64,000 bases of DNA from Lentisphaeria bacterium. GTDB taxonomy: Bacteria; Verrucomicrobiota; Lentisphaeria; Oligosphaerales; Oligosphaeraceae. The notes beneath the pieces are model-generated. The model was not told the DNA's origin. It did no database searches and saw only the letters and a program-made list of their open reading frames with translations. The DNA is taken from NCBI GenBank assembly GCA_024405215.1, contig JAKSPB010000003.1, forward strand, positions 1 through 64,000, given 5' to 3'. A program made the position numbers and the translations under genes. Positions 1 to 64,000 of this stretch are shown piece after piece; the stretch's first letter is position 1; every line of letters begins with the position of its first letter.

Positions 1-63
1 AAAAACTATACAAAAACTATACAAAAACTATACAAAAACTATACAAAAACTATACAAAAACTA
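1..63. repeat. Tandem 11-bp iteron array (site A)
   Basis: Five near-perfect head-to-tail copies of AAAAACTATAC run into a sixth, degenerate copy that ends with CTA. On the minus strand the unit reads GTATAGTTTTT. It is the same iteron as the arrays at 1871-2070, 18484-18634 and 58362-58466. The array starts at the window edge, so any inverted partner arm lies outside. The last unit supplies the TAG stop codon of the minus-strand SGNH gene. Confidence 0.9.
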
Positions 64-870
64 CCAAGTGTATTTAGGGTCAAAGAGATCTTCGCCGATG
101 GTTGCGATCTGGGTAAAGTCATCCAGATTGTGCCGGATGATGTAGTCCATGTAGGAAGTGAAGATCCGTCCTTTCAGGAGATATCCGGCAGGTGTCATGT
201 GCCCGTTCATGAAGAATTTCTTTGTAAAAGCTTCATCGACGACAGGCCCATTCTGGTATAAATCCATGAAATAGACGAAGCGCATTTTCTGGGAAAGTTC
301 CTGAAGGAAAGTCTGGATTTTCCTGAAATATGGCAGGCGTTCTTCTTCCAGCTTCATAAGGCTGAGCACCAGGAAGATTCGGCATCGTGGGCTGATTTCA
401 CGGTAGCGCTGGAGAATGGTAGCGTAATATCCCATGAAAGTTTTTTTATTGTTGTGGTAGTCCTGGAAGTCGATATCATCCCAGGTGCCGAATTCCACTT
501 CTCCGCAAAGCATTTGGCTGATGTCGTTGCATGCCAAAGTAACAACGTACGCATTGCAGGCCAGTTTCCGGTCCCAAAGGCCATGTCCATTTGCAAAAGT
601 CTCTACATATTCCATGGCGCTCATTCCGCCACGGGTGAAGTGGCGCACCTCATTTCCGGTCACCCGTCCGAAGTAGCTCAGCCAGGAATACTCGAATTTG
701 TCAATGCAGTAGCGTTTGTCCTGGGCATCAAAAATTTCGATTTCGCCAGAATCCAGGCTGTCGCCCACACAGGCCACGCTCCGCAGAATACCGCAGTAGC
801 CGCCATCCACTGCCAGATGCTCCAGGGACTTCTCTGCCGGATCGTCATAGAAAAATTCGTTCAGGTTCAT
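61..870 (-). CDS. SGNH/GDSL-type hydrolase
   Basis: Predicted SGNH-fold esterase or lipase-like hydrolase of about 269 aa; the substrate is unknown. Block I is seen as CVGDS near the N-terminus (nucleophile Ser in GDS). Block III is ACNDI, with the Asn expected in GxND. Block V is NGHMTPAGY near the C-terminus and carries the catalytic His, although the usual Asp of DxxH is not in its standard place. There is no signal peptide. ATG at 870 is preferred over a TTG 33 bases upstream; neither has a clear Shine-Dalgarno. The stop codon is contributed by the adjacent iteron array, so the original C-terminus may have been altered. It stands alone and diverges from the four-helix gene. Family assignment is fairly sure, function is not. 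Confidence 0.72.
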   Translation of the reverse strand: MNLNEFFYDDPAEKSLEHLAVDGGYCGILRSVACVGDSLDSGEIEIFDAQDKRYCIDKFEYSWLSYFGRVTGNEVRHFTRGGMSAMEYVETFANGHGLWDRKLACNAYVVTLACNDISQMLCGEVEFGTWDDIDFQDYHNNKKTFMGYYATILQRYREISPRCRIFLVLSLMKLEEERLPYFRKIQTFLQELSQKMRFVYFMDLYQNGPVVDEAFTKKFFMNGHMTPAGYLLKGRIFTSYMDYIIRHNLDDFTQIATIGEDLFDPKYTW

Positions 871-1183
871 GGAATAAACTCTTGGCAGGAATGCCGTTAT
901 CAAGTGTGTTGTGATTACACCAGAAGGCGCATGCCTTCAAATGGTTCGTCCTGATGATTTAACATAGCACGTTTTTTCTCCTCAATATTCGAGCCTTTTG
1001 CAAAAGGCTCGTTCTTGACGGTGTTTTTTGCATCGGGAATGTCCCGGGCGGTTCCGGCAGATACTCCAGGGCTTTACTGCACATCAATTTTTTGCTGATG
1101 ATTCCATTTTGGCTTTATTCCTGAATATTCTATGCTATATTATTCTTATAAAATTGCATTGAATAACAAAAAATTCTAATAAT
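871..1183. other. Intergenic region between divergent genes
   Basis: This 313-base gap carries the divergent promoters of the SGNH gene and the four-helix gene. The part from about 1110 to 1183 is very AT-rich, with several TATATT-like hexamers, but no single promoter stands out. The 22-bp palindrome at 990-1011 is listed separately. No coding potential is seen. Confidence 0.5.
990..1011. repeat. 22-bp perfect palindrome, TTTTGCAAAA core
   Basis: Perfect inverted repeat CGAGCCTTTTG/CAAAAGGCTCG. The same design recurs at 34820-34841 (perfect, one transition per arm) and 4087-4106 (one mismatch). No T-run follows directly, so it does not look like a simple terminator here. It may be a protein-binding site or a dispersed hairpin. 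Confidence 0.75.
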
Positions 1184-1876
1184 ATGAACAAGGTTTTTCA
1201 AAAACAACCACTCCCAGAACCCCTTCCCCGCGTTTTTCGTGAAGTCGTCAACTGGCGTGACCTGCATTTCTATCAGAAGGCGGAAGTGCTCTACCAGATG
1301 ACGGTGTTTTTCTGTCGGCGATTCCTTTTCCTGGGAGATCGAACCATTGACCAGATGACCCAGGCGGCACGTTCCGGAAAGCAAAACATCGCCGAAGGAA
1401 CAGAAGCGGGGAAAAGTTCCACAGAGACAGAATTGAAGTTGCTCAATGTAGCCCGTGCCAGTTTGGTAGAATTGCGTATTGATTATCAAGACTATCTTCA
1501 ATCACATCATCTTTCTCAATGGTGCTTCGGGAATGAACGCTTGCAGAAGCTGCATAAATATGGATTAAGCCATAATGCCTTGTCTGATTACGAACCTCAT
1601 TTCTCGAAATGGACAGCTGAGGAGTTTTGCAATGTCGGCATCACCCTCTGTTTTCAAGTTGACACTATGATGAACCGTTATATGGCATATCGGGAAAAAC
1701 TGTTTGTGACCGAGGGTGGCATTCGGGAAAGAATGTATACGGCTCGAACTGGCTATCGATCTGCTACGAAACAGCAGGTGCTTGCTTTGGAACAGGAATT
1801 GGCCGAGGTTAGAAAACAGCTGGCACAGGCACAGGATACCATTGCTCAATTGAAGCAGGAATTAGAAAATAGATAG
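1184..1876 (+). CDS. Four-helix-bundle (S23/IVP-like) protein with suffix domain
   Basis: A 230-aa protein. Residues about 25-108 match the four-helix-bundle family first known from proteins encoded in 23S rRNA intervening sequences; the hallmark stretch ARSGKQNIAEGTEAG lies near residue 68. Residues about 108-190 look like the suffix extension found in some members. The last 40 residues form a Glu/Gln-rich coiled coil. The molecular role of this family is not settled; related folds bind nucleic acid in diversity-generating retroelements (Avd). The gene is preceded by an AT-rich region and its TAG stop is the first unit of the iteron array at 1871-2070. That placement suggests it could be the protein partner of the arrays, which is an inference. 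The ATG start is unambiguous, though without an obvious Shine-Dalgarno. Confidence 0.8.
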   Translation: MNKVFQKQPLPEPLPRVFREVVNWRDLHFYQKAEVLYQMTVFFCRRFLFLGDRTIDQMTQAARSGKQNIAEGTEAGKSSTETELKLLNVARASLVELRIDYQDYLQSHHLSQWCFGNERLQKLHKYGLSHNALSDYEPHFSKWTAEEFCNVGITLCFQVDTMMNRYMAYREKLFVTEGGIRERMYTARTGYRSATKQQVLALEQELAEVRKQLAQAQDTIAQLKQELENR

Positions 1877-2070
1877 TTTCTGTATAGTTTCTGTATAGTT
1901 TTCCCCATTGGGGCAATCCGAACTAGGGTAGGCCTTTTCCCCTATCTATCACTATCCACAAACTATAGCCACTATCCACAAACTATCCTATCACTATTCC
2001 CCAATTCCCCACTATCCACAAACTATAGCCACTATCTACAAACTATCCTCCGCTATCCGCAAACTATCCT
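1871..2070. repeat. Inverted iteron array (site B) with internal 40-bp duplication
   Basis: The left arm (1871-1900) has three ATAGTTT-type units spaced 11 bp apart, followed by a CCCCATTGGGG hairpin centre. The right arm (1941-2070) carries the complementary units ACTATCCACAAACTAT many times. Two 40-bp blocks, 1950-1989 and 2010-2049, differ at one base, showing recent duplication inside the array. The array fills the whole gap between the four-helix stop codon and a point 12 bp upstream of the glycosyltransferase start. The promoter of that gene must therefore lie inside the repeat, or the genes are co-transcribed. Confidence 0.9.
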
Positions 2071-2081
2071 ATATTATCTCC

Positions 2082-3968
2082 ATGAAGCATTTTCTCCTAG
2101 CACGATATCAACTGCCCGATGACGCGTTCCTCCTGCGGGAAATTCGCGGAATCGTCCAGAAGGCCATTGCGCGCGGGCACAGGCTTACGTTGCTCACGCA
2201 CGAAACGATTTCTTTGGACGCCCTTCCCGCAGGCCTGGAAATTCAGAAGGTCTCCGGAAACCGTAGGGATTTCGCCCGTGTCTTCCAGGCACTGTGCGAC
2301 AAAAAGGAATTTACCTGTACTTTTGCCCTGGACCCATTGCCTGGCGCAGACTTCTGCCAGCCGGACGATCTTCTGTTGCATCCGTATGCCTCTCGGCGGC
2401 GCACCTGGAATCTATTTTCAGAGAAGTATTTCCAATACAAGCAGGAAGAACTTCTCTGCCGTGCCCCTGCCAAGACTTTGATTTTTTGCGCCAGCGAACT
2501 TCAGAAGCTGGCGCTCCGTGTGCAATATGGCGTGCTGCCGCAGCGTATCCGAATGTTGCCGCCCATGCTGGACGACATGACCAGCCAGACTGCCATCGCT
2601 GCGGATGCTTCCGCGAAACTCCGGCAATTCCTCCGCTGCGAAGATGACACGCTTCTTGTCCTGTATTTTGTCACGCCTCATGCGGAAATGGAGATTCGCC
2701 GCTGTTTGAATGCCATGGCCATCATGCCGGAGGCCCTTCGGGACCGCTGTTGTTTTCTGGCTGTTGGCGAACTGGGGGACAGCGGCCTGGAATTTCTCCG
2801 CCATATTGCCCAGGCGGTTCATTTCCCGATTGGCCAGTTGCGCTTCCTTCCCAAGACAGACGACCGCATGTTGCTTCTCCAGACGGCTGCGCTTCTGTTG
2901 CAACCGTCTGAGGACGACTATAGTGGAAATGATCTCATAGACGCATTGGCATGTGGTCTGCCTGTCATCTGCACGGCCGGAAATGGATGCAGTCCCTTTG
3001 TGCAGACTTCCGGTTGTCCTGTCGTGCCTGTTCCTTTTGATCAGGAAATCTTCCAGGAAGCCCTGGCATTCACTCTTCCCAAAGCGGAACTCCTCCGGAA
3101 AATGCTGGAGAACCGGGCTAGGAAGTTCCCGCAAAAATCCCGCTCCTCCGCCATTCTCGACCAGCTTGAGAATTTTTCTTCCTCCAACGATGTGCTTTTT
3201 TCCGAGGGGGAGATTCAGGAAATCGTCACCTGCCATCTGGAGCAAACGGGGGCAAAGACGGCGTTGAAACGCGACCGGAAGCGAGATATCTCCCGTGTCG
3301 CCTTGGCTGACAAGCCGCCGGTCATTGTCAAGGAGTTCAAAAGACTCCATTGGTGGGACGGGGGACGGCACCTCCGACGTTGCCAGGCGGGCACCGCGCT
3401 ACTGCGGTTCCTGACGCCGCAGTGCCTTGCCAGCGCCACTCATCCTTCCACCCAGAGTTCTTTCCTGCTCTTCCGAGACTGCGGAACCGGCAATTTCTGC
3501 AACGAGGACTATTTCGACAGGCTGGATCTCAAGAGCCTCTATGCTGCCTGTGGCGCACTGCTGGCCTTCCTTCATGTGGCGGGAATCTACCACAAGGACA
3601 CCAAACCCGCCAATTTCGTCCTCAATGAGAATTGCCAGGACGAATGTCCGCACCCTGTCTGCCTGGTAGATTGCGACAACGTCCTTCGTTATCCACTGCC
3701 ATTCCCCCGCCATTGCCGTATCCATAATCTGGCGCAATTCATTGCGGGAACCGGCAAACTGGCCCGGACGGATCAGGCGCGCTGGGTTATTCTCATTCGC
3801 GCCTTCCAAGATGGCTATAATCGCAATTCCCTGCTCACGCAGCCAGAATTGAAGGAATTGTGGCGTGATTTCTGGCTTTTCCTTGCTGCCGGAAAGCACG
3901 TGGAATACAATTTGCCGTTTTCTTCTGGCGGCACGGATTTGCAAATCCTCCGGAAAAGCTTACATTAA
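2082..3968 (+). CDS. GT4 glycosyltransferase fused to WaaP/RfaP-like kinase
   Basis: A 628-aa two-domain protein, probably for lipopolysaccharide core assembly. Residues 1-370 resemble a GT-B, GT4-type transferase such as WaaG; the donor-binding end shows LLQPSEDDYSGNDLIDALACGLPVI, with the acidic and GLPV elements of that family. Residues about 400-628 resemble LPS-core heptose kinases. The catalytic loop is YHKDTKPANFVL (His-x-Asp-x-Lys-x-x-Asn) and a VDCDN segment gives the metal-binding Asp. In better-known species these are two separate enzymes. There is no signal peptide, as expected for a cytoplasmic inner-face enzyme. ATG lies just 12 bases after the iteron array. tRNA-Gly follows on the same strand. 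Donor and acceptor sugars cannot be told from sequence. Confidence 0.75.
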   Translation: MKHFLLARYQLPDDAFLLREIRGIVQKAIARGHRLTLLTHETISLDALPAGLEIQKVSGNRRDFARVFQALCDKKEFTCTFALDPLPGADFCQPDDLLLHPYASRRRTWNLFSEKYFQYKQEELLCRAPAKTLIFCASELQKLALRVQYGVLPQRIRMLPPMLDDMTSQTAIAADASAKLRQFLRCEDDTLLVLYFVTPHAEMEIRRCLNAMAIMPEALRDRCCFLAVGELGDSGLEFLRHIAQAVHFPIGQLRFLPKTDDRMLLLQTAALLLQPSEDDYSGNDLIDALACGLPVICTAGNGCSPFVQTSGCPVVPVPFDQEIFQEALAFTLPKAELLRKMLENRARKFPQKSRSSAILDQLENFSSSNDVLFSEGEIQEIVTCHLEQTGAKTALKRDRKRDISRVALADKPPVIVKEFKRLHWWDGGRHLRRCQAGTALLRFLTPQCLASATHPSTQSSFLLFRDCGTGNFCNEDYFDRLDLKSLYAACGALLAFLHVAGIYHKDTKPANFVLNENCQDECPHPVCLVDCDNVLRYPLPFPRHCRIHNLAQFIAGTGKLARTDQARWVILIRAFQDGYNRNSLLTQPELKELWRDFWLFLAAGKHVEYNLPFSSGGTDLQILRKSLH

Positions 3969-3999
3969 CGACGTTTTCTCTAATTTAGATTCTTTCAGA

Positions 4000-4073
4000 G
4001 CGGGTGTAGCATAATGGTAATGCACTGGCTTCCCAAGCCAGCTACGTGGGTTCGATTCCCATCACCCGCTCCA
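4000..4073 (+). tRNA. tRNA-Gly (CCC)
   Basis: A full cloverleaf with acceptor stem GCGGGTG/CACCCGC, discriminator T and encoded CCA. The anticodon stem CTGGC/GCCAG closes the loop TTCCCAA, giving anticodon CCC. The T-loop is TTCGATT. A run of seven T residues follows at once (4074-4080), then a palindrome at 4087-4106, together a plausible end of transcription. Confidence 0.96.
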
Positions 4074-4086
4074 TTTTTTTGTCCAC

Positions 4087-4106
4087 GAGGCTTCTGCAAA
4101 AGCCTC
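4087..4106. repeat. 20-bp imperfect palindrome after tRNA-Gly
   Basis: GAGGCTTCTG/CAAAAGCCTC, a palindrome with one mismatched pair and the same TTTTGCAAAA-like core as 990-1011 and 34820-34841. It lies between the tRNA T-run and the next start codon. Confidence 0.6.
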
Positions 4107-4138
4107 CCATGTCCTTAAAAAACAGGAAGTTCCCTATC

Positions 4139-5182
4139 ATGGCCATTCGCAAGTCCGCTTCTTCTCAAGTCAAGCTCAAGGTCGCTCTTCTTGGTTTCGG
4201 CGGCATGGGGCATTTCCATGCCACGCAGTATGCCGACCAGAAAGATTGCGAATTGATCGCCATCGTTGACAAGGATCCCCGGAAATTCCAGCAGCTGGCC
4301 GCCAAGATCAACTTGGGAGAAAGTGGCGATGTCTCCCTGAAAGGCGTCCATCAGTATGCCTCTTACGAGGAAATGATGACTGTGGAAAAGCCTGACATGG
4401 TGGATATCTGCCTGCCCTGCGACCTTCATGCCGAATACGCCATTCGCGCCCTTCAAGATGGTTTGCATGTCCTCTGCGAAAAGCCCATGGCACGTTCCGT
4501 CAAAGAGGCGGACCAGATGATCGCCGCAGCAAAGAAGGCCAAAAAGAAGCTGATGATTGCCCAGTGCCTTCGCTTCGACCCCGTCTATGGGGCCTTCAAG
4601 AAAATCCACGACAGTGGAAAGTATGGCAAGCTGCTTCGGATGCAGGCGCAACGTCTCAGCGAGGCAGCCAAGGGCACAGAAAACTGGTATCGTGACGCAA
4701 AGCGTTCCGGCGGCGCCGTCCTGGACCTCCATCTCCATGACGTGGATTTCCTGCAATACCTCTTTGGATCCATTCCAGGATCCGTTTCCACTACCGGCGT
4801 TTTCACTGCGGGGACGGGACGCGCCAGCGGCGGACTGGATGAACTGCTGACGCACTACGACTTCGGCAACGGCGCATTGGTCGTCGCCGAGGGATCCTGG
4901 CTTTATCCCCAATGGTTCTGCAACCTCTCCGCCGTCTATGAGAAGGCGACTGTTTATCTGGAAGGCAACAAAATCACCATCTACCAGCAGGACAAGAAGA
5001 ACCAGGTGAAGGAGATCAAAGGCAAGAAGAACGGCTACTGGGAGGAAATCGCCTACTTCGCCAAATGCGTCCTCACGAAGAAGGACCCGGTGCAGTGCCT
5101 GCCGGAAAGCACCCGCGATTCTATCCGCATCGCATTTGCCGAGGAAAAATCCGCAGCAGAGCGCAAAATCATCAAACTTTAA
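4139..5182 (+). CDS. Gfo/Idh/MocA family oxidoreductase
   Basis: NAD(P)-dependent dehydrogenase-like enzyme of 347 aa. The Rossmann nucleotide site is seen as GFGGMGHFHA near residue 21. The family EKP motif is present as CEKPMA, and the C-terminal half holds DLHLHDVDFLQYLFG, with the HxxD pair usual in the substrate site. Such enzymes act on sugars, inositols or biliverdin-like substrates; the substrate here is unknown, although the many glycan genes in the window make a sugar likely. ATG at 4139 is chosen because AGGAAG stands nine bases upstream. Reading frames from further upstream would start inside the tRNA. The ATG at 4109 is the alternative. Confidence 0.85.
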   Translation: MAIRKSASSQVKLKVALLGFGGMGHFHATQYADQKDCELIAIVDKDPRKFQQLAAKINLGESGDVSLKGVHQYASYEEMMTVEKPDMVDICLPCDLHAEYAIRALQDGLHVLCEKPMARSVKEADQMIAAAKKAKKKLMIAQCLRFDPVYGAFKKIHDSGKYGKLLRMQAQRLSEAAKGTENWYRDAKRSGGAVLDLHLHDVDFLQYLFGSIPGSVSTTGVFTAGTGRASGGLDELLTHYDFGNGALVVAEGSWLYPQWFCNLSAVYEKATVYLEGNKITIYQQDKKNQVKEIKGKKNGYWEEIAYFAKCVLTKKDPVQCLPESTRDSIRIAFAEEKSAAERKIIKL

Positions 5183-5222
5183 TCTTTTTTGCCTTTTCAC
5201 GGCAAACACTTTCTACATTTTT

Positions 5223-5251
5223 TTGCACAACATGCAGAAAGGTGCTACATT
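5223..5251 (+). promoter_or_regulatory. Candidate sigma70-type promoter before yraN
   Basis: TTGCAC and TACATT are separated by 17 bases. Transcription would begin near 5260, which favours the yraN start at 5271 over 5232. This is pattern only; no consensus for this organism is known to me. Confidence 0.35.
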
Positions 5252-5270
5252 ATGGCGTTTTCCAGCCCGG

Positions 5271-5723
5271 ATGTCCCGATGGTTCCCCATTGGTAAAAGC
5301 CGTTTGCGGGTGCTCGCCAGGCGTCTCGGCCAGCGAGGCGAAGAGGCGGCACGGGAATTTCTGGAAGACGCCGGCTACGAGATTCTCTGCAGAAACTGGC
5401 GGGCCCCGAGAAATCTGGGCGAGCTGGATATCGTCTGCCGGGACGACGCCGGGACGCTCTGCGTCGTGGAGGTCAAGACCCGGCGTTGGCGGAAGGCTGA
5501 AGAGCCTATGCCGCACCCCGTCTTCGCCGTCAATCCTGAAAAGCGTCGCCGTTTGCGGCGCACAGTTTCCGCCTATCTGGGCGCGCTGGGGAACCCTGCA
5601 ATCCCCCTGCGATATGATGCCATCGAAGTCTGGGCGAATGTCCAAGGACAGCCAGTCATGCTACGGCACTGGCCGGATTTATTCGCCGGAATCTCCCGTT
5701 ATTCTCTACAGAGTTTCCACTAG
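5271..5723 (+). CDS. yraN: YraN/UPF0102 family endonuclease-like protein
   Basis: A small protein of about 150 aa with the restriction-endonuclease-like fold typical of YraN. The core reads GELDIVCRDD, then CVVEVKTR: the Asp and the ExK pair are the presumed metal-binding catalytic residues. Upstream lies the usual LGQRGEEAAREFLEDAGY helix, and NWR follows as in other members. The biological role of YraN is unclear, although links to DNA uptake or recombination have been suggested. Start at 5271 rather than 5232 because the earlier ATG overlaps a candidate promoter; both give the full domain. Confidence 0.82.
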   Translation: MSRWFPIGKSRLRVLARRLGQRGEEAAREFLEDAGYEILCRNWRAPRNLGELDIVCRDDAGTLCVVEVKTRRWRKAEEPMPHPVFAVNPEKRRRLRRTVSAYLGALGNPAIPLRYDAIEVWANVQGQPVMLRHWPDLFAGISRYSLQSFH

Positions 5724-5872
5724 ATTCTGAACCGCTATCCACAGCAGTTCTATTTTCCCCTTTCTCAAGTTTTATTTTTTCAATCCTCCCGTATTTTTTT
5801 TAATACCACCCACCCAAAAACCTGAAAAGCTTAATTTTTTCAGCATTTCCCAACCCCTTAGTTATCACGACT

Positions 5873-7159
5873 ATGACACAGAAATCTCAGCAACTGGCCC
5901 TGTTGATCGACTATGACAACCTGATGGGCTTTAGCAGCAAGGCTGAAGGTGATCTCACCCGCAATTATTCTCACCAGGATGTGGTCGCCTATTTGGAAAG
6001 CCACTATGGTCCCGTGGTCTTCTGCAAGGCATACGGCGACTGGAGCGGTCCCCGCACACGCCACACTATCACTGATCTTTCCAAGAGCGGCGCCGAGATG
6101 CAGTTCATCCCCCGCACTCCTACCAACGCCATCCGTGTCCCCGGCTATGCAGCCGTCTGCATGGGCTTGGATGCCCTCGATGAAATCAACCGCAACGCCA
6201 ATCTGGGCGGCGTGGTCTTCGGTACCAATGACCTGGCGCTGCTGCCCTTCGTGAGCCGCATTCGCGCCATGGGGAAGAGCGTCTACATCCTCGGTCCCGA
6301 AGCCGCCAGCGCCGCCGCGCTGACCCGCGTGGCCGACGAGTTCATCGCCACTGTCGAAGGCACCAGCGCCGCCGCTCCTCGCGCCAAGGCCCCCAACGCC
6401 TCTGACAAGTCCCAGGTCCTCTATGTGATCAAGAGCCTCCTGGTCAACGGGGAAATGCCCATGGACCAGCTGGAGGAGAAAGTTCAGGGGCAGTTGCCCG
6501 AGTTCACTCCCGCCGATTTCGCCTGCTCTTCCTTCGAGGAGTTCCTGCGTAACATCGCCAATACCACCGTCAAGCTGACCAAGAGCGAAGACGGCAGTGC
6601 CGTTACCGTCGGTCTGGGCAACTGCCACAATGCCTCCGCCTATTCCGATGAGGAACTTGCCAATTTCGATTTGGCGCAGTATATGCAGGCCACTCGCTGG
6701 CACATCACCGATGGCGACATCCGTGACAAGGTTCTCCACAACATCTACGTCATCTTCTCCGAGAAGGGCCGTGAGATGAGCAACGAGGAGCTCCGCAATA
6801 CCGTGGATCCTGAGCGCGTGGTGGAAGACCGCCCCTGGCAAGGTACCATCTGGTCCCTGATCTTCGGCGCCTGCCTTTGGGAGAACCCCAAGACCAGCAA
6901 CCAGCCCCAGAGTCGCCGACTGCTTTCCCTCTTCCGCACGGTCACCAGCGAAGACGAATTCCTGGTCCGTTACTACACCAGCCTCTTCAAGAAGGCCTTC
7001 GAGGATCGTCCTAGCCTGACTCCCCAGGAGTGCGCCGAGCTGATGCATCCCGAAAACGTGGAAGGCGCCCTGCCGCTCTTCGAGCGTGTCTTCCAGGCCC
7101 TCCGCACCCCAGTGGTCCCCAAGGTTCCCACCGCAGCTCCCGCCGGTGCCCACAAGTAA
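5873..7159 (+). CDS. NYN-domain protein with LOTUS/OST-HTH domain
   Basis: A 428-aa protein. Residues 8-160 form a NYN (PIN-like, DUF88/LabA-type) ribonuclease-like domain. LLIDYDN holds the first acidic pair, and GTNDLALLPFVSRIRAMG matches the GDSDF-like second acidic motif with Asn-Asp in place of Asp-Ser-Asp. After an Ala-rich linker, residues about 175-252 (SQVLYVIKSLLVNG to VTVGLG) look like a LOTUS/OST-HTH winged helix, an RNA- or G4-binding module often joined to NYN. Residues 275-415 are not recognised. This architecture points to RNA processing or RNA quality control. The next gene overlaps it or follows at once, so the two may work together. Start ATG at 5873 fits the domain boundary. 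Confidence 0.82.
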   Translation: MTQKSQQLALLIDYDNLMGFSSKAEGDLTRNYSHQDVVAYLESHYGPVVFCKAYGDWSGPRTRHTITDLSKSGAEMQFIPRTPTNAIRVPGYAAVCMGLDALDEINRNANLGGVVFGTNDLALLPFVSRIRAMGKSVYILGPEAASAAALTRVADEFIATVEGTSAAAPRAKAPNASDKSQVLYVIKSLLVNGEMPMDQLEEKVQGQLPEFTPADFACSSFEEFLRNIANTTVKLTKSEDGSAVTVGLGNCHNASAYSDEELANFDLAQYMQATRWHITDGDIRDKVLHNIYVIFSEKGREMSNEELRNTVDPERVVEDRPWQGTIWSLIFGACLWENPKTSNQPQSRRLLSLFRTVTSEDEFLVRYYTSLFKKAFEDRPSLTPQECAELMHPENVEGALPLFERVFQALRTPVVPKVPTAAPAGAHK

Positions 7160-7652
7160 TCTGAATCCGATATTGCAACTCTCTTGCGAGACTCTGGCAT
7201 ACCAGGGGCTCCAGGAGGGACTTCGGGATAAACTGGAAACGGCTTGTCGCGAATATCACCATCTGCGCCCGCAGGATCCGCCTTGGCGTGTGACCTCTGC
7301 GCGGCGCTCTCTTTTTACCCAGGCGGCGGAAATGGCCGCCATGACGGCGGAACAGCTCCGCGGACTCTATTGCCACGGCGGCATTCCTTCTTACGTGGAG
7401 GAACTGATTCAGGCCATGCCGCTTACTCCCGAAGGGGCTTATTCCATTCTGTGTCACCGCGGTGAGGGATATATCTCCAAGCATCTATTCGGTGCCGCCG
7501 TGGACTTGGCGCCAGACCGTATCCTGGACCAGAAGTTGTTCCGGGAACTCGTTGCAAAATATCGTCTGACGTTATTGGATGAACGCCAGAATGGCATCCC
7601 CTGCTTCCATCTCGCCGATCCTGACGCGGAAATCAGGATTGTACGAGAATAG
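7086..7652 (+). CDS. Unknown protein downstream of NYN-LOTUS gene
   Basis: Not recognised. The open frame encodes up to 188 aa. Its first 25 codons overlap the end of the NYN gene in another frame, so a later start, for example TTG at 7173, is possible. No ATG is available before the conserved-looking part. The protein is soluble and helix-rich, with no signal or membrane segment. Coding character looks normal (strong third-position G/C). Overlap with the NYN-LOTUS gene suggests translational coupling and a shared task. A bidirectional terminator follows. Confidence 0.55.
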   Translation: MSSRPSAPQWSPRFPPQLPPVPTSNLNPILQLSCETLAYQGLQEGLRDKLETACREYHHLRPQDPPWRVTSARRSLFTQAAEMAAMTAEQLRGLYCHGGIPSYVEELIQAMPLTPEGAYSILCHRGEGYISKHLFGAAVDLAPDRILDQKLFRELVAKYRLTLLDERQNGIPCFHLADPDAEIRIVRE

Positions 7653-7704
7653 GCAAAGAAAATCGCTTCCTTGCTCTTGTTGAAGAAATCCAGGGAACAA
7701 AAAA

Positions 7705-7735
7705 GCCGCCGAGTGAAATCACCCGGCGGCTTTTG
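7705..7735. terminator. Bidirectional Rho-independent terminator
   Basis: The hairpin at 7705-7730 has a GCCGCCG/CGGCGGC stem, extended by GTGA/TCAC with one mismatch. It has A-run on the left and T-run on the right, so it can serve the plus gene ending at 7652 and the minus gene ending at 7758. Confidence 0.85.
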
Positions 7736-7757
7736 CTAGTCAGAGCCTAGTCAGCGA

Positions 7758-8621
7758 TTAGAAGCTGTAGGCCATGCCAACGCCGTAGCGGACGTTGAAG
7801 GCGCTGCTGACGGAGCTGGCCTTCCAGACGTCGCGGACGCCCTGTTCCAGGGCCCAGCCACCGTCGACGTAGGTGGTGGCGTTCAGGTTTTTGGTGATGG
7901 CGTAGGAGAGAGAAGCCTTGAGTTCCAGGGAGCTGAAGCAGTCGTGCTGCACGCCATAGGAGTTCTTGGCTTTCTGGTTGCCGCAGTAGAAGACCTTGGT
8001 GGAGAGTTTGCTGCTCAGCTTCTCGTTGAATTTGTAGCCGTAGGCAACTTCCAGCCAGCCGTAGTTGGTGTAGTGCTTCAGGTCATAGCGCCAAGTGGCG
8101 GCGAGCTTCAGGGAGTGGTCCTGCAGGTTCTCGTTGTTCTTGAACAGGTTGTCCAGGCTGATGGTGGTATCAAGGGGATTGTCGTGCTTGAAGTAGGCCT
8201 TAGGATAACGGAAGTACTTCCAAGCCACATCGAAGGTCACATCGGAGAAATCAAGTTTCTTGTAGGTGTAGCTGTAGCCGACGACGTAGTCGATTTCCTC
8301 GGCACGGCCGCGACGGTTGTTGTCATAGCTGTAGCTGCCGTGGTCGGGGCGGTTGAAGTGGTTCAGGTCCATGGCCGCCCACAGATCCAGGTAGAGACCG
8401 CAATCCCAGGCAGCGAAGGCATCCAGGAAAGCGCAGGGATCGGGGTTGACGACGGCGCCATCGCACATGTAGCGGGACCCCCATTCGGCGGAGAGTTCAA
8501 TGCCGGGAATCCAAGCGTCCTTCTTGTTGTTTTCTTCGACAGCGACTTCGGCGTCCTGTGCGAAAACACTCATGGTGGCGACCATGGCAAGCGTCATGAG
8601 AAATGCGGTCAGTTTCTTCAT
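7758..8621 (-). CDS. Outer-membrane beta-barrel protein
   Basis: A 287-aa exported protein. MKKLTAFLMTLAMVATMSVFA is a clear signal peptide, cut after VFA. The mature part alternates aromatic and polar residues and ends GVGMAYSF; a C-terminal Phe is typical of proteins inserted by the Bam machinery. Near residue 45, SAEWGSRYMCDGAVVNPDP resembles the start of the Gcw_chp/TIGR02001-type barrels, but I hold that loosely. The function is unknown; a channel or structural porin is likely. Shine-Dalgarno AAGGAA lies seven bases before ATG. The gene follows rodA on the same strand after a 227-base gap that should hold its own promoter. Confidence 0.75.
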   Translation of the reverse strand: MKKLTAFLMTLAMVATMSVFAQDAEVAVEENNKKDAWIPGIELSAEWGSRYMCDGAVVNPDPCAFLDAFAAWDCGLYLDLWAAMDLNHFNRPDHGSYSYDNNRRGRAEEIDYVVGYSYTYKKLDFSDVTFDVAWKYFRYPKAYFKHDNPLDTTISLDNLFKNNENLQDHSLKLAATWRYDLKHYTNYGWLEVAYGYKFNEKLSSKLSTKVFYCGNQKAKNSYGVQHDCFSSLELKASLSYAITKNLNATTYVDGGWALEQGVRDVWKASSVSSAFNVRYGVGMAYSF

Positions 8622-8848
8622 CTCAATTTCCTTTGGTAAGAGGGGTTGGTTTGATTGGAGAATGAATGGAAAAAAAATCCGTAATATGTCGGCATCGTGC
8701 CGATGCTTTTAGAGTACGGAACATTGTTAATCTACAGCATATTCACCGTTTCGCAAACACCAAATGGCGTAAAATGGCAAATTGTAAGGAAAAAACGGGA
8801 GAAATACCCTAGTCGACGGGACAATTTCCCAATGCCAGAATGCCGTCG

Positions 8849-10081
8849 TCACATTCGCAGTTTCACCCGCAGGAGCCGCCCTAGTGCCCAGGCAGACTCG
8901 GATGAACGGCTGCGAGGGATTCGGGATGGCTGTTCAGCGCGATGGTAATCCGCCGAAGCCATCATTGCCAGCAGGAGAAGCACGGAAACGGTGAATGAGC
9001 CGCCATAGGAAAGCAAAGGCAACGGCAGGCCGATGACAGGCAGCAACCGTATGGTCATGCCGACATTGACAACCACGTGAGTGAAGTACAGCGCACTTCC
9101 GCCGGCGAGAAGATTCAGGCAAAACCGGTCCTGGGCCCGGGCTGCCCAGTGAGTCAGCAGTAGGAATAGCAGCCAGTAGAGCAACAGTAGCGGAAGGACG
9201 CCAAAGAGCAGGCCTCCTTCTTCGGCCACCACGGCAAAGATGAAGTCCGTTGGGGCCACGGTCCTAGGCAGGAATCCTAGATTTTTCATGGTGCCGTTCA
9301 GATAGCCCTTGCCTGTCAGGCCGCCGCCGGCCACCGCCATGACGGACTGCTGTTCATTCCAGCCACCTTCCGCTGACAGAAAGGAGCGCAAGCGGCGCAG
9401 ATGGTAGCCATGAAATACACCCGCCCCCCAGCCGGTCTCCAGAGACTCCACGGGCGTTCCCGTTTCGTCCAGCAGGCGCAGATGATGGATGGCAAAGGAA
9501 AGCGCCAGCACGCCGCATACCGCGACAAGCACCGTTGCGATCCATAGCCACTTGGGGAAATAGCGCAGGCCGAGCATCACTGCCAGGGGAATAGTCAGGG
9601 ACGCCGCATTCCCGTAGGATGGCTCCAGGAGAATCAAAGTCATTGGCAGAAGATAGCATCCCGTGCCGAAAAGAAACTCCCAGCGTCTGGGGAGGAATTT
9701 CCCGTCTAGAAGCAGGGCTCCCGCCAGAATGGTGAAGACGCGGGCGAATTCGGCAGGCTGAAACAGGAACGGGCCCAGCACCAGCCATCGCCTGGCGCCG
9801 CCGATGCTCTTCCCGGCAAGTAGCACCAGCGCCAGAAGCAGGAGGCTAACGCAATATCCTGCGAAGACAACGATGCGCCAAAGGCCGCTTCCGGGAATCA
9901 TCCGGAAGGCGGCGCAGCCCAGGAACGTCCCGAAAAGAAGGAACCCGCATTGGCGGAGATAATTTCCGCGCACGGCATATTCCGCTCCCAGGTATCCCGT
10001 GCTGAAAAGGTAGGCTACGCCCATTCCGCTCAGACATGACAGGACAAGAAGGAATAAAAAATGCGAATTACGACAACTCAT
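8849..10081 (-). CDS. rodA: RodA/FtsW-type SEDS peptidoglycan polymerase
   Basis: A polytopic membrane protein of 410 aa with about ten hydrophobic segments. SEDS landmarks are present: GARRWLVLGPFLFQPAEFAR (the G-R-W and Q-P-[AS]-E motif), EPSYGNAA, and the C-terminal LPLPLLSYGGS. Together these identify a SEDS glycosyltransferase that polymerises lipid II. RodA (elongation) is favoured over FtsW by the overall form, but no class A/B PBP neighbour helps to decide. ATG at 10081 is used; a GTG at 10123 would add 14 residues. It is divergent from nusA. Confidence 0.88.
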   Translation of the reverse strand: MSCRNSHFLFLLVLSCLSGMGVAYLFSTGYLGAEYAVRGNYLRQCGFLLFGTFLGCAAFRMIPGSGLWRIVVFAGYCVSLLLLALVLLAGKSIGGARRWLVLGPFLFQPAEFARVFTILAGALLLDGKFLPRRWEFLFGTGCYLLPMTLILLEPSYGNAASLTIPLAVMLGLRYFPKWLWIATVLVAVCGVLALSFAIHHLRLLDETGTPVESLETGWGAGVFHGYHLRRLRSFLSAEGGWNEQQSVMAVAGGGLTGKGYLNGTMKNLGFLPRTVAPTDFIFAVVAEEGGLLFGVLPLLLLYWLLFLLLTHWAARAQDRFCLNLLAGGSALYFTHVVVNVGMTIRLLPVIGLPLPLLSYGGSFTVSVLLLLAMMASADYHRAEQPSRIPRSRSSESAWALGRLLRVKLRM

Positions 10082-10212
10082 GAACCGTTGATTGCTTTTC
10101 TGAAAAAACGACGTGATGGACACGCGTTTTACAGAATATACTTCTTTGTCGTGCGACAGGCCTTTCTTTTGGCATTATATTATCCTTGTTTTTACATCAC
10201 CAGACGTCTTGG

Positions 10213-10240
10213 AGCGGGTCTGTTGACCCGCTTTCTTTTT
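10213..10240 (+). terminator. Terminator-like hairpin in the nusA leader (candidate attenuator)
   Basis: Perfect eight-base stem AGCGGGTC/GACCCGCT with a four-base loop TGTT, followed by TTCTTTTT. It lies 25 bases upstream of nusA and no plus-strand gene precedes it, so it would act on the nusA leader itself. A weak GCGACA-17-TATATT promoter is possible at 10153-10181. The ribosome site GGAGG follows at 10254-10258. Confidence 0.7.
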
Positions 10241-10265
10241 ATACGTTTCGCACGGAGGTTCTGAC

Positions 10266-11540
10266 ATGAGCAAATTGACCGAAGAGCAAAAGCAGCGCAT
10301 ACAGATGATCGATTACCTGGCCAAACAGCGTGGCATTTCCCGCGCCGACCTGGTCGCAATGCTGGAGCGCACCGTCCGCGAAGCCGCCCGCAAAGCAGTC
10401 CGCAACTATCAGAATGTGGATGTGCAGATTGACGAGAATGTGGCCATTACCTGCGTTGCCAAGTTGACTGTAGTGGAGAGCATCGTGGATCCCTCCCTGG
10501 AGATCGACCTGGGCATGGCGCGCACCCAGTTTCCGGACGCCCAGCTGGGCGACGAAGTAGCCTGGAAGATCGAGGTCCAGGATTTCGGACGAATCGCCTC
10601 CCAGGCGGCCCGCCAGGTTTTCACCATGGGACTTCAGGAAGCGGAGAAACGCCACGTGGTCTCCCAGTTCGAGGGGCAGGAAGGGCAGCTTCTTACTGGC
10701 ACGGTCTCCCGCAAGGACAAGAATGGCATTTGGATCGACTTCGGCAATGCCGAAGGGCTGATGCCTCCGAAGGCTTGCATCCCCGGTGAATCCTACGAAT
10801 TGAACGACCATATCACGGTCATGCTCAAGACGCTGAATCCCGACAAGCCCGGTGCCAGCCTCTATGTGACACGTTCCAGCCCGGAGTTCGTGCGGCGGCT
10901 TTTTGAACGCGAGGTCAGCGAGATTTCCGACGGCACCGTCCAGATCAAAGGCGTTGCCCGTGAGCCCGGCTACCGCACCAAGATCGCCGTTTACAGCGAC
11001 CAGGCGAAAGTGGATCCCGTGGGCGCCTGCGTGGGCCTGCGCGGACAGCGCGTTCGCATGATTGTCAGCGAGCTGGGCGGCGAGAAGGTGGATATCATCA
11101 ATTGGAATCCGGACATCAAGGTTTTCGCCGAGAACGCCTTGAAGCCTGCCAAGCTGGCCAAGATCTACATTGAGGACACAGGCATGGAGAGGATTCTTCA
11201 GGTCCGCGTCACCGAAGACCAGCTCTCCCTTTCCATCGGCAAGAAGGGCCAGAATGCCCGTCTGGCCGCCAAGCTGCTGGGTTGGAAGATCAACATCGAG
11301 AAGATCGCTCCCGAAGAGGTGCCGAAGGAAAACACCATGGAGGAGATGATCGAACAGACCACCATGATGCTTTCCCAGGCTTGCGGCATTGGGCTGGATG
11401 CAGCCCGCGTCCTGGTCTCCAACGGCTATCACTCCATTGAAGGTCTCCGCGAGGCCAGCCTGGAGGAGCTGATGGAGCTGGACGGCATTGATGCAGACAC
11501 GGCGGCGAAGATCGTCGCATCTGTTGCGCCTGAGCAGTAG
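10266..11540 (+). CDS. nusA: Transcription termination/antitermination factor NusA
   Basis: A 424-aa protein. The order is: N-terminal RNA-polymerase-binding domain (1-125), S1 domain (about 133-200, GTVSRKDKNGIWIDFGNAEG), KH1 and KH2 (about 225-345, with GACVGLRGQRVRMIVSELGGEKVDI and LSIGKKGQNARLA), and one C-terminal helix-hairpin-helix-like acidic repeat (about 360-424). NusA controls pausing, termination and antitermination. GGAGG lies seven bases before ATG. It heads an operon with infB and rbfA, as in most bacteria, but the usual rimP gene is absent upstream; rodA is there instead, on the other strand. The leader holds a terminator-like hairpin that might let NusA adjust its own expression. 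Confidence 0.96.
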   Translation: MSKLTEEQKQRIQMIDYLAKQRGISRADLVAMLERTVREAARKAVRNYQNVDVQIDENVAITCVAKLTVVESIVDPSLEIDLGMARTQFPDAQLGDEVAWKIEVQDFGRIASQAARQVFTMGLQEAEKRHVVSQFEGQEGQLLTGTVSRKDKNGIWIDFGNAEGLMPPKACIPGESYELNDHITVMLKTLNPDKPGASLYVTRSSPEFVRRLFEREVSEISDGTVQIKGVAREPGYRTKIAVYSDQAKVDPVGACVGLRGQRVRMIVSELGGEKVDIINWNPDIKVFAENALKPAKLAKIYIEDTGMERILQVRVTEDQLSLSIGKKGQNARLAAKLLGWKINIEKIAPEEVPKENTMEEMIEQTTMMLSQACGIGLDAARVLVSNGYHSIEGLREASLEELMELDGIDADTAAKIVASVAPEQ

Positions 11541-11647
11541 AAGCCTCTGTGCCGGTATCCGGGAGGCGCCGGCCTCCCGGAAATGCCCGAGTCGTTTTTC
11601 CCGGAAGAGATTTTAAGGGTTTATCAAGAATAAGGAAAGGAGAAGAT

Positions 11648-13756
11648 ATGGCTGCCAAAATACGCGTAAACCAATTGGCCCGTGAGCTCGGCATGGAAAG
11701 CAAGGAACTCGTGGAGTTCCTGCAGAAGGAGGGATTTTCTTCCGTGCGCACCCACTCCAGCACCCTGGAGGAGGACGAGGCGGATCTGATCCGCAAGCAG
11801 ATCTACAACTCTCGCAAGGAGGCACAGGAAGCCAAGAAAACCGACGCTGTTCCTGTTGCCGCATCGAAAGACGAGGCGCAGCCTGCGACGCAGCCTGCGA
11901 CGCAGGCGGCTTCCCAGCCTGGCGCAAATGACGAGGACGAAGAATCCGATGGCGAGGAGAACGAAAACGAGGTCCATCTGAAGACTCCCGTCACGGTCCG
12001 CGACTTGGCCACCGCCTTGAAGAAGAAGCCCAACGAGCTGATCATCCAGCTGATGGGGCTGAACATCTTCGCCGCCATCAACCAGGTCCTGGAACTGGAG
12101 ATCGTGGAGAAGATCTGCGAGAAGAACGGCAAGAAGTTCGTCCAGGAGCGCCGTGAAAAGAGCAACCATCCCGTCTTCGAGCGCAAGGCCAGCGCCATTG
12201 CTGCGGCATCCAAGGATGGCCGTCCCCGCAAGAAGGTCGGCCGTCCTCCCGTGGTGGTCTTCATGGGCCATGTCGACCACGGCAAGACAACTTTGCAGGA
12301 CTACATCCGGAAGACCCGCGTCGCCGCAGGCGAAGCCGGCGGCATCACGCAGGCCATCGGCGCTTCCGTCGCCCAATATGGCGACCAGACCATCCCTTTC
12401 CTGGATACGCCCGGACACGCGGCCTTCACCGCCATGCGCGCCCGCGGCGCCAATGCCACCGATGTCGCGGTGCTGGTCATTGCCGCCACCGAAGGCGCCA
12501 TGCCCCAGACTATCGAGGCCATCCATCATGCACAGGCAGCCAAAGTGCCCATCGTGGTCGCCATGACCAAGATTGACCTGCCCGGCTGCGACAAGGACAA
12601 AGTTCTGCGCCAGTTGCAGGAAAACGGCGTCCAACCCGAAGAATGGGGTGGCGACACCGCTGTGATTCCCTGCAGCGGCGTTACCGGCGAAGGCATAGAC
12701 GAGCTTCTGGAACGTATCCTTCTGGAAGCCGAAATGCTGGAACTGAACGCAGATTTGGAAGCGCCTTTCGAGGGCCTGGTCATCGAAGCCCAGATGGAGA
12801 CCGGCATGGGGCCCACCGCCAACATCCTGGTTCGCAACGGCATTCTCCGCCAGGGCGACTGGTTCTCCTGCGGCTCCACCTACGGCAAGGCCCGCGCCCT
12901 GCTGGACACCCATGGGAAGCGCCTGGCGAAGGCCACTGCTTCCACTCCTGTGAAGATCATGGGTTACAACGATGTCCCCGAAGCCGGGGACCGAGTGGTG
13001 TGGCAGCCCGACGAAAAGAGCGCCAAGGCCGTGGCCGACGAAGAGGCCGCCCGCAAGCGCATGGAAGGCGCCGTCACCCGCAAGACCCTGACTTACGATG
13101 AATTCATGCGTATGAGCAACGAGGCCAAGGACAATGCGGAGGTCATTGACTTGAACCTTGTCCTGAAGACGGATGTCCGTGGTTCCCTGGAGGCCATATC
13201 CGAGGCCATCAACGGCATCAAGTCCACCAAGATCAGTGTCAAGATCATTCATTCCGGCGTCGGCGAAGTCACCGAATCCGATGTGATCCTGGCAGCCGCC
13301 AGCAAGGCGGTCATCGTCGGCTTCCACGTCCGCGCCATGCCCGGCGTGCACCACACCGCCAAGCAGAAAGGCGTGGAGATTCGGCTCTACTCCATCATCT
13401 ACGATCTGTTGGATGACCTGGAGAACGTGATGCGCGGTCGTCTCACTCCCGAGACCCGCGAGACCCTCTCCGGCGAAGCGGAGATCATACAGGTCTTCAA
13501 CATCTCCAAGGCCGGAAAGATCTGCGGAAGTCGCGTCATCACGGGGTCCGTCAAGATCAACCAGAAAGCGAAGGTTTTTCGTGCCAAGGAGCTCATCTAC
13601 TCCGGCATGGTGGCTTCCCTCAAGCACTTCAAGGAAGACGTCCGGGAAATCAAGGCCGGCCAGGAATGCGGCATCCGTCTGGACAACTTCGAAGATTTCG
13701 AAGTCGGAGACCGCATCCAGGTCTTCGCCGTCGAGAAGGTCCTTCCTGAACTCTAG
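11648..13756 (+). CDS. infB: Translation initiation factor IF-2
   Basis: A 702-aa GTPase that delivers initiator tRNA. Residues 1-50 are the IF2_N module, then a short, low-complexity Ala/Gln/Glu linker (about 55-110, including the 12-base near repeat CAGCCTGCGACG), a second IF2_N, and the G domain from residue 207. G1 is GHVDHGKT, G3 is DTPGH, and G4 is TKID, an accepted form of NKxD. Domains II, III and IV follow and end at [11 protein letters not shown] at 11648 is preferred because AAGGAAAGGAGAAG stands just before it; the longer frame from 11549 is unlikely. It is 107 bases after nusA and 12 before rbfA. Confidence 0.96.
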
Positions 13757-13768
13757 GCGACACATACC

Positions 13769-14158
13769 ATGTCCGTCGATCGCATTGAAAGACTCAATGC
13801 CCAGCTCCTCAAGGAACTGGGACTGCTGGGCGAGACGCATATTCGCCCGGACATTCCGGATGCGCTGGTCACCTTCACCGGTGTGGAACTGGCGAGCAAC
13901 CTCCGTACGGCTTCCGTCTTTGTCTCCGTCTATGGTAGCGCAGCCGCAAAGCGACGTGCGCTGGAGCTTCTCCAGCGCAAACGCCCCGTCTTGCAGGATG
14001 GCATCGCACGCAAAGTAACGATGAAATACACTCCCATCCTGAATTTCAAGCTGGATGAAACGGCAGAGCGGGCGCAGCGCGTCATGGCCATCCTGCAGGA
14101 TCTGAATCTGCCGGATGACCAGGCGCCAACGCCGCCTGTCATGGACGAAGAACCATAA
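13769..14158 (+). CDS. rbfA: Ribosome-binding factor A
   Basis: A 129-aa protein with the KH-like fold of RbfA. It starts RIERLNAQLLKELG, continues with VTFTGVELASNLRTASVFVSVYG, and ends with the PILNFKLDETAERAQRV segment typical of the family. RbfA helps 30S maturation near the 16S rRNA 5' end. It lies 12 bases after infB and belongs to the same operon. Length is normal. Confidence 0.93.
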   Translation: MSVDRIERLNAQLLKELGLLGETHIRPDIPDALVTFTGVELASNLRTASVFVSVYGSAAAKRRALELLQRKRPVLQDGIARKVTMKYTPILNFKLDETAERAQRVMAILQDLNLPDDQAPTPPVMDEEP

Positions 14159-14183
14159 CATCCACATTTTCATATCCTACGCC

Positions 14184-14471
14184 ATGGACACTGTCATCAG
14201 CGAGCTCTGCAAAGTAACGGGAAAAATCCGGGACATTCACGGTCTGCATTTGCGAGCTGCCAGTGAAATCTTCAAGGCAACGGCAAAATTGAATTGCGAC
14301 GTGAAGATTTCCCGCGACGACGATCCGCTTCGCTCCGGCAATGCCAAGAGCATTATCGCTCTTCTCGCCTTGGGTGCGACTTCAGACACTCTTTTGGAGG
14401 TCACTGCGGAAGGTCCGGATGCGGAAGTGGCCATCAAGGCCCTGGAGCCGTATTTCTATATCCTTGCCTGA
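14184..14471 (+). CDS. HPr-family phosphocarrier protein
   Basis: A 95-aa HPr-like protein. The phosphorylatable His is in GLHLRAAS; the usual HPr motif has Pro after the Arg and here Ala stands there. The Ser46-type regulatory site is kept in GNAKSIIALLALGA. In other bacteria HPr passes phosphate from enzyme I to sugar permeases, and the Ser form signals carbon status. No other PTS gene is nearby, so a regulatory or nitrogen-PTS-like role is plausible. It sits between rbfA and rsmA, four bases before the latter. A longer frame upstream overlaps rbfA and is less likely. Confidence 0.85.
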   Translation: MDTVISELCKVTGKIRDIHGLHLRAASEIFKATAKLNCDVKISRDDDPLRSGNAKSIIALLALGATSDTLLEVTAEGPDAEVAIKALEPYFYILA

Positions 14472-14474
14472 CCC

Positions 14475-15311
14475 ATGAAGCTGGCGGAACTATCAGCGAT
14501 TCTGGAACGCCTGGAAATGCATCCCAGCCGAACGCTGGGACAGAATTTCCTGGTAGATGACAACTGCCTGGCGGCGCTGGTCCGTGCCGCTGCCCCCCGG
14601 CCTGGCGAAGAGATTCTGGAAATCGGTCCGGGGACCGGTGTGTTGACCCAGCGGATGCTGGATGCCGGATGCCGTGTCACCGCCATTGAGTTCGATTCCC
14701 GTCTGGCAGGTTATCTCCGTGAGAAATATGCGGAAAATCCTGCGCTGCGTCTCATAGAGGCCGATGCCTGCAAAGTGGACTACAAGGCGCTTTTCCCACA
14801 GGGGAGGGCATTCCGCTGTGTCGCCAATCTGCCCTATTGCTGCGCATCCGTGCTGCTGGCCACCCTTTCCGAATTGGCGAATCCGCCAAAGTCGTTCCAT
14901 GTGCTTTTGCAGAAGGAGATGGCGGAGCGTCTGGCAGCCGAGGCGAATACCGCCGAATATGGCGTCCTGACCGTGCGTCTTGCCTTCCGCTACCGTGCGC
15001 ATATCGTGCGCATAGTCCCCCATGGTGTTTTCTATCCGCCTCCGGAAGTGGATTCTGCATTTCTGGCGCTGGAAGGCCGGGAGACGCCCTTGGCGGAGGA
15101 ACCCATTCTCCGGCTCGCCAGCAGACTGGCCGGCGCGGCCTTCGCGCAGCGGCGCAAGCAGGCGCGGCGCCTTTTGGGCGCAATCGCCCCCGAAGTGGAT
15201 TTTGCAAAGGCTCTGGAAGAGCTGGGACTGCCGTCCACTGCCAGAGCCGAAGTCATTACTCCTGAACAATACATCCAACTGGCAAGGATTGTCAATGGAT
15301 ACCATTCTTAA
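14475..15311 (+). CDS. rsmA: 16S rRNA dimethyladenosine transferase
   Basis: A 278-aa KsgA/RsmA enzyme that dimethylates two adjacent adenines near the 3' end of 16S rRNA. The start is HPSRTLGQNFLVDD, the SAM site is LEIGPGTGVLTQ, and the adenine-binding motif IV is NLPYCCAS. The C-terminal helical domain contains FAQRRKQARRLLG. Start ATG is three bases after the HPr stop. Its 3' end overlaps exbB by 17 bases. Length and motifs are all normal. Confidence 0.95.
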   Translation: MKLAELSAILERLEMHPSRTLGQNFLVDDNCLAALVRAAAPRPGEEILEIGPGTGVLTQRMLDAGCRVTAIEFDSRLAGYLREKYAENPALRLIEADACKVDYKALFPQGRAFRCVANLPYCCASVLLATLSELANPPKSFHVLLQKEMAERLAAEANTAEYGVLTVRLAFRYRAHIVRIVPHGVFYPPPEVDSAFLALEGRETPLAEEPILRLASRLAGAAFAQRRKQARRLLGAIAPEVDFAKALEELGLPSTARAEVITPEQYIQLARIVNGYHS

Positions 15312-16359
15312 CGCCTATCGAAATAGCGATGCCGTCGGCAAGGTCATCGTGGATGTCCTGATCATCGGCAGTGCCTGGATTTGGTCCATCATCATCTCCA
15401 AGTGCGTCTTCTGCCGTTCCATCCGCAAAGCCTGCGGTCAGGTCCTGCGGCAAATGTCCGGCATGGGCTCCACGCCTCATTTGATTCTGGGCAAGTTGCA
15501 GAGCGATCCCACGCTGGAAGGACCGTTGGCTTCCTTGGGGCGCACCGCCACCAAGGCGCTTCTGGAAATCCTGCGTCCCACGCCACAACAGCGCATTGCC
15601 TTGCTGGCGAATGGGATGCTTCCACGTTCTCTTACCATGGAGGAAGTGGATCGCATCCAGGTCGCCATGGAGGCGGAAATCAACACCCAGCAGGAGGAAA
15701 TGGAACGGAAGCTCCCTGTCATGGGAAGCATCATCACCATCGCGCCCATGTTGGGACTCTTCGGCACTGTCTGGGGCGTCATGGCCACCTTCGTCGCCAT
15801 CGTCCAGAATGGCGGCCGACCGGATATTCAGGCCATTGCTCCCGGCATTTCCGGTGCATTGCTGACGACCGTCGGCGGACTGGTGGTGGCGGTTCCCGCC
15901 ATCGGCGCCAATAACCTGGTGGTCGCTTCCATTCAGGCCACCGACCGCGAGATGGAGGACTTCGTTTCCACCATCCTGGCCTCCCTGCGGCTGGCGCCCG
16001 TTGCCTCGCAGCAAAGCGCGCCCGTTCCGCCAGCATTCCAGGCGCCCGCGCCTCCGCAGAACGCCTATCCCGCCGCTATGCAGCAAGCCACCTATCCGCC
16101 TGCGCCTGCACAGCCAGCGTATTCATCTGCGCCTGCACAGCAACCCGCCCCTGCATATCCGGGCACACCTGCTGCTGCGCCGGCATACCAGCCTGCGGCC
16201 ACTTCTGTGTCTTCCCAGCCAGCCACATCTGCCTATCCGTCCATGAATGCGCAGACGCAGCCCGTTGCACCTGCTTATCGCGATTCGCCGTCGGAAACCA
16301 TCCTGTCCGTCACCACTTCCCGCGACCCGGGGCAGGGTCCCCAGGACTATGCTCGGTAG
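15295..16359 (+). CDS. exbB: MotA/TolQ/ExbB proton-channel protein
   Basis: A 354-aa inner-membrane protein. The first hydrophobic segment is at residues about 17-37. The conserved core, GSIITIAPMLGLFGTVWGVM followed by GISGALLTTVGGLVVAVPAI, is the TolQ/ExbB channel pair of helices. It would use the proton gradient with ExbD to energise an outer-membrane transporter or the Tol system. The last 110 residues are an unusual Pro/Ala/Tyr/Gln-rich tail, likely cytoplasmic and disordered. ATG overlaps rsmA by 17 bases; the exbD start overlaps its end by 11. No TonB gene is seen nearby. Confidence 0.9.
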   Translation: MDTILNAYRNSDAVGKVIVDVLIIGSAWIWSIIISKCVFCRSIRKACGQVLRQMSGMGSTPHLILGKLQSDPTLEGPLASLGRTATKALLEILRPTPQQRIALLANGMLPRSLTMEEVDRIQVAMEAEINTQQEEMERKLPVMGSIITIAPMLGLFGTVWGVMATFVAIVQNGGRPDIQAIAPGISGALLTTVGGLVVAVPAIGANNLVVASIQATDREMEDFVSTILASLRLAPVASQQSAPVPPAFQAPAPPQNAYPAAMQQATYPPAPAQPAYSSAPAQQPAPAYPGTPAAAPAYQPAATSVSSQPATSAYPSMNAQTQPVAPAYRDSPSETILSVTTSRDPGQGPQDYAR

Positions 16360-16765
16360 AAGAAAATCCAGACATGAAAGCAAGCTGAAGGCATTGGTGG
16401 AAGTCAATATGACTCCGCTGATGGACCTTACCTTCATGCTGCTGATTCTTTTCATCATCACGGTCCCCATCCTGGATTACACCACCGAAGTGGAACCGCC
16501 GAAGATGACTACCGATACGCCCAGCCAGGAAGCCGATGACGAGGCCATCCATGTTACTCTGGACAAAGACGGCAACTGCGGCGTCAACGGCACCCCCATC
16601 GCCATGACGGAATTGCAGCAGATGCTGTCCAGTCTGCAATCCCTGGGACGAACACGGGTTCGCATCCGCGCCAGCGGTGTCCGGCCCTACGAAGAGGTCA
16701 TCGCCCTGTTGCGCACCGCGAAGAACTGCGGTCTGGGCGTCCAGCTGGAGACACAATCGGAATGA
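16349..16765 (+). CDS. exbD: ExbD/TolR biopolymer transport protein
   Basis: A 138-aa protein with one N-terminal membrane helix. VNMTPLMDLTFMLLILFIIT holds the conserved membrane Asp that carries protons. The periplasmic part (about 50-138) has the ExbD/TolR fold pattern ending in LRTAKNCGLGVQLET. It partners the preceding ExbB. The start overlaps exbB by 11 bases and the end overlaps lnt by four (ATGA), so the three are translationally linked. Confidence 0.92.
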   Translation: MLGRRKSRHESKLKALVEVNMTPLMDLTFMLLILFIITVPILDYTTEVEPPKMTTDTPSQEADDEAIHVTLDKDGNCGVNGTPIAMTELQQMLSSLQSLGRTRVRIRASGVRPYEEVIALLRTAKNCGLGVQLETQSE

Positions 16766-18489
16766 CAGACGCCACCCCACACGCTCCGGCTATTCTCCCC
16801 GTGATGCCATCCAGGCAGAAGCGTCTACGGCTTCTTTTGGCCACGGTATGCAGTGGCGTGCTCCTGGCTCTCGCCTTCCCGCCCATGGGCTGCTGGCCCA
16901 TCGCCTACGGCGCTCTCGTTCCTCTTTTCCTTTCTTCGCCGCCGCGAAGACTCTCACGCAGGTTTTTCTGCGGAATGCTCTTCGGGTATGTGCATTTTCT
17001 ATTCGCTCTCTGGTGGTTGAACTCCGTGGGCTTCGGCGCGGGGGCGTTATTGGCGCTGGTCTGCGCCTTCTTTCCTGCGCTATGGTATTGCCTGCACGGG
17101 CAGCTTTTGTGGTCCGCCAAACCAAAGGAAATCCTTTCCCGGGCCACGCCGGAGGAATGCAACCTTGCCTGCAGGCCTGGCGTAGGGCTCTGGGTGTTTC
17201 CCCGTCATTGGCAGCTCCTTCGCACGGCATTGCTCTCTGCCGCCGCCTGGACCGCTCTGGAATGGGTCCGCAGCTGGATCTTCACGGGCTTTCCCTGGAA
17301 TCAACTGGGCATCTCCCAGGCCTTCGCTCCCACGCGCGCGCTGGGGACCCTGGCAGGGCCATACGGAATCTCCTTCCTGATTGTCGTCGTCAATCTTCTG
17401 CTGGCCCGCGTCATCCTTCATGACAAGCCCTGGAAGTCCTTGACGACACTGGCATTGCTTTTCCTTTGTGTCTATGGCTGGTGCCTTCATGAACGGCATG
17501 TGAACCAGTCCCTCCCGCTGGTCGAAACACCGTTGCGCATCACTGCCATCCAGGCGGATGTCCCCGAGTGTCGCGAATGGACCGAAGAGGTGCTTCGCTA
17601 TGCTTGGCAACGCCACGCGGAACCAACCCGCCAGGCAGCCCGGACGGAATCTTCCGATTTGGTCGTGTGGCCGGAAGGCGCCTTGCCTTGCGTCTTGACC
17701 ATGCCTTTCTATGCGCAGGCGCTCCAGGGACTCCTGCGTGAAATCCAACGCCCTATGTTGATCGGAAGCCTGGACGAACGGGGAGGACCGCTGGGCGACG
17801 AGAACAACCAGTATTTCAATTCCGCCTTCTATCTCACGGAGAACTGTCCCGTGCTTCTCTCCCAGAACGCCGTTCGAAACAACTGCTACGACAAGATGCA
17901 TCTAGTGCCTTTCGGCGAATACGTTCCCTTTTCCGGATACTTTCCCTGGATTGCGGACATCATCGGCATGGGACGGGATCTGACGCCCGGAAAAGACTAC
18001 CGGCTTTTCCAGATTCCTGACGCCAATGGCGAGAAGCTTCTCTGCGGCGTGAACATCTGCTACGAAGACGTCTTCCCGGAAATCTCCCGCCGTTTTACGC
18101 AAGGCGGCGCACAGCTTCTCATGACCATTACCAACGATTGCTGGTATGGCCGCAGCGCGGGACCGTGGCAACACCTGGCCCATGCGGTTTTCCGGGCCCT
18201 GGAGAATCGCCGGCCGCTGCTGCGTTCGGGAAACAACTCCGATACCTGCCTCATCCTTCCTGACGGGACAATCTCAGAACCTATCCTTGGTGAGGACGGC
18301 ACGTCTTTCGGACAAGGATGGCATACCTACGCTGTCTATCCCGTTCGGAAAAACGCCCCTACGACGCTTTATGCCAGGACAGGAAACCTCTTTGCCATGA
18401 TCTGCACCCTGGCCACAGGGTTCGTCTGGCTGCTCTTCGTGCAAAGCTATTTTCTCCGCAAGGCAACTTTACAAAATAGAATAGGATAG
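16762..18489 (+). CDS. lnt: Apolipoprotein N-acyltransferase
   Basis: A 575-aa protein: about eight membrane segments, then a nitrilase-type domain (about 255-530). The catalytic triad can be read directly: Glu305 in WPEGALP, Lys378 in YDKMHLVPFGEYVP and Cys433 in NICYEDVFPE. It adds the third acyl chain to lipoproteins at the periplasmic face, which supports a two-membrane envelope. Slightly longer than the usual 500-520 aa, mostly by an insertion near residue 120. It overlaps exbD by four bases. The last codons run into the iteron array, whose first GGATAG gives the stop codon, so the C-terminus may have been rewritten by insertion. Confidence 0.94.
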   Translation: MTDATPHAPAILPVMPSRQKRLRLLLATVCSGVLLALAFPPMGCWPIAYGALVPLFLSSPPRRLSRRFFCGMLFGYVHFLFALWWLNSVGFGAGALLALVCAFFPALWYCLHGQLLWSAKPKEILSRATPEECNLACRPGVGLWVFPRHWQLLRTALLSAAAWTALEWVRSWIFTGFPWNQLGISQAFAPTRALGTLAGPYGISFLIVVVNLLLARVILHDKPWKSLTTLALLFLCVYGWCLHERHVNQSLPLVETPLRITAIQADVPECREWTEEVLRYAWQRHAEPTRQAARTESSDLVVWPEGALPCVLTMPFYAQALQGLLREIQRPMLIGSLDERGGPLGDENNQYFNSAFYLTENCPVLLSQNAVRNNCYDKMHLVPFGEYVPFSGYFPWIADIIGMGRDLTPGKDYRLFQIPDANGEKLLCGVNICYEDVFPEISRRFTQGGAQLLMTITNDCWYGRSAGPWQHLAHAVFRALENRRPLLRSGNNSDTCLILPDGTISEPILGEDGTSFGQGWHTYAVYPVRKNAPTTLYARTGNLFAMICTLATGFVWLLFVQSYFLRKATLQNRIG

Positions 18490-18634
18490 TTTTGGGTATA
18501 GTTGGGGATAGTTTTTGTATAGTTGGGGATAGTGTAGAATAGTTTCCCCAAAAAAACATAATTCTCCCAAAAAGCAAAAAACTATACACAAACTATACAC
18601 AAACTATACACAAACTATACTATCACTATAAAAC
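18484..18634. repeat. Inverted iteron array (site C)
   Basis: The left arm 18484-18545 repeats ATAGTTT/ATAGTTGGGG units. The right arm 18576-18634 has four exact-spaced ACTATACACAA units. The unit in common orientation is GTATAGTTTGT with 11-bp period. The spacer is AT-rich. The array occupies the whole space between the lnt stop, which it supplies, and the terminator of the opposing tRNA-Gln. Confidence 0.9.
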
Positions 18635-18665
18635 AAAACAGGGCTGTCGCCTTCGGCGACAGCCC
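18630..18665 (-). terminator. Rho-independent terminator of tRNA-Gln transcript
   Basis: Perfect 11-bp stem GGGCTGTCGCC/GGCGACAGCCC with a three-base loop. On the minus strand it is followed by TGTTTTGTTTT. It lies ten bases past the 3' end of the minus-strand tRNA. Confidence 0.85.
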
Positions 18666-18674
18666 TTGAAACTC

Positions 18675-18748
18675 TGGCATCCCCACCAGGACTCGGACCT
18701 AGTCTAAATGTACCAAAAACACTTGTGCTACCATTACACCATGGGGAT
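18675..18748 (-). tRNA. tRNA-Gln (UUG)
   Basis: Acceptor stem ATCCCCA/TGGGGAT, discriminator G and encoded CCA. The anticodon stem AGTGT/ACATT closes loop TTTTGGT, giving anticodon TTG. The T-stem is CTAGG/CCTGG, but the T-loop is TCCGAGT, with C where position 55 is nearly always T. It lies 20 bases downstream of the HExxH membrane protein gene and is probably co-transcribed. Confidence 0.92.
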
Positions 18749-18767
18749 CCGGAAGAAACGAAGCGTA

Positions 18768-19469
18768 CTATAATCCATTCCAGAAAACTTGGAAGGTCTT
18801 GGCAACAGATTTCAGTGAAGCAAGAGGTTTCGGAGAAGCAATCAGCAGCGTCAGGAACAGGAAAATGAGATTCCCGGCCAGGATGATGCACCAGGATAGG
18901 AACTTGCCGCAATATTCCAGGTCTTTCTGGCCATTCTTCAGGGCAATCCAGGTCAAGACGACATGATAGGCGTACGTGACTCCTAGCCAGCCGAAGCTGG
19001 CGAGCCAGAAAGTCGCAGGAGCTGGCCGCCAGACTTGCGCCGCAAATGCCATAAGGCAGCCGGAAAGCAGGAAATAGAAGGGAACGACATAGGGTGCCAA
19101 GGCGATGAATCCCGAGGAGCCCATGACTTCTACATAGCCTTTCGTCATGCCCAGATGGATCTTCCCCGTTTCATGGAAGGTCATTTTTGCCGCCAGCCAG
19201 TGAGTCATTTCGTGGCCGAAGACATAGATGGCCCTCATGGGAAGAGGCGGAAAAACCATCAGTCCAAATGCCGCTCCGCCGAGAAACGCCCATCCGGCAC
19301 CGGTATTGAGGAAGCGCATGGGAAGATTCCAGAGCGCGAAGCCTGCCAGAAGAATCACGCACCACCACAGCGGCAACAGTAGCAATTGGGCCCACCACGG
19401 ATAGCCCTGGCGCGGGCGGCGTTTCCGATATTCCTGTTCAGCTAACTTGACCGCCTTCTCTGTCAACAT
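18768..19469 (-). CDS. Membrane metallopeptidase-like protein (HExxH)
   Basis: A 233-aa integral membrane protein with five or so hydrophobic segments. FGHEMTHWLAAK near residue 92 is an HExxH zinc-site motif next to a membrane segment, as in M50-type intramembrane proteases and related families. No second zinc ligand can be assigned with confidence, so activity is inferred. ATG at 19469 is preferred to TTG at 19496, which would overlap the upstream SDR gene by 11 bases. It is the last protein gene of the minus-strand run and is followed by tRNA-Gln. Confidence 0.6.
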   Translation of the reverse strand: MLTEKAVKLAEQEYRKRRPRQGYPWWAQLLLLPLWWCVILLAGFALWNLPMRFLNTGAGWAFLGGAAFGLMVFPPLPMRAIYVFGHEMTHWLAAKMTFHETGKIHLGMTKGYVEVMGSSGFIALAPYVVPFYFLLSGCLMAFAAQVWRPAPATFWLASFGWLGVTYAYHVVLTWIALKNGQKDLEYCGKFLSWCIILAGNLIFLFLTLLIASPKPLASLKSVAKTFQVFWNGL

Positions 19470-19485
19470 CTCACGGATATTCCGC

Positions 19486-20181
19486 CTAGATGACAAGGCC
19501 GCCGTTCACCGCCAGCACCTGTCCTGTGATATATGTGCTTTCGGGACCGGCCAGGAAACTGACGGCAGACGCCACCTCTTCCACAGTGCCATAGCGCCGC
19601 AAGGGAATCATGGGCAGGACCTGGTCTTTCGGCAAGGTGGCCGTCATGGCGGTTTCAATGACGCCAGGCGCCACCGCATTCACCAGAATGCCTCGGCGGC
19701 CTACTTCGCGGGCCAGCGCTTTAACTGCACCAATCAATCCTGCCTTGGAAGCGGAATAGTTCACCTGGCCAGCCTGGCCAGCCTGGCCTGAAGCCGAAGA
19801 GACCGCAATGACGCGCCCGGCTCGGCGGGAGAGCATCCCCAGAATCAACGGCTGAACGCAGTTGTAGAAGCCATCCAGGTTGGTGGTAAGAACGCTGTCC
19901 CAGGCCTCGCCGTTCATCAGGGCGAAGAGCCCGTCCTTGATGATGCCGGAATTATAGACGACCACGTCCGGAACGCCATTTTCGCCATATCGCTGCCGCA
20001 GGGCGGCACGTGCGCCTTCGCGATCGGTGACGTCAAAATAGAGTTTCTCAAAAGGCAACGACGCCGTCTCCGGAGTCTCCTTGCGGCTTGTCGCCGTCAC
20101 TTGGAAGCCGTCGCGGGAAAGACGCTGCGAAATCGCTAGGCCAATTCCCCGGGCGCCGCCTATGACCAATGCCGTTGCCAT
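19486..20181 (-). CDS. fabG: FabG-like short-chain dehydrogenase
   Basis: A 231-aa SDR that most resembles 3-oxoacyl-ACP reductase. GGARGIG is the NADP site, VYNSGI the NAG-like motif, SSASGQAGQAGQ carries the catalytic Ser and NYSASKAG the Tyr-x-x-x-Lys pair. The end, TYITGQVLAVNGGL, is typical of FabG. A role in fatty-acid elongation is likely, but no acp, fabF or fabD is adjacent, so another substrate cannot be excluded. It lies 15 bases after the 87-aa gene and is likely part of the same transcript. Confidence 0.82.
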   Translation of the reverse strand: MATALVIGGARGIGLAISQRLSRDGFQVTATSRKETPETASLPFEKLYFDVTDREGARAALRQRYGENGVPDVVVYNSGIIKDGLFALMNGEAWDSVLTTNLDGFYNCVQPLILGMLSRRAGRVIAVSSASGQAGQAGQVNYSASKAGLIGAVKALAREVGRRGILVNAVAPGVIETAMTATLPKDQVLPMIPLRRYGTVEEVASAVSFLAGPESTYITGQVLAVNGGLVI

Positions 20182-20196
20182 GATAGAAAAAGGATT

Positions 20197-20460
20197 TTAG
20201 TAGTTGAAGAGCTGGGCCATGGTGTAAATTTCACCCGTGGCCGCATTTACTGCGCGCTGGATCTTCTGGCGGACGCGGGGCGAGACGTAGCGCCCGCGGC
20301 AGGCCTTGCCCAGCATCTTGTGGGTCAGCTGTTCCGTGGAGGCAGCCACCACCTGATGGTTGGTCAAGCCTTTTTCCGCTAGGACGTCTGCCAGGGGCTG
20401 GGGGCCGTATTCCCGCTCGCCGCCCGGCAGATTGAATTCGTCAGAGAGAGTTTCTGCCAT
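20197..20460 (-). CDS. Small conserved-looking protein, unknown
   Basis: 87 aa, not recognised with confidence. Residues about 20-75 (PQPLADVLAEKGLTNHQVVA, then a Lys/Arg-rich SPRVRQKIQRAVN) have the spacing of a short helix-turn-helix or lambda-repressor-like unit, and the protein ends TMAQLFNY. It may bind nucleic acid. The gene sits tightly between dapL (nine bases upstream) and the FabG-like gene, with normal codon use, so it is very likely real. Confidence 0.65.
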   Translation of the reverse strand: MAETLSDEFNLPGGEREYGPQPLADVLAEKGLTNHQVVAASTEQLTHKMLGKACRGRYVSPRVRQKIQRAVNAATGEIYTMAQLFNY

Positions 20461-20469
20461 GGATTTCTT

Positions 20470-21702
20470 CTAGAAGATGAATTTCGAGGTGGAGAGGCGG
20501 TTCCTGACCTCGTCCAGGACAGCGCTTTCCTGCGCTAGATCCGCAGCCTCGAAGGTCGCGGAGAAGCGTACGAAGGAACCTGCGTCATCCCATGGAACGG
20601 TGGAAATCAGCTTTGTGGTGATTAGCCACTGACTGAATTCTTCGGCATTGGCGAAGGTCTTGCCATCGGCCGTTGCCTTGGGGATGCCCACATAGAGGTA
20701 GAAGGAACCGCCGGGGACTTGCGCCTGGAAGCCAAGCTCCTGCAAGGTCTTCGTCAGCGCGGTCAGGCGGCGCAGATACTTCTCGTTGATCTTGGGCGTG
20801 ATGGTGGACTGTGCCTTCAGGGCCTCCACGGAGGCCTTCTGGATGGCCAGGAACTGGCCGGAATCCGCATTGTCCTTCACGGTGGCGAAGGCTTTGACGG
20901 CGTCGGCGTTGCCGCAGACCCAGCCCAGGCGCCAGCCGGTCATGTTGAAGCCCTTGGACATGGAATGGAGTTCCACAGCCACGTCCTTGCCGCCGGGGCG
21001 GGAGAAGATGCTCAAGGGCTTGCCGCGGAAATTCAGCGGCGCGTATGCGGCGTCGATGACCAGTAGCGCGTGGATTTCCTTGGCGAATGCGATGGCCTGG
21101 TCGTAGAACTCCGGCGTAGCGACAGTGCCCGTGGGGTTGTTGGGATAGTTCAGATAGACCAGCTTGGCTGCCTTGCGGTCAGCCTCGGAGATCTTGCTGA
21201 AATCCGGGAAGAAGCCATTCTCGCGAGTAAGGGGCATCTTGACCACGCGGCCGCCCAGATAGGTGGTCCAGGTTCCCATGACGCCATATCCGGGCGTGGT
21301 CATCAGCGATACGTCGCCGGGATTGATGAAGCAGGTCGGCAAGAGGCTCAGCGCGGCCTTGCTGCCCATGGAGTGGTTGATTTCCGTGGCGGGATCCAGC
21401 TCCACGCCATAAAGTTCCTTCATGTAGTCCGCTACCGCCTGCTTGAACTCGGCGCAGCCGTTGTCGGCATAGAAGCGGTTTTCCTTCTTGCAGGCCTCGC
21501 GATGCAGGGCGTCCACCACCATGGGGAAGGCCATTTCATCGGGTTCCCCGACACCCATGTCAATGAGCGGCAGTTCGGGATGCGCGGCGACGGCGGCGCG
21601 TTTGGCGCGCTTGATCTTTTCAAACTTGTAGATGGCGGTGTCCTTGCCGAACATCTTGCCGCCGATGCGTTCCGCGAAGAGGTCAGAGAAGTAGGGATCC
21701 AT
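20470..21702 (-). CDS. dapL: LL-diaminopimelate aminotransferase
   Basis: A 410-aa PLP enzyme of the class I/II fold that makes LL-diaminopimelate directly from tetrahydrodipicolinate, for lysine and peptidoglycan. It has MGVGEPD at the start, NYPNNPTGT, and SMSKGFNMTGWRLGW with the PLP lysine. The pathway variant is known in Chlamydiae, Verrucomicrobia, Lentisphaerae, plants and some others, in keeping with a PVC origin. Length is as expected. ATG at 21702 begins a conserved-looking N-terminus, with a 43-base gap to the SEC-C gene upstream. Confidence 0.9.
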   Translation of the reverse strand: MDPYFSDLFAERIGGKMFGKDTAIYKFEKIKRAKRAAVAAHPELPLIDMGVGEPDEMAFPMVVDALHREACKKENRFYADNGCAEFKQAVADYMKELYGVELDPATEINHSMGSKAALSLLPTCFINPGDVSLMTTPGYGVMGTWTTYLGGRVVKMPLTRENGFFPDFSKISEADRKAAKLVYLNYPNNPTGTVATPEFYDQAIAFAKEIHALLVIDAAYAPLNFRGKPLSIFSRPGGKDVAVELHSMSKGFNMTGWRLGWVCGNADAVKAFATVKDNADSGQFLAIQKASVEALKAQSTITPKINEKYLRRLTALTKTLQELGFQAQVPGGSFYLYVGIPKATADGKTFANAEEFSQWLITTKLISTVPWDDAGSFVRFSATFEAADLAQESAVLDEVRNRLSTSKFIF

Positions 21703-21745
21703 GGGGATATTCAGAAGAGAACGTGGAATAATTCAAGAAGAAAAA

Positions 21746-22633
21746 CTATTTGCCGCAGCAGTGCTTGTATTTCTTGCCGGAACCGCAGGGGCAGGGATCG
21801 TTGCGGCCGATTTTCGGACGGTCGCGGGTGATGGGCGGCAGGGATTTGAGCGTCTGGGGCTCTTCGTCTTCCTTGGAGATTGTGGCATAGTTGACCAGGC
21901 GGTTCAGTTCGGAAGGAAGCGGGCCGTAGCCACCCAGGTAGTTTCCGGTCAGCATGGACTTGATGCGCTGCTTGCCCAGGTCGAAGAAGCTCTGGAGATT
22001 CTTCTCGGTAAAGCGTTCGGAAAGAACCGTCTCGTGGGCCTTGTAGAACTCAAAGACCTGGCTCTTCAGTTGATCGCCGGCGACTGCCACGGCGTTGACC
22101 ACGACGGCCATCGCCACCTCGAACTCTACCAGATCCTTGGGAATTTCCGCCAGAATGCGCTTGACATAGCCCAGGAAGGCCGCGTCATTGTCGCGGCGGG
22201 CGATCCAGCGGCAGGACAAGGTCAGCAGGAATTGCTCGGCCACCTGATGAGCCAAGTTGGGCTTCAGCACCCACTCCAGAATTTCCGGTGCGCCGTCATC
22301 GGGGGAGAGAATGCCCAGCAGACGGGAGATTTCGCTGGAAAGCCACTCCTCGCGAGGAACGTTGGCGCCGAACTCCGGGGAGACCAGAATCTTCAGGATC
22401 TGGGGATAAAAGGCCTTGGAGGCGCTCATGCCGGCCAGCAGAATGGCGCAGGAGAGCAACCGGCGATCTTCGGCGGAGGCAAGGCGGGCGGGCTCTGCCA
22501 CGAAGGCGTCAAATGTTTCCTGAAGGAAAGACGCCAAGGCGGCAGAATCCGTCAGAAGTTCCTGAAAAGCAGGCGTCAAGGCCTCGACATCCGCAACGCT
22601 GCGGAAAAGCTCTTTACGTGCAGTGGGTTCCAT
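21746..22633 (-). CDS. SEC-C motif protein (DUF1186-like)
   Basis: About 295 aa, all helical, HEAT-like in its first 240 residues, with a C-terminal SEC-C zinc motif: [20 protein letters not shown] (C-x-C-x8-C-C). The same tail in SecA binds zinc and SecB or ribosomes; in free-standing proteins it is thought to link to translation or secretion. The body recalls DUF1186, which I cannot confirm. ATG at 22633 is preferred; an in-frame start at 22681 would add 16 residues in a less protein-like stretch. It probably begins the dapL transcript. Confidence 0.75.
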
Positions 22634-22711
22634 AAGTGAAGAAACGATGGGTTGACTTGGAAGAACGTTATAATTTAACACCTTGCGAAAGAATGGACGT
22701 GCAAAGGTTGC

Positions 22712-23245
22712 CTATCCTGTCACCGGGAGTGCAATCAGCGGCAATGCAAGAATCACCGCGATGCCAAAACACGTGAGGCGCGGTCCGGAATGTTTTTCGC
22801 AATAGGCGAAGAAATCCCGTGTCCACCAGGGCCAGGCCAGGAAGGCGATGCCCAGGCATCCCCAGCACAGCGCGGCAATCGCAAAGAGGGGCCGGCAACC
22901 GCAGTGATAGGCGAATGCGTGTTGAATGACATAGTTCGCCAGGACAATCAGCAATCCTCCGAAGGCCCGGGCCATCAGGAAGTCCAGGAAGAAATAGGAA
23001 AGCACCGTCACAATGGGGACAAGAGCGTAGAAGAACGCCCCCCATCGGGTTCCCGGCAACAGCTGTCCGCCTTCGTATGCGCAGTATGCCAGAACCAGCG
23101 CACCCAGGATTGTTCCCGCCACGCGGGCGCGCGGGAGTTTCTTGGCCAATTCTGGATAACGGTCTGTGCCGAAAGCCGCCGTGGCCGCGAAGGCCACTCC
23201 AAGCAAGGCAAGAAAGACAGAAAGAGTCCGATAGAGTGCCATCAT
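22712..23245 (-). CDS. Unknown integral membrane protein
   Basis: 177 aa with about five hydrophobic segments and no recognised family. It starts MMALYRTLSVFLALLGVAFA, which may be a first membrane helix rather than a cleaved signal. A YHCGC segment lies in the middle. The start overlaps the stop of the HAD gene upstream (ATGATGG), so the two are translationally coupled. Confidence 0.6.
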   Translation of the reverse strand: MMALYRTLSVFLALLGVAFAATAAFGTDRYPELAKKLPRARVAGTILGALVLAYCAYEGGQLLPGTRWGAFFYALVPIVTVLSYFFLDFLMARAFGGLLIVLANYVIQHAFAYHCGCRPLFAIAALCWGCLGIAFLAWPWWTRDFFAYCEKHSGPRLTCFGIAVILALPLIALPVTG

Positions 23246-23994
23246 GGGATCTCCGTCAAGGAATCAGGTTTGTCCAGGATCAGGATGCGGGAGTTCGCCC
23301 GTGCGGAAGCCCGCTGTTCTTCCGTGCTGTATCCCCAGGCGGCGAAGACAAGCTTCACTTTATCCAGCGCAGGCACTTGTGCCACACGTTCCAGCGTCGC
23401 CAGGCGATCTTCCACGAAAGCCAGGGATCCTGCAGCCAGCAATTCCGCCAAGGTGGTTTCCTTGTTCTTGATGCGCTCCAGCCCAAAGATGTCCTCGGAA
23501 GGGAATTTCACGCCGGCGCGCTCCATCAGGCGTTCCACGAAACGGCATTCCTTGGTGGTCAGGATGACCACGCGTCCCCGGGCCAGCAGTGTCTTCAGCG
23601 CTTCAGCGGCGCCTGGGTAGAAACTGTTGTGAGCCAGCCAGTCTTCCTGGTCTTCCTTCAGCCAACGGTCGCGCTCGCCGCCGAAGAGCGGCTTCAGGGA
23701 TTCTTTCGTCTGGCCAACCTCCGCCAGGATTTCCTCCAGCTTTCCGGTGAATTCGCTGGTGATACGGGCCAGCGGCGCTCCGGACCACAGGAGTTTCGTC
23801 TGGAGAATGGACTGGTAACCGGTCTCCATGTAGGGGCGCAGCTCCTGGCAGAAGCGGCGAATCTGCTCTTCCGGAGCATCTCCCTGGAAGAGCTCCGGCC
23901 ATAGACGGCAGCAGCATCGCCAGGCGGTCGCGGCGTTCTCGGGAGCGGAATCGCAGATCACGCCGTCAAAATCAAGCACAATGATATCCGACAT
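23242..23994 (-). CDS. HAD-superfamily phosphatase-like hydrolase
   Basis: A 250-aa HAD protein. Motif I is VLDFDGVICDS (nucleophile Asp and acid Asp), motif II is VILTTKE, motif III a Lys in IKNKET, and motif IV reduced to FVEDRL. A helical cap lies at about residues 20-115. Substrate is unknown; phosphoglycolate-like or sugar phosphates are possible. It lies six bases after the SNF2 gene and overlaps the membrane protein gene, forming one transcript. Confidence 0.8.
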   Translation of the reverse strand: MSDIIVLDFDGVICDSAPENAATAWRCCCRLWPELFQGDAPEEQIRRFCQELRPYMETGYQSILQTKLLWSGAPLARITSEFTGKLEEILAEVGQTKESLKPLFGGERDRWLKEDQEDWLAHNSFYPGAAEALKTLLARGRVVILTTKECRFVERLMERAGVKFPSEDIFGLERIKNKETTLAELLAAGSLAFVEDRLATLERVAQVPALDKVKLVFAAWGYSTEEQRASARANSRILILDKPDSLTEIP

Positions 23995-24000
23995 GGTAGT

Positions 24001-26433
24001 CTAGCCTTCGCGCAGCAGTTTCAGGAGTTCCTCCAGCGGCGTGGTTTCAATGGTGTCCGCCTCGGAAAGCAGGGTGTCCGCCAGGTCGCGCTTGCGTTTA
24101 TGCAGCGCTTTGATCTTGTCCTCGATGGTATTGGCGGTCTGCAGGTGGTAGATGGTGACTTTCTTGTTCTGGCCAAGGCGGTGCGCACGGTCGGAAGCCT
24201 GGTTCTCCACGGCTGGATTCCACCAGGAATCCAGGTGGATCACGTAGTCGGCCTGCGTCAGGTTCAGTCCCAGGCCACCTGCCTTCAGGCTGATCAGGAA
24301 GACCGGTACGTCGCCGTTCTGGAAATTCTCCACGGAAGCGGCGCGCTCCTTGGGAGTCCGGGCGCCGTCCAGGTATTCGTAACGGATCTCTTCGCTGTCC
24401 AAGGTCTCCCGGACGATTTCCAGGAATTTTACAAACTGGCTGAAGACAAGAACCTTGTGGCCATTCTGCAAAATTCTGCGAAGCAATTCCAGGAATGCCT
24501 CCAGCTTGGCGCCGGGAAGATTCTCGCCGCCCGTGACCAGACGGGGATGATCCACCGCCAGGCGGAGCTTCGTGATGCCGGCCAGGACGCGGATGTGACG
24601 CTGGCCTTCGCTTTCGTCGTGGGAATCCAGATCCGCCAGAATCTGCCTGCGCAGGTTGTCATAGAACTCACGCTCCTCGGTGGAGAGCTCCACGGCGTAG
24701 TCGATTTCTTCCTTGGGCGGCAGGTCGTTCAGGACCTGGTCCTTGCGGCGACGCAACAGGAACGGGCTGACGATGCCGCGGAGGTTCTTGGCCACATCCT
24801 GGTTGTTGTCGTGCTCGATGGGCGTGGCAAAGCGGTGCTGGAAATTTTCACGAGAGCCAAGCAGACCGGGGATGATGAAGTTGAAGATGCTCCAGAGTTC
24901 GCTCAGGTTGTTCTCCACAGGCGTTCCTGTGGTGACGACTCGGAAGTCAGCGTGGATTTCCAGTGCGGCCTGGGAACGCTTGGCGTGGGCGTTCTTGATG
25001 GCCTGCGCCTCGTCCAGCACCGCCACACGCCACTGGATCTTGCGGAAGGCCTGCTGTTCGCTTTGCAGCAGGCCGTAGCTGGCAATCAGCACGTGCCGCG
25101 GACCGAGTTTCTTGAAAGCCTCCGCGCGGTCGCCGGGGCCGAAGATCTCGCAGTGCAGGGAAGGCGCGAATTTCAGGAATTCCGCGTGCCAGTTCGCACA
25201 GACTGACGTGGGCGCCACAATCAGCGTCGGACCTTCGTCGGCTTTGGAAAGAATCAGCGTGATGGCCTGGACGGTCTTGCCCAGACCCATGTCGTCCGCT
25301 AGGCAGGCGCCGGCCTCGGCACTGTCCAGGCGGGACATCCAGGAGTATCCTTCCTCCTGGTAGGGACGCAGGGTGGCCTGCAAGGCATCCGGCACCTTTG
25401 GCGTAAGCATCATCGCGTTGTTGTAGTGCTGAATCCACTGGTTGGATTCCGGCGGTAGTTCGGCGCCGGGGAACTCGGCCAGGCTTTCCCCCAGGAACGG
25501 CATCAGGAAACGGCAGACCTGCAACTTGTTGCCGCTGCCGTCCCGTCCGCGCACGATTTCGCCCAGCCGGCTCAGGTCTTCCAGGCGCTTGCGCAGGGAT
25601 TCGGAGAGGGCGACCACTTGTCCGTCGGAGAGCGAAATGAAATGCTTGCGGTCTGAGACCGCTTGGATCAAGTCCGCCAGGGAGGCGGTTCCCTCGGAAT
25701 CTTCCAGATGGACTTCGCCTGTGACGGAGAACCAGGAGAGATAGCTTTGGGTATGCAGGGAAATGTTGCTCATGGAGAGCGTCCGATGGCAGACGAACTT
25801 CTGGTCGGACGGCCATTGGACATGGCATTTGTCCATCAGCCCCCGCAGCTGCAAGGTCAACTCGTAGCACGCCAACCCTTCCAGACTCCAGTGCCAGGGC
25901 GAAACGGGCGCCGTGCCCGCGAGTCTCTGGCAGGTCGCCACCAGTTCGTCGGCCTTGGCAATCTCCTGTTCCGGGTCGCGAACCATCCGGCGCGGGACAT
26001 CCCGGTCCTGGAAAATCAGTTCCCGCGGACCTTCGCCAGGCTGGTAGTACTGCCCTTCCTGGCCGAACGGGCGCACCATGAGTTCCACGCTCAGGCCGCG
26101 TTCCCGGGGAATCAGCTGGAGATACGGCATGGAATCGGTCTCGTATCTTTGCAGCTCTATGCCTTGCAGGGGTTCGTCGGAAATGACTCGGAAGTGGTGA
26201 ATGATCTGCTCCTGCACCGCCTGGTTTTCCGCCTCGGATTCCTCAGGAATCCGGAAGTCGCCGGCCAGGATCTCCCGCAGGCGCTTCAAGGCCAGATTGA
26301 ATTGATAGACACAGATCTGGTCGCCGCGCTCCAGCTTGACGACACAGTCGTCCGATGTCTTGGATTCCGGCAACAGGGCATATTGAAGCGCATCGTCCAC
26401 CCGGGATACTTGGATGACAGGCTCGACGCCCAC
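24001..26433 (-). CDS. SNF2-family helicase, C-terminal part (split gene)
   Basis: The motor part of a SNF2/Swi2 ATPase. Seen in order: a beta-rich SNF2-associated region (1-330), LRPYQEEGYSWM, Walker A DDMGLGKT, the DEAQ box VLDEAQAIKN, TGTPVENNLSELW, and the C-terminal RecA domain with KVLVFSQF, SLKAGGLGLNL and the DRAHRLGQ arginine-finger motif. It would move along or remodel DNA-protein complexes. The apparent GTG start at 26433 is artificial: the frame stays open back to the TGA at 26509-26511, and the 25 residues between (NHVNEALIGHPRIFLEG...) continue the protein. So this is the downstream half of a 1380-residue gene. It may still be made by re-initiation. Confidence 0.8.
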   Translation of the reverse strand: MGVEPVIQVSRVDDALQYALLPESKTSDDCVVKLERGDQICVYQFNLALKRLREILAGDFRIPEESEAENQAVQEQIIHHFRVISDEPLQGIELQRYETDSMPYLQLIPRERGLSVELMVRPFGQEGQYYQPGEGPRELIFQDRDVPRRMVRDPEQEIAKADELVATCQRLAGTAPVSPWHWSLEGLACYELTLQLRGLMDKCHVQWPSDQKFVCHRTLSMSNISLHTQSYLSWFSVTGEVHLEDSEGTASLADLIQAVSDRKHFISLSDGQVVALSESLRKRLEDLSRLGEIVRGRDGSGNKLQVCRFLMPFLGESLAEFPGAELPPESNQWIQHYNNAMMLTPKVPDALQATLRPYQEEGYSWMSRLDSAEAGACLADDMGLGKTVQAITLILSKADEGPTLIVAPTSVCANWHAEFLKFAPSLHCEIFGPGDRAEAFKKLGPRHVLIASYGLLQSEQQAFRKIQWRVAVLDEAQAIKNAHAKRSQAALEIHADFRVVTTGTPVENNLSELWSIFNFIIPGLLGSRENFQHRFATPIEHDNNQDVAKNLRGIVSPFLLRRRKDQVLNDLPPKEEIDYAVELSTEEREFYDNLRRQILADLDSHDESEGQRHIRVLAGITKLRLAVDHPRLVTGGENLPGAKLEAFLELLRRILQNGHKVLVFSQFVKFLEIVRETLDSEEIRYEYLDGARTPKERAASVENFQNGDVPVFLISLKAGGLGLNLTQADYVIHLDSWWNPAVENQASDRAHRLGQNKKVTIYHLQTANTIEDKIKALHKRKRDLADTLLSEADTIETTPLEELLKLLREG

Positions 26434-26508
26434 GCAGTGCAGTGCACGGTTGTCGCCGCCTTCCAGGAAAATCCGTGGATGGCCGATCAGCGCCTCGTTG
26501 ACATGGTT

Positions 26509-26511
26509 TCA
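26509..26511 (-). other. In-frame TGA interrupting the SNF2 gene
   Basis: The codon after ...DLQQRA is TGA; the same frame then continues without a stop for over 800 codons. TGA serves as a normal stop elsewhere in the window (for example the HPr and exbD genes), so a changed genetic code is unlikely. A point mutation, sequencing error, or programmed readthrough are the options. Confidence 0.85.
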
Positions 26512-28149
26512 GGCGCGCTGTTGCAAATCCGGCTGGAGCTTCATCATGTCTTCGGCCTCGCGCAGCACATCGCACGCATACTTGTCCTGCGGAGTCATTT
26601 CCACATTGAAGACATCATCGCTCTGCTCCGTGACTGCCGGGACCACCTCCCGATAGTCATGGGTGCGGTAGCCGGTGAAGCGGCGTCCTTTGGTCCATTT
26701 CCCGGAACGAGTGATATGCTGTTCAATGGGCTTCACGGTGATGATTCCGCGTTCCGTCAAATCCGTGTTGACAAACCACGCCAGGCGCGTGGAAGTGCGG
26801 TTGGGGAGCTCCTTCAGGGTCCGGCCTAGCTTGTTCAGACGCTCCACCCAGCTGTTTCGGGTCAGGACGCAGTCCAGCATGAAAGGCATCTTGCCTGTCT
26901 GGCCCTCGTGCCAGCGATTGCAGGCGGCAGACTGGTTGCGCAGGCGTTTCAGGAATTCATCGCATTCCTCCGCCAGCCAGTTGTAGCCGCCGGCGTGGGC
27001 GGCGGAGGCCGCAGTTTCCAGGAGAAGCCGCTGGCCGCCATCCAATGCGCCGGTTAGCCAATAGTGGGCCAGACAGGAGAAAACGTTGTTCAGGCGCTCC
27101 TCGGAATGCCATACGGGATGAAAGGGCGGGAGGTCCGGATTCGCCTTGACCTGGACGACTTGGTCCAGAAGCGTATAGACGACGCGATGCATGGTGTCGT
27201 CGCGCATGCCCGCCTGGGCGTACGTCTGCGCCAGCTGCAAGGAGGCGCTGGAGCCCTCGCGCAGCAGCGCCAGCACGCCGAAGATGCCGCTGATGGTGCG
27301 GAAGTATCCGTCATGGGCGTGGACATCCCGCCTGATCAGATCCAGGGCGTCCCGGAAGAAGTTGATGGACTCTTCGTCACGACCGGTAATAAACCGCAGC
27401 CACGCCACGCGGATCATGCGCGGTGCACGGCCCTGCGGCAGACGCTTCAGCAAATTCGGGACGATGTTCCAATCGCCGCACAGAATCGCGTAGTCCAGCA
27501 TGGCGGCGACAGCCAAGGGCATGGCGCTTTCCGACAGGCCGTAGCATTTTTCCGCCAAAGGGCGGACGGAGCGCAGCGACAGCATGGCGCCAGGAAGGAG
27601 CTTCCAGGCGCAGACCGTCAGGAAGGAATCAGGCAGGGCAAGCAGCCATTCTTCGTCTTCCTGGAAGAGGAAATCAAAATAGTTGGAGCGGTTGTATTCT
27701 TTTGGGAAAGAATCCCGCATCGTCACGAGGACTTGGTTCAGGAAGGCGGTGTTGGTGCTGAAGAATGCGTTGCGAATGTCGCGCTGGAGGTTTTCGCCAT
27801 TTGTCTCTCCGTGGGCGCCTACACTGGGGAGCGCACGGGAGATTGCCTCAGGCAGAATGGCATATTCCGGACGGGCAAGGATTCCACGCAGTTCTTCGGA
27901 GGACATGGGACGGGTCCGAAGGGTGTCGTTGGAAGATTGCAGAAGGTCGCCCGAAGCGAACAGCGGTTCCAGCAAGGCACCAATTTCTCCATCGGACATC
28001 CGGCTGAAAACCTCGAAATCGCCATGCCCCAGCAGCAATAGGACATTCTTCAAATCTGTCAGTGTCGCTGGATGGCCAATCGCCGCAAGGACATCAAACA
28101 AGATGCGGCTATGAACGGCATTCTGCGAATTCGTTTTTCTGGAAGGCAT
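26509..28149 (-). CDS. SNF2-family protein, N-terminal part (split gene)
   Basis: 546 aa, the upstream half of the gene that continues at 26508-24001. It contains no motor motifs. The first 110 residues look like a winged-helix-type region (ILFDVLAAIGHPATLTDLKN), then a long helical, TPR-like part. Such N-terminal extensions are known in large bacterial SNF2 proteins, where they are thought to recognise partners. ATG at 28149 is used, with GGAG upstream; TTG at 28167 is the alternative. Stop is a single TGA with full coding continuity beyond. Alone this product is unlikely to be an active ATPase. Confidence 0.75.
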   Translation of the reverse strand: MPSRKTNSQNAVHSRILFDVLAAIGHPATLTDLKNVLLLLGHGDFEVFSRMSDGEIGALLEPLFASGDLLQSSNDTLRTRPMSSEELRGILARPEYAILPEAISRALPSVGAHGETNGENLQRDIRNAFFSTNTAFLNQVLVTMRDSFPKEYNRSNYFDFLFQEDEEWLLALPDSFLTVCAWKLLPGAMLSLRSVRPLAEKCYGLSESAMPLAVAAMLDYAILCGDWNIVPNLLKRLPQGRAPRMIRVAWLRFITGRDEESINFFRDALDLIRRDVHAHDGYFRTISGIFGVLALLREGSSASLQLAQTYAQAGMRDDTMHRVVYTLLDQVVQVKANPDLPPFHPVWHSEERLNNVFSCLAHYWLTGALDGGQRLLLETAASAAHAGGYNWLAEECDEFLKRLRNQSAACNRWHEGQTGKMPFMLDCVLTRNSWVERLNKLGRTLKELPNRTSTRLAWFVNTDLTERGIITVKPIEQHITRSGKWTKGRRFTGYRTHDYREVVPAVTEQSDDVFNVEMTPQDKYACDVLREAEDMMKLQPDLQQRA

Positions 28150-28566
28150 AGATTTTCGTTTCTCCAAAAGACCAAAAGGGGCGGTTGGGTTACTATAATC
28201 CTCTCCGCCTCGTTTTCCTCTTTCTCTCTCATGGAAGATAGATGCTTTTGGAAGATAGATGCTTTTGCCATTGCCTCAAGTTTTTTGTTTTCAGGTAACT
28301 ATTCAGAAGGGAAGCTTGGAACCACGAATAGACACGAATAGACACGAATGGCTGGAGCAGGCAGGCGGTCCACAGGACCGCCTGCCTGCAAGGGCAATGT
28401 CTCCATTTGTGTTCATTCGTGTTCATTCGTGTTCATTCGTGGTTCAAAGCACCTTTTTTGAATAGTTGCGTTTTCAGAATTTATATGTTTTCTGTTCTTA
28501 TGTTATATGTTATATCCCGTTGAAAATGTTACCGTTGTGTTTAAAGTAACCCCATCGTCGAAAAAA
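28150..28566. other. Intergenic region with palindromic element
   Basis: The gap between two divergent genes. Most of it is the 171-bp inverted element at 28297-28467. The part 28200-28290 has a 12-base direct repeat (GATAGATGCTTTTG-like, at 28238 and 28254). The part 28470-28566 is AT-rich with TATATGTTATAT and likely holds the AraC gene promoter. No gene is supported; the small frames here read through the repeat. Confidence 0.55.
28297..28467. repeat. 171-bp palindromic element with 10-bp iterons
   Basis: The outer ends are AACTATTCA and TGAATAGTT. Inside, GGAACCACGAATAGACACG units on the left face GTTCATTCGT, three exact copies, on the right. The centre is a perfect 15-bp-arm hairpin, 28357-28371 and 28375-28389, with a three-base loop ACA. 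Similar CACGAAT-type inverted arrays are common beside four-helix-bundle and GxxExxY genes in other phyla, as I recall, but no such gene is next to this copy. Confidence 0.88.
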
Positions 28567-29397
28567 ATGGAACAATCTCAGATGACAACCTTGGATGAGT
28601 TTTGCAAGAGTTTCTCTAAGCAAATCTCAGGGCGACAAAAGTTTGCGTTGATCGAACAGCTGAAGCGCGAGGAGTTTGCCGATGCATTCAATCCCCACAC
28701 GCATACCGGCTGGGAGCTTCGTCTTCGTCCGGACAACGGGTGGGATGTCATCCCGCCGGAAACACTTCACAGCCAAAGGCATTGCATATACAGCCTGGAG
28801 GTTGATGTCCACCGTGTCATTCTCACCTATTGGGGAGGCGGTCTTCTGCTCAACAGAATGATTTCCAGTGAACTGGCGAACTACCATCAGGCGCCGGAGC
28901 TCTTTTTTCTCCTGCAGCGGAGCCGGGGGAATGTGCTTCTTGCCAGCCATCTCCTGTCCGCCGCCCTTCACTCTCTGCTGGAGGTGCTTCAGCGGCTTGC
29001 CCTTCAGCCGGAGGAGCGCCCGGGGCTCAATCTGGCGGACAAGGCGATGATCTACCTGCAGCACAGCTACTATCGCGCCAGTCTTTCCTTGGACGAAGTC
29101 GCGCAGGTCTTCGGGACTTCGCCGCAGAATCTGAATCGCGTCATGCGCCTGGCGGAGATGCCTTCCTTTCACGAATTTCTTCTGCAATTCCGCATGGAGC
29201 GCGCGGAGAAATTTCTGCAAACCGGTCGCTACACGGTCAAGGAGGTGGCGCGGATGACAGGATGGAACTCGCCGTTCTATTTCAGCAACTGCTTTCACAA
29301 GTACTTCGGTTGTCCGCCAAGCCTTTTCCGGGCAAAGGCGCGGAGTGAAGGGGCGGACAAGCCTGAGAACCTCTACCCAAATTCCATTTCCCGATGA
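28567..29397 (+). CDS. AraC-family transcription regulator
   Basis: About 276 aa. The N-terminal part (HTHTGWELRL, then VIPPETLHSQRH) resembles the cupin-like sensing domain of AraC regulators. Residues 180-262 form the two helix-turn-helix units: LSLDEVAQVFGTSPQNLNRV and YTVKEVARMTGWNSPFYFSN, ending in CFHKYFGCPPSLFR. It leads a glycan locus on the same strand and probably senses a sugar and controls that locus. ATG at 28567 is preferred; 28507 and 28582 are also in frame. The long upstream version begins in very AT-rich DNA. Confidence 0.85.
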   Translation: MEQSQMTTLDEFCKSFSKQISGRQKFALIEQLKREEFADAFNPHTHTGWELRLRPDNGWDVIPPETLHSQRHCIYSLEVDVHRVILTYWGGGLLLNRMISSELANYHQAPELFFLLQRSRGNVLLASHLLSAALHSLLEVLQRLALQPEERPGLNLADKAMIYLQHSYYRASLSLDEVAQVFGTSPQNLNRVMRLAEMPSFHEFLLQFRMERAEKFLQTGRYTVKEVARMTGWNSPFYFSNCFHKYFGCPPSLFRAKARSEGADKPENLYPNSISR

Positions 29398-29461
29398 ATT
29401 TTCCCAATCGTTCCGTTTGTTTCCCAAGTTCCCTCAACCCTAAACAAAAGGAGTAGAAAAA

Positions 29462-30187
29462 ATGCGCAGATGGTTTACCCTCATTGAATTGCTGGTCGTG
29501 ATCGCCATCATCGCGATCCTCGCCTCCATGCTTTTGCCCGCGTTGTCCAAGGCGCGCGCGAAAGCCCGGGAGATTGCCTGCATCAACAACCAGAAGAACC
29601 TCACTTTGATGCTGATGCTGTACCTTGACGACAGCAATGGCTGGATTGAGACCCACACCTGGGGATTCTGGCAGACGATGCGGTATCCGCAGGCGCCGAT
29701 GCACGATTACCTTCCCGCCGGCAAGATGGAAAAAAGCATCATCATGTGTCCCTCCGCCACCTATCGGGAAGCCGCTTCTTCCTGCTATGGCCAGGGAAAG
29801 CAGGATTGCTATCCGCCGGAACTGCGGCTTACGCTGACCATTGATGGCCAGAAGAATTACTTTGTCGATACGAAAGGCGCCCGCGTTCCCACCCACTCCG
29901 TTCTCAGCATCGACACCGGATGGAATCCGAAGACTGTCGGCTATGAGCAGGAAATGATGGGCGGAAACTGGTGGTGGTACTGCAATTCCGCCAACTACGG
30001 AAATGCCCGCGCGTGGCATACAACCGACAAGATCAACACCGGTTTCCTTGACGGCCATGTCGCCGCCTCCGCGCCGGGGGATTTCAATGACGCCATCATT
30101 GAAAGCACCGCCAAGGTGGCGGATCAGAGACTATACTACGTCAACGTGGACGGTGGTCTCAAGTGCTACGTCGCCACTGCAAAATAA
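29462..30187 (+). CDS. Type II secretion-like pseudopilin (prepilin-type protein)
   Basis: 241 aa. It begins [20 protein letters not shown], the class III prepilin signal: cleavage before Phe by a prepilin peptidase, Glu at +5, then a hydrophobic helix. The C-terminal end has [18 protein letters not shown], close to the H-X9-DG motif of the large pseudopilin-like families expanded in Lentisphaerae and Planctomycetes. Several Cys residues suggest disulfides outside the cytoplasm. AGGAG lies nine bases before ATG. It sits between the AraC regulator and a secreted glycosidase-like gene; such pairing suggests it helps export or surface display of the glycan enzymes, which is an inference. Confidence 0.88.
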
Positions 30188-30195
30188 GAAAAGCT

Positions 30196-32745
30196 ATGAA
30201 ATTATCACTTACATTGGTTCTTGCGCTGCTGGGTCTGTCCATGCTGGGGGCGGATGCCAACCTTCTGAGCAATCCCGATTTCGAGGATGGTCTGCGTCAT
30301 TGGGGAATCAGCGAATGGTCTGGCAAACCGTACGAGGCTGACATTGCCGAGGACAAGTCCCAGGCCTGCCAAGGGGAATACGCTGCCAAGATCCAATGGA
30401 TTTCCGGCGGTGATAATTTCGTGCTTTCCCAGGAAGTCGCCTTGCCTGAAGCCCGGAATTACCTTCTGAGCTTTCAGGCAAAGGCCGCCGTCCAGCCTGG
30501 CGGCGACGCCACCTGCCATGTGACTTTGCGCTTCTTTGACGACCAGCGCAAAGCCATTGGCGACATGGTGCACAAGATATTCAACATCAACGAAAACTAC
30601 CAGCTGCTCCAATGGAGTTTCACTGCACCGGACGATGCCGTCAAGGCCATTGTCTGCCTACGCTGCCGTCGCATCACAACCTGGTTCGATAGCGTCAGAC
30701 TCGTGGGTTCCCGGGGGCTTTACTTGAAAAACGCCATGTTCTGGCCCCAGGAACGGCAGCTTGTCATGGAGTTGTTCAACAGCGACGACGGAAGATACGC
30801 CCAAGTCGAGGCCGAACTCCTGGGGCAGGACGCAAAATGGCAGGGTGTCTTCGATGTCCCGTCTCTTCAGACGACATATATCCAGGCCGATCTGCCGGAC
30901 CTGCCTCCAGGGAAATATCTGCTCAAGTGCAGCGCAAAGGGGTATCCGGAGATCACGGCTTCGCAGGAGCTGGTTCTTACCTCCTGCCGTACAGCCTGGC
31001 CGGCGCCATACGACGCGTTGAAAGTCCGCAACAACTTCGTGACGGAACTGCTGGTTGACAGGGCCCTGTCCATTACATCCGGCCAGGCGGTTCCTTTCCA
31101 GAATCCCCGGCGTGGATGGGTGAGGATCTGCTTCCACAGCGACAACGGAGTTTCTCTGGCGCTTGACCATCAGCCTCGCCTCATCAAGCCAGACGACGAG
31201 GCAATGCTCTTTCTGGACGAAGGAAACCACCGCATTGTCGGCGACCGGGACGCCACGCTGGACATCAGCATCACCACCATGGGAGAGTGCATTGCCAGCG
31301 AATACGAAACCAATCCTGTCCATATCAACCTTACTGATGTGAGCGGCAGCACCGGCATGAAGGAATTTCTCGGAAACTCCAACGTCGTGATGGAACGCTA
31401 TCCCAACAACAACGTTCTCGACCAGGACGCCGCGCCTGGCAGCGCGGCCGTGCGTCTCGCCACATGGCGCGCACAGGGACGCCACGCCATAACCAACGTC
31501 ACGCGCACCGGCTATGACTCCCGTTGGAAGGTGCGCCCGGAAGATACTGTCCAATTCTGGGGTACCCGCATTGGCATGAGGGAAATGGACGGCATCTCCA
31601 TTGACGAGTTCGGACGCGAAAGCGATGCCGAAAGCGCCTTCTACGCCCCCGCGGTGGAAGCGCTCACCAGCCGCTTCCCGGGAAGAACACTCTATGCCTA
31701 TACCTGCGCCGCATGGTATGCGCATGACAATACCAAAGCCCTGCGCAAGGCGCTTCTGGACAACCATCACGTCATCGCACCGGAACTCTACATGCGCGAA
31801 CAGGCCTCCGAGGCCCAGGCCAAACTCTACATCAGCGATTTCTTCAACTATCTGCGCCTGTGGGAAAAAGCAGAGCCATCCTCCTTGCCTGGCATCATCT
31901 GGACATACGGCAGCTGCGATGCCTACTTCGCAAACTATTGCCTGGATAATTTCGCGTCGGCAGACTACCGGGTGTTCCTTGATCTGCAGTTCTTCCTGGC
32001 GGCCAATGATCCGGAGTTGTGGGGGCTGCGCGGCGTCTGCCCGTGGATCATCCGCTATACCCGCAAGGATACGCTCCTCTGGACGGCGCGGCTGGTGCGT
32101 CACTATCTCATCGAGGGGAAACGGACGCTGCTTTCCCAAGAGTACGACTTGCATTACAATGGCGATTATCTCCGGAATCCGGATTTCGCCGATGGCCTGG
32201 CGTCCTGGCAGGTGCAGCCGGCCGCCGAAGAAACCGTCTTCACCCAGGCGGTGAAGGACTATGGCTTCAACCGCGGCACGCGCAACACGGCGCCGGATGG
32301 CGACACGGTTGTGGTGATGAAGCGCATTCCCGGAGAGGCGAACCGCATCACCCAGACGCTCCGCAACCTCAAGCCGGGTAAATTCTACGAGATCAATGTC
32401 CGCAGCTGTGACTACAATGCGCTGATTGACAACAACGCTCCGACCGCATTGCAGCTGTTGCCGCTCCGCCTGACACTCCAGGGCGCGGAAGTCCTGGCGG
32501 ACAAGTCCATGATCCATGTCTATCCGATTGCACAGAAAACCGGTCGTTCCGAAGGGCTTTGCGGCAATCACACCAACGTCGTCTTCAAGGCGACCGCGCC
32601 GACTGCCACGGTGGTCATCTCCGATGAAACGCCCAATCTGCCGCACCGGAATTTCCACGGCTTCGACTATGCGCCGGTCAATCCGGAGCTGCCGGCAATC
32701 GCATTCAATTTCGTGCAGGTGACTGAACTTCTGGAAGAATACTGA
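30196..32745 (+). CDS. Secreted glycoside-hydrolase-like protein with two CBM-like domains
   Basis: 849 aa. Signal peptide MKLSLTLVLALLGLSMLGA. Residues 20-160 (NLLSNPDFEDGLRHWG...) and about 660-849 (YLRNPDFADGLASWQVQPAA...) look like CBM4/9-type carbohydrate-binding beta-sandwiches. Between them, about 370-640, is an alpha/beta-barrel-like region with MDGISIDEFGRES, in which the acidic residues could be catalytic. I cannot place it in a numbered family. It follows the pseudopilin gene by eight bases and precedes a sialidase-like gene by two. A role in cutting host or plant glycans outside the inner membrane is likely. ATG at 30196 is chosen as it starts the signal peptide. Confidence 0.65.
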   Translation: MKLSLTLVLALLGLSMLGADANLLSNPDFEDGLRHWGISEWSGKPYEADIAEDKSQACQGEYAAKIQWISGGDNFVLSQEVALPEARNYLLSFQAKAAVQPGGDATCHVTLRFFDDQRKAIGDMVHKIFNINENYQLLQWSFTAPDDAVKAIVCLRCRRITTWFDSVRLVGSRGLYLKNAMFWPQERQLVMELFNSDDGRYAQVEAELLGQDAKWQGVFDVPSLQTTYIQADLPDLPPGKYLLKCSAKGYPEITASQELVLTSCRTAWPAPYDALKVRNNFVTELLVDRALSITSGQAVPFQNPRRGWVRICFHSDNGVSLALDHQPRLIKPDDEAMLFLDEGNHRIVGDRDATLDISITTMGECIASEYETNPVHINLTDVSGSTGMKEFLGNSNVVMERYPNNNVLDQDAAPGSAAVRLATWRAQGRHAITNVTRTGYDSRWKVRPEDTVQFWGTRIGMREMDGISIDEFGRESDAESAFYAPAVEALTSRFPGRTLYAYTCAAWYAHDNTKALRKALLDNHHVIAPELYMREQASEAQAKLYISDFFNYLRLWEKAEPSSLPGIIWTYGSCDAYFANYCLDNFASADYRVFLDLQFFLAANDPELWGLRGVCPWIIRYTRKDTLLWTARLVRHYLIEGKRTLLSQEYDLHYNGDYLRNPDFADGLASWQVQPAAEETVFTQAVKDYGFNRGTRNTAPDGDTVVVMKRIPGEANRITQTLRNLKPGKFYEINVRSCDYNALIDNNAPTALQLLPLRLTLQGAEVLADKSMIHVYPIAQKTGRSEGLCGNHTNVVFKATAPTATVVISDETPNLPHRNFHGFDYAPVNPELPAIAFNFVQVTELLEEY

Positions 32746-32747
32746 TC

Positions 32748-33878
32748 ATGCGAATTTCACTTGCCACATTGCTTTCCCCAGGCTTCCTGGGGCAGAGCAT
32801 GTTCCATCCCAAGCTGGCAAAACTGCCGGACGGACGGCTCCTGATGACCGTGCAGACCATCTCCGGAAGCGACAGCTATGGACCGCTGCTGCAGTCGTTT
32901 TCCCAGGACGGCGGCTTCCAATGGTCTGCGCCTGTCCCCATCCCGACGCTGGGCTGGAGCGAACCGCGCACAGGAGGCATCGTGGAAGGCGTCTGCGACG
33001 TGGTGCCGGATGTGGACCCCGCAACGGGACTGGCGCTTGCCGTCGGTCACACCGTCTTCTACCGGAACGACAGGTTTTTCGACACGCTGGGCTTCTTCAA
33101 CGGCGGCGAGAAGCATCAGGAATTCCGTCGCCTGGGTGTCTATAGCATCATGGACGACAATGGCCAGTGGACGCCGCGCCGCTTGTTTGACTTCCCCGAA
33201 TTCGATGACTACGAGTGCATTACCTGCGGAAGTTCGCAGAAAATCATCCATCCGGATTCCACCTGGCTGATTCCGTTCAACGGCCGCCTGGCAGGCGAGG
33301 AGTATTTCCATGTCCTCATCTGCAAGCTTGACTTCAACGAAGAGAAATTCACCTTGGCGGAACACGGTTCTCCGCTCAGGCTGGAGAACGGGCGCGGCCT
33401 CCTGGAACCGTCGCTGTTTGAACACGAAGGCAAGATCTGGCTGACCATGCGCGCGGAAGACGGACACGCCTATTTCAGCACTTCGACAGACGGCATCCAT
33501 TTCCCCTCCATCACTCCATGGACCTTTGCCGACGGCTCGCCGCTGGAGACCAGCACCACCCAGCAGCATTTCGCCAGACTGGGTGAGAGGCTGTACTTGA
33601 TCTACACCAGGAATGCGGGATACAATGAAAAAGTCTTCCGCTTCCGGGCGCCTCTTTTCATGGCGGAAATCGATACGGAAAAAGGCGCGCTCAAGGCGGA
33701 GACAGAGGTGGTCGCGCTTCCTGCCGACGGTGACTTCACCGACCCGGAAGGCGTCGGTGTTTCCGGAAATTTCCTGCCCTGTTCCCTTTCCGCAGATGAA
33801 CTCCTCATCAGCGATGCCTTCATTCGCCCCTACCGGGGATATGTGGGGCTGACGCAAATCGCAAGAATCAAAGCGTAA
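32748..33878 (+). CDS. Sialidase/neuraminidase-like beta-propeller protein
   Basis: 376 aa without a signal peptide. The pattern FHPKLAKLPDGRLLMTVQT, then QDGGFQW, SEPRTGG, AYFSTSTDGIHF and LLEPSLFEHEGKIWLTMR, is that of a six-bladed propeller with Asp-box-like turns, as in exo-sialidases and related glycosidases. It lies between a secreted glycosidase-like gene and an N-acetylneuraminate-lyase-like gene, with two-base and zero-base gaps. This context supports a sialic-acid or related nonulosonate substrate. The catalytic Arg triad and Tyr cannot be fixed by eye. Cytoplasmic location would mean action on imported oligosaccharides, or export by an unseen route. Confidence 0.65.
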   Translation: MRISLATLLSPGFLGQSMFHPKLAKLPDGRLLMTVQTISGSDSYGPLLQSFSQDGGFQWSAPVPIPTLGWSEPRTGGIVEGVCDVVPDVDPATGLALAVGHTVFYRNDRFFDTLGFFNGGEKHQEFRRLGVYSIMDDNGQWTPRRLFDFPEFDDYECITCGSSQKIIHPDSTWLIPFNGRLAGEEYFHVLICKLDFNEEKFTLAEHGSPLRLENGRGLLEPSLFEHEGKIWLTMRAEDGHAYFSTSTDGIHFPSITPWTFADGSPLETSTTQQHFARLGERLYLIYTRNAGYNEKVFRFRAPLFMAEIDTEKGALKAETEVVALPADGDFTDPEGVGVSGNFLPCSLSADELLISDAFIRPYRGYVGLTQIARIKA

Positions 33879-34805
33879 ATGCCAAAAATGTCAAAAATCA
33901 AGTTTTCCGGAATATATTCTGCCCTGCCGACTCCTCTGGCCGAGGACGGCACTGTCAATGCCGAGGTCGCCATCCGGTTGATGCGTGACCAGCTTGCGCA
34001 GGGAGTCAAGGGCTTTTACGTGGCCGGCGGCACCGGCGAAGGCGTCCTGCTTCACAAGGAGCAGCGAATGGCCATCGCCGAAACTGCGGTGGAGGCCTGC
34101 CGGGGACGCGGCCAGGTCATCGTCCACACCGGCGCGATCAACGTGGAGGACGCCCTGGAGCTGACCCGCCATGCGACGGCGATCGGCGCCGACGCGATCT
34201 CCTCCATCCTGCCCTCCATCTACTTTTCCTGTTCAACCGGGGAGATCGTCTCCTATTACAAGGAACTGTCGGCGGCGACCCACCTGCCGCTGCTCATCTA
34301 CGCCAACTTGAATGGCGCAGGCGGGAACATCCTGGAAATCATGACGCGGCTGCTTGCGGAGACCGGCAATGCCATCGGCGTCAAGGACACTCGCGCAAAC
34401 TACTACGAGATGTGGTTGCTGAAGCAGCTTAACGGCGGCGACATCAACATCATCAACGGGCCGGACGAATCGCTGCTCTGCGGGCTGTCCATCGGCGCCG
34501 ATGCCGGCATCGGGACAACATACAACATCATGCCCCGGTGGTTTGTGGAATTGTTCAACAGGTTCAGGGCGGGTGACATGAAAGGTGCGTTGGAGTTGCA
34601 GAGCTCCATCAATCGTGTCATCAAGGTGCTGTGCGACTGGAGCAGCGAATGCAGCATCATCTCGTCCGTCAAGGAAGTCCTGCGGCTTCAAGGGTATGAC
34701 ATGCCTGTGATGGCCAGGCCGCTCCGCCGTTTCCCGCCGGAAAAGTCCGCTGCCTTCAAGGCCGCGCTGGAAAAAGCCGGCTATCCGTTCTTTGCGAAAG
34801 ATTGA
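33879..34805 (+). CDS. nanA: N-acetylneuraminate lyase/DHDPS-family aldolase
   Basis: 308 aa, class I aldolase of the DapA/NanA family. GGTGEG is the substrate carboxylate loop, LLIYANL holds the catalytic Tyr, and GVKDTR the Schiff-base Lys. Gene context (sialidase-like gene right before it; start codon directly after that gene's stop) favours sialic-acid cleavage to N-acetylmannosamine and pyruvate over dihydrodipicolinate synthesis. No nanE or nanK is in view. ATG at 33879 or 33888. A 22-bp palindrome follows. Confidence 0.8.
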   Translation: MPKMSKIKFSGIYSALPTPLAEDGTVNAEVAIRLMRDQLAQGVKGFYVAGGTGEGVLLHKEQRMAIAETAVEACRGRGQVIVHTGAINVEDALELTRHATAIGADAISSILPSIYFSCSTGEIVSYYKELSAATHLPLLIYANLNGAGGNILEIMTRLLAETGNAIGVKDTRANYYEMWLLKQLNGGDINIINGPDESLLCGLSIGADAGIGTTYNIMPRWFVELFNRFRAGDMKGALELQSSINRVIKVLCDWSSECSIISSVKEVLRLQGYDMPVMARPLRRFPPEKSAAFKAALEKAGYPFFAKD

Positions 34806-34819
34806 AACTCGATTTCGTC

Positions 34820-34841
34820 CGAGCTTTTTGCAAAAAGCTCG
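34820..34841. repeat. 22-bp perfect palindrome, TTTTGCAAAA-type core
   Basis: CGAGCTTTTTG/CAAAAAGCTCG, perfectly symmetric. It matches the element at 990-1011 except for one transition per arm. It lies between nanA and the next gene of the locus. Confidence 0.75.
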
Positions 34842-34863
34842 TCCATTCTGAGAGGCTGAAAAG

Positions 34864-36003
34864 ATGCTGCTTGAAATATGCAATACCCGTTCCGGCGCAG
34901 TCCTGAACCGTCATGACGGCATAGAGACTGCAGATGCGCTGATTTTTCCGCTGGAGGGACTTGCTTCGCCGGAGGCGACGGTTACGGTCAATGGCGTCGT
35001 GGCCGAACGCAACGACCAGCGCTTCTTCTGCGATGTCCGCCTTACCCGGAAGATCAACCACGTCGCCGTCAAGGCCTCCAGCCAATTCGGCGACTGCACT
35101 CTGGAGGTCGTCCTGGTCTGGGACAAAGCCAGTTTCCGGCGTTATCACTTCTTCCTGGACGACCATATCTTCACTTTCGCCGAACTGGCCAAGAACCGCC
35201 CGGCCCGCGCCTTCGACCACTTCTATCTGAAAAAACTCCAGGAGCTTCACCGTGATTTCGGAACCAAATTCTCGCTGAATTGCTTCTACCACAACAGTCA
35301 CTTTGATTTTGACCTTTGCCAGATGCCGGATTGCTACAGGCAGGAGTTCATCGACAACTCCGACTGGCTGCGCCTTTCGTTCCACGCGCACAGCGAATTC
35401 CCCGACCGGCCATACCAGTTTGCGGACGAAAAGCAGCTTGCCGCCGACTATGATCTGGTTCGGGCGGAAATCATACGCTTTGCCGGAGAGGAGTCCTTCA
35501 TCCCCCCCATTACCATTCATTGGGCGATGGTCAAGCCGGACTGCTTCGGCTGCCTGAAAGAGCGCGGAATGAACATCCTCGAAGGACAGTATCTTTCCTC
35601 GCCGCCAGAAGGCGGCACGGCTGTGTCGGAGGTCGGAGCCTCCCGGTTCGACTTGACTGATGTGGGCTTCTTCTACGAGAAGGATGTGGCCAAATACGTC
35701 CAGCAGAACATGCTCTTCTACGACCGCTTCACGGATATGTTCCTGCTAGGGGAGACCATGGTCTGCAATCTCAATCCGCTGGACAGGATCGCCCCCCTGA
35801 TTCGCGCGGCGTCGGAAAGCAGATACCACAAGGACTATATCTGCATCTGCTCCCACGAGCAATACAGCTTCCCGCACTATTTCAACTATCAGGCCGACCA
35901 TCTGGAAAAGCTTGCCGTCGCCTGCCGCACCGCCAGGGAAGAAGGCTATGCGTCCATCTTCCACAACGAAGGCCTCTACGGGAACTGCGCCTGGGAAAAA
36001 TGA
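34864..36003 (+). CDS. Polysaccharide-deacetylase-like barrel protein
   Basis: 379 aa, cytoplasmic by appearance. An N-terminal beta-rich part (1-95) precedes a region with FSLNCFYHNSHFDFDLCQMP, WLRLSFHAHSEFP and ICSHEQYSFPHYF. Repeated His/Asp clusters at strand ends are like the metal-binding barrel of polysaccharide deacetylases, but the canonical motif order is not clear. It ends the sialic-acid-type locus and may remove acetyl groups or act on another part of the glycan. A dispersed repeat starts at its stop codon. Confidence 0.45.
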   Translation: MLLEICNTRSGAVLNRHDGIETADALIFPLEGLASPEATVTVNGVVAERNDQRFFCDVRLTRKINHVAVKASSQFGDCTLEVVLVWDKASFRRYHFFLDDHIFTFAELAKNRPARAFDHFYLKKLQELHRDFGTKFSLNCFYHNSHFDFDLCQMPDCYRQEFIDNSDWLRLSFHAHSEFPDRPYQFADEKQLAADYDLVRAEIIRFAGEESFIPPITIHWAMVKPDCFGCLKERGMNILEGQYLSSPPEGGTAVSEVGASRFDLTDVGFFYEKDVAKYVQQNMLFYDRFTDMFLLGETMVCNLNPLDRIAPLIRAASESRYHKDYICICSHEQYSFPHYFNYQADHLEKLAVACRTAREEGYASIFHNEGLYGNCAWEK

Positions 36004-36071
36004 AGGGAACTATATTCTTGAATTGCCGTTATGGATTGACGGCACGGACTTGTCCTGTGCCCGAGGCGCAA
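36003..36071. repeat. 69-bp half copy of the 47.7-kb inverted element
   Basis: Sixty-one of 69 bases match the reverse complement of the right half of the element at 47651-47779, including the terminal GGGAACTATATTCTTGAATTG end and the block ATTGACGGCACGGACTTGTC. It starts right at the TGA of the preceding gene. Beyond 36071 the two diverge, and no second terminal repeat was found. Confidence 0.85.
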
Positions 36072-36535
36072 GGGGCTGTTGCAAAAGCGCATCCAAGTAG
36101 TGTCATTATGTCCTAGGACATCGTTGAAAAACTGGCAGGGGATTCTGCGGAAAAGGAGTTCAGGAGATGCGGCATCCCCACAAAACCAAGGGCAGTTTCC
36201 GGGCGACCGGATGTCTTTCGGCAGACTTGTCCGGACCGACAGTCCGCAGTTGCACCGCTTTGGATGCCATGCGCGCCCAATCGCAATCGCGCAGGTCCTC
36301 AATGCAGCTGAATCCCTCGCCGCCTTGCTGCGGCGAGGGATAGAGCGTTTTGGGGAAATGGCAGTTTTTCTGGCAGGGAAATTTTAGACCATGAAGAAAG
36401 TCTTGCAGTTTCCGCTACTCCTCAGACGGAATGATTGAGCAAGGAAATAAATATCCTTGTCAGTTATGGAGTCGGGCATGCCTGCCTCACGAATATGGCA
36501 TAACGCATATGTGTTTTGAAAGAAGGGGCTACTAC
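36004..36535. other. 532-base gap between convergent loci
   Basis: It holds the half repeat (36003-36071). A GGGGCTGTTGCAAAAGC segment follows at 36072, which resembles insertion-sequence ends. A strong GC hairpin CCCTCGCCGC/GCGGCGAGGG lies near 36316-36341, without a T-run. Short frames on both strands here look neither conserved nor well started. It may be the scar of a lost insertion sequence. Confidence 0.5.
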
Positions 36536-39166
36536 TTATTCCAGGCATACGGCGCCTGTGAAGCCGTGGCGCAGGAACTTCATGGTATATCCGTGGGCGG
36601 CGGTGCCGTCGTCCCGTCGATCCGCGTAGGCAGGATTGCCGTAGCAGAGAATCTTCAGGGTGTTTCTGCCGGGCTTTACCTTCCCGCGGACATCGAACTT
36701 GCATACGGGGCCCAGTTCCACGCCGCAGGCCTCGCCATTCAGCCATAGCTCCAGGCAGTCGCTGGCGCCGGGGATCTCCAGGCATTTCGCCGAAGCGTCC
36801 GCGCAATCGAAGGCGCCTTCGTAGCAGATTTCGCCGCAGAAGCGGGTCATGCCGGGGAGGCGCATGAGATTCACCGCCTTGCTCCGGGAGAGTAGCGGCC
36901 TGAACTCCTTCCCCGTGACGCTCCTGGCGGAGATGTCGAAAAGCACCTCCACTTCTTTTTCTGCATGGAAGCCGTAGTCGAAGGGAGGCAGTGCCGAAGT
37001 GTCTTCTTCGCCGATGGAGAGAAGCAGCATCTGCTGGGCGTCCAGTTTCAGACGGAAGGCATCCGCCGTGTGTTCCGGACGGCTCTTCGCATTGTGCCAG
37101 ACGTCGTGCAGAAACGTCTTGCTCCAGTCCGGCCGTTGCGGCAGGATGATCTCGGCTTCCACGGGGGCGGTCCCTTCGTTGAAGAAGAGATAGAGCGTGG
37201 CGCCGTCCGTCTTGCGGAGCGCGTAGCTGCGCACTTCCGCCGGCCAGGCGGGCCTGGCGGAGAGCCTCGCCAGATTCCGTTCGCGCAGCACTGGCGCCAA
37301 TGCGGAAAGGGGAATTGCCTTGCCCGGGTTTTCCCGTGCGAAGGGTTCTTCGCCGATGCGCAGTACGGGCACGCCGGCTTTCTCCATGGCGGAGGCCAGG
37401 GGCGGCACTTCCGGCGGATAGTAGGCGGATTCCGGCATGAGCAGCGCACCGTAGGATTCCTGGTTCACGTGGATTTGGCCATTCGCCAGCGTGGTTTTTT
37501 CGCTATGCAGGATGTCCAGTGGCAGGAAATCGAAGTCGATGCCGTTGCGTGTCAGGGCGGCGGCGATTTCGTCTATGCAGAAGCACTTCTTTGTGTTCCA
37601 TTCCAGTTCGGCGGGATAGAGAATCGCCACATCGGCCTGGTGGACGCCGTCGGAGAGCTTTTCGCAGATTTCGCGGACGTAGCGCATGAGTTTCCCGAAG
37701 TGCCGGAACTGGGGGTTGAAGCCGCAGCAGAAGTAGGTCGGCGCCAGGTAGCCTGCGGCATAGCCCGGCGGCACCGAGGGGCCAGCGTCGCGTTTCGTTA
37801 CTTCGGAGGAGCGGAAGACCGACGGCACCGTTGGGGAGAAGGCGTGGGGGATGAAGTGGTTCGTGCCGTTGCTGAGGAAGTGGTTGAAGACATAGCGCAT
37901 GGTGGAGAGGCCCGCGTTCCAGCCGTAGGCGCCGAAGGTCTCGCAGACCACCCGGTTCCTCATGTGGGGCATTGCATGCGCCAGGGAGGCCCCTAGTTTG
38001 GCCAGCGTATACTGGTAGAACTTGCTGGAGACGATGGTCCAGGAGGAGTCCACCCGGTGGGGCAGGCAGGTTACGCCGGGGATCATCTGCCCTAGGACGA
38101 TGTCGAGGCCTGCCATGTCCTGTCCTTCCATGGCTCGGAAGTAGTGGCCCGCGCCCCAGGCGGTCCGGGTGTGGACGCCGGCGTCCTCTATGATGTGCCC
38201 GATGAATTCCACGTGATGGTCGCGGCACCAGTCGCCGATCTGCCGGCTGAAGTTGTCGCGCCAGAGTTTCGTAACGAGGTCCATGTACTGATGGCGGAAG
38301 TCATCCGTGCCGGCGCCCAGCCCCTGCCAGAGCATGGGGAGCCTCAGGCGGGCCTCGTCAGGCGTACAGCGGCATTGCGCAGCCAGGCGTTCGGCCATGT
38401 CCTCCGCCCAGGGGAAGAAGCTCTGCAGGTCGCCGCCCATGCGGAGCTGGAACATGGCCTGGTCGTATTCGCCGGTGCAGTTTCCGAAGGCGGGTTCGTC
38501 CGTGAAGAATCCTGCGAAGACATTCCCGAAATATTGCGGGAAATGGGCGTAGAGCTTCTCGTGGACTTCATTCAGCAGGTGTCGGCAGGCAGCCTGGCTG
38601 GTCATGGCGATATAGTGGCTGAAGATGCCGCATTTGTCGTGATCCACGGTGAAGACGAAGAATACGCGCCAGTTCCCGGCGGGGAGATTCAGTTCACAGA
38701 GGCCGTCGTGCACATTCTCCAGGCCGATGGCGACGGGATCGCCGCAGCGGTTCTTTGCGGGATCGTGGGGCGCGGCGCTAATCTGCAGGAGCGTTTCGGA
38801 GGCCGTGTGCTCGGGCAGGAGGGCGCAGTCGCCATCGCAGGGGCCTGTCACGTCCACGCAGTCGCAACGGATGTTCTGTACGCGGTAGGCGTCGTTTTCC
38901 GGCTTGAAGAGGGAATCGTTGGCGTTGCCGGAGCCAACGTGGGCGTCATCCAGCATCCAGACGCGCATTCCCAGTTGCTGCGCCAGCAGGAAGACGCGGT
39001 CCATCAGTGTCCACCAGAAGTCCGTGCAGAACCAGTTCCCGCCCCGGTTTTCCAGGACGAATTCGTCCACGCCGCAGGATTTGATGGCGCGGATTTCGTC
39101 TTCAACTGCTGAAATGCCTTCCCCGGAATACCACAGGAAAGGGAGAACATGTCCGTCTTTGGTCAT
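36536..39166 (-). CDS. GH106-like alpha-L-rhamnosidase
   Basis: 876 aa, no signal peptide. The start has the barrel pattern PFLWYSGEGIS, FVLENRGGNW and LGMRVWMLDDAHVGSG, then GNVFAGFFTDEPAFGN and VEFIGHIIEDAG, as in the GH106 family and relatives; Glu and Asp in these strands are likely catalytic or calcium-binding. A C-terminal beta-sandwich (about 720-876) includes LWLNGEACGVELGPVCKFDV, a galactose-binding-like fold. Directly upstream on the same strand is L-rhamnose isomerase, so release of L-rhamnose in the cytoplasm from imported rhamnosides is the natural reading. No Shine-Dalgarno is seen; the leader is rich in CCATACC-type repeats. Confidence 0.75.
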   Translation of the reverse strand: MTKDGHVLPFLWYSGEGISAVEDEIRAIKSCGVDEFVLENRGGNWFCTDFWWTLMDRVFLLAQQLGMRVWMLDDAHVGSGNANDSLFKPENDAYRVQNIRCDCVDVTGPCDGDCALLPEHTASETLLQISAAPHDPAKNRCGDPVAIGLENVHDGLCELNLPAGNWRVFFVFTVDHDKCGIFSHYIAMTSQAACRHLLNEVHEKLYAHFPQYFGNVFAGFFTDEPAFGNCTGEYDQAMFQLRMGGDLQSFFPWAEDMAERLAAQCRCTPDEARLRLPMLWQGLGAGTDDFRHQYMDLVTKLWRDNFSRQIGDWCRDHHVEFIGHIIEDAGVHTRTAWGAGHYFRAMEGQDMAGLDIVLGQMIPGVTCLPHRVDSSWTIVSSKFYQYTLAKLGASLAHAMPHMRNRVVCETFGAYGWNAGLSTMRYVFNHFLSNGTNHFIPHAFSPTVPSVFRSSEVTKRDAGPSVPPGYAAGYLAPTYFCCGFNPQFRHFGKLMRYVREICEKLSDGVHQADVAILYPAELEWNTKKCFCIDEIAAALTRNGIDFDFLPLDILHSEKTTLANGQIHVNQESYGALLMPESAYYPPEVPPLASAMEKAGVPVLRIGEEPFARENPGKAIPLSALAPVLRERNLARLSARPAWPAEVRSYALRKTDGATLYLFFNEGTAPVEAEIILPQRPDWSKTFLHDVWHNAKSRPEHTADAFRLKLDAQQMLLLSIGEEDTSALPPFDYGFHAEKEVEVLFDISARSVTGKEFRPLLSRSKAVNLMRLPGMTRFCGEICYEGAFDCADASAKCLEIPGASDCLELWLNGEACGVELGPVCKFDVRGKVKPGRNTLKILCYGNPAYADRRDDGTAAHGYTMKFLRHGFTGAVCLE

Positions 39167-39296
39167 GGAGATGGTATGGTAGGAATGGGAATGATGGTAG
39201 GGATAGGTGGGAAATATGGCAGGGATGGTAGGAGTTGTTGCAAAGGCTCAACTTCCCTTTTCATATTCTTGTTCTTGAAGCCGACTCCGGCGGGAC

Positions 39297-39382
39297 GGCA
39301 AAACAACCAAAACATCGCAAAACGCCTAAAAGCCGTCTTCGGCGATTTCGTCGAAGGCTTTTGCTGTTTTGGTTGTTTTGCC
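39297..39382. repeat. Palindromic element with perfect 18-bp arms
   Basis: GGCAAAACAACCAAAACA at 39297-39314 is the exact reverse complement of 39365-39382. The 50-base interior has further pairing (AAAAGCC/GGCTTTT and CTTCG/CGAAG), so the whole can fold as one long hairpin. A second TTTGGTTGTTTTG copy follows at 39390-39402. It lies between rhaA and the rhamnosidase gene and could influence their shared transcript. Confidence 0.88.
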
Positions 39383-39425
39383 ATCTGTCTTTGGTTGTTT
39401 TGTTATCCGCTTTTTGATTAGAATC

Positions 39426-40685
39426 TTATCGTTTTACAAGGACTTCCTTTTCGTATGCGCGGATAGGTTCCAGCACATTCGCGTCGGCGGGAACCCCGCG
39501 GCTTTCGCAGTAGTAGTTCCAGACTGCGCCCCAAGGAAGGCTCTTGATGGCCTCGCGGTAGGCCATGCGGGCGGTGAAATCGCCGGCATACTCATACTGG
39601 CAGGCTGGGTCTGAAGGCTCCAGCATGGCGATGAGGAGGGCCTTCTGCCAGTTCCGGGCGCCGATGACCCAGGCGGCCAGGCGGTTGATGCTGGCGTCGA
39701 AGTAGTCCAGCGTGTAGAAGAGGTTGTGGCCATTGTCGTTGCGGACGGCCTCGCGGCCCAGGTCCAGCAGCGGGTCGTCCAGCAGGATCACGTGGTCGCT
39801 GTCCCAGCGGACGCCTCGGGAGACGTGCAGGAGGATACGGCCGTTCTGTGCGCAGATGGCGGAGAGCTTGTCGGGGATGGACTCCGTGGGATGGAAATGT
39901 CCGGTATCCAGGCAGATGAGCTTGTTGTGCTGTGCTGCGTATGTCAGATAGAAGTCATGTGAGCCCACCGTATAGGATTCCACGCCGATGCCGAAGAGCT
40001 TGGATTCCACGGCATCCAGCAGCTGGTTTTCGGGGAATTCCTCGGCGAATGTGGCGTCCAATGCCTCCAGCAGCCGTTCGCGCGGGGCGCGTCGGTCGGC
40101 GGGCTGGTCCTTGAAGCCATCGGGGACCCAGACATTGCAGACGGCGGGAGTGCCGAGGCGCGCGCCGAAGGCGGCGCCGATGCGGCGGATGGCCTTCCCG
40201 TGGTCAATCCAGAACTGTCGGATGGCGGGATCGGGGTGGGAGAGGGAGAGGCCGTCCTTCAGTTTCGGGTGGGAGTAGTATGCGGGGGCGATGTCCATTC
40301 CCAGCTTGCGGTCCGCTGCCCAGTCCAGCCATCCGGAGAAGTTCTCCAGCGTGAAGGCATCCCGGTCGCGTCCAGGCATCATGCAGTCCACTTCGTGTCC
40401 CTGCAGGCAGATGCGAAGTTTTTTCCCCGCCAAGAGCTTCAGCGCCGTGTCCAGGTCCTGGCGCAGTTCTTCTGATTTTCTGGCGCATCCGGGGTAGTTT
40501 CCTGTGACCTGGCAGCCGCCCGTCAGGGCATGGCCGGTGGTCTCGAAGCCTTTGACGTCGTCTCCTTGCCAGGCGTTGATGCTCAACGGCATTTCATCCA
40601 GACGCCGCAAGACGGCTTCTGTGTTGATGCCCAGTTCTCCGTATTGCTCTGACGCAATGCGATACATCGCTTCTGAACGGCTCAT
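39426..40685 (-). CDS. rhaA: L-rhamnose isomerase
   Basis: 419 aa, exactly the usual length of RhaA, which turns L-rhamnose into L-rhamnulose with a divalent metal. Typical stretches are INAWQGDDVKGFE, GNYPGCARKSEELRQD, QGHEVDCMMPGRDRD, LCLDTGHFHPTE and VSRGVRWDSDHVILLDD, with the metal-binding Glu, Asp and His. AGGAG lies seven bases before ATG at 40685; the longer frame to 40910 is rejected. No rhaB or rhaD is in the window, so the rest of the pathway must be elsewhere. Confidence 0.95.
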   Translation of the reverse strand: MSRSEAMYRIASEQYGELGINTEAVLRRLDEMPLSINAWQGDDVKGFETTGHALTGGCQVTGNYPGCARKSEELRQDLDTALKLLAGKKLRICLQGHEVDCMMPGRDRDAFTLENFSGWLDWAADRKLGMDIAPAYYSHPKLKDGLSLSHPDPAIRQFWIDHGKAIRRIGAAFGARLGTPAVCNVWVPDGFKDQPADRRAPRERLLEALDATFAEEFPENQLLDAVESKLFGIGVESYTVGSHDFYLTYAAQHNKLICLDTGHFHPTESIPDKLSAICAQNGRILLHVSRGVRWDSDHVILLDDPLLDLGREAVRNDNGHNLFYTLDYFDASINRLAAWVIGARNWQKALLIAMLEPSDPACQYEYAGDFTARMAYREAIKSLPWGAVWNYYCESRGVPADANVLEPIRAYEKEVLVKR

Positions 40686-41013
40686 TCTGCTGCTCCTTGA
40701 TGAAAAATGAGAAGGAAATACGAAAAAACGACTCAGAAAGGCTTTTTGCCAACACTTCCATACTATAACCTCCTTGGTGGGGTTTAATGCCTCCTTATGA
40801 ATAGGGAAAAATTCATTGCCAAATAAGAGGTTTCTAGTAGATGTGCTATATTTAACTATTGACATGATAACCTTTGAGATGATGCTTTTTTGTGCATCTG
40901 TTTGTAGCATGCTGCGTCGGAGTTTGTTATTATGTCTTTTTGCCGGTTTTCATTGAACTGGCTCAAAGTATTCAGGTGCTTGTGCCTGCAATTGAAAATA
41001 GGAGAAGAACATA
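40686..41013. other. Divergent promoter region, rhaA and UbiB-like gene
   Basis: An AT-rich 328-base gap. For rhaA, TATAGT near 40761 could be a -10 on the minus strand. For the plus gene, TTGACA at 40860-40865 has no good -10 partner. AGGAG at 41000-41004 is the plus gene's ribosome site. No gene, hairpin or repeat family is seen. Confidence 0.45.
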
Positions 41014-44000
41014 ATGGGTAGAATCAATGGTGTCAACCAAAATCAAATGCTTCGTTCTGATTTGGAGTTGAATCAAGATGACAATTCCAAGAAGGTCATG
41101 TCGACAAGGACTGCTGCCGTTGCAGTGCAGTACACCAAAGACCACATTGACAACATCTCCCATGGGTTCAAGCGCTTCGTTCTCTGCGTCTTTACCCTTG
41201 GCATTAACGAATTGCTACGTTCGAAATATGCCAGGGACTACGAGGCGAACATCACCAAGATGAGTGATGACATTGGAAAAATTCATTCCGCATTGAAGGA
41301 AGAGGTGGGGGAACGTCAACTAAAAGATCTTGACGCAGAAATCAAACACGAAAAGCTATACGGAATAGATCATCGTTTTGAATACAAGGAACACACTACG
41401 GAACTGAAGCTTTCAATGGGAAATGTGACGTTGACACGTCACGTTAATGGCAACGGCACGTTGCGTTTTGCAGATGGTTCAGAGGAAAACATTTCAAATT
41501 GTGCCAATGTCAGGCAAAGGCTTGAAATCGATGTGATGAAAAACGCCAAGATTTTTAGAAAATCTTTGGTAATGCAGATATTAAATGAATATCGCGACAA
41601 AATCACTTCGAATGAAGTGCCAAATTCAGCCAAGGCCAGCCTGGAGGAGCAAGGCACCATCGTCCTCAAAGCCATTCAGGACGTAAAAATGCCTGAAACC
41701 AATGCAACGATTCGTGCAGCCGCCCGCAATCGCCTGAACGAATTGCTTGGAATTCTGTTCAAGGACAACCTCAACCTTTCCGAGGAAACAACTGCCACGT
41801 TGGATCCGAACTTCGGCGTGCAGATGGCTGAGAAACTGCTGAATGGCGAATTGGATTCTCCCGAGACTTTCAAGGAGTTTCTTAACAGAGGCATTTCCGG
41901 CACAAATCTGGGGACGGACGAGGCCACGAAACTTGCCGCGAAACTTGAAAAAGCCCAGGATGAGTACAACAAATACCAGCAGGCGGATTTTCCAACCCGT
42001 TTGAGAATGGAGGCCGAGCCGCCAAATCCCGCATCCCTGGTGAGCTTCGCAGAACAATATGTTGACAGGAAACCCACTGAATCCCTTCCTCAAGGCGAAT
42101 CAAGGGAAGTGCATGATTTCGCTGCAGAAATCATTCTCAGCGAAGATATTACAAAATATGACAACGCGCTTGAACAGGGACATCTTACTGGGGCACGTTT
42201 GGCGAAAATCTTCAAGAAGAACTACGAACTGGTCGGAAGGATGATGGCGAATCGACTGGAAATCAAGGAGAACAAGGAAATATCTGATATGCTTGCAACG
42301 GTCGAGCCAAGCCTTGCCGGCAAGATCTCCGAAATCCTGGACAAGCTGAATGATGATTTCGCATCGGAAAAGAAGAAAAACGAAGAAGAGATTGAAAATA
42401 CAAAGAAGGCTCTTGAGGAAGAGAAGAATTCCGACATTTATTGTAAGGAGGAAAAAGAAAGAAGAATCAATAAAAAAGAGGAAAAGCTCAACAAGTTGCT
42501 TAAAGAAAAAACGACAAAAGAGGCCAAGTCAAGCGCCGAGCAACGTGCCGATTTCGTTATGCATTACCTAAAAAACATCTCGAAAATACAACACGGTATT
42601 GCATATAAGATGGGCGCAAAATTTGTCGAAGACATCAATCCGCAGGAGATGGCTTATCGCTCTGAACAAGTTACAGAAGGCTATGTTATTGTTGAAGAAG
42701 AGAAAGATCAGTGGAATAATGTCAAATACACAATCAAGGCAAGGTCTTCTTCAGACAAGATGGACGTGGCTGCTGCTGAAATGCAGCAGGATGCCAGGAA
42801 AATCGCCTATGAAAGCGATAACCCACAGCGCGCTCAGGAGGAACAAATCCGAATGAAGAAGCGTTTCGATTATTTTGCCGCACAAGAGGAAAAGATCAAC
42901 GAATCCGTAGCGAAGCAATGCGAGCAGATTCAGGAAAAGATAAATAAGCAGCTTGATAAGATTTTCGTGATGCCCGAGGAACGGAAATACACGAATGATG
43001 AATTCGCAAGACTTTCTTTGAGCGAACAGCAAAAGGCCTACGCTGTCAACGATGAAGTCTATCTCATCAAGACAGCCCTGAAGAGCTATTTCAAGGACAT
43101 GTCTGTTCTGGACCAGAGACGAATGATAGCGGCTCAGACTCGTTTCTGTGAGCATAACCCAAATACGACCGCGGGGGCGAAGCTGGGAGCACTTCTCAAG
43201 GGCGCAGGTCCCGTTATGCAGAAAATGTTGCAGGGACTGGACGAGACGGCAATAAAGGACGAGACCTTCAAGGAGGCGTTGGCCGACATGAAGGACGGTC
43301 TTGCGCCGTTGTCTGAAGACACCATCCGCGCCCAGTTCTTCGATATGATCGAACGCAGTAAAAAAGAACATCCTGAGAATCCCATTGTGGGCATAAATGT
43401 CCTGGCGTCTGTCGGACAGGCGTCTGTCGGACAGTCACTGAACTGTGTGTTCACTTTCCGTGACGGGACGACGAAGAACAGCGTGACCAAGATTCTACGT
43501 CCCGATGCCGCCATTACGATGCAACGCGAAGATGTTGTTTTCACCAAGGCAGCGGAAGAGGTGAAGAATGGAATGCCGAAGACATACAGAGGTCGTTTCA
43601 AGAGCATAACCGCCGAACTTGACTTTACGCAGGAGGCCAAAAACGTTCAGCGTGGCCAGGAGGTTTACGGCGGCGCCAAGCAGGGCGTCTACCAGAAGCA
43701 GAAAGTAATTGAAAGATACGGCACTTTTAACAACATCGCTACCGAGCAACTGGTCGATGGCATTGCTCCTACGCAAACATCGCTGTCCATGGAAAACGCC
43801 GGCGACATGACCCTTAAGAAATTCCTCCTGAATGCCTCGACTGTCCTCAAGTCTTCGCGAAAGAAACTTGAACAACCTGCGAAAGAAGGCAACGAGCAAG
43901 CTGAAATGGCAAATGTCGAGCCGCCTTCCTTGGAAGATCTTAGACATCTGGACGAACTTTCAAAGAAATTGCGCAAGACATACTCTTCTCTCACGAGTTT

Positions 44001-44712
44001 GGCGTTCCTATGGGTGAATGAAGGACTCTTCGGCTCAGGTTTTTCCCATGACGACTTGCATACGGCCAATCTGATGCTCAACGGAGACAAACTTGTCATA
44101 ATCGATTATGGCAATTGTATGCAATTGACTTCCGCTGAACGCACAGATGTAATCTCTGCCGTATGTGGCGTGGCTGTCTGCGATGTGGATATCTTCATCA
44201 AGGGATTCCGCAATATGCTTTCACCTGAAAGCGTAGCGCTTTTTGACAGGAATCGCGATGCCATAAAGGAACGTCTGTCAATCATATTCTCCGCGAAGAA
44301 CAAGGGGCTTGACAAGACCGCACAGCGTCTTGATGTGGCCTTGAAGTTGTTTCAGAAGGACTACAAGATAGAAGTGCCCCCTCAGATTCATAACTTCCTG
44401 GAAGGTCAGACCCGTCTGCAGAATGCCATGACCCAGAATCTTCAGTTGATAGAGCAGATCAATGAGCTACGCAACCAGTATGGGACAGCGTTTGGGAATA
44501 AAGAGCTTTCTGAAGATGAAAAGACCATTATTGCGAATTCCGCGGAATTGACAGAAGAGCAAAAAGGCGATAAACTTCCAAGCATGATGAAATGCCTGAC
44601 TGATGTGGTTAAGAACAACATCAATGCCAAACTGCTGAACGCCATTGGCTTGAAAAATGCCAAGAGCGTCTACAACTCCATCAAGGACGAACTCGTGAAA
44701 ATAAAAGGCTGA
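41014..44712 (+). CDS. Giant coiled-coil protein with UbiB/ADCK-like kinase domain
   Basis: 1232 aa. The C-terminal part, from about residue 720, follows the plan of UbiB/ADCK atypical kinases. GPVMQKMLQ (Lys737) stands for the KxGQ motif; VLASVGQASVGQ is the Ala-rich nucleotide loop; VTKILRP the VAIK-like Lys; GFSHDDLHTANLML (His1012 start) the catalytic loop; and IIDYGN (Asp1031) the metal motif. The first 700 residues are mostly helical, with highly charged coiled coils at about 450-510 and 600-660 and one weak hydrophobic segment near residue 50. UbiB proteins act in lipid or quinone biology and are normally 400-550 aa. Base composition is clearly more AT-rich than its neighbours, a sign of transfer. 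AGGAG lies nine bases before ATG. Confidence 0.72.
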   Translation: MGRINGVNQNQMLRSDLELNQDDNSKKVMSTRTAAVAVQYTKDHIDNISHGFKRFVLCVFTLGINELLRSKYARDYEANITKMSDDIGKIHSALKEEVGERQLKDLDAEIKHEKLYGIDHRFEYKEHTTELKLSMGNVTLTRHVNGNGTLRFADGSEENISNCANVRQRLEIDVMKNAKIFRKSLVMQILNEYRDKITSNEVPNSAKASLEEQGTIVLKAIQDVKMPETNATIRAAARNRLNELLGILFKDNLNLSEETTATLDPNFGVQMAEKLLNGELDSPETFKEFLNRGISGTNLGTDEATKLAAKLEKAQDEYNKYQQADFPTRLRMEAEPPNPASLVSFAEQYVDRKPTESLPQGESREVHDFAAEIILSEDITKYDNALEQGHLTGARLAKIFKKNYELVGRMMANRLEIKENKEISDMLATVEPSLAGKISEILDKLNDDFASEKKKNEEEIENTKKALEEEKNSDIYCKEEKERRINKKEEKLNKLLKEKTTKEAKSSAEQRADFVMHYLKNISKIQHGIAYKMGAKFVEDINPQEMAYRSEQVTEGYVIVEEEKDQWNNVKYTIKARSSSDKMDVAAAEMQQDARKIAYESDNPQRAQEEQIRMKKRFDYFAAQEEKINESVAKQCEQIQEKINKQLDKIFVMPEERKYTNDEFARLSLSEQQKAYAVNDEVYLIKTALKSYFKDMSVLDQRRMIAAQTRFCEHNPNTTAGAKLGALLKGAGPVMQKMLQGLDETAIKDETFKEALADMKDGLAPLSEDTIRAQFFDMIERSKKEHPENPIVGINVLASVGQASVGQSLNCVFTFRDGTTKNSVTKILRPDAAITMQREDVVFTKAAEEVKNGMPKTYRGRFKSITAELDFTQEAKNVQRGQEVYGGAKQGVYQKQKVIERYGTFNNIATEQLVDGIAPTQTSLSMENAGDMTLKKFLLNASTVLKSSRKKLEQPAKEGNEQAEMANVEPPSLEDLRHLDELSKKLRKTYSSLTSLAFLWVNEGLFGSGFSHDDLHTANLMLNGDKLVIIDYGNCMQLTSAERTDVISAVCGVAVCDVDIFIKGFRNMLSPESVALFDRNRDAIKERLSIIFSAKNKGLDKTAQRLDVALKLFQKDYKIEVPPQIHNFLEGQTRLQNAMTQNLQLIEQINELRNQYGTAFGNKELSEDEKTIIANSAELTEEQKGDKLPSMMKCLTDVVKNNINAKLLNAIGLKNAKSVYNSIKDELVKIKG

Positions 44713-44723
44713 TAGCGTTCCCC

Positions 44724-44774
44724 CAGAAGTCATCCCTCTTTGGTGAAATTTACTCAAAAGAGGGGTGGCTTCTG
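44724..44774. terminator. Long hairpin after the UbiB-like gene
   Basis: CAGAAGTCATCCCTCTTT and its near-perfect complement (16 of 18 pairs) flank a 15-base loop. It lies 12 bases after the stop codon. No T-run follows, so it may stabilise the 3' end or be a weak terminator. Confidence 0.5.
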
Positions 44775-44873
44775 TCTTGGAATTGTCGAACCCGTTCTTC
44801 GCGTGGTCATATGCCCAATGTGTTCGGGGGGAGCCTCGCTGCAAGAGAATATTCCTCTTTTCCCACCGTCTTG

Positions 44874-47609
44874 CTACTTCAGTTTCAGGATATATTCCAC
44901 CATTTTTGACCGTGCCTGGTCCAGGTCGGCGTGCAAGGCATCCAGGTTTTTCAGCCAGTCTTCGGCTTCGTCCGCCATGGCGTCCCGTCCTTTCGTCCGT
45001 GCATCTTGCGCAGCCAGACGGAGCGTGGTTGCGTAGCGGATATCGTCCGCGGCTTCCCTGAGCCCCTCGTAGGCGATGGTATCTATGACGCCGTCGATTG
45101 TGGGATAGACCAGGTTATGGTCCCTGTAGTCCTTGTGGTCGAAGTCGTCCCAGGGATTTCCGAAGGCTTCGTAGTTGCAATAAGTGCATGAGCCGTCGTA
45201 GTTCTGCTGGTAGAGGAAGAGTCCGTAGTTTCTGCGATAGGCATCTGGATTTTCCACTCCGCCCTGGGGATTTCCATAACTGAAAATCCTCTGTCCCGCG
45301 CCATGCCAGAGGGCGGCTTCCGCGGCATTGGGGACACGGCAATGGACCAGCAGGTCCAGCATGTCGCCTACCACATTGAAGACACTTCGGGTATCGCAGC
45401 TGGATGTCAGGATCTTCCCGCCGTATTCGTGGACTTTTTCCCAGATCGTGCGTTCCTTTTTCAGCACATCGTCGAAGGCTTCGTCGATTGCGTAGAAGTA
45501 GACATCGCGGTGTCCGCAGATTTCTTCTACGGCATCCATCAGTACCATGAAGAGATCGCGATGTCGTTTCAGTGCTTCTTCGGATGTATCCGTCCAGATT
45601 CCCAGATTGCACTCGGGGCCTGAAAGGAAGAGCGGCTTGTTGAGCAATCCCGCTTCCTTGCGCATCCGGAGCGCCTTCTTGAAATCATCTATGTCAGCCG
45701 GAGACATATACTGATAGAAGAGCGGATTCGTGATGCCGTGTCTTGCCAGATTCCGTAATTCCGCGCGGTATTGGTCCGGCGTGCGTTCGAATGGCGTGAT
45801 GACGCCTTTGGATTTGGAGGCCATGGTGGAGACCTGGTAGAGGCTGAAGGTGAAATCGCGCGCAAGATCATAGTTGGTTTTCGGGGCTTCAAGGGCGAAT
45901 GGCAATACGCGCACACGGAGATTCAGGGAACAGATTTCGCCGAGTTCGGAGAGGACGCGCACACGTCCTGTGTAGAGTCCTGCGGGGGTGTCTTCGTCGG
46001 CGTGGACGGTGATGATGAACTGGCGGTTCCGGTCCTGTTCCAACGTGGTGGGGAGGGGCGCCGGCGCATCCTTCACGGGATATTCCTCATTGGGGATGGA
46101 TATTTGCCAGCGGCTTTTCGTTTCGCGCACTTCCGGATGGGTGGCGCAGACATAGCGCTGCCCGTAAGGGGTGATGAGTTTCACGTAGTCGCATTGATTC
46201 GCTTGGTCGATCTTGATTAATTCCGGGTCATTGGCCATTAGTTCGGGGACCAGTTTCCGGATGGCAGACGCCTGGCCGACGCCTTCCCAGGCGGTGCCCG
46301 CCTGATACCAGCAGAGCACATACTTGAAATCCAGGTGGCCGGCGCTGAGGATTTCGCCGTTTTCGCTGGTCAGGTCAGGCATGATGAAGCGTACATTTCC
46401 GTAAGTGCGCAGAGGTTTCAGCACAAAGGAGACGCCTTCGTATTCTCCCGGCGTGAGCATGCACTCCAGCGTGTCGCCCAGTTGCGCCGTGGATAGCCGG
46501 CTGTCGGGAAGAATCGGTGTTCCGCTTGTTGGCGCGACCACATAGCTGAGCGCATGGGCCGCCAGCTTGCCTTCCAGCAAGGCGTCCACTTCAGGGGCTA
46601 GCAGCGGCACGGTCGAGACGATGGAGAGCGGTGCGTATTTTCCCAGGGAGTGAATACGCTTCGCCAGCGAGGAATCGTTCCCTTGGAGTTTCCGGCCCCA
46701 TTGGTGGAGTTCTTCCAATGCGGCTGGATAGTCTTTTTGCAGGAATCGCACCTGTTCCAAGGCCTTGGCGAAGTTTTGCCGGGACGCGAAGTCCGCATGG
46801 CCCAGGAGCGACGTGAGCAGTGCCTTTTGCGCCGCCAGGCTGGCCAGCGCCTCTTCGCCGAAGCCCGTGGCGTCCAGAGCATCGCAGGCCAGCATGACGT
46901 CTTGGATCTGCTTGTCCATTGTGCCGCCGATGGCGGTGGGGATCTCTTTGCTCAGCGAGAGCGCCTCCTCGACGGACAGCCCGCGCGGGAAGAGATTGAC
47001 GCCTGCGATGGTGCCCTTGAAGGCATTGTAGTTCTCTGCGTCGCTTCCAAGCACCATCGTGCCGTCTTCCAGGCGGATGTCTTGAAAATCATCGCCTGTG
47101 GATTCTGCCAGCAAGTCGCCATTGAAGAAAATCCGGTATGCCTTCTGCGTGGTGGAATAGGTGACGACGACATGGTTCCATTGATTCAAGGCGATTGTGG
47201 TCTTGCCTGTGCCAACGGGGTAGCTCGCGCCGTCCGGCAGGACCATCCTGCCGGACAGATCTAGGGATGGCGTTATGCGCGCCGACCAGCTCCAGTTGCG
47301 GGAGAAGGGCACCGCGCAGTCGCGTTTCCCTTCCGGACCCAGGTCCACCTTGGGCGTTTCTTCCAGATTGAACCAGCAGGAGATGGAGAACTCCCGGCTG
47401 TAGTTGTATTCCGCTGGAAGCGTAACGGTTGCCTGGCAGCCTGTTTCGCCTGTGAAGGCAATGGCTCCGCCCAGGTCACGCGCCCCGTTCTGTAATTCCA
47501 CTTCAGGCGAAAGGCCTTCATCGGAGATGAGTTTCAGCGCTCCTTTTGGAAGTGCGAAGAGGGTGAGGGCGCTGAAGAGGAGGAAAACATTGAGAAGTCG
47601 CTTACGCAT
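44874..47609 (-). CDS. Exported LamG/DUF4091-type glycoside-hydrolase-like protein
   Basis: 911 aa. Signal peptide MRKRLLNVFLLFSALTLFA. Residues about 45-225 have the concanavalin-A/LamG pattern (FSISCWFNLEE, WNHVVVTYSTTQKAYRIFFNGDLL, FKGTIAGVNLFPRGLS). After a helical link, residues 330-560 are beta-rich, then a barrel-like domain (about 580-911) with FYAIDEAFDD, whose Asp-Glu pair is reminiscent of GH123/DUF4091-type enzymes. The substrate is unknown. It stands alone with an inverted-repeat element in its upstream region. No Shine-Dalgarno is seen. Confidence 0.7.
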   Translation of the reverse strand: MRKRLLNVFLLFSALTLFALPKGALKLISDEGLSPEVELQNGARDLGGAIAFTGETGCQATVTLPAEYNYSREFSISCWFNLEETPKVDLGPEGKRDCAVPFSRNWSWSARITPSLDLSGRMVLPDGASYPVGTGKTTIALNQWNHVVVTYSTTQKAYRIFFNGDLLAESTGDDFQDIRLEDGTMVLGSDAENYNAFKGTIAGVNLFPRGLSVEEALSLSKEIPTAIGGTMDKQIQDVMLACDALDATGFGEEALASLAAQKALLTSLLGHADFASRQNFAKALEQVRFLQKDYPAALEELHQWGRKLQGNDSSLAKRIHSLGKYAPLSIVSTVPLLAPEVDALLEGKLAAHALSYVVAPTSGTPILPDSRLSTAQLGDTLECMLTPGEYEGVSFVLKPLRTYGNVRFIMPDLTSENGEILSAGHLDFKYVLCWYQAGTAWEGVGQASAIRKLVPELMANDPELIKIDQANQCDYVKLITPYGQRYVCATHPEVRETKSRWQISIPNEEYPVKDAPAPLPTTLEQDRNRQFIITVHADEDTPAGLYTGRVRVLSELGEICSLNLRVRVLPFALEAPKTNYDLARDFTFSLYQVSTMASKSKGVITPFERTPDQYRAELRNLARHGITNPLFYQYMSPADIDDFKKALRMRKEAGLLNKPLFLSGPECNLGIWTDTSEEALKRHRDLFMVLMDAVEEICGHRDVYFYAIDEAFDDVLKKERTIWEKVHEYGGKILTSSCDTRSVFNVVGDMLDLLVHCRVPNAAEAALWHGAGQRIFSYGNPQGGVENPDAYRRNYGLFLYQQNYDGSCTYCNYEAFGNPWDDFDHKDYRDHNLVYPTIDGVIDTIAYEGLREAADDIRYATTLRLAAQDARTKGRDAMADEAEDWLKNLDALHADLDQARSKMVEYILKLK

Positions 47610-47650
47610 GGGAGGAAGGGAGAGGGGGGATTATGGGGTGATGTCTTTTA

Positions 47651-47779
47651 CTTTGGGAATTACATACTTAAGTTGCCTGCTTGTTCTGACGCTGCATTTT
47701 CCCGAGGTTTGCGCCTCGGGCACAGGACAAGTCCGTGTCGTCAATCAATAACGGCAACTTAGGTATATAATTCCCTTTA
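47651..47779. repeat. MITE-like element with terminal inverted repeats
   Basis: The ends share the core GGGAATTAYATACYTAAGTT plus GCC (21 of 23 match). Inside is a perfect hairpin CCCGAGG/CCTCGGG (47701-47720) and the block shared with 36003-36071. It lies in the 340-base gap between the LamG-type gene and the antitoxin gene, 42 bases before the former's start. Short flanking TTTAC on both sides could be a target duplication but is too short to trust. The rest of the gap (47809-47949) shows nothing clear. Confidence 0.8.
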
Positions 47780-47783
47780 CTTT

Positions 47784-47808
47784 ACCACAACTAGTGTGGT
47801 GTTTTTTT
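47784..47808 (+). terminator. Plus-strand terminator with no plus-strand gene upstream
   Basis: ACCACA/TGTGGT stem with five-base loop ACTAG, followed by G and seven T. It sits just after the inverted element. It would end a plus-strand transcript coming through that element. Confidence 0.65.
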
Positions 47809-47949
47809 AATTCCTTACCTTTTCGCGTCTTTTCTGGTCCTTTTGCCGTAAATGCTTCCTTACATAGTCATACGACGCGAAGCACTTGGAGCAAAATGCC
47901 CCGGGAGGGCGAAAAGTGACCGAATGGACATTCGCGAAAGGCCCATGAC

Positions 47950-49047
47950 TTATTTTTGTCCAGAGAAGGTGATTTGAGGAATGAACTTGTTTCCCTGTCG
48001 GTAGTCGAGGAGTCCAAGATGATGCAGTCGCCCGACGGCAATCGCGGCATGAAGGTGTTCCCGTGCGCAAAAGTCCTCCAAGTTCTTTCTGGAATACCGC
48101 AGTGTTCTGAGGCGTCCTTCTGTCTTTGGGGGAATCAGGCAATTTGCGGCAAAGTCATCGGCCTCCTTTTCCTTTTTTTCGTTTCGCTGGCCGTATTCCA
48201 CGCCTTCGAGGAAGACGTCGCGTTTGCCGTGGAGGAGGATATGGCCCAATTCATGGAAAAGAGAAAACCAGACGATGTCATATTGCTTGTGGTAATCGGA
48301 GACCTGCACGAGTGGCATGTCTCGAATCCATCGTGTGGCGCCATTTGCCTTGGCGTTGGTCAGGCTTGGAGAAAAGACAAGAATGACTCCCGCCTGGCGG
48401 CAAAGCCCCTGGAGTTCCGGCAGGAAGTTCGTTTTCCCCTGATGGGCGAGTTCGCTCATGGCGGGAAGAACCTCTCTCAGTTTTTCCTGCGAGAAGGGAG
48501 GGATGTCGTGTTCTTCCAGGGCCTTGCGCTCGCCGTGTCGAAGCCAGGCCGAAAGAGAATAGGGATCCGCGACTCCTGAGAGGGAGAGTCTGAACTCAGC
48601 ACCAAGTGCCTGCCGTTGATAATAGACCTCCCAGGCGGAAATCTTTGCCACCCCGAAGAAGGCCAGCAGCCTCTCGATCTTTTCTGTTGTCGTCAGTTTT
48701 TCTTTGGCAGTGATGTATCCTTTTTTCACCATTTCCGTGAAATGGAAATGACTGTACCATTCTGAGGACGCCTTCAACTCCTCCTCCCGCTGGCTGCGTG
48801 CGACGGATTCATCATATCGTACTTGCATATTCAGCCAGAGATGGGCAGGAATGCCGAGGACCTTCTCAAACAGGATGGCCATCTCCGGGGTGACGGAACT
48901 GGTGCCGTTGAGGACGGCATGAATCGTCGGTTCAGGCTTGCCGCAGCGCACGGCAAATGTCTTGATGGGCATGCTCAGTTCTTCCAGCTTTTCTTCCAGC
49001 ATCAACCCCGGATGAAAAGAACCTGCGATTTTCTGCCTTGTTCTCAT
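47950..49047 (-). CDS. higA: HigA-type antitoxin with ImmA/IrrE metallopeptidase domain
   Basis: 365 aa. Residues 10-80 are an XRE-type helix-turn-helix of the HigA kind (LEEKLEELSMPIKTFAVRCG, then PAHLWLNMQVRYDES). Residues about 170-330 are an ImmA/IrrE-like domain with FHELGHILLHGK, the HExxH zinc site. The toxin gene precedes it by three bases, and AGGGG inside the last toxin codons serves as its ribosome site. It should neutralise the toxin and repress the operon; the peptidase part may cut a regulator or itself under stress. Such fused antitoxins are known. Length fits. Confidence 0.88.
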   Translation of the reverse strand: MRTRQKIAGSFHPGLMLEEKLEELSMPIKTFAVRCGKPEPTIHAVLNGTSSVTPEMAILFEKVLGIPAHLWLNMQVRYDESVARSQREEELKASSEWYSHFHFTEMVKKGYITAKEKLTTTEKIERLLAFFGVAKISAWEVYYQRQALGAEFRLSLSGVADPYSLSAWLRHGERKALEEHDIPPFSQEKLREVLPAMSELAHQGKTNFLPELQGLCRQAGVILVFSPSLTNAKANGATRWIRDMPLVQVSDYHKQYDIVWFSLFHELGHILLHGKRDVFLEGVEYGQRNEKKEKEADDFAANCLIPPKTEGRLRTLRYSRKNLEDFCAREHLHAAIAVGRLHHLGLLDYRQGNKFIPQITFSGQK

Positions 49048-49050
49048 GAT

Positions 49051-49392
49051 CTACCCCTTTTTATGATAATCAACAATTTCAACGATGATCGCATCCTGAA
49101 TCAAAGGCCAGATGAACTTTCCCTGGCTATCTGTGGCGATGGGCCTGGTCTTTGGCGTGACAATGAGCCGTGACGGCTGAACCAGGTCGAATGCCCACTG
49201 CCCCTTGCGGTTCTCCGTCAGTTCATGGAAACGCCCTGGCACATGTCGCAAATCTTCAAAGGAATCCGCGTCAATCAGAGTGCCTACTCGACGCAGAAAT
49301 TTATCTGCTTGCTGCTTCCCCAGTTTCTTTTGTGCGTATCCGTCTATCTCTGCGCATTTCTGTAACTCTTTCGTCTTGTAAATGATTTCCAT
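49051..49392 (-). CDS. higB: HigB/RelE-type toxin
   Basis: 113 aa with the RelE/HigB fold pattern: an N-terminal strand and helix (EIIYKTKELQKCAE), then DLRHVPGRFHELTENRKGQW and a final AIIVEIVDYHKKG. HigB toxins cut mRNA on ribosomes. Toxin-first order is usual for higBA. A good promoter lies upstream at 49434-49461. No RNA degradation residues can be assigned by eye. Confidence 0.85.
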   Translation of the reverse strand: MEIIYKTKELQKCAEIDGYAQKKLGKQQADKFLRRVGTLIDADSFEDLRHVPGRFHELTENRKGQWAFDLVQPSRLIVTPKTRPIATDSQGKFIWPLIQDAIIVEIVDYHKKG

Positions 49393-49433
49393 CGGTGCCT
49401 GTTGTGTCGAACGATGTCTTGGGTCGTGCTATT

Positions 49434-49461
49434 ACTATATTATCAACTTGTAGAAAGTCAA
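49434..49461 (-). promoter_or_regulatory. Candidate sigma70-type promoter of higBA
   Basis: On the minus strand, TTGACT and TATAGT are separated by 16 bases and end 42 bases before the toxin start. The AT-rich imperfect dyad GATAATATAGTAAT around the -10 could be an antitoxin operator. Confidence 0.55.
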
Positions 49462-49534
49462 AGCCGATTTTTTGAAATAATCGCTAGGCCTCAGTTTTTT
49501 CTCCTATTCCTAATCTTCACTTTTGAAAATTCCC

Positions 49535-51253
49535 ATGGCTTGGGAAAGTTTGGTCTTTTCTGACCTTTTGGGCCGTGTCGCGGATTTAGGTGCTATGCTA
49601 TGGAATATGCGGAACCGGATACGACAAATATGGGAGCTCTCTCCAGCTTTCTGCGCCTTTGCGGGGATTTTCTGCGGGACGATGGGGAGGGATCATGGCT
49701 GGTCCGTGCCCGTGCTCATTCTGATGATTGCCTTCTGGGGAATGTTGTTGCGGTGGAGTGGCGCGTCTTGGTGGCGGACGATGATTTTGTCGCTCTTTCT
49801 GCCACTGGGCTGGCTGCGCTGCGCCTGGACAGGGAATGCCTGCGGGCAGAGTTATCTCCGGCTCTTGTCCCGACCTGCGGCCGGGGTGAAATTCCGCGTG
49901 GTGCTGACGCAGACGCCGATGGGGACGGGACGGCTTGCGCCCTGGGATGCGGGACGGGGAGTCGTCTTGGCGGATTTTCGGGCCATGGAGACGGTTTCCT
50001 CTGAAGGAATGAAGGTGGTTTCCGGATGTGTGGTCTTGCATCCGATGTCTTTGCAGGACAAGGAGCTGTTGCGGGCATGCCCTTTGGGGGGCGTCCTGGA
50101 GGGGAAGGGGAGGCTGCTGCCGGTTCCGCCGCCGGACGATCCGGTCAGCGGCTTTTACGGCGAGTATCTTCTGGCGCATGGCGTCTTTCGCGAATTGGAG
50201 TTGGAGGAGTTCCATGCGGCAGGGGAGGAATCCGGGGGGATATGGCGCTGGAGGAAAGGCGTTCGCCGGACGCGCGAGTGGCTGGGAGAACGCCTGACGC
50301 GTGGCTGCAAGGATGTCGCAGACGCACAGCTTCTGCTGGCGTTGGGATTGGGATTGGGGGAGTTCGTTCCCACGGAGATGCGACAGCGCCAGGTAGATGC
50401 GGGGACAGTCCATGTCTTCGCCATTTCCGGAATGCACGTGGGGATGGTGGCACTGCTTTTCATGCTGCTTTTGCGATGGAGCGGATTGTCGTTGCAGTGG
50501 CAGTGGGGCTTGACGGCGGTACTTGATGCATTATATGTAATCTTGACAGGGGGGGGCGCCTCGGGGCTCCGTGCTCTGCTGATGGCGCTCTTGGTTCTCT
50601 ATGCGCATTTTCGATGGCGGGCGCCAGTCTGGCTCAATACCCTCGGCTTGGCCGGATCGGCTGCCTTGCTGGACAATTCCTTCTGCATCAAGAATCTGGG
50701 ATTTGTCTATTCCTATGTCATTGTCGCCATCCTGCTGATGCTTGCGCCAATGACGCGGCGTGTCGGGGCGATTCTGGCGGAGAAGCATGCCTGGCTGCCA
50801 CGGGAATTGCGTCCTCGACGCCGGACGGCCATGATGACCTGGCTCTGCAATGGACTGTTGGTAAGTTTCTTCGCCTGGCTGGGCAGCACGGGCATTTCCT
50901 TGCAGATCAACCATCAACTGAATCTTGTCGCGCCATTGGTCAATCTTCCTTTGGGAATCATGGTCTATGTGACGCTGCTGCTGTGTCCCTTGAGAGTGTT
51001 GCTGGGAGTCTGCCTGCCTTTTGCCGATGGGCTGTGGAGCGGTGTCCTGGCCGCGTCCATGCGGGCGACCTCTTTTCTGGCGTCGTGTAGTGCCGAGGGC
51101 CATGCTAGTCTGCCTGTGGCCCAGATTCACTATTGGCAGAGCGTTCTTTTTTATCTTCTCCTGGCACTTCTGTTGCTGGTGTTGTCTGACGGGGCCAACG
51201 GGGCCGAAGAAGAATTTTCACGAAAAAACTCCTTCCCGCAAAAAATTCTGTAA
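49535..51253 (+). CDS. comEC: ComEC/Rec2-type DNA-uptake channel protein
   Basis: 572 aa polytopic protein. After an N-terminal membrane anchor and soluble domain (to about 260), the competence domain shows VHVFAISGMHVGMVALLF and GGGASGLRALLMALL, the two signatures of ComEC, which passes single-stranded DNA across the inner membrane. The C-terminal metallo-beta-lactamase nuclease domain of many ComEC proteins is absent, and the protein ends soon after the last membrane segments. ATG at 49535 is chosen over TTG at 49523. Pilus motor genes follow on the same strand, in keeping with natural transformation. Confidence 0.88.
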   Translation: MAWESLVFSDLLGRVADLGAMLWNMRNRIRQIWELSPAFCAFAGIFCGTMGRDHGWSVPVLILMIAFWGMLLRWSGASWWRTMILSLFLPLGWLRCAWTGNACGQSYLRLLSRPAAGVKFRVVLTQTPMGTGRLAPWDAGRGVVLADFRAMETVSSEGMKVVSGCVVLHPMSLQDKELLRACPLGGVLEGKGRLLPVPPPDDPVSGFYGEYLLAHGVFRELELEEFHAAGEESGGIWRWRKGVRRTREWLGERLTRGCKDVADAQLLLALGLGLGEFVPTEMRQRQVDAGTVHVFAISGMHVGMVALLFMLLLRWSGLSLQWQWGLTAVLDALYVILTGGGASGLRALLMALLVLYAHFRWRAPVWLNTLGLAGSAALLDNSFCIKNLGFVYSYVIVAILLMLAPMTRRVGAILAEKHAWLPRELRPRRRTAMMTWLCNGLLVSFFAWLGSTGISLQINHQLNLVAPLVNLPLGIMVYVTLLLCPLRVLLGVCLPFADGLWSGVLAASMRATSFLASCSAEGHASLPVAQIHYWQSVLFYLLLALLLLVLSDGANGAEEEFSRKNSFPQKIL

Positions 51254-51403
51254 AAAAAGCGTTTTCCAAAAGATTTTTGGGCTATATTAGCCTCTTGTCT
51301 AGCCATTTCCAAACGGAGATTTTATCAAGATTTTTTCTAATTCGCTCTTGGCGAATACTTTACGGTATTTTGTCGTTGGGCATTCTCATTCGGAGAACGA
51401 AAC

Positions 51404-53140
51404 GTGATCGGGCAAGAAGATTTCATTGTTGACCTCCTGGTTTCCCGAGGTTTGGTGACAGAGAACCAGGTCGAAGATGCAAAAAAGCGTGTTCAGGAAG
51501 AAAGTGTGGACAGCGTGCTGGCGGGGCTTTATGCTACCGATGCGGTGTCTGACAAGGCGGTTCTGAAGATGCTTGCTGAAGAGTACGGGATGGAAACCTT
51601 CGATTTTGATGTCCAGAAGGGACGCCTCCCGGAGCACATCATCCAGCTGATTCCCGCCCAGATTGCCATGCGCTACCACATGATTCCCATCGCCTACAAC
51701 GGCGAGACTCTGAAGGTCGCCATGGCTGATCCTGCGGACATCGAGTCCCTGGATGCGGTTCGCCACCTGACGAAGATGGATGTGGAAGGCGTGCTGGTGA
51801 CGGAGAAGCAGCTTTTGCACTTCCTGGACTTCTACTACAAGCGTTCTGACGCCGGCGACATTTTGACGGAAATGACCGAGACCACCACGGATGTCACGGT
51901 CTCCGCCACCACGGATTCCACTACGGATGCCACCACGGACGCCACTACGGATTCCAGCGTGGGCGGCGGCGATGCCGAATCCGCGCCTATCATCCGCTAT
52001 GTCTCTCTGCTGATTCTGGAAGCCTTCCGTTCCCGCGCCTCCGATATCCACCTGGAGCCCATGGAGAAGCGTTTCCGCGTCCGCTACCGTATCGACGGCG
52101 TTCTCAACGAGATGGACGCGCCGCCCAAATATCTGCAGAACAAGATCCTCAGCCGTCTGAAGCTGATGAGCGGCATGGACCTTTCCGAGCACCGAATCCC
52201 TCAGGATGGACGTATCCGCATCACTGCCATGGGCCGTGAACTGGACCTTCGTGTGTCAGACATCCCCTGCACCTACGGCGAATCCATCGTCATGCGTATT
52301 CTGGATAAGAGCGGCGTCATGCTGGGTATTTCCGAACTGGGCTTCATGGAGGACGATACGAAGCTCATCTACAAGATCCTGAATCTTCCTGACGGCATTT
52401 TCCTGGTGACCGGACCTACCGGTTCCGGCAAGACCACCTCCCTGTATTCGTTCCTGCACGAGCTCAACCAGCCTACCCGCAAGATCATCACTGCGGAAGA
52501 CCCTGTCGAATACGAGCTCAGCGGTATCAACCAGGTGCAGGTCAACACCGACGTAGGCCTTACCTTCGGCAGTGCGCTGCGCGCCATGCTTCGTCAGGCC
52601 CCCAACATTATCATGGTCGGTGAAATCCGTGATGCGGAGACTGGCTCCATCGCCATCAACGCCGCTCTGACCGGACACTTGGTCTTCAGTACCTTGCATA
52701 CCAATGACGCGCCGTCCGCGGTGCCGCGACTCATCGATATGGGCATCAAGCCCTTCCTGGTGGCCTCGTCTCTGCGCGCCGTCATGGCGCAACGACTGGT
52801 GCGCCGGCTTTGCAAGAACTGCAAGCGTCCGCATGAAGTCACCGCGGCCGAGAAGGAGGGCCTTGGCCTTGATGACGAGTTCTTGGAGAAGGCTACTTTC
52901 ATGGAGCCTGTGGGCTGCCCCGACTGCAACAAGGGCTATCGCGGACGTATGGGCATCTACGAGATTTTCATGCTGGACAATTCCCTTGAAAATCTGATTT
53001 ACCAGCGCGCCGACTCCGGCGTCATCAAGCGCCGCGCCCAGGAGCTGGGCATGCGTGACCTGCGCGACGACGGCGTCCGCAAGGCCGCCATGGGTGTTAC
53101 CTCCATCAGCGAAGTTCTCCGTCTGACCGTCCAAGACTAA
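51404..53140 (+). CDS. pilB: GspE/PilB-type secretion or pilus assembly ATPase (first)
   Basis: 578 aa hexameric ATPase. Residues 1-150 are a GspE-N/MshE-N domain. A linker of Thr-Thr-Asp repeats (about 163-185) follows. The ATPase core has SDIHLEPM, Walker A GPTGSGKT near residue 337, the Asp box EDPVEYE, Walker B IIMVGEIRDAETG, STLHTNDA and a zinc tetrad CKNC...CPDC. It powers pilus or pseudopilus growth. GTG start with CGGAG upstream. A second such ATPase follows 20 bases on. Confidence 0.93.
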   Translation: MIGQEDFIVDLLVSRGLVTENQVEDAKKRVQEESVDSVLAGLYATDAVSDKAVLKMLAEEYGMETFDFDVQKGRLPEHIIQLIPAQIAMRYHMIPIAYNGETLKVAMADPADIESLDAVRHLTKMDVEGVLVTEKQLLHFLDFYYKRSDAGDILTEMTETTTDVTVSATTDSTTDATTDATTDSSVGGGDAESAPIIRYVSLLILEAFRSRASDIHLEPMEKRFRVRYRIDGVLNEMDAPPKYLQNKILSRLKLMSGMDLSEHRIPQDGRIRITAMGRELDLRVSDIPCTYGESIVMRILDKSGVMLGISELGFMEDDTKLIYKILNLPDGIFLVTGPTGSGKTTSLYSFLHELNQPTRKIITAEDPVEYELSGINQVQVNTDVGLTFGSALRAMLRQAPNIIMVGEIRDAETGSIAINAALTGHLVFSTLHTNDAPSAVPRLIDMGIKPFLVASSLRAVMAQRLVRRLCKNCKRPHEVTAAEKEGLGLDDEFLEKATFMEPVGCPDCNKGYRGRMGIYEIFMLDNSLENLIYQRADSGVIKRRAQELGMRDLRDDGVRKAAMGVTSISEVLRLTVQD

Positions 53141-53160
53141 CCGAAATACCTACAAGAGCC

Positions 53161-54885
53161 ATGTACGACGGAACCATTGACATTACCCCGGAAGTCAGCA
53201 TGATATGGCAGATGTTGCGGAAACGCGATCTCGCCACGGAAGATCAGCTGCAGGAAGTCCTTGAAGAAAGCCGCAACACCGGACAGGATTTCGAGGAAGT
53301 CCTTTACAACTACCAGATCATCACGGAGGACCAGCTCCTGCAGATTACTGCCGAAGAGCTGAATACCCAGTTCGTGGAACTGCACGTCTCCTCCATTGAC
53401 CGCGAGGTCACCAAGTGCATCAGCGGCGACATCGCCCGCACATACAGCGTCATCCCCATCATGGAGGACGAGGACACGGTGACTTTGGCCACCGACAAGC
53501 CCTTCGACACCAAGCTTTTCGATGAACTGCACTTTGTCGTGAACAAGGACTGCCACCTGGTGGTCGCCCGCCCCAAGGATATCATGGAGGGTCTCGAGGC
53601 CTTCTATCCCGAAGGCGGTTCCAACGTGAGCGACGTTATCAACGAACTGGTGGAGGAGCACAAGCTGGTCACCGGCAAGGACCTGAGCAATGCCACCGAC
53701 GCCGAGCTGGTGGCGGCGGCCAACGAGACCCCCATCATCAAGTTCGTCAACGTCATCCTCCACCAGGCCATCCGAGACAAGGCCTCCGATATCCATTTCG
53801 AGCCCTTCGCCGACGAATTCCGTATTCGCTACCGTATCGATGGCGACCTTTACGAAATGACGCCTCCGCCGAAACACCTGGCGATTCCCGTCATCAGCCG
53901 TATCAAGGTCATGAGCAACATGAACATCTCCGAGCGGCGAATCCCCCAGGATGGTCGTATTGAACTGCGCATCAACCGGAATCCCGTCGACCTTCGTGTT
54001 TCTACCCTTCCTACCCGCTACGGCGAATCCGTGGTGCTTCGTATTCTGGACCGCACGGTGGTCAACCTGGACCTGGATGCCCTCGGAATGTCCAAGCAGA
54101 TTGTTTCCGACATTCGCCACATGATCAGTCGTCCCAATGGTATTTTCCTGGTCACCGGCCCTACCGGTTCCGGAAAGACCACCACGCTCTATTCCGGCAT
54201 CAAGGAACTCAACAAGGTCGAGGACAAGCTCCTGACTGTCGAGGACCCTGTGGAATATGATATCGAGGGCATCATGCAGGTGCCTGTCCACGAGGCGGTA
54301 GGCATGACTTTCGCCAATGCCCTCCGCGCCTTCCTGCGTCAGGACCCCGATCGCATTCTGGTCGGAGAAATCCGCGATAAGGAGACCGCCGATATCGCCA
54401 TCCAGGCCGCTCTGACCGGACACTTGGTTCTGTCCACCCTGCATACCAACGATGCCGCAGGTGCCGTCACCCGTCTGATCGATATGGGCATCGAGCCCTT
54501 CCTGATCGCCTCCACCGTGATTGGCGTCCTGGCCCAGCGTCTGATCCGTCGTTGCTGCCCTAACTGCAAGCAGCCCTACGATCCCACGGACGAAGAACTG
54601 GAGCCCTTCGGTGTCACTCGCGAACAGCTGAATGGCCAGAAGTTCTACCGAGGCATGGGTTGCGACTTTTGCAATGGATCCGGTTACAAGAAGCGTGTCG
54701 GTATCTTTGAGCTGATGCACATCTCTCCCGATATCCAAAGCATGATCAACCGTCGTTGCCCCACCCAGGAAATCAAAGACAAGGCCATGGAGCAGGGCAT
54801 GCGCACTCTTCGTCAGGATGGCCTGATGCACGTTCTCAACGGCGTTACTAGCGCCAAGGAAGTCATTCAGTTCACATTTGGTTAA
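53161..54885 (+). CDS. pilB: GspE/PilB-type secretion or pilus assembly ATPase (second)
   Basis: 574 aa, same domain plan as the gene before it: GspE-N domain, SDIHFEPF, Walker A GPTGSGKT near residue 333, EDPVEYD, ILVGEIRDKETAD, STLHTNDA and the CPNC...CDFC zinc tetrad. The two are similar but diverged along their length, so the pair is an old duplication. One may drive the pilus and the other the pseudopilin-based secretion system, or they may form a mixed motor. No linker repeat is present here. Confidence 0.93.
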   Translation: MYDGTIDITPEVSMIWQMLRKRDLATEDQLQEVLEESRNTGQDFEEVLYNYQIITEDQLLQITAEELNTQFVELHVSSIDREVTKCISGDIARTYSVIPIMEDEDTVTLATDKPFDTKLFDELHFVVNKDCHLVVARPKDIMEGLEAFYPEGGSNVSDVINELVEEHKLVTGKDLSNATDAELVAAANETPIIKFVNVILHQAIRDKASDIHFEPFADEFRIRYRIDGDLYEMTPPPKHLAIPVISRIKVMSNMNISERRIPQDGRIELRINRNPVDLRVSTLPTRYGESVVLRILDRTVVNLDLDALGMSKQIVSDIRHMISRPNGIFLVTGPTGSGKTTTLYSGIKELNKVEDKLLTVEDPVEYDIEGIMQVPVHEAVGMTFANALRAFLRQDPDRILVGEIRDKETADIAIQAALTGHLVLSTLHTNDAAGAVTRLIDMGIEPFLIASTVIGVLAQRLIRRCCPNCKQPYDPTDEELEPFGVTREQLNGQKFYRGMGCDFCNGSGYKKRVGIFELMHISPDIQSMINRRCPTQEIKDKAMEQGMRTLRQDGLMHVLNGVTSAKEVIQFTFG

Positions 54886-54963
54886 GGAAAGTCTTTCGGA
54901 GAATCGCCCCGACGGCGTTTCTCCGGATGAATTTCCGGTTTTTCATTTTGAGGAAATAAGATT

Positions 54964-56076
54964 ATGCCAAGACTTGAAATGGCGGATTTGCTGGATTTGG
55001 TGCTGGAAGAAGGCGCCAGTGACTTGCATCTGCCTTGCTTTTGTCCTCCCACTCTTCGTATCCACGGTGAACTCCAGCCTCTGGACGTTCCGCCCATGCA
55101 ACCGGAGGACACGGAATATCTGATGAAGTCCATCACCAGCGAAGCCAATCAGCAGAAACTCCAGCAGGATGGTACCGTGGACTTCGGTTTCGCCTTCGGT
55201 GACAAAGCGCGTTTCCGTGTGTCCGCCTTCCGCGCCCGTGGCAATATCGCCATGGTCCTGCGTACCATTTCCAATGACTTGCTGACCCTGGAGCAGATTG
55301 GCTTGCCCATGGCCTGTAAGGACATCCTCTTCCGCCCACGTGGCTTGGTTCTGGTCACCGGACCTACCGGTTCCGGAAAATCCACCACGCTGGCTTCCAT
55401 GATCGACGTCATCAACCACGAGCGTACCGACCATATCATTACCATCGAGGACCCTATCGAGTTCTACCACACCAGCCGCAGGTGCGTGGTCACGCAGCGT
55501 GAAGTGCACAACGACGTGCCTTCCTTTGCTGACGCCATCCGTCGCGCCCTGCGTCAGGACCCCGATGTGATTCTGGTCGGAGAAATGCGCGATAACGAGA
55601 CCATTTCCGCCGCCATCACCGCCGCTGAAACCGGTCACCTGGTCTTCGGAACCCTGCATACCACGGGTTCCGCCGAAACCATCGACCGTATTGTCGACTC
55701 CTTCCCGACGAATCAGCAGGCGCAGATTCGTACGCAGCTGGCGTCCACGCTGATCTGCGTCATCTCCCAGCTGTTGCTGAAACGCATTGACAAGCGTGGT
55801 CGTATCGCCGCCTTCGAGGTCATGGTCACCACGCCCTCTATCCAGGCGCTGATCCGCGATGGCAAGACTTTCCGTATCACCTCCGATATTCAGACTGGTG
55901 CCAAGTACGGCATGAACACCCTGGATTCGCATCTGCTGCAGCTCTACAACCAGGGAAAGATTTCCTACGGTGACCTCATCACCAAGTGCCGTGACGCCGA
56001 AGGCATAGTCCAGAAGATCCACGACCAGTTGAAGGAGAACAAGAATTCTCTGAACAACGCCATTAAGAAGCAATAA
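54964..56076 (+). CDS. pilT: Twitching-motility retraction ATPase PilT
   Basis: 370 aa. The short PAS-like N-domain begins with [20 protein letters not shown], the Walker A GPTGSGKS is near residue 133, the Asp box is EDPIEFYH, Walker B is [13 protein letters not shown], and [20 protein letters not shown] with later AFEVM are PilT features. It takes down type IV pili, and so argues that the locus makes a true retractile pilus rather than only a secretion system. GAGGAA lies seven to eight bases before ATG. Confidence 0.94.
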
Positions 56077-56093
56077 CGCCAGGAGTTCCCGCT

Positions 56094-57338
56094 ATGGCAA
56101 AATTCCAGTACACTGCATACGATTCAGAAGGCAAGTTGCGGAAAGGCATCATCGAGGCCGATGACGAAAATTCCGCGACTGTCATGCTGAAGAACCAGGC
56201 ACTCTCTTTGACGAGCCTGACTACAATCGGAGGCGCTCAGAAGACCCAGGCCGCCAAGTCCGGCGCCGGATCCATCTTCGGCATGCCGAAGATTCCGAAG
56301 AAGCAGCTCTGCACCGCCACGCGTCAGTTGGCCACTCTGCTGGAAGCCGGTCTGCCGCTGGTCCGCGCCCTGCGGACGCTTCAGCGTCAGGCGAAAGGCG
56401 TCCAGCCCCAGCTTTTCAAGGTCATGGGCAACCTGGCCGACTCCGTAGAAGGCGGTTCCACTTTCTCCGAGGCGCTTTCCAGCCATCCCAAGAGCTTCAA
56501 CAAGCTCTATATCTCCATGGTCCGCGCCGGTGAGGCATCCGGTGCCATGGAAATCGTTCTGACCCGTCTGGCCGAATTCATGGAAAAGGCCCAGCGCATC
56601 GCCGGTAAGGTCAAGTCCGCCATGGTCTATCCTATCGCCGTTCTGACGATGGCCTTGGGCATCACCGCCGCCTTGATGATCTTCATCATCCCGAAGTTCG
56701 GCGCCATGTTCGAGGAAATGCTTCCCGGCGAATCCCTGCCTGGCATCACCCAGTTTGTCATCAACTGCTCCAATGCCCTCCGCAACCATGCCTTGACCGT
56801 GCTGGCTTGCTTCGTGGGTATCATCCTTGTCTTCAAGCTCTTCTTGAAGACGAAGATCGGTTCTTATCTGTGGGATTTTATGTGCATCAAACTGCCGGGA
56901 GTCAAGGGACTGGTCATCAAGAACGTCTCTGCCCGCTTCTCCCGTACGCTGGGAACCCTGATGGGTTCTGGTGTCGCCATCCTCTCTGCCCTGATGATTG
57001 TCCGTGACACCGCCGGCAACGATCTCTTCGCCGCCGCCATCGACAAGGTCCATGACGCCGTCAAGGAAGGTGAAGGCATGACAAAGCCCCTGGAACAGTC
57101 TGGTGTCTTCCCGCTGATGCTCTGCTCCATGATTGAAGTCGGTGAAGAGACGGGTGCCCTTCCTGACATGCTGAACCGCGTGGCCAACGTCTACGAAGAA
57201 GAAGTCGACCGCGCCGTTGAAGGTCTGACCGCTCTGATCGAACCCGCCATGATCATGTTCCTGGCAGGCGTCATCGGTACCATCGTCGTCGCCCTCTTCG
57301 CTCCTATGGTGAAGATGATCGATAAGCTGGGCGGCTAG
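56094..57338 (+). CDS. pilC: PilC/GspF inner-membrane platform protein
   Basis: 414 aa. It begins KFQYTAYDSEGKLRKGIIEA and contains two T2SSF repeats (about 75-200 and 280-400), each followed by membrane segments; marked pieces are ATRQLATLLEAGLPLVRALR and the end PAMIMFLAGVIGTIVVALFAPM. It is the base on which the ATPase turns. AGGAG is eight bases before ATG. It lies 17 bases after pilT and a terminator follows, so the operon ends here; pilins, PilM-Q and prepilin peptidase are not in the window. Confidence 0.94.
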   Translation: MAKFQYTAYDSEGKLRKGIIEADDENSATVMLKNQALSLTSLTTIGGAQKTQAAKSGAGSIFGMPKIPKKQLCTATRQLATLLEAGLPLVRALRTLQRQAKGVQPQLFKVMGNLADSVEGGSTFSEALSSHPKSFNKLYISMVRAGEASGAMEIVLTRLAEFMEKAQRIAGKVKSAMVYPIAVLTMALGITAALMIFIIPKFGAMFEEMLPGESLPGITQFVINCSNALRNHALTVLACFVGIILVFKLFLKTKIGSYLWDFMCIKLPGVKGLVIKNVSARFSRTLGTLMGSGVAILSALMIVRDTAGNDLFAAAIDKVHDAVKEGEGMTKPLEQSGVFPLMLCSMIEVGEETGALPDMLNRVANVYEEEVDRAVEGLTALIEPAMIMFLAGVIGTIVVALFAPMVKMIDKLGG

Positions 57339-57358
57339 TTTTCCGCCTTAGGCAGAAG

Positions 57359-57397
57359 ACTCCGGAGACAGGTTCCATGCCGCTCCGGAGTTTTTTT
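57359..57397 (+). terminator. Rho-independent terminator of the pilus operon
   Basis: ACTCCGGAG/CTCCGGAGT stem with a 15-base loop and seven T at the end. It lies 20 bases after the pilC stop. Confidence 0.88.
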
Positions 57398-57447
57398 GTT
57401 TCCCAGAGATAGGTCGTCTCCCCTCCCTCGTCAAAAGTTTCAACATC

Positions 57448-58353
57448 ATGCTCTCTGACCGGATCATCCAAAATGTGCGCGAAGGCGACAGGAAAACCCT
57501 CTGCGAACTGGACGCCAAGGGCCTTTCTCCTGCTGTGGGGGAAGGGGCGGAGGCCTTTGCCCAGCGTCTGGCGATTCTTCGGAAGAGCCTCCAGGAGTTT
57601 GAGCAGAAACTCTCTTCCCAGGGAGAGGCGAGGCTGGATGACCTGAGCGTCCAGTCAAAGGACCGCATTCCCCAGAGTCTCTATGAGACACCGCGGAAAC
57701 AGACCCGGCAGCTTTACGGCTTCGACTGCGATTGGGTGTCCGGTTTCTTTTGCAATCCGCGCTTCAGTTGGCTTTTCGGCGGTTGCACCTATTCCTATCC
57801 GCCGGATTTCTTCACCGTCTTCATCATCGGCGAGAGGCTTCGGAAACAGAAGAAATACCTCTGCTACGACCGAGACGAAATCTTCGCCCATGAACTCTGC
57901 CACGTGGCCCGCACCGGCGTGAACTCCATGGAGTTCGAGGAGCTCTTTGCCTATCAGACTGCCAGAAGCCCTTTCCGTCGTTTCCTGGGCGGGATGATGC
58001 ACTCCCAGATGGATACGCTGCTTTTTCTTCTTGCCTGCCTCTTCTTGGTGGCCGTGCAGGTCCTGCTTCCATTATACAATGCCGTTCTTCCTTCCTGGCT
58101 GGGTTGGGCGGTGTTCGGTGCGGTGATGCTTTTCTTCCTGTTGCGGCATGCCTATTCCTATCATGTCTTCCGAAAGGCTCTGCAGAAACTCCAGACGTTT
58201 TGCGGCAACGATGCCGCAAAGGCGCGGATGCTTCTTTTTCACGCCACGGATGACGAAATCCATCAGCTGGCTTGCACTGCGGATCCCAGTGCTCTCCTAA
58301 AGGAATATTCCGCTTCCGAACTACGCTGGGAAATTGCCTGCAAGAGGATTTGA
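57448..58353 (+). CDS. Membrane-anchored metallopeptidase-like protein (HExxH)
   Basis: 301 aa, not assigned to a known family. A helical N-terminus (to about 75), then YGFDCDWVSGFFCNPRFSWL and GGCTYSYPPDFFTVFIIG, then IFAHELCHVARTG near residue 149, an HExxH zinc motif, with Glu residues about 15 further on (FEELFAYQ) that could be the third ligand. Two membrane segments follow (about 190-235). A zinc protease facing the cytoplasm or membrane surface is likely. Its stop is nine bases from iteron array D. Confidence 0.6.
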   Translation: MLSDRIIQNVREGDRKTLCELDAKGLSPAVGEGAEAFAQRLAILRKSLQEFEQKLSSQGEARLDDLSVQSKDRIPQSLYETPRKQTRQLYGFDCDWVSGFFCNPRFSWLFGGCTYSYPPDFFTVFIIGERLRKQKKYLCYDRDEIFAHELCHVARTGVNSMEFEELFAYQTARSPFRRFLGGMMHSQMDTLLFLLACLFLVAVQVLLPLYNAVLPSWLGWAVFGAVMLFFLLRHAYSYHVFRKALQKLQTFCGNDAAKARMLLFHATDDEIHQLACTADPSALLKEYSASELRWEIACKRI

Positions 58354-58361
58354 AGGAGAAT

Positions 58362-58466
58362 AGGATAGTTCTTGTATGGTTCTTGTATAGTGTAGTTAAG
58401 GGGAACTATTTCCTTATCCAGTCACTATACACGAACTGTAGCCGCTATGCACAAATTATCTATCCT
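58362..58466. repeat. Degenerate inverted iteron array (site D)
   Basis: The left arm GGATAGTTCTTGTATGG with a second TTCTTGTATAG unit faces a right arm of ACTATACACGAACTGTAG and CTATGCACAAATTATC. The same 11-12 bp period and strand order as sites B and C, but with more mismatches, so it is older. It fills the space between two convergent stop codons (58353 and 58478). Confidence 0.82.
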
Positions 58467-58477
58467 TAATAAGTCAT

Positions 58478-59107
58478 TCAATATCTTGCCTGGATGGAAG
58501 GCAGTTCCTTCTGCATCAGGTCGCCTAGGTCCAGTCGCCAGTGGCATTGATTTGAGGAATCTACAACGCCGGTAGTCTGTTGCAATGGCGTTGGTGTCTG
58601 GAGGTGCAGAGTCATTTCCAGTCCGTCAACGGCTTCCAGCAGTTTGCGGGCAAAGGCGGCGCGCTGGGGATTCCAGTCAACGGTTTGCTTTGGGAGTTTT
58701 GCGATAAAAAGTCGCTCATCGGGATTTTGTGCGTCGTCGAGGGAGATTTCGCCCAGAAGTCCAGAGGCGAAAGCATCGCGAGCGCTGGGTGCGGAGAAAT
58801 CCAGCCGGATTCGCTGGCCGTTTGGGATGGTGTAGACGTGATACGCGTCCAAGATCACGGCCTCGGATTGTGCGAAATGCCGCTTTACGGCCTCTTCGTC
58901 CAAGGGGCCAAGATTATCGCCGTAGGACAATTCACGGGAGAGTCCTTTCAGGAGTCCGGCGGACTTGTTCGGGATGACATATTCCGTGCTTCCCTGGAGC
59001 GCGCCGTTTTCATCAATGTCGAGATTGATGTTCACGGAGACGGCCTGGAGTAGAATGGCGGCAAACAGTGCCATCCAGAAGAGCATATTATGGAGAAGAA
59101 AGCGCAT
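58478..59107 (-). CDS. Unknown exported protein
   Basis: 209 aa with an N-terminal hydrophobic stretch MLFWMALFAAILLQAVSV that is either a signal peptide or an anchor. The rest is soluble, with VNINLDIDENGALQGSTEYV repeated-strand character and no family I know. It converges on the HExxH gene and diverges from the transporter gene. Confidence 0.6.
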   Translation of the reverse strand: MRFLLHNMLFWMALFAAILLQAVSVNINLDIDENGALQGSTEYVIPNKSAGLLKGLSRELSYGDNLGPLDEEAVKRHFAQSEAVILDAYHVYTIPNGQRIRLDFSAPSARDAFASGLLGEISLDDAQNPDERLFIAKLPKQTVDWNPQRAAFARKLLEAVDGLEMTLHLQTPTPLQQTTGVVDSSNQCHWRLDLGDLMQKELPSIQARY

Positions 59108-59188
59108 GGCAGAATTATATTAGCGTAGTTTGCGAAAAGCAGCGGTAAAAGTTGATAAAATAATCTTTCAAATAGGAAAAAAGGAGCA

Positions 59189-60142
59189 ATGGAAGCAGAA
59201 AAGGCGGTTTCCCCTTCAAATGGAAAATTCATTGGCCTGCTGTTGAGCGTACTGGGCATCGCAGTCTTCAGTACCATTGAGTTGAATTGCAAATGGCTAG
59301 CGAGAACACTGACGGCGGCGGGCGCTACGCCCATCGACGGATTTTCGCTGTGCTTCCAGCGGTTCTTCTGGACGGGACTGATTCTGATCGGGATGTTCTA
59401 CCCTGCCTATCGGCGCAGCGGACGATGCCTGACTGCCAGGGACCTTGGAGTGTTCCTGCTGAACGGCGTGGTCTGCGTGACAATCTCCATTAGCCTCTAC
59501 CAGTTTGCGGTGTCCATTTTTGAAAACGCCTCCAGCGCCGCCGTGGTTTTCAGCTCCAACGCGCTGTTCACCATTATCTTCGCCCGGTTCATCAACCAGG
59601 AGCCGTGGACTTTCCGCAAATGGCTGGCGATTGTCATCGGCATGGCTGGCATCTGCTGTTTTGTCTTTGAAAAAGGGACCCCGACCCTGAGTACCCTGGG
59701 GGCGATTCTGCTGATGTGGGGAGCTGCGATGGCTTTTGCCTGCAGCGTCTGCATTACGCGCCGGGTCGTGTCCAACTACGGTCCCGGCCTGCTGATGGGC
59801 TTTTCCTCGCTTTTCGGCAGCATCCTGGTTCTGCCGCTGGCGCTTTGGTATGCCAAGCCAGGCGTCTGGCATAGCTGTGTAACGGGATGGCTTCCGCTGA
59901 CTACGCTGATTGTGGCGGGGACTGCTTTGGGCTACTGCCTCTACTATGGTTCCATGAAATACATTTCCGCCTATCTGGCCAGCATGACTTTCATGCTGAA
60001 ACCGCCGCTGGCTTGCCTGCTGGCGGTTTGTCTGGCCGGCGAGACCATGAACCGATGGACCATTGCCGGAACCGTCATCATCGTCTGCTCGCTGCTGATT
60101 ACAAACATTTCTTTTGGCAGAAAGAAGCCTGCCGCACAATAG
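59189..60142 (+). CDS. EamA/DMT-family transporter
   Basis: 317 aa with ten membrane helices in two EamA repeats of about 140 aa each. The repeat signature is FENASSAAVVFSSNALFTII in the first half and YISAYLASMTFMLKPPLACL in the second. Members export or import metabolites such as amino acids or nucleosides. GGAG is just upstream of ATG. The next gene, a nucleoside-phosphorylase-like protein, begins three bases later, which hints at nucleoside or base transport. Confidence 0.85.
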   Translation: MEAEKAVSPSNGKFIGLLLSVLGIAVFSTIELNCKWLARTLTAAGATPIDGFSLCFQRFFWTGLILIGMFYPAYRRSGRCLTARDLGVFLLNGVVCVTISISLYQFAVSIFENASSAAVVFSSNALFTIIFARFINQEPWTFRKWLAIVIGMAGICCFVFEKGTPTLSTLGAILLMWGAAMAFACSVCITRRVVSNYGPGLLMGFSSLFGSILVLPLALWYAKPGVWHSCVTGWLPLTTLIVAGTALGYCLYYGSMKYISAYLASMTFMLKPPLACLLAVCLAGETMNRWTIAGTVIIVCSLLITNISFGRKKPAAQ

Positions 60143-60145
60143 CCC

Positions 60146-61111
60146 ATGCCCTTCGTTTCCCAGACATTCCAGCAGCAAGTCGCTTCTGCTGCCGAGGCGT
60201 TGAAGACCAGCCTGCGAGGCAGACAGGCTCCGGCATACTATCTGCATTTTGCGGGACAGTATCTCCTGCCGGGGCTTTTCGACGATACGCCTGAGACCAT
60301 TCCCTTGGCGCAGCTTTCTTCTGAAGCGAGTTCCATGCCCAATCTGGATGGCCAGGAGCCGGCGGTGCTTTTGGGATGTTGCGACAAGGTGCCTGTCATG
60401 GTTGCGACCGGCATACGTCGAACGGTTGAGGGATGCGGGATGCTGGAGGCTCTGTTTCCGACGGTGCTGGCGGAGCAGGTCGGCGTCCGGAACCACATCT
60501 TCCTGGATACGGCAATCAGCCTCCAGTCCGAATGGAAGGCCGGGCAGTGGGGGATGCTATCCGATTTCATCAACGGCTATGCGGTTTCGCCGCTGGAGGG
60601 ACTCCAGGGGATGCTGGAGCATTCTTTCCCCAACCTTTCCGAGGTCTTCAGCCAAGTGCAGAACTCCGAAATCATCAATGCCCTGGCGGCTGTCGGCGAC
60701 GCGCCGAAGCTGTGCACGTACTACGGCGTGCCGGGCTTCCATCTGCCCTCCATGGCGGAGGCGCGGATGATTCGGGAGCAGGGCGCGGATTTCCTGGGAC
60801 ACGATTTGGTGCTCCACGTAATCTTGTCGTATGCCATGGGATGCCGGGTCTCTGCCCTGGCGCTTGCGGGGGGGCAGATCCTTCCGGGGATGTCGCCGCA
60901 TTTCACACGGCAGGAGTTGACGGAGACGGAGCACTTCTGCTCGCGGCAACTCTGCCAAGGCCTCCGTACGGCAATACGCTCCCTGCATGATTCCGCAGAG
61001 GGCTATGTTGAAAATGTGCTTCCCGATGCCGATGCGGACGAGTTGATCCGTGCCAGCATCCAGCGAAGCGCCACCCGCTCGTCGCCTCTCAAGGCTTTCC
61101 TCCGAAAATGA
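60146..61111 (+). CDS. Purine nucleoside phosphorylase-like protein
   Basis: 321 aa with the PNP/MTAP-type plan but diverged. ATGIRRTVEGCG matches the GRxHxYEG region, GMLSDFINGYAVSPLEG matches DHINLxGxNPL, and YYGVPGFHLPSMAEARMIRE matches GPxFETPAE, followed by GADFLGHD for GADxVGMS. Changes at several of these active-site positions (Gly-His-Asp for Gly-Met-Ser, Phe-His-Leu for Phe-Glu-Thr) mean that the substrate or even the reaction may differ. It lies three bases after an EamA transporter gene and overlaps the next gene by four. Confidence 0.65.
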   Translation: MPFVSQTFQQQVASAAEALKTSLRGRQAPAYYLHFAGQYLLPGLFDDTPETIPLAQLSSEASSMPNLDGQEPAVLLGCCDKVPVMVATGIRRTVEGCGMLEALFPTVLAEQVGVRNHIFLDTAISLQSEWKAGQWGMLSDFINGYAVSPLEGLQGMLEHSFPNLSEVFSQVQNSEIINALAAVGDAPKLCTYYGVPGFHLPSMAEARMIREQGADFLGHDLVLHVILSYAMGCRVSALALAGGQILPGMSPHFTRQELTETEHFCSRQLCQGLRTAIRSLHDSAEGYVENVLPDADADELIRASIQRSATRSSPLKAFLRK

Positions 61112-63369
61112 CTATGACGATGATTGGACGTATTTTTTCCCTGATGTTGTGCGCCGTGCTGGCCTGCCTGCCCGTGTGCGCTGGCGAAAGTGATCCCGCG
61201 CGCCGGGCCTGGATGAACGGCTATGATGCCATGACCCAGGCGGAGAAGGCACAGGAGAACCACGCCGATTTGGCGGCGCTGCATGGTTACGAGAAGGCTC
61301 TGGATATCTTTGTCAAGGTGCAAAAGCAGCATCCGAATTGGAATTCCTCGCTGATTTCCTATCGTATTGAATACTGCCAGAAGAAGATTGCCGCCATCAA
61401 GGAAGCGAATCAGCAGAATGCCGAATATCTTTCCAAAGAGGAGCTCTTTGCCAAGTTGGCACAAGCTGCCAACGAGGCGCAGGCCCTGAAGGAACGGCAG
61501 ACGCTTCTGGAAGCCGAAATGGAAAAGAACCGGCAGGCGCTTGAACGCGCTCGTGCCGAGGCGGCTTCGCAGGCGGTCAACGAGGAGAATCTACAGATTC
61601 TCCGGAAGGACCGGGATGTCCTGGCCGCCCAGGTGCGGACTCTTTCCGCGCAGCTGAATGCCTCAAAGGAGGATATGCAGAAACTTTTGGCGGCGAATCA
61701 TGAAGGTTCTATCAAGGATCTTACCGCGCAATTAAAACGCGCACAAACCGAATTGGCCAATGCGAATCGCAATTTAGAGCAGGTGGTTGCCATTCGGGAC
61801 GATTTGTTGGAGCGGAGCCAGCGTGAGGCGCAATGGCGCAAGCAGGCCGAGGAACAACTGGCGGAATTGCGGCGCGTGGCGGAGAGTGCCCGTCGCCAGC
61901 AGGAGGACTCCGAATTGGAGTTGCAGAAGGTCCAGGCAGTGCTGAAACTCCAGGAGAATGGGGTGATCCGGGAGGATGTCCTGGATAAGTTGACTCCGGA
62001 ACAGTTGAAGAGCACTCTGCGCAACCAGGCGGAGCAACTTCATGCCACGCAGATGGACTTGCTGAATGCCCAGCGGAAACAGTCCCAGGCGGAGAGCGCG
62101 GTCACCCGCTTGCAGCAGGCGCTGGAAGAAGAACGCATCCGTTCGGGAAACAACGCCACTGCCGTGAAAGACGAGCAGGAGAAGGCGGCGCGGACCGTGG
62201 AAGAGAACAAGGAACTCAGGGACCAGGTCGCTCGTTTGCAGGCGACAGTCGAAGCCCAGAAGGAACTGTTGGCGAAACTGGAGAAGGCCGCCACGGAGAA
62301 GGAGGATGAGGTCCGGCGGCTTTCTGCCGCTTTGCAGGCCGCCAGTGGCATCGTCGCCGAGGCGCAGGATGCACAAACGGAATTGGAGGGCAGTCGGAAG
62401 AATGTGCAGGAGATGACGCGGCAGCGGGATGAATTGACGGTGAGGTTGTCCCAGGAAAGCACTGCCCGCCAGCAGATGGAGGAGCAGCTTGCTTTGCTGG
62501 CCTCCAGGGACATGGATGCCGCGGCTACGGTCTGGCATGAGCGGGCTGTTGAACTCCAGCGGGAGTTGGAGGATGCCCAGAAGCGTTTGCAGGAATTGGA
62601 AAGCGCCCTGGTGCGTCGGGATATGGAAAAAAGAAACCTTTCCCGGGAGTTGCAGGAACAGTCGGAAGAGCGGGAGGACGCGCATGCGCATGCTGATGTC
62701 GTGCCTGTGCCTGCACCGCAGAATCTGGCGGGTTTTTCCGTGGCTGATCAGGTCATTGTCCGTGGATTCCTGCGTCAGGGGGTGGAGGCCGAGCGGTCGG
62801 GAAAGATAGAGGCCGCGCAGTGGAACTACAGCCAGGCGTTGGCAATGCAACCGGATAACTTCTTGGCGCTGAAACGAATGGGTCTGATTGCCTCGTCGGA
62901 GGGGAAGGATGGCGAAGCCGCAAAATATCTTTCCGCCGCCATGAAATGCAATGCGGATGATACCGAGGTGCTTTTGGCACTGGGCTTCTCCCAGTTGCAA
63001 CTGAAGCAACCCGCATGGGCGTTGGCAAGCCTTTCCCGGGCTGCGGCGCTGCTTCCGCAAGATGCCCGCACTGCACGGCTTTTTGGCGTGGCGTTGAGTG
63101 CGCTGGAGTGGCGCGAGGCCGCCATGGTTCAATTGCAGAGAGCGCTGAAGTTGGATGATACGGATGCCGAGGCTGCCTTTAATCTGGCCATGATCGGGCT
63201 GACACGCTCTTCCGAACTGGATTTGCAAGCACGGCGGGAACCCGCCGTGCGGGAGGCGCTGGAGCATCTTGCTGCGTCATTGCGCAAGGAGTCGCTGGAG
63301 TGGTACCGGAAGGCCGTCGCAAATGGTGCGCAGGAAGACAAGATCCTGGAAGAGGCCTTGATGAAATGA
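61108..63369 (+). CDS. Exported coiled-coil and TPR protein
   Basis: 753 aa. Signal peptide MIGRIFSLMLCAVLACLPVCAG (from Met5), helical repeat to about residue 100, a very long Glu/Gln/Arg-rich coiled coil (about 110-530) and four or five TPR units (about 540-720: SGKIEAAQWNYSQALAMQPD, EGKDGEAAKYLSAAMKCNAD and so on). It probably spans the periplasm as a scaffold, perhaps for envelope or division complexes. ATGA overlaps join it to both neighbours. Confidence 0.75.
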   Translation: MTMTMIGRIFSLMLCAVLACLPVCAGESDPARRAWMNGYDAMTQAEKAQENHADLAALHGYEKALDIFVKVQKQHPNWNSSLISYRIEYCQKKIAAIKEANQQNAEYLSKEELFAKLAQAANEAQALKERQTLLEAEMEKNRQALERARAEAASQAVNEENLQILRKDRDVLAAQVRTLSAQLNASKEDMQKLLAANHEGSIKDLTAQLKRAQTELANANRNLEQVVAIRDDLLERSQREAQWRKQAEEQLAELRRVAESARRQQEDSELELQKVQAVLKLQENGVIREDVLDKLTPEQLKSTLRNQAEQLHATQMDLLNAQRKQSQAESAVTRLQQALEEERIRSGNNATAVKDEQEKAARTVEENKELRDQVARLQATVEAQKELLAKLEKAATEKEDEVRRLSAALQAASGIVAEAQDAQTELEGSRKNVQEMTRQRDELTVRLSQESTARQQMEEQLALLASRDMDAAATVWHERAVELQRELEDAQKRLQELESALVRRDMEKRNLSRELQEQSEEREDAHAHADVVPVPAPQNLAGFSVADQVIVRGFLRQGVEAERSGKIEAAQWNYSQALAMQPDNFLALKRMGLIASSEGKDGEAAKYLSAAMKCNADDTEVLLALGFSQLQLKQPAWALASLSRAAALLPQDARTARLFGVALSALEWREAAMVQLQRALKLDDTDAEAAFNLAMIGLTRSSELDLQARREPAVREALEHLAASLRKESLEWYRKAVANGAQEDKILEEALMK

Positions 63370-64000
63370 CACGGCGACTGGCATTTCTGGCATCTCTTCT
63401 GTGGCTGGCGCTTTTTGCCGGTGCACAGGAGCTGGGCGCAGACCGGGATCGTTTCTTCGAGATGGCCAAGAAGTTTGAGCTCAGGTCCCAGGCAGCTCCG
63501 CCGGCAGGCTATCTTCATCAGGAAGAGCCGTTTTTCCAGTTTGTCTGGCTTTCCGACATGCACATCGAGAACCCGGCGGTCCGTCTGGAGACGCAGAAGC
63601 TCTTGGAGCAGATTCGCCAGGAAATCCATCCGCTGGCGGTGCTGATCACGGGAGACAACTGGAACATCGGCGCGAAGCCGTTGTCGCGCCAGAAAGCCTT
63701 CCAGACATTTCTTCGTGAGGCATTGCAGGCGACGCCGATCATCGTTCTGCCTGGCGACAACTGGCCCGAGGCCTTCCAGGAAGTCTTCGGGACAGATACC
63801 TTCGCCTTCACTCTGGGAGGCTTCCGGTTCATCTGCGCTTCCGTGGATGCGTCAGGACGGCGCAATGGCTGCTCAGTCTTTGAACAAGATACCCGCGATT
63901 GGCTGAAGACGCAATTCTCCCAGGCGGGAAGGCATCCTGTGATTTACATCCAGCACGAACCCGTGGAGCCGCCCATGACCCTGGCGGCGCCGGAAATCGC
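63366..64000 (+). CDS. Exported metallophosphoesterase (3' end outside window)
   Basis: At least 211 aa, cut by the window end. It starts MTRRLAFLASLLWLALFAGA, a signal peptide. Calcineurin-like motifs follow: WLSDMHIEN (Asp-x-His), LITGDNWN (Gly-Asp), LPGDNW (in place of the usual GNHD), and YIQHEP. A periplasmic phosphodiesterase or pyrophosphatase is likely. Overlap ATGA with the coiled-coil gene shows coupling. GDNW for GNHD replaces the usual Asn-His metal residues with Asp-Asn and is worth noting. Confidence 0.8.
   Translation, partial: MTRRLAFLASLLWLALFAGAQELGADRDRFFEMAKKFELRSQAAPPAGYLHQEEPFFQFVWLSDMHIENPAVRLETQKLLEQIRQEIHPLAVLITGDNWNIGAKPLSRQKAFQTFLREALQATPIIVLPGDNWPEAFQEVFGTDTFAFTLGGFRFICASVDASGRRNGCSVFEQDTRDWLKTQFSQAGRHPVIYIQHEPVEPPMTLAAPEI

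Follow-up and report, generated by a model that had tools for sequence, protein, structure and literature searches.

In the 64,000-bp stretch of DNA analyzed here (the window; bases 1-64000 of the 107,704-bp contig C23 of genome G000, which comprises 2.98 Mb in 82 contigs), a gene for a four-helix-bundle protein lies directly next to an array of short tandem repeats, and we consider it probable that gene and arrays form one genetic element which is mobilized in trans by the encoded protein. In its complete form, this element would combine the gene with inverted arrays whose cognate unit has 7-11 bp; a short form would lack the gene and comprise just an inverted array pair. Comparative sequence analysis documented the association of gene and arrays, the presence of the same unit on both flanks, the tracking of the protein by the unit, and a fixed polarity of elements whose protein lacks the suffix domain. 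It also documented that orthologous sites can be empty, array-only or complete, and that elements had inserted at operon positions where a stop codon meets a start codon and, in one case, within a 23S rRNA gene. Movement of the elements is thus supported by comparison; DNA binding or mobilization by the protein itself is inferred.

The preliminary description of the window had assigned a common 11-bp unit to four sites, three of them with facing inverted arms, and both statements were borne out by repeat inspection and pattern counts. Sites A, B, C and D share a unit centered on ATAGT/ACTAT. The pattern ACTATMNACAA, with one mismatch allowed, matched 21 times in the window compared to 1.8 expected matches (100 shuffles, maximum 5), and outside the four sites the core pentamer never exceeded three copies per 120 bp of the window. 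Array A (positions 1-63) contains a reverse arm only, with five units in one orientation (5.7 copies of AAAAACTATAC). The contig start cuts this array, as the window starts at base 1 of contig C23, and any partner arm would lie beyond it. Array B (1873-2078) is an inverted pair of three forward (GTATAGTTTCT-like) units followed by ten reverse (ACTATCCACAA-like) units. This array is not purely 11-bp, as it is partly built from a 20-bp two-unit repeat. Array C (18484-18634, also delimited as 18486-18636), with the end of lnt on one side and a tRNA-Gln gene on the other, is an inverted pair of six forward and six reverse units and is solitary, i.e., without a four-helix gene. Array D (58362-58466, also delimited as 58365-58435) is a short degenerate inverted pair with two versus two core units, flanked by ORFs at 57448-58353 (plus strand) and 58478-59107 (minus strand). 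In all these arrays the units follow each other head to tail, without the unique spacers that separate CRISPR repeats.

The four-helix gene (1184-1876, plus strand) encodes a protein of 230 amino acids. Its score of 63.4 bits against TIGR04258 (4helix_suffix, cut-off 40) places it in this family; it also reached 33.0 bits against TIGR02436 (cut-off 24) and 32.1 bits against PF05635, just under the gathering threshold of 33.8, and 33 of 35 suffix relatives match PF05635 with E ≤ 0.01. The protein comprises the four-helix bundle (residues 25-99), the suffix domain (145-193) and a C-terminal coiled-coil helix (180-229). For its AlphaFold2 model (mean pLDDT 94.3), the best solved structure was 2gsc, the crystallized four-helix protein Xcc0516 of Xanthomonas campestris (Foldseek probability 1.00, TMt up to 0.81). 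We recognized no domain of a nuclease, recombinase or polymerase in the window protein (Pfam, NCBIfam) or its relatives (Pfam), Pfam scans revealed no transposase domain in the window gene or the relatives, and the Y1 HUH transposase domain was absent from the window gene (Pfam, NCBIfam) and from 34 relatives (Pfam). Conserved polar residues (R63, S64, N68, E71, E83, E96, D100, N150, E182, R188) could have a structural or a catalytic role. At the C-terminus of 15 of the 35 suffix proteins we found a C4 zinc ribbon of the topoisomerase type, which hints at single-stranded DNA as a possible ligand; the window protein has the coiled coil instead. The earlier statement that the gene ends inside array B is literally correct, since the first unit of the array supplies the TAG stop codon (1874-1876). 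The gene is flush against the inverted pair rather than inside its loop, and the whole element lies between protein genes, not inside a 23S rRNA gene as an rRNA intervening sequence (IVS) would.

Genome-wide arrays were counted by pattern searches with reversed patterns as control. The search for the window array that had been proposed at the outset revealed dispersed copies: the unit gave 38 matches in G000, at about 16 sites (counted by hand) on a dozen contigs, and the reversed pattern one match. The 47 other genomes of the order, including both congeners, contained none. At every inspected G000 site with both arms, the forward arm precedes the reverse arm. The genome contains only two full TIGR04258 genes, each with its own array unit. 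The second one (C60:11816-12745) is bracketed by arrays of the 9-bp unit GTCGGACNN, which gave 358 matches in G000 versus none for its control pattern. As in RAYT/REP systems, a gene is flanked here by inverted copies of a repeat dispersed in its genome, with cognate specificity. The congeners provided no empty site for the window element, and their orthologues of the downstream gene (about 49-52% identical) are differently surrounded. Six G000 contigs (C12, C14, C29, C47, C64, C79) begin or end in or near arrays, and array counts in draft genomes are therefore lower bounds.

A missing association of arrays and four-helix genes across related genomes had been named as a refuting result, but the order-wide analysis showed an association. 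The suffix family is present in 42 of 48 genomes of the order, with up to 14 matches each. An array was found within 400 bp of 57 of the 70 full-length suffix genes and on both sides of 34; random placements in the same loci had an array nearby in 18% and on both sides in 1.2% of cases. Arrays covered 23% of the bases within 50 bp of these genes and about 1% beyond 1 kb, and some of the 13 array-negative genes showed short degenerate arrays by eye. The period was 9 bp in 63 of 97 suffix arrays. The two flanks were inverted to each other in 16 cases and direct in 19; this mixture arises because a complete inverted pair is often present on each flank. Locus L138 (genome G044) resembles a composite transposon: two nearly identical elements of about 200 bp, in direct orientation and each bounded by inverted CGACTAG arrays, enclose the four-helix gene.

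Suffixless ("plain") genes matching TIGR02436/PF05635 were at first taken as a control for the suffix genes. Arrays, usually inverted and with units of 7-8 bp, were present at 27 of 30 plain loci of the order, and the suffix domain was rejected as the cause of the association, as the suffixless genes are as strongly associated. A scan with a segment of Xcc0516 yielded 80 named loci from Proteobacteria, Bacteroidota, Planctomycetes, Acidobacteria, Chloroflexi, Nitrospirae, Firmicutes, candidate phyla and others, of which 68 had an array within 250 bp. Array coverage was 33% within 50 bp of plain genes and about 1.4% further out. Among 16 inspected plasmid loci (mostly cyanobacterial, plus Gemmatirosa, Azospirillum and Riemerella), 15 passed the array detector, which accepted 2% of shuffled flanks and 10% of distant windows. 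Many of the sampled genomes are metagenome-assembled, the sampling was top-ranked, and some contigs end in arrays, so that the association might be an artefact of repeat detection, sampling or assembly. The background rates of the detector and of random placement, the reversed control patterns (at most four matches, mostly none) and the same kind of arrays in finished plasmids and isolate genomes refute this reading at the level of the gene/array association, and we give it practically no credence. The period was 7 bp in 131 of 172 plain arrays. The idea that an 11-bp period, close to one helical turn, places the units on the same side of the DNA fails as a general argument, because the period is 7-9 bp in most relatives: units of 7, 8 and 9 bp are commoner than those of 10-11 bp and serve the same role.

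Plain elements have a fixed polarity. Flanks with equal period were inverted in 48 and direct in 8 cases. The 5′ array had more G than C in 94, 82, and 93% of three plain sets, the 3′ array in only 12, 23, and 8%, so that 77-94% of cases show G-richness on the 5′ side and C-richness on the 3′ side. Both neighboring genes are on the strand of the four-helix gene at 41 of 64 plain loci. This co-directionality inside operons, together with the location in rRNA, is in line with an element acting at the RNA level, in which the unit forms an RNA hairpin, the protein serves as an Avd-like RNA chaperone and movement proceeds via a reverse-transcribed RNA copy. A fold kinship of Avd with the four-helix family would fit such an element. 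So does the IVS RNA of Coxiella, which folds and is cut by RNase III (PMC4990558). However, co-directionality can result from selection or from an RNA step, and the topoisomerase-type zinc ribbons point to DNA. The reverse transcriptase family PF00078 was not found in G000, which is 97% complete, and is absent from 24 of 48 genomes, among them G002, which has 14 matches to the suffix domain. The reverse-transcriptase route is disfavored by this distribution, and we regard the RNA-level explanation as improbable.

The array unit covaries with the protein. Unit length tracks the subfamily, with 7 bp for plain and 9 bp for suffix proteins. For suffix proteins with 9-bp units from different genomes, protein identity and unit mismatch were correlated with r = -0.525, and none of 2000 permutations was as strong; for plain proteins, the correlation was r = -0.126 (0 of 2000 permutations) and came mainly from pairs above 60% identity. 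Part of this correlation may reflect common ancestry of gene and array rather than recognition, as the permutation leaves shared descent in. The units tested are also almost wholly confined to genomes whose gene carries them. Three consecutive copies of GGGAWTC gave 149 and 221 matches in Luteimonas and Dokdonella, whose gene carries GGGAATC or GGGATTC, versus 0 to 10 matches in 48 other genomes, all of which have four-helix genes. The unit TCGACNGNNA occurred in 8 of 48 genomes, and six of these, with 823 of the 827 matches, have a gene with such arrays. Four of the six were already known as gene carriers; the genes of the other two (L330, L331) were sought out because of the counts, and the arrays were confirmed at both.

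Cognate units and covariation require recognition only, and they would also be expected if the protein were a regulator that binds its arrays (for auto-regulation, nucleoid organization or RNA processing), with the array as operator of the gene, and if the arrays spread by slippage, recombination or another enzyme. The zinc ribbons suggestive of DNA binding, the failure to find a catalytic domain, and the presence of the gene's own 5′ and 3′ ends within the arrays are in line with such a role. It leaves without explanation, however, the inverted arrays of fixed polarity on both sides, the empty and filled sites of the gene itself, and the fact that gene elements have landed repeatedly in operons unrelated to each other as well as in 23S rRNA. 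We therefore judge a regulator unlikely, if still the most serious alternative to the mobile element.

Evidence for movement came from orthologous sites. In 79 genomes of the Luteimonas family, the joined flanks of the accB-accC junction were contiguous in 42 (counted by hand). In 19 genomes (18 and the query genome), the site was occupied by gene elements with inverted heptamers, and in four by array-only inserts with units differing from those of the gene elements. The remaining genomes contained 11 REP-like or other short inserts and one other insert, and two were ambiguous. The 19 filled sites may descend from one old insertion followed by later losses. REP-like palindrome pairs were seen at this junction in L388, L390, L395, L396, L400, L407, and L408, so that unrelated small elements share this landing site. 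The sharing would also suit a passenger model, in which arrays mark insertion-tolerant or recombination-prone sites and the gene is chance cargo. Cargo would not be expected to show subfamily-specific unit length, sequence covariation with the protein, a fixed polarity and bracketing at nearly all loci, and this model is very improbable.

A second empty site was found in cyanobacteria. The element of Calothrix brevissima lies between the TAA and the ATG of two genes, and at the corresponding junction in Tolypothrix, Aulosira and two Nostoc plasmids only 2-3 bp separate stop and start codon. Identity is about 91% for Tolypothrix and Aulosira and 76-91% for Nostoc. No clear target-site duplication was visible at the mapped cyanobacterial junctions. 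Fixation of all arrays at orthologous sites, which would have spoken against mobility, was not observed: the window unit is missing from both congeners, and at accB-accC as well as at the cyanobacterial plasmid site, empty and occupied versions coexist among relatives. In Azospirillum, the element is located inside a full-length LSU rRNA gene and is a classical IVS, whose stem is the inverted heptamer array.

Four-helix elements were also observed between cas6 and cas4 of type I-D CRISPR operons on plasmids of Anabaena sp. 90 and Pseudanabaena (L223 and L226). A survey listed '23S rRNA IVP' among the associations of CRISPR adaptation modules (PMC10910872), and the cas6-cas4 insertions may explain this association. 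On a plasmid of Dolichospermum UHCC 0315A (L417), the position of the Anabaena sp. 90 four-helix element between cas6 and cas4 is taken by a different inverted repeat, GTTGGGTT...AACCCAAC, the DNA being otherwise 99% identical. Owing to this repeat, the locus was rejected as a clean empty site.

The pairing of four-helix gene and arrays that the preliminary description had likened to RAYT and REP is supported, at the level of sequence, by the association and the polymorphic sites. In a mobile element of this kind, the protein would recognize the array unit in nucleic acid that is probably single-stranded or folded into a hairpin, and would be the trans-acting factor that copies or moves array pairs, a functional role like that of RAYT for REP. 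Strand breaking and joining might be performed by a host enzyme guided by the protein or by an unrecognized activity of its conserved polar residues. On this reading, the class would have 23S rRNA as one of its landing sites, and the IVS would be tolerated there owing to the removal of its hairpin by RNase III. Replication slippage might also enlarge solitary arrays with no involvement of the protein. Since decayed arrays persist in the absence of a gene, causality is not proven.

Several known systems share features with these elements. RAYT (TnpA_REP) is a Y1 HUH transposase, and REPs are imperfect palindromes of 20-40 nt. RAYT/REP/BIME/REPIN systems resemble the four-helix elements in that inverted copies of a short repeat enclose the gene, intergenic regions of the same genome contain dispersed non-autonomous inverted pairs, the repeat covaries with the protein, and array-only as well as gene-bearing sites exist. 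They differ in protein and termini: the present elements encode a four-helix bundle and end in tandem arrays of 7-11 bp units. Because no Y1 transposase domain was found, the four-helix element is not a member of the RAYT/REP family. MITEs and IS elements likewise have inverted ends, gene-free short forms and insertion polymorphism; unlike these and DDE transposons, the four-helix element has no transposase, no clear target-site duplication and ends that are arrays of variable copy number. Avd of diversity-generating retroelements (DGRs) is a four-helix-bundle nucleic-acid-binding oligomer; in contrast to those retroelements, no reverse transcriptase (PF00078: none in G000), template repeat or variable repeat is present here. 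The four-helix element is not a CRISPR, a DGR or a typical IS.

A further relationship is to the 23S rRNA IVS with its S23p/IVP protein (PF05635, TIGR02436), which belongs to the same family and is encoded between inverted ends. The Coxiella IVS has GACAGAT heptamers ahead of its ORF and an inverted stem of 28 bp, and excision of its hairpin by RNase III was reported (PMC4990558). Descriptions of IVSs are restricted to rRNA and call their origin and function unclear, whereas rRNA would here be one landing site of a genome-wide element, and the array-ended class includes the IVS/S23p elements as a special case. In the open-access papers found, tandem arrays were not described as defining IVS ends, and none linked four-helix genes to tandem arrays genome-wide, heptamers being noted in one rRNA IVS.

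Dispersed intergenic heptamer arrays similar to those described here have been published for Xanthomonas (GGGAATC) and Nostoc (GGGGAYT) (PMC4692102), as STRR repeats of cyanobacteria, and as TAACTGA repeats of Beggiatoaceae (PMC4679880). Those of X. campestris comprise 186 previously unexplained GGGAATC arrays, with 70 cases of convergent pairs (PMC4692102), and GGGAATC is the unit flanking the Luteimonas four-helix gene. In contrast to our reading, the published heptamers were interpreted as G-quadruplex or regulatory repeats, no protein was assigned to them, and a connection to mobile elements was generally not made. The four-helix gene is a candidate source of these arrays, Xanthomonas and Nostoc being compared by their published units.

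Taken beyond the window, the data make it rather likely that the four-helix elements represent a widespread new class of bacterial mobile elements, with inverted arrays of 7-11 bp units as ends and the four-helix protein, in variants with suffix and zinc ribbon too, as the only encoded product, which would recognize the unit and spread it in trans. Such a class would account for the origin of both the 23S rRNA intervening sequences and the heptamer arrays of cyanobacteria, xanthomonads and many other bacteria. Tandem arrays of 6-9 bp units and the S23p/IVP family have both been known for decades, each without a settled function, and their link would provide one testable explanation for both. 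It ties the intervening sequences to a genome-wide element class in many bacterial phyla, suggests a mobile element without a recognizable transposase, and predicts both the unit of a genome from its four-helix gene and genomes free of arrays. Should binding of the protein to its unit prove specific, the naturally occurring protein/unit pairs would be a ready-made recognition code for a small helical protein.

A separate inverted array (CACGAATAGA / TTCATTCGTG) surrounds a long palindrome at positions 28323-28446 of the window. Units of the same style flank GxxExxY genes (TIGR04256, PD-(D/E)XK-like; L160-L189), at which arrays, nearly all with a period of 9-10 bp, were found in 23 of 30 cases in the order. 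These nuclease-like genes may define a second element class with 9-10 bp arrays.

What the first reader, a model, noticed from the sequence alone, without database searches (positions are those of the whole stretch)
41014..44712. 1232-residue protein joining coiled coils to a UbiB/ADCK-like kinase
The kinase end keeps the order of UbiB motifs, with KMLQ for KxGQ, a doubled Ala-rich loop, a catalytic HDDLHTAN and DYG. The 700-residue helical front is not a known UbiB part. The gene is more AT-rich than its surroundings, stands alone and has its own strong ribosome site, all signs of transfer. A role as a host- or phage-facing effector is possible but not shown. I know of no described member.
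Basis: partly seen in the sequence, partly recalled or inferred. Interest (0 to 1): 0.7.

Follow-up and report, generated by a model that had tools for sequence, protein, structure and literature searches.

The report
Injected ABC1-type kinase of rumen bacteria
This gut bacterium gene encodes a very large protein that ends in a UbiB/COQ8-type kinase, and its relatives in many unrelated rumen bacteria sit beside type III secretion chaperones, so it is probably an enzyme injected into other cells through the bacterial needle, a use of this ancient kinase type for which I found no description.

Summary
The ORF is real: 41014-44712, 1232 aa, AGGAG ribosome site, 46.6% GC against 56.8% for the rest of the window. 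The C-terminal half is an ABC1/UbiB-type kinase (Pfam ABC1 E=8e-11; AlphaFold pLDDT 88; COQ8A Z=18.9 over 344 residues). It is not UbiB (53 bits, cut-off 487); the genome has a separate canonical ABC1 gene. It belongs to a large family of mostly 1,100-2,700-residue proteins (117 relatives found) in rumen and gut bacteria of several phyla. [quoted passage not shown] Across phyla 31 of 32 Gram-negative carriers have a T3SS core gene, and 18 relatives have a CesT-type effector chaperone next door. This genome has a T3SS and three other AT-rich candidate effectors beside CesT chaperones. Best reading: a T3SS-injected kinase effector with a disordered N-terminal signal, helical front and intact ABC1 active site. 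Secretion, activity and target are inferred. Against: no chaperone beside the window gene; Lachnospiraceae relatives have no T3SS. Phage, plasmid and defence links were not found. The "doubled Ala-rich loop" is not a family feature.

The parts
41000..41004 (+). ribosome binding site AGGAG, 9 nt before the ATG
   Evidence: sequence printed
41014..44712 (+). CDS of the giant ABC1-kinase protein, 1232 aa
   Evidence: homologues
41014..41160 (+). residues 1-49, predicted disordered; proposed type III secretion signal
   Evidence: pLDDT below 50; role inferred
41161..41217 (+). residues 50-68, hydrophobic stretch; proposed membrane-binding part
   Evidence: similar stretch in subfamily relatives; role inferred
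41218..43053 (+). residues 69-680, mainly helical front
   Evidence: low confidence; aligned with relatives at 18-27% identity
43171..44463 (+). residues 720-1150, ABC1/UbiB-type kinase domain
43198..43233 (+). KxGQ-type motif, K729 to Q740 (K737-M-L-Q740)
   Evidence: K729, K737, Q740 invariant in 53 sequences
43414..43425 (+). Ala-rich loop equivalent, G801-S804 (GQAS; GAAS in relatives)
43489..43491 (+). K826, ATP-binding lysine position
   Evidence: invariant
44047..44070 (+). catalytic motif HDDLHTAN, residues 1012-1019 (HGDLHAGN in relatives)
   Evidence: H, D, H, N invariant
44104..44115 (+). metal-binding motif DYGN, residues 1031-1034 (DFGN in relatives)
   Evidence: D, G, N invariant

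Best explanation
The gene encodes a type III secretion effector of a gut Victivallales-related bacterium (Verrucomicrobiota). The first 50 or so residues are a flexible secretion signal, and the region after them is probably carried by a CesT-type chaperone encoded elsewhere in the genome. The protein is injected by the genome's own injectisome into a neighbouring cell, most likely a gut eukaryote such as a rumen protist. There a hydrophobic segment and the helical front may place it on a membrane or partner, and the C-terminal ABC1/UbiB-type kinase uses ATP on a host protein or lipid. The gene family moves horizontally among rumen bacteria. Shown by computation: kinase fold with intact active site, family membership, a T3SS in this genome, co-occurrence of family and T3SS, chaperones next to relatives. 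Inferred: secretion of this protein, kinase activity, the target and the host.
For: T3SS in own genome: SctV 899 bits, SctC, SycD/LcrH above cut-offs, CesT genes. All 8 carriers among 59 near genomes are among the 13 with SctC over cut-off; phylum sample 13 of 15 carriers with SctV against 26 of 337 overall. 31 of 32 Gram-negative host genomes across phyla have SctV or SctC over cut-off (SctJ). CesT chaperone next to 18 homologues, including L046 and L047 of the neighbouring clade. Other CesT-adjacent AT-rich genes in the same genome. Disordered N-terminus. Active ABC1 fold. Transfer across phyla.
Against: No chaperone gene beside the window gene. Lachnospiraceae relatives have no T3SS core gene over cut-off. 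Two carriers (G107, the same record as G363, and G310) have no T3SS gene detected. Five T3SS-positive near genomes, among them both of the same genus, lack the gene (partly incomplete MAGs). No secretion data; association counts are inflated by relatedness.
Confidence: 0.74

Rival explanations
1. A cytoplasmic ABC1 kinase with an added helical scaffold that acts inside the bacterium, for example on envelope lipids or isoprenoids, and happens to be common in gut bacteria that also have a T3SS.
For: ABC1 proteins are normally housekeeping proteins; Lachnospiraceae relatives exist without T3SS, next to GNAT-like genes.
Against: Restriction to T3SS carriers in Gram-negatives, adjacent CesT chaperones, patchy distribution and transfer, separate canonical ABC1 gene.
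Confidence: 0.17
2. It is a T3SS substrate, but the kinase domain works as something other than a kinase (ATPase, nucleotide transferase, or ATP-bound scaffold), and the helical front is the active part.
For: COQ8 is described in the literature as possibly an ATPase (abstracts); the front is large and unlike known folds in a weak model.
Against: All catalytic residues, not only ATP-binding ones, are invariant over a very diverse family. The front is less conserved (18-27%) than the kinase part (26-43%).
Confidence: 0.25
3. A phage- or plasmid-facing defence protein carried on a mobile element.
For: AT-rich, patchily distributed gene; weak local hits to Abi_C and TCAD9 below their cut-offs.
Against: No PADLOC hit, no relative in viral, phage or plasmid collections; the two flanking genes are a rhamnose isomerase and a laminin-G-domain protein.
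Confidence: 0.03

Closest known systems
ABC1/UbiB/ADCK (COQ8A) atypical kinases, Pfam PF03109, TIGR01982 UbiB
   Same: Kinase fold (COQ8A Z 18.9, 344 residues), KxGQ lysine and glutamine, Ala-rich loop position, HxD...N and DFG-type motifs in order
   Different: 53 bits against UbiB cut-off 487; giant front; canonical ABC1 proteins score 36-43 bits in the profile of this family against about 395 or more for members; linked to T3SS chaperones
Type III secretion effectors with CesT-class chaperones
   Same: T3SS-restricted in Gram-negatives, CesT gene beside many relatives, AT-rich, disordered N-terminus, patchy distribution
   Different: No described effector with an ABC1 kinase was found in the paper library; unusually large; chaperone not adjacent here
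Effector kinases of Legionella (pan-kinome survey, PMC9758233)
   Same: Injected protein-kinase-like effectors of a bacterium that meets protists
   Different: That survey lists the Legionella ABC1 protein lpg2905 as a non-effector kinase; other kinase families, other delivery

Membership tests
ABC1/UbiB-type kinase superfamily (PF03109) | Pfam model above curated cut-off | tested here: met
   42 bits, cut-off 22.9
ABC1/UbiB-type kinase superfamily (PF03109) | COQ8-like fold including the N-terminal KxGQ helices | tested here: met
   Z 18.9, rmsd 3.9, 344 aligned, COQ8A 258-644
ABC1/UbiB-type kinase superfamily (PF03109) | KxGQ, Ala-rich loop, HxD...N, DFG-type motifs | tested here: met
   K737/Q740 kept but the G is L; A803, H1012, D1014, N1019, D1031, G1033 kept
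ABC1/UbiB-type kinase superfamily (PF03109) | ATP binding or phosphate transfer | not testable with these tools
   needs an assay
UbiB equivalog (TIGR01982) | score above curated cut-off | tested here: not met
   53.3 against 487.55 bits
T3SS effector | genome encodes an injectisome | tested here: met
   SctV, SctC, SycD/LcrH above cut-offs
T3SS effector | gene family restricted to T3SS carriers | tested here: inconclusive
   31 of 32 Gram-negative hosts, 13 of 15 in phylum sample, but Lachnospiraceae relatives lack it
T3SS effector | dedicated chaperone beside the gene (common, not obligatory) | tested here: inconclusive
   CesT beside 18 relatives, none beside the window gene
T3SS effector | T3SS-dependent secretion or translocation | not testable with these tools
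   needs secretome of wild type and sct deletion
Anti-phage defence protein | match to a PADLOC model | tested here: not met
   no family up to E=1

The most novel reading that the evidence does not exclude
A large, horizontally moving family of type III effectors of gut and rumen bacteria has turned the ancient COQ8/UbiB kinase into a weapon or signal against gut eukaryotes such as rumen ciliates; it would be the first ABC1-type effector kinase, used in Lachnospiraceae with another delivery route or for another purpose.
Probability: 0.45. Interest if true: 0.78.

Novelty: new variant of a known kind. Interest (0 to 1): 0.63.

Why it matters
T3SS genes in the rumen have been reported to correlate with methane yield, and most could not be assigned to a bacterial group (PMC5549432). 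This work links a testable effector family to Victivallales, Kiritimatiellae, Succinivibrio, Desulfovibrio and other gut bacteria, and gives culturable homologues (Succinivibrio dextrinosolvens DSM 3072, ACV-10). ABC1 kinases are known as housekeeping proteins of quinone and lipid metabolism; an injected version would be a new biochemical class of effector and might help to find the elusive substrates of ABC1 kinases.

Tried and rejected
Canonical UbiB: rejected (cut-off missed; separate canonical gene present). Defence or phage protein: no PADLOC, viral, phage or plasmid relatives. Duplicated Ala-rich loop: absent from relatives. PDB by sequence with the single protein: no hit; with the profile only weak ABC1 hits. 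Fold of the front: low confidence (pLDDT 64) and no PDB match at E<=0.001; one Foldseek run on a weak model, so nothing is claimed about that fold. An empty site in the same genus: G001 has an orthologue of the gene on the 3' side of the window gene (57%) without the kinase gene, but synteny ends there, so no clean insertion site could be shown. The first genome-contig scan with the single sequence found nothing; the alignment was needed. Upstream sequences of candidate effectors were looked at by eye without finding a common motif. Canonical ABC1 proteins could not be kept in the tree (too few aligned columns), so it is unrooted. No paper on an ABC1 effector was found.

Full report
Observation. 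Window 41014-44712 (+) holds one open frame of 1232 codons with an AGGAG ribosome site. Its GC is 46.6%, against 56.8% for the rest of the window. The neighbours are an L-rhamnose isomerase (PF06134) and a protein with a laminin-G-like domain, both on the other strand.

Kinase. The protein matches Pfam ABC1 above the curated score, best stretch 987-1057, while the UbiB equivalog model gives 53 bits against a cut-off of 487. The genome has a separate canonical ABC1 gene in an open frame of 556 codons. An AlphaFold model of residues 593-1232 from a 53-sequence alignment has mean pLDDT 88 and pTM 0.85. Its best PDB matches are COQ8A and mycobacterial ABC1 proteins: Z 18.9 with 344 residues aligned, covering window residues 719-1207; RIO kinases come next at 12.6. 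Across the 53 sequences K729, K737, Q740, G801, A803, K826, E839, E868, E874, H1012, D1014, H1016, N1019, D1031, G1033 and N1034 are invariant. So the enzyme is probably active.

Family. Among 59 near genomes, eight of the same taxonomic family including this one hold long homologues, 1204-1676 residues where complete. A profile scan of the genome-contig collection found 117 encoded relatives, of which 80 were fetched. Complete members run from 901 (Vibrio pectenicida) to 2740 residues, with the kinase towards the C-terminus. Hosts are nearly all rumen or gut bacteria: Victivallales, Kiritimatiellae, Desulfovibrio, Mailhella, Succinivibrio, Succinatimonas, Sutterella and many Lachnospiraceae. 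In the profile of this family the members listed score about 395-890 bits and canonical ABC1 proteins 36-43. In the unrooted tree the window protein groups with Kiritimatiellae (support 0.94), then with a Burkholderiaceae and an Aeromonadales MAG (0.98), then with Victivallales and Mailhella (0.96), which points to transfer between phyla. Most hosts are MAGs and some may be mis-binned, but Succinivibrio dextrinosolvens DSM 3072 and ACV-10, Succinatimonas hippei YIT 12066 and V. pectenicida LMG 19642 are named strains.

Link to type III secretion. This genome encodes SctV, SctC and a SycD/LcrH chaperone above curated cut-offs and CesT-family chaperones at five places. The SctC model is above cut-off in 13 of 59 near genomes, and all eight carriers of the kinase family are among them; in genera g5 and g8 both traits vary together. 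In a 337-genome sample of the phylum, 15 carry the family and 26 carry SctV above cut-off; 13 have both (Fisher p=1e-14; relatedness makes this value too small). Of 32 Gram-negative host genomes across phyla, 24 have SctV above cut-off and seven more have SctC above cut-off, six of these with SctJ too. The one left (G107, the same record as G363) has CesT genes beside its homologue (L117). In the phylum sample G310 also lacks a detected T3SS gene. The 18 Gram-positive hosts have none above the SctV cut-off, and the eight of them tested have none for SctC or SctJ.

Chaperones. CesT-like genes (PF05932) lie directly beside 18 homologues, about a dozen of them non-redundant, including L046 and L047 in the clade next to the window protein; none were found in the 30 Gram-positive loci. 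In L046 the order is chaperone, window-type protein, second family member. In this genome three more CesT genes stand next to long AT-rich genes of unknown function (C43 near an SctR-like gene, C18, C19; GC 0.43-0.48), matching the window gene's composition. The window gene has no such neighbour, so its own chaperone would be encoded elsewhere.

Front half. The model of residues 1-615 is weak (pLDDT 64). The first 49 residues are predicted disordered, as expected for a secretion signal, and the rest is mainly helical. A hydrophobic stretch at 50-68 is matched in relatives of the same subfamily.

Mechanism. The best reading is an injected kinase effector. The steps of secretion, membrane placement, catalysis and host target are inferred. 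The habitat points to gut eukaryotes; a paper on rumen protozoa notes the suggestion that secretion systems including T3SS help Gammaproteobacteria resist predation (PMC8941083). A T3SS in S. dextrinosolvens, and a correlation of rumen T3SS genes with methane yield, are published (PMC5549432). I found no paper that describes an ABC1-type effector; the Legionella kinome survey treats its ABC1 protein as a non-effector (PMC9758233). The paper library is open-access only, so a description elsewhere cannot be excluded.

Limits. The link to secretion is by association. Lachnospiraceae relatives show that the same kinase architecture occurs where no T3SS is found; they are flanked by GNAT-like genes, and their role is open.

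Noticed in passing
Lachnospiraceae loci among L066-L121, e.g. L116:2201-3931 and 10809-11753: Giant ABC1-kinase proteins of Lachnospiraceae, which lack T3SS, are flanked on one or both sides by GNAT-like genes of about 280-350 aa (18 loci); the delivery route or role is unknown.
   Followed up: partly
L023:1805-4621: A 938-aa protein directly downstream of the G006 homologue carries GQGDRHHNNY...IDNDMSF, resembling PI3/4-kinase or HipA-like active sites by eye; no Pfam match. A second candidate effector kinase.
   Followed up: partly
L136:3836-8558, L137:6052-8535, L138:8743-12382 (contigs C43, C18, C19 of the own genome): Three CesT chaperone genes each beside a long AT-rich gene (569 to about 1170 aa) without Pfam match: further candidate T3SS effectors of this genome.
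   Followed up: partly
L052:3-6182: In a Kiritimatiellae MAG two more long proteins (at least 1054, and 968 aa) lie in a row upstream of the window-type kinase protein, which looks like an effector gene cluster.
   Followed up: no
window 47950-49392 (-): HTH plus M78 peptidase protein (365 aa) next to a 113-aa ORF, an arrangement like a HigBA-type toxin-antitoxin pair.
   Followed up: no
L101:6819-9524: The only clearly marine relative among those fetched, 901 aa, is on chromosome 2 of Vibrio pectenicida LMG 19642, whose genome also has SctV above cut-off; no T3SS gene was recognised beside it.
   Followed up: partly
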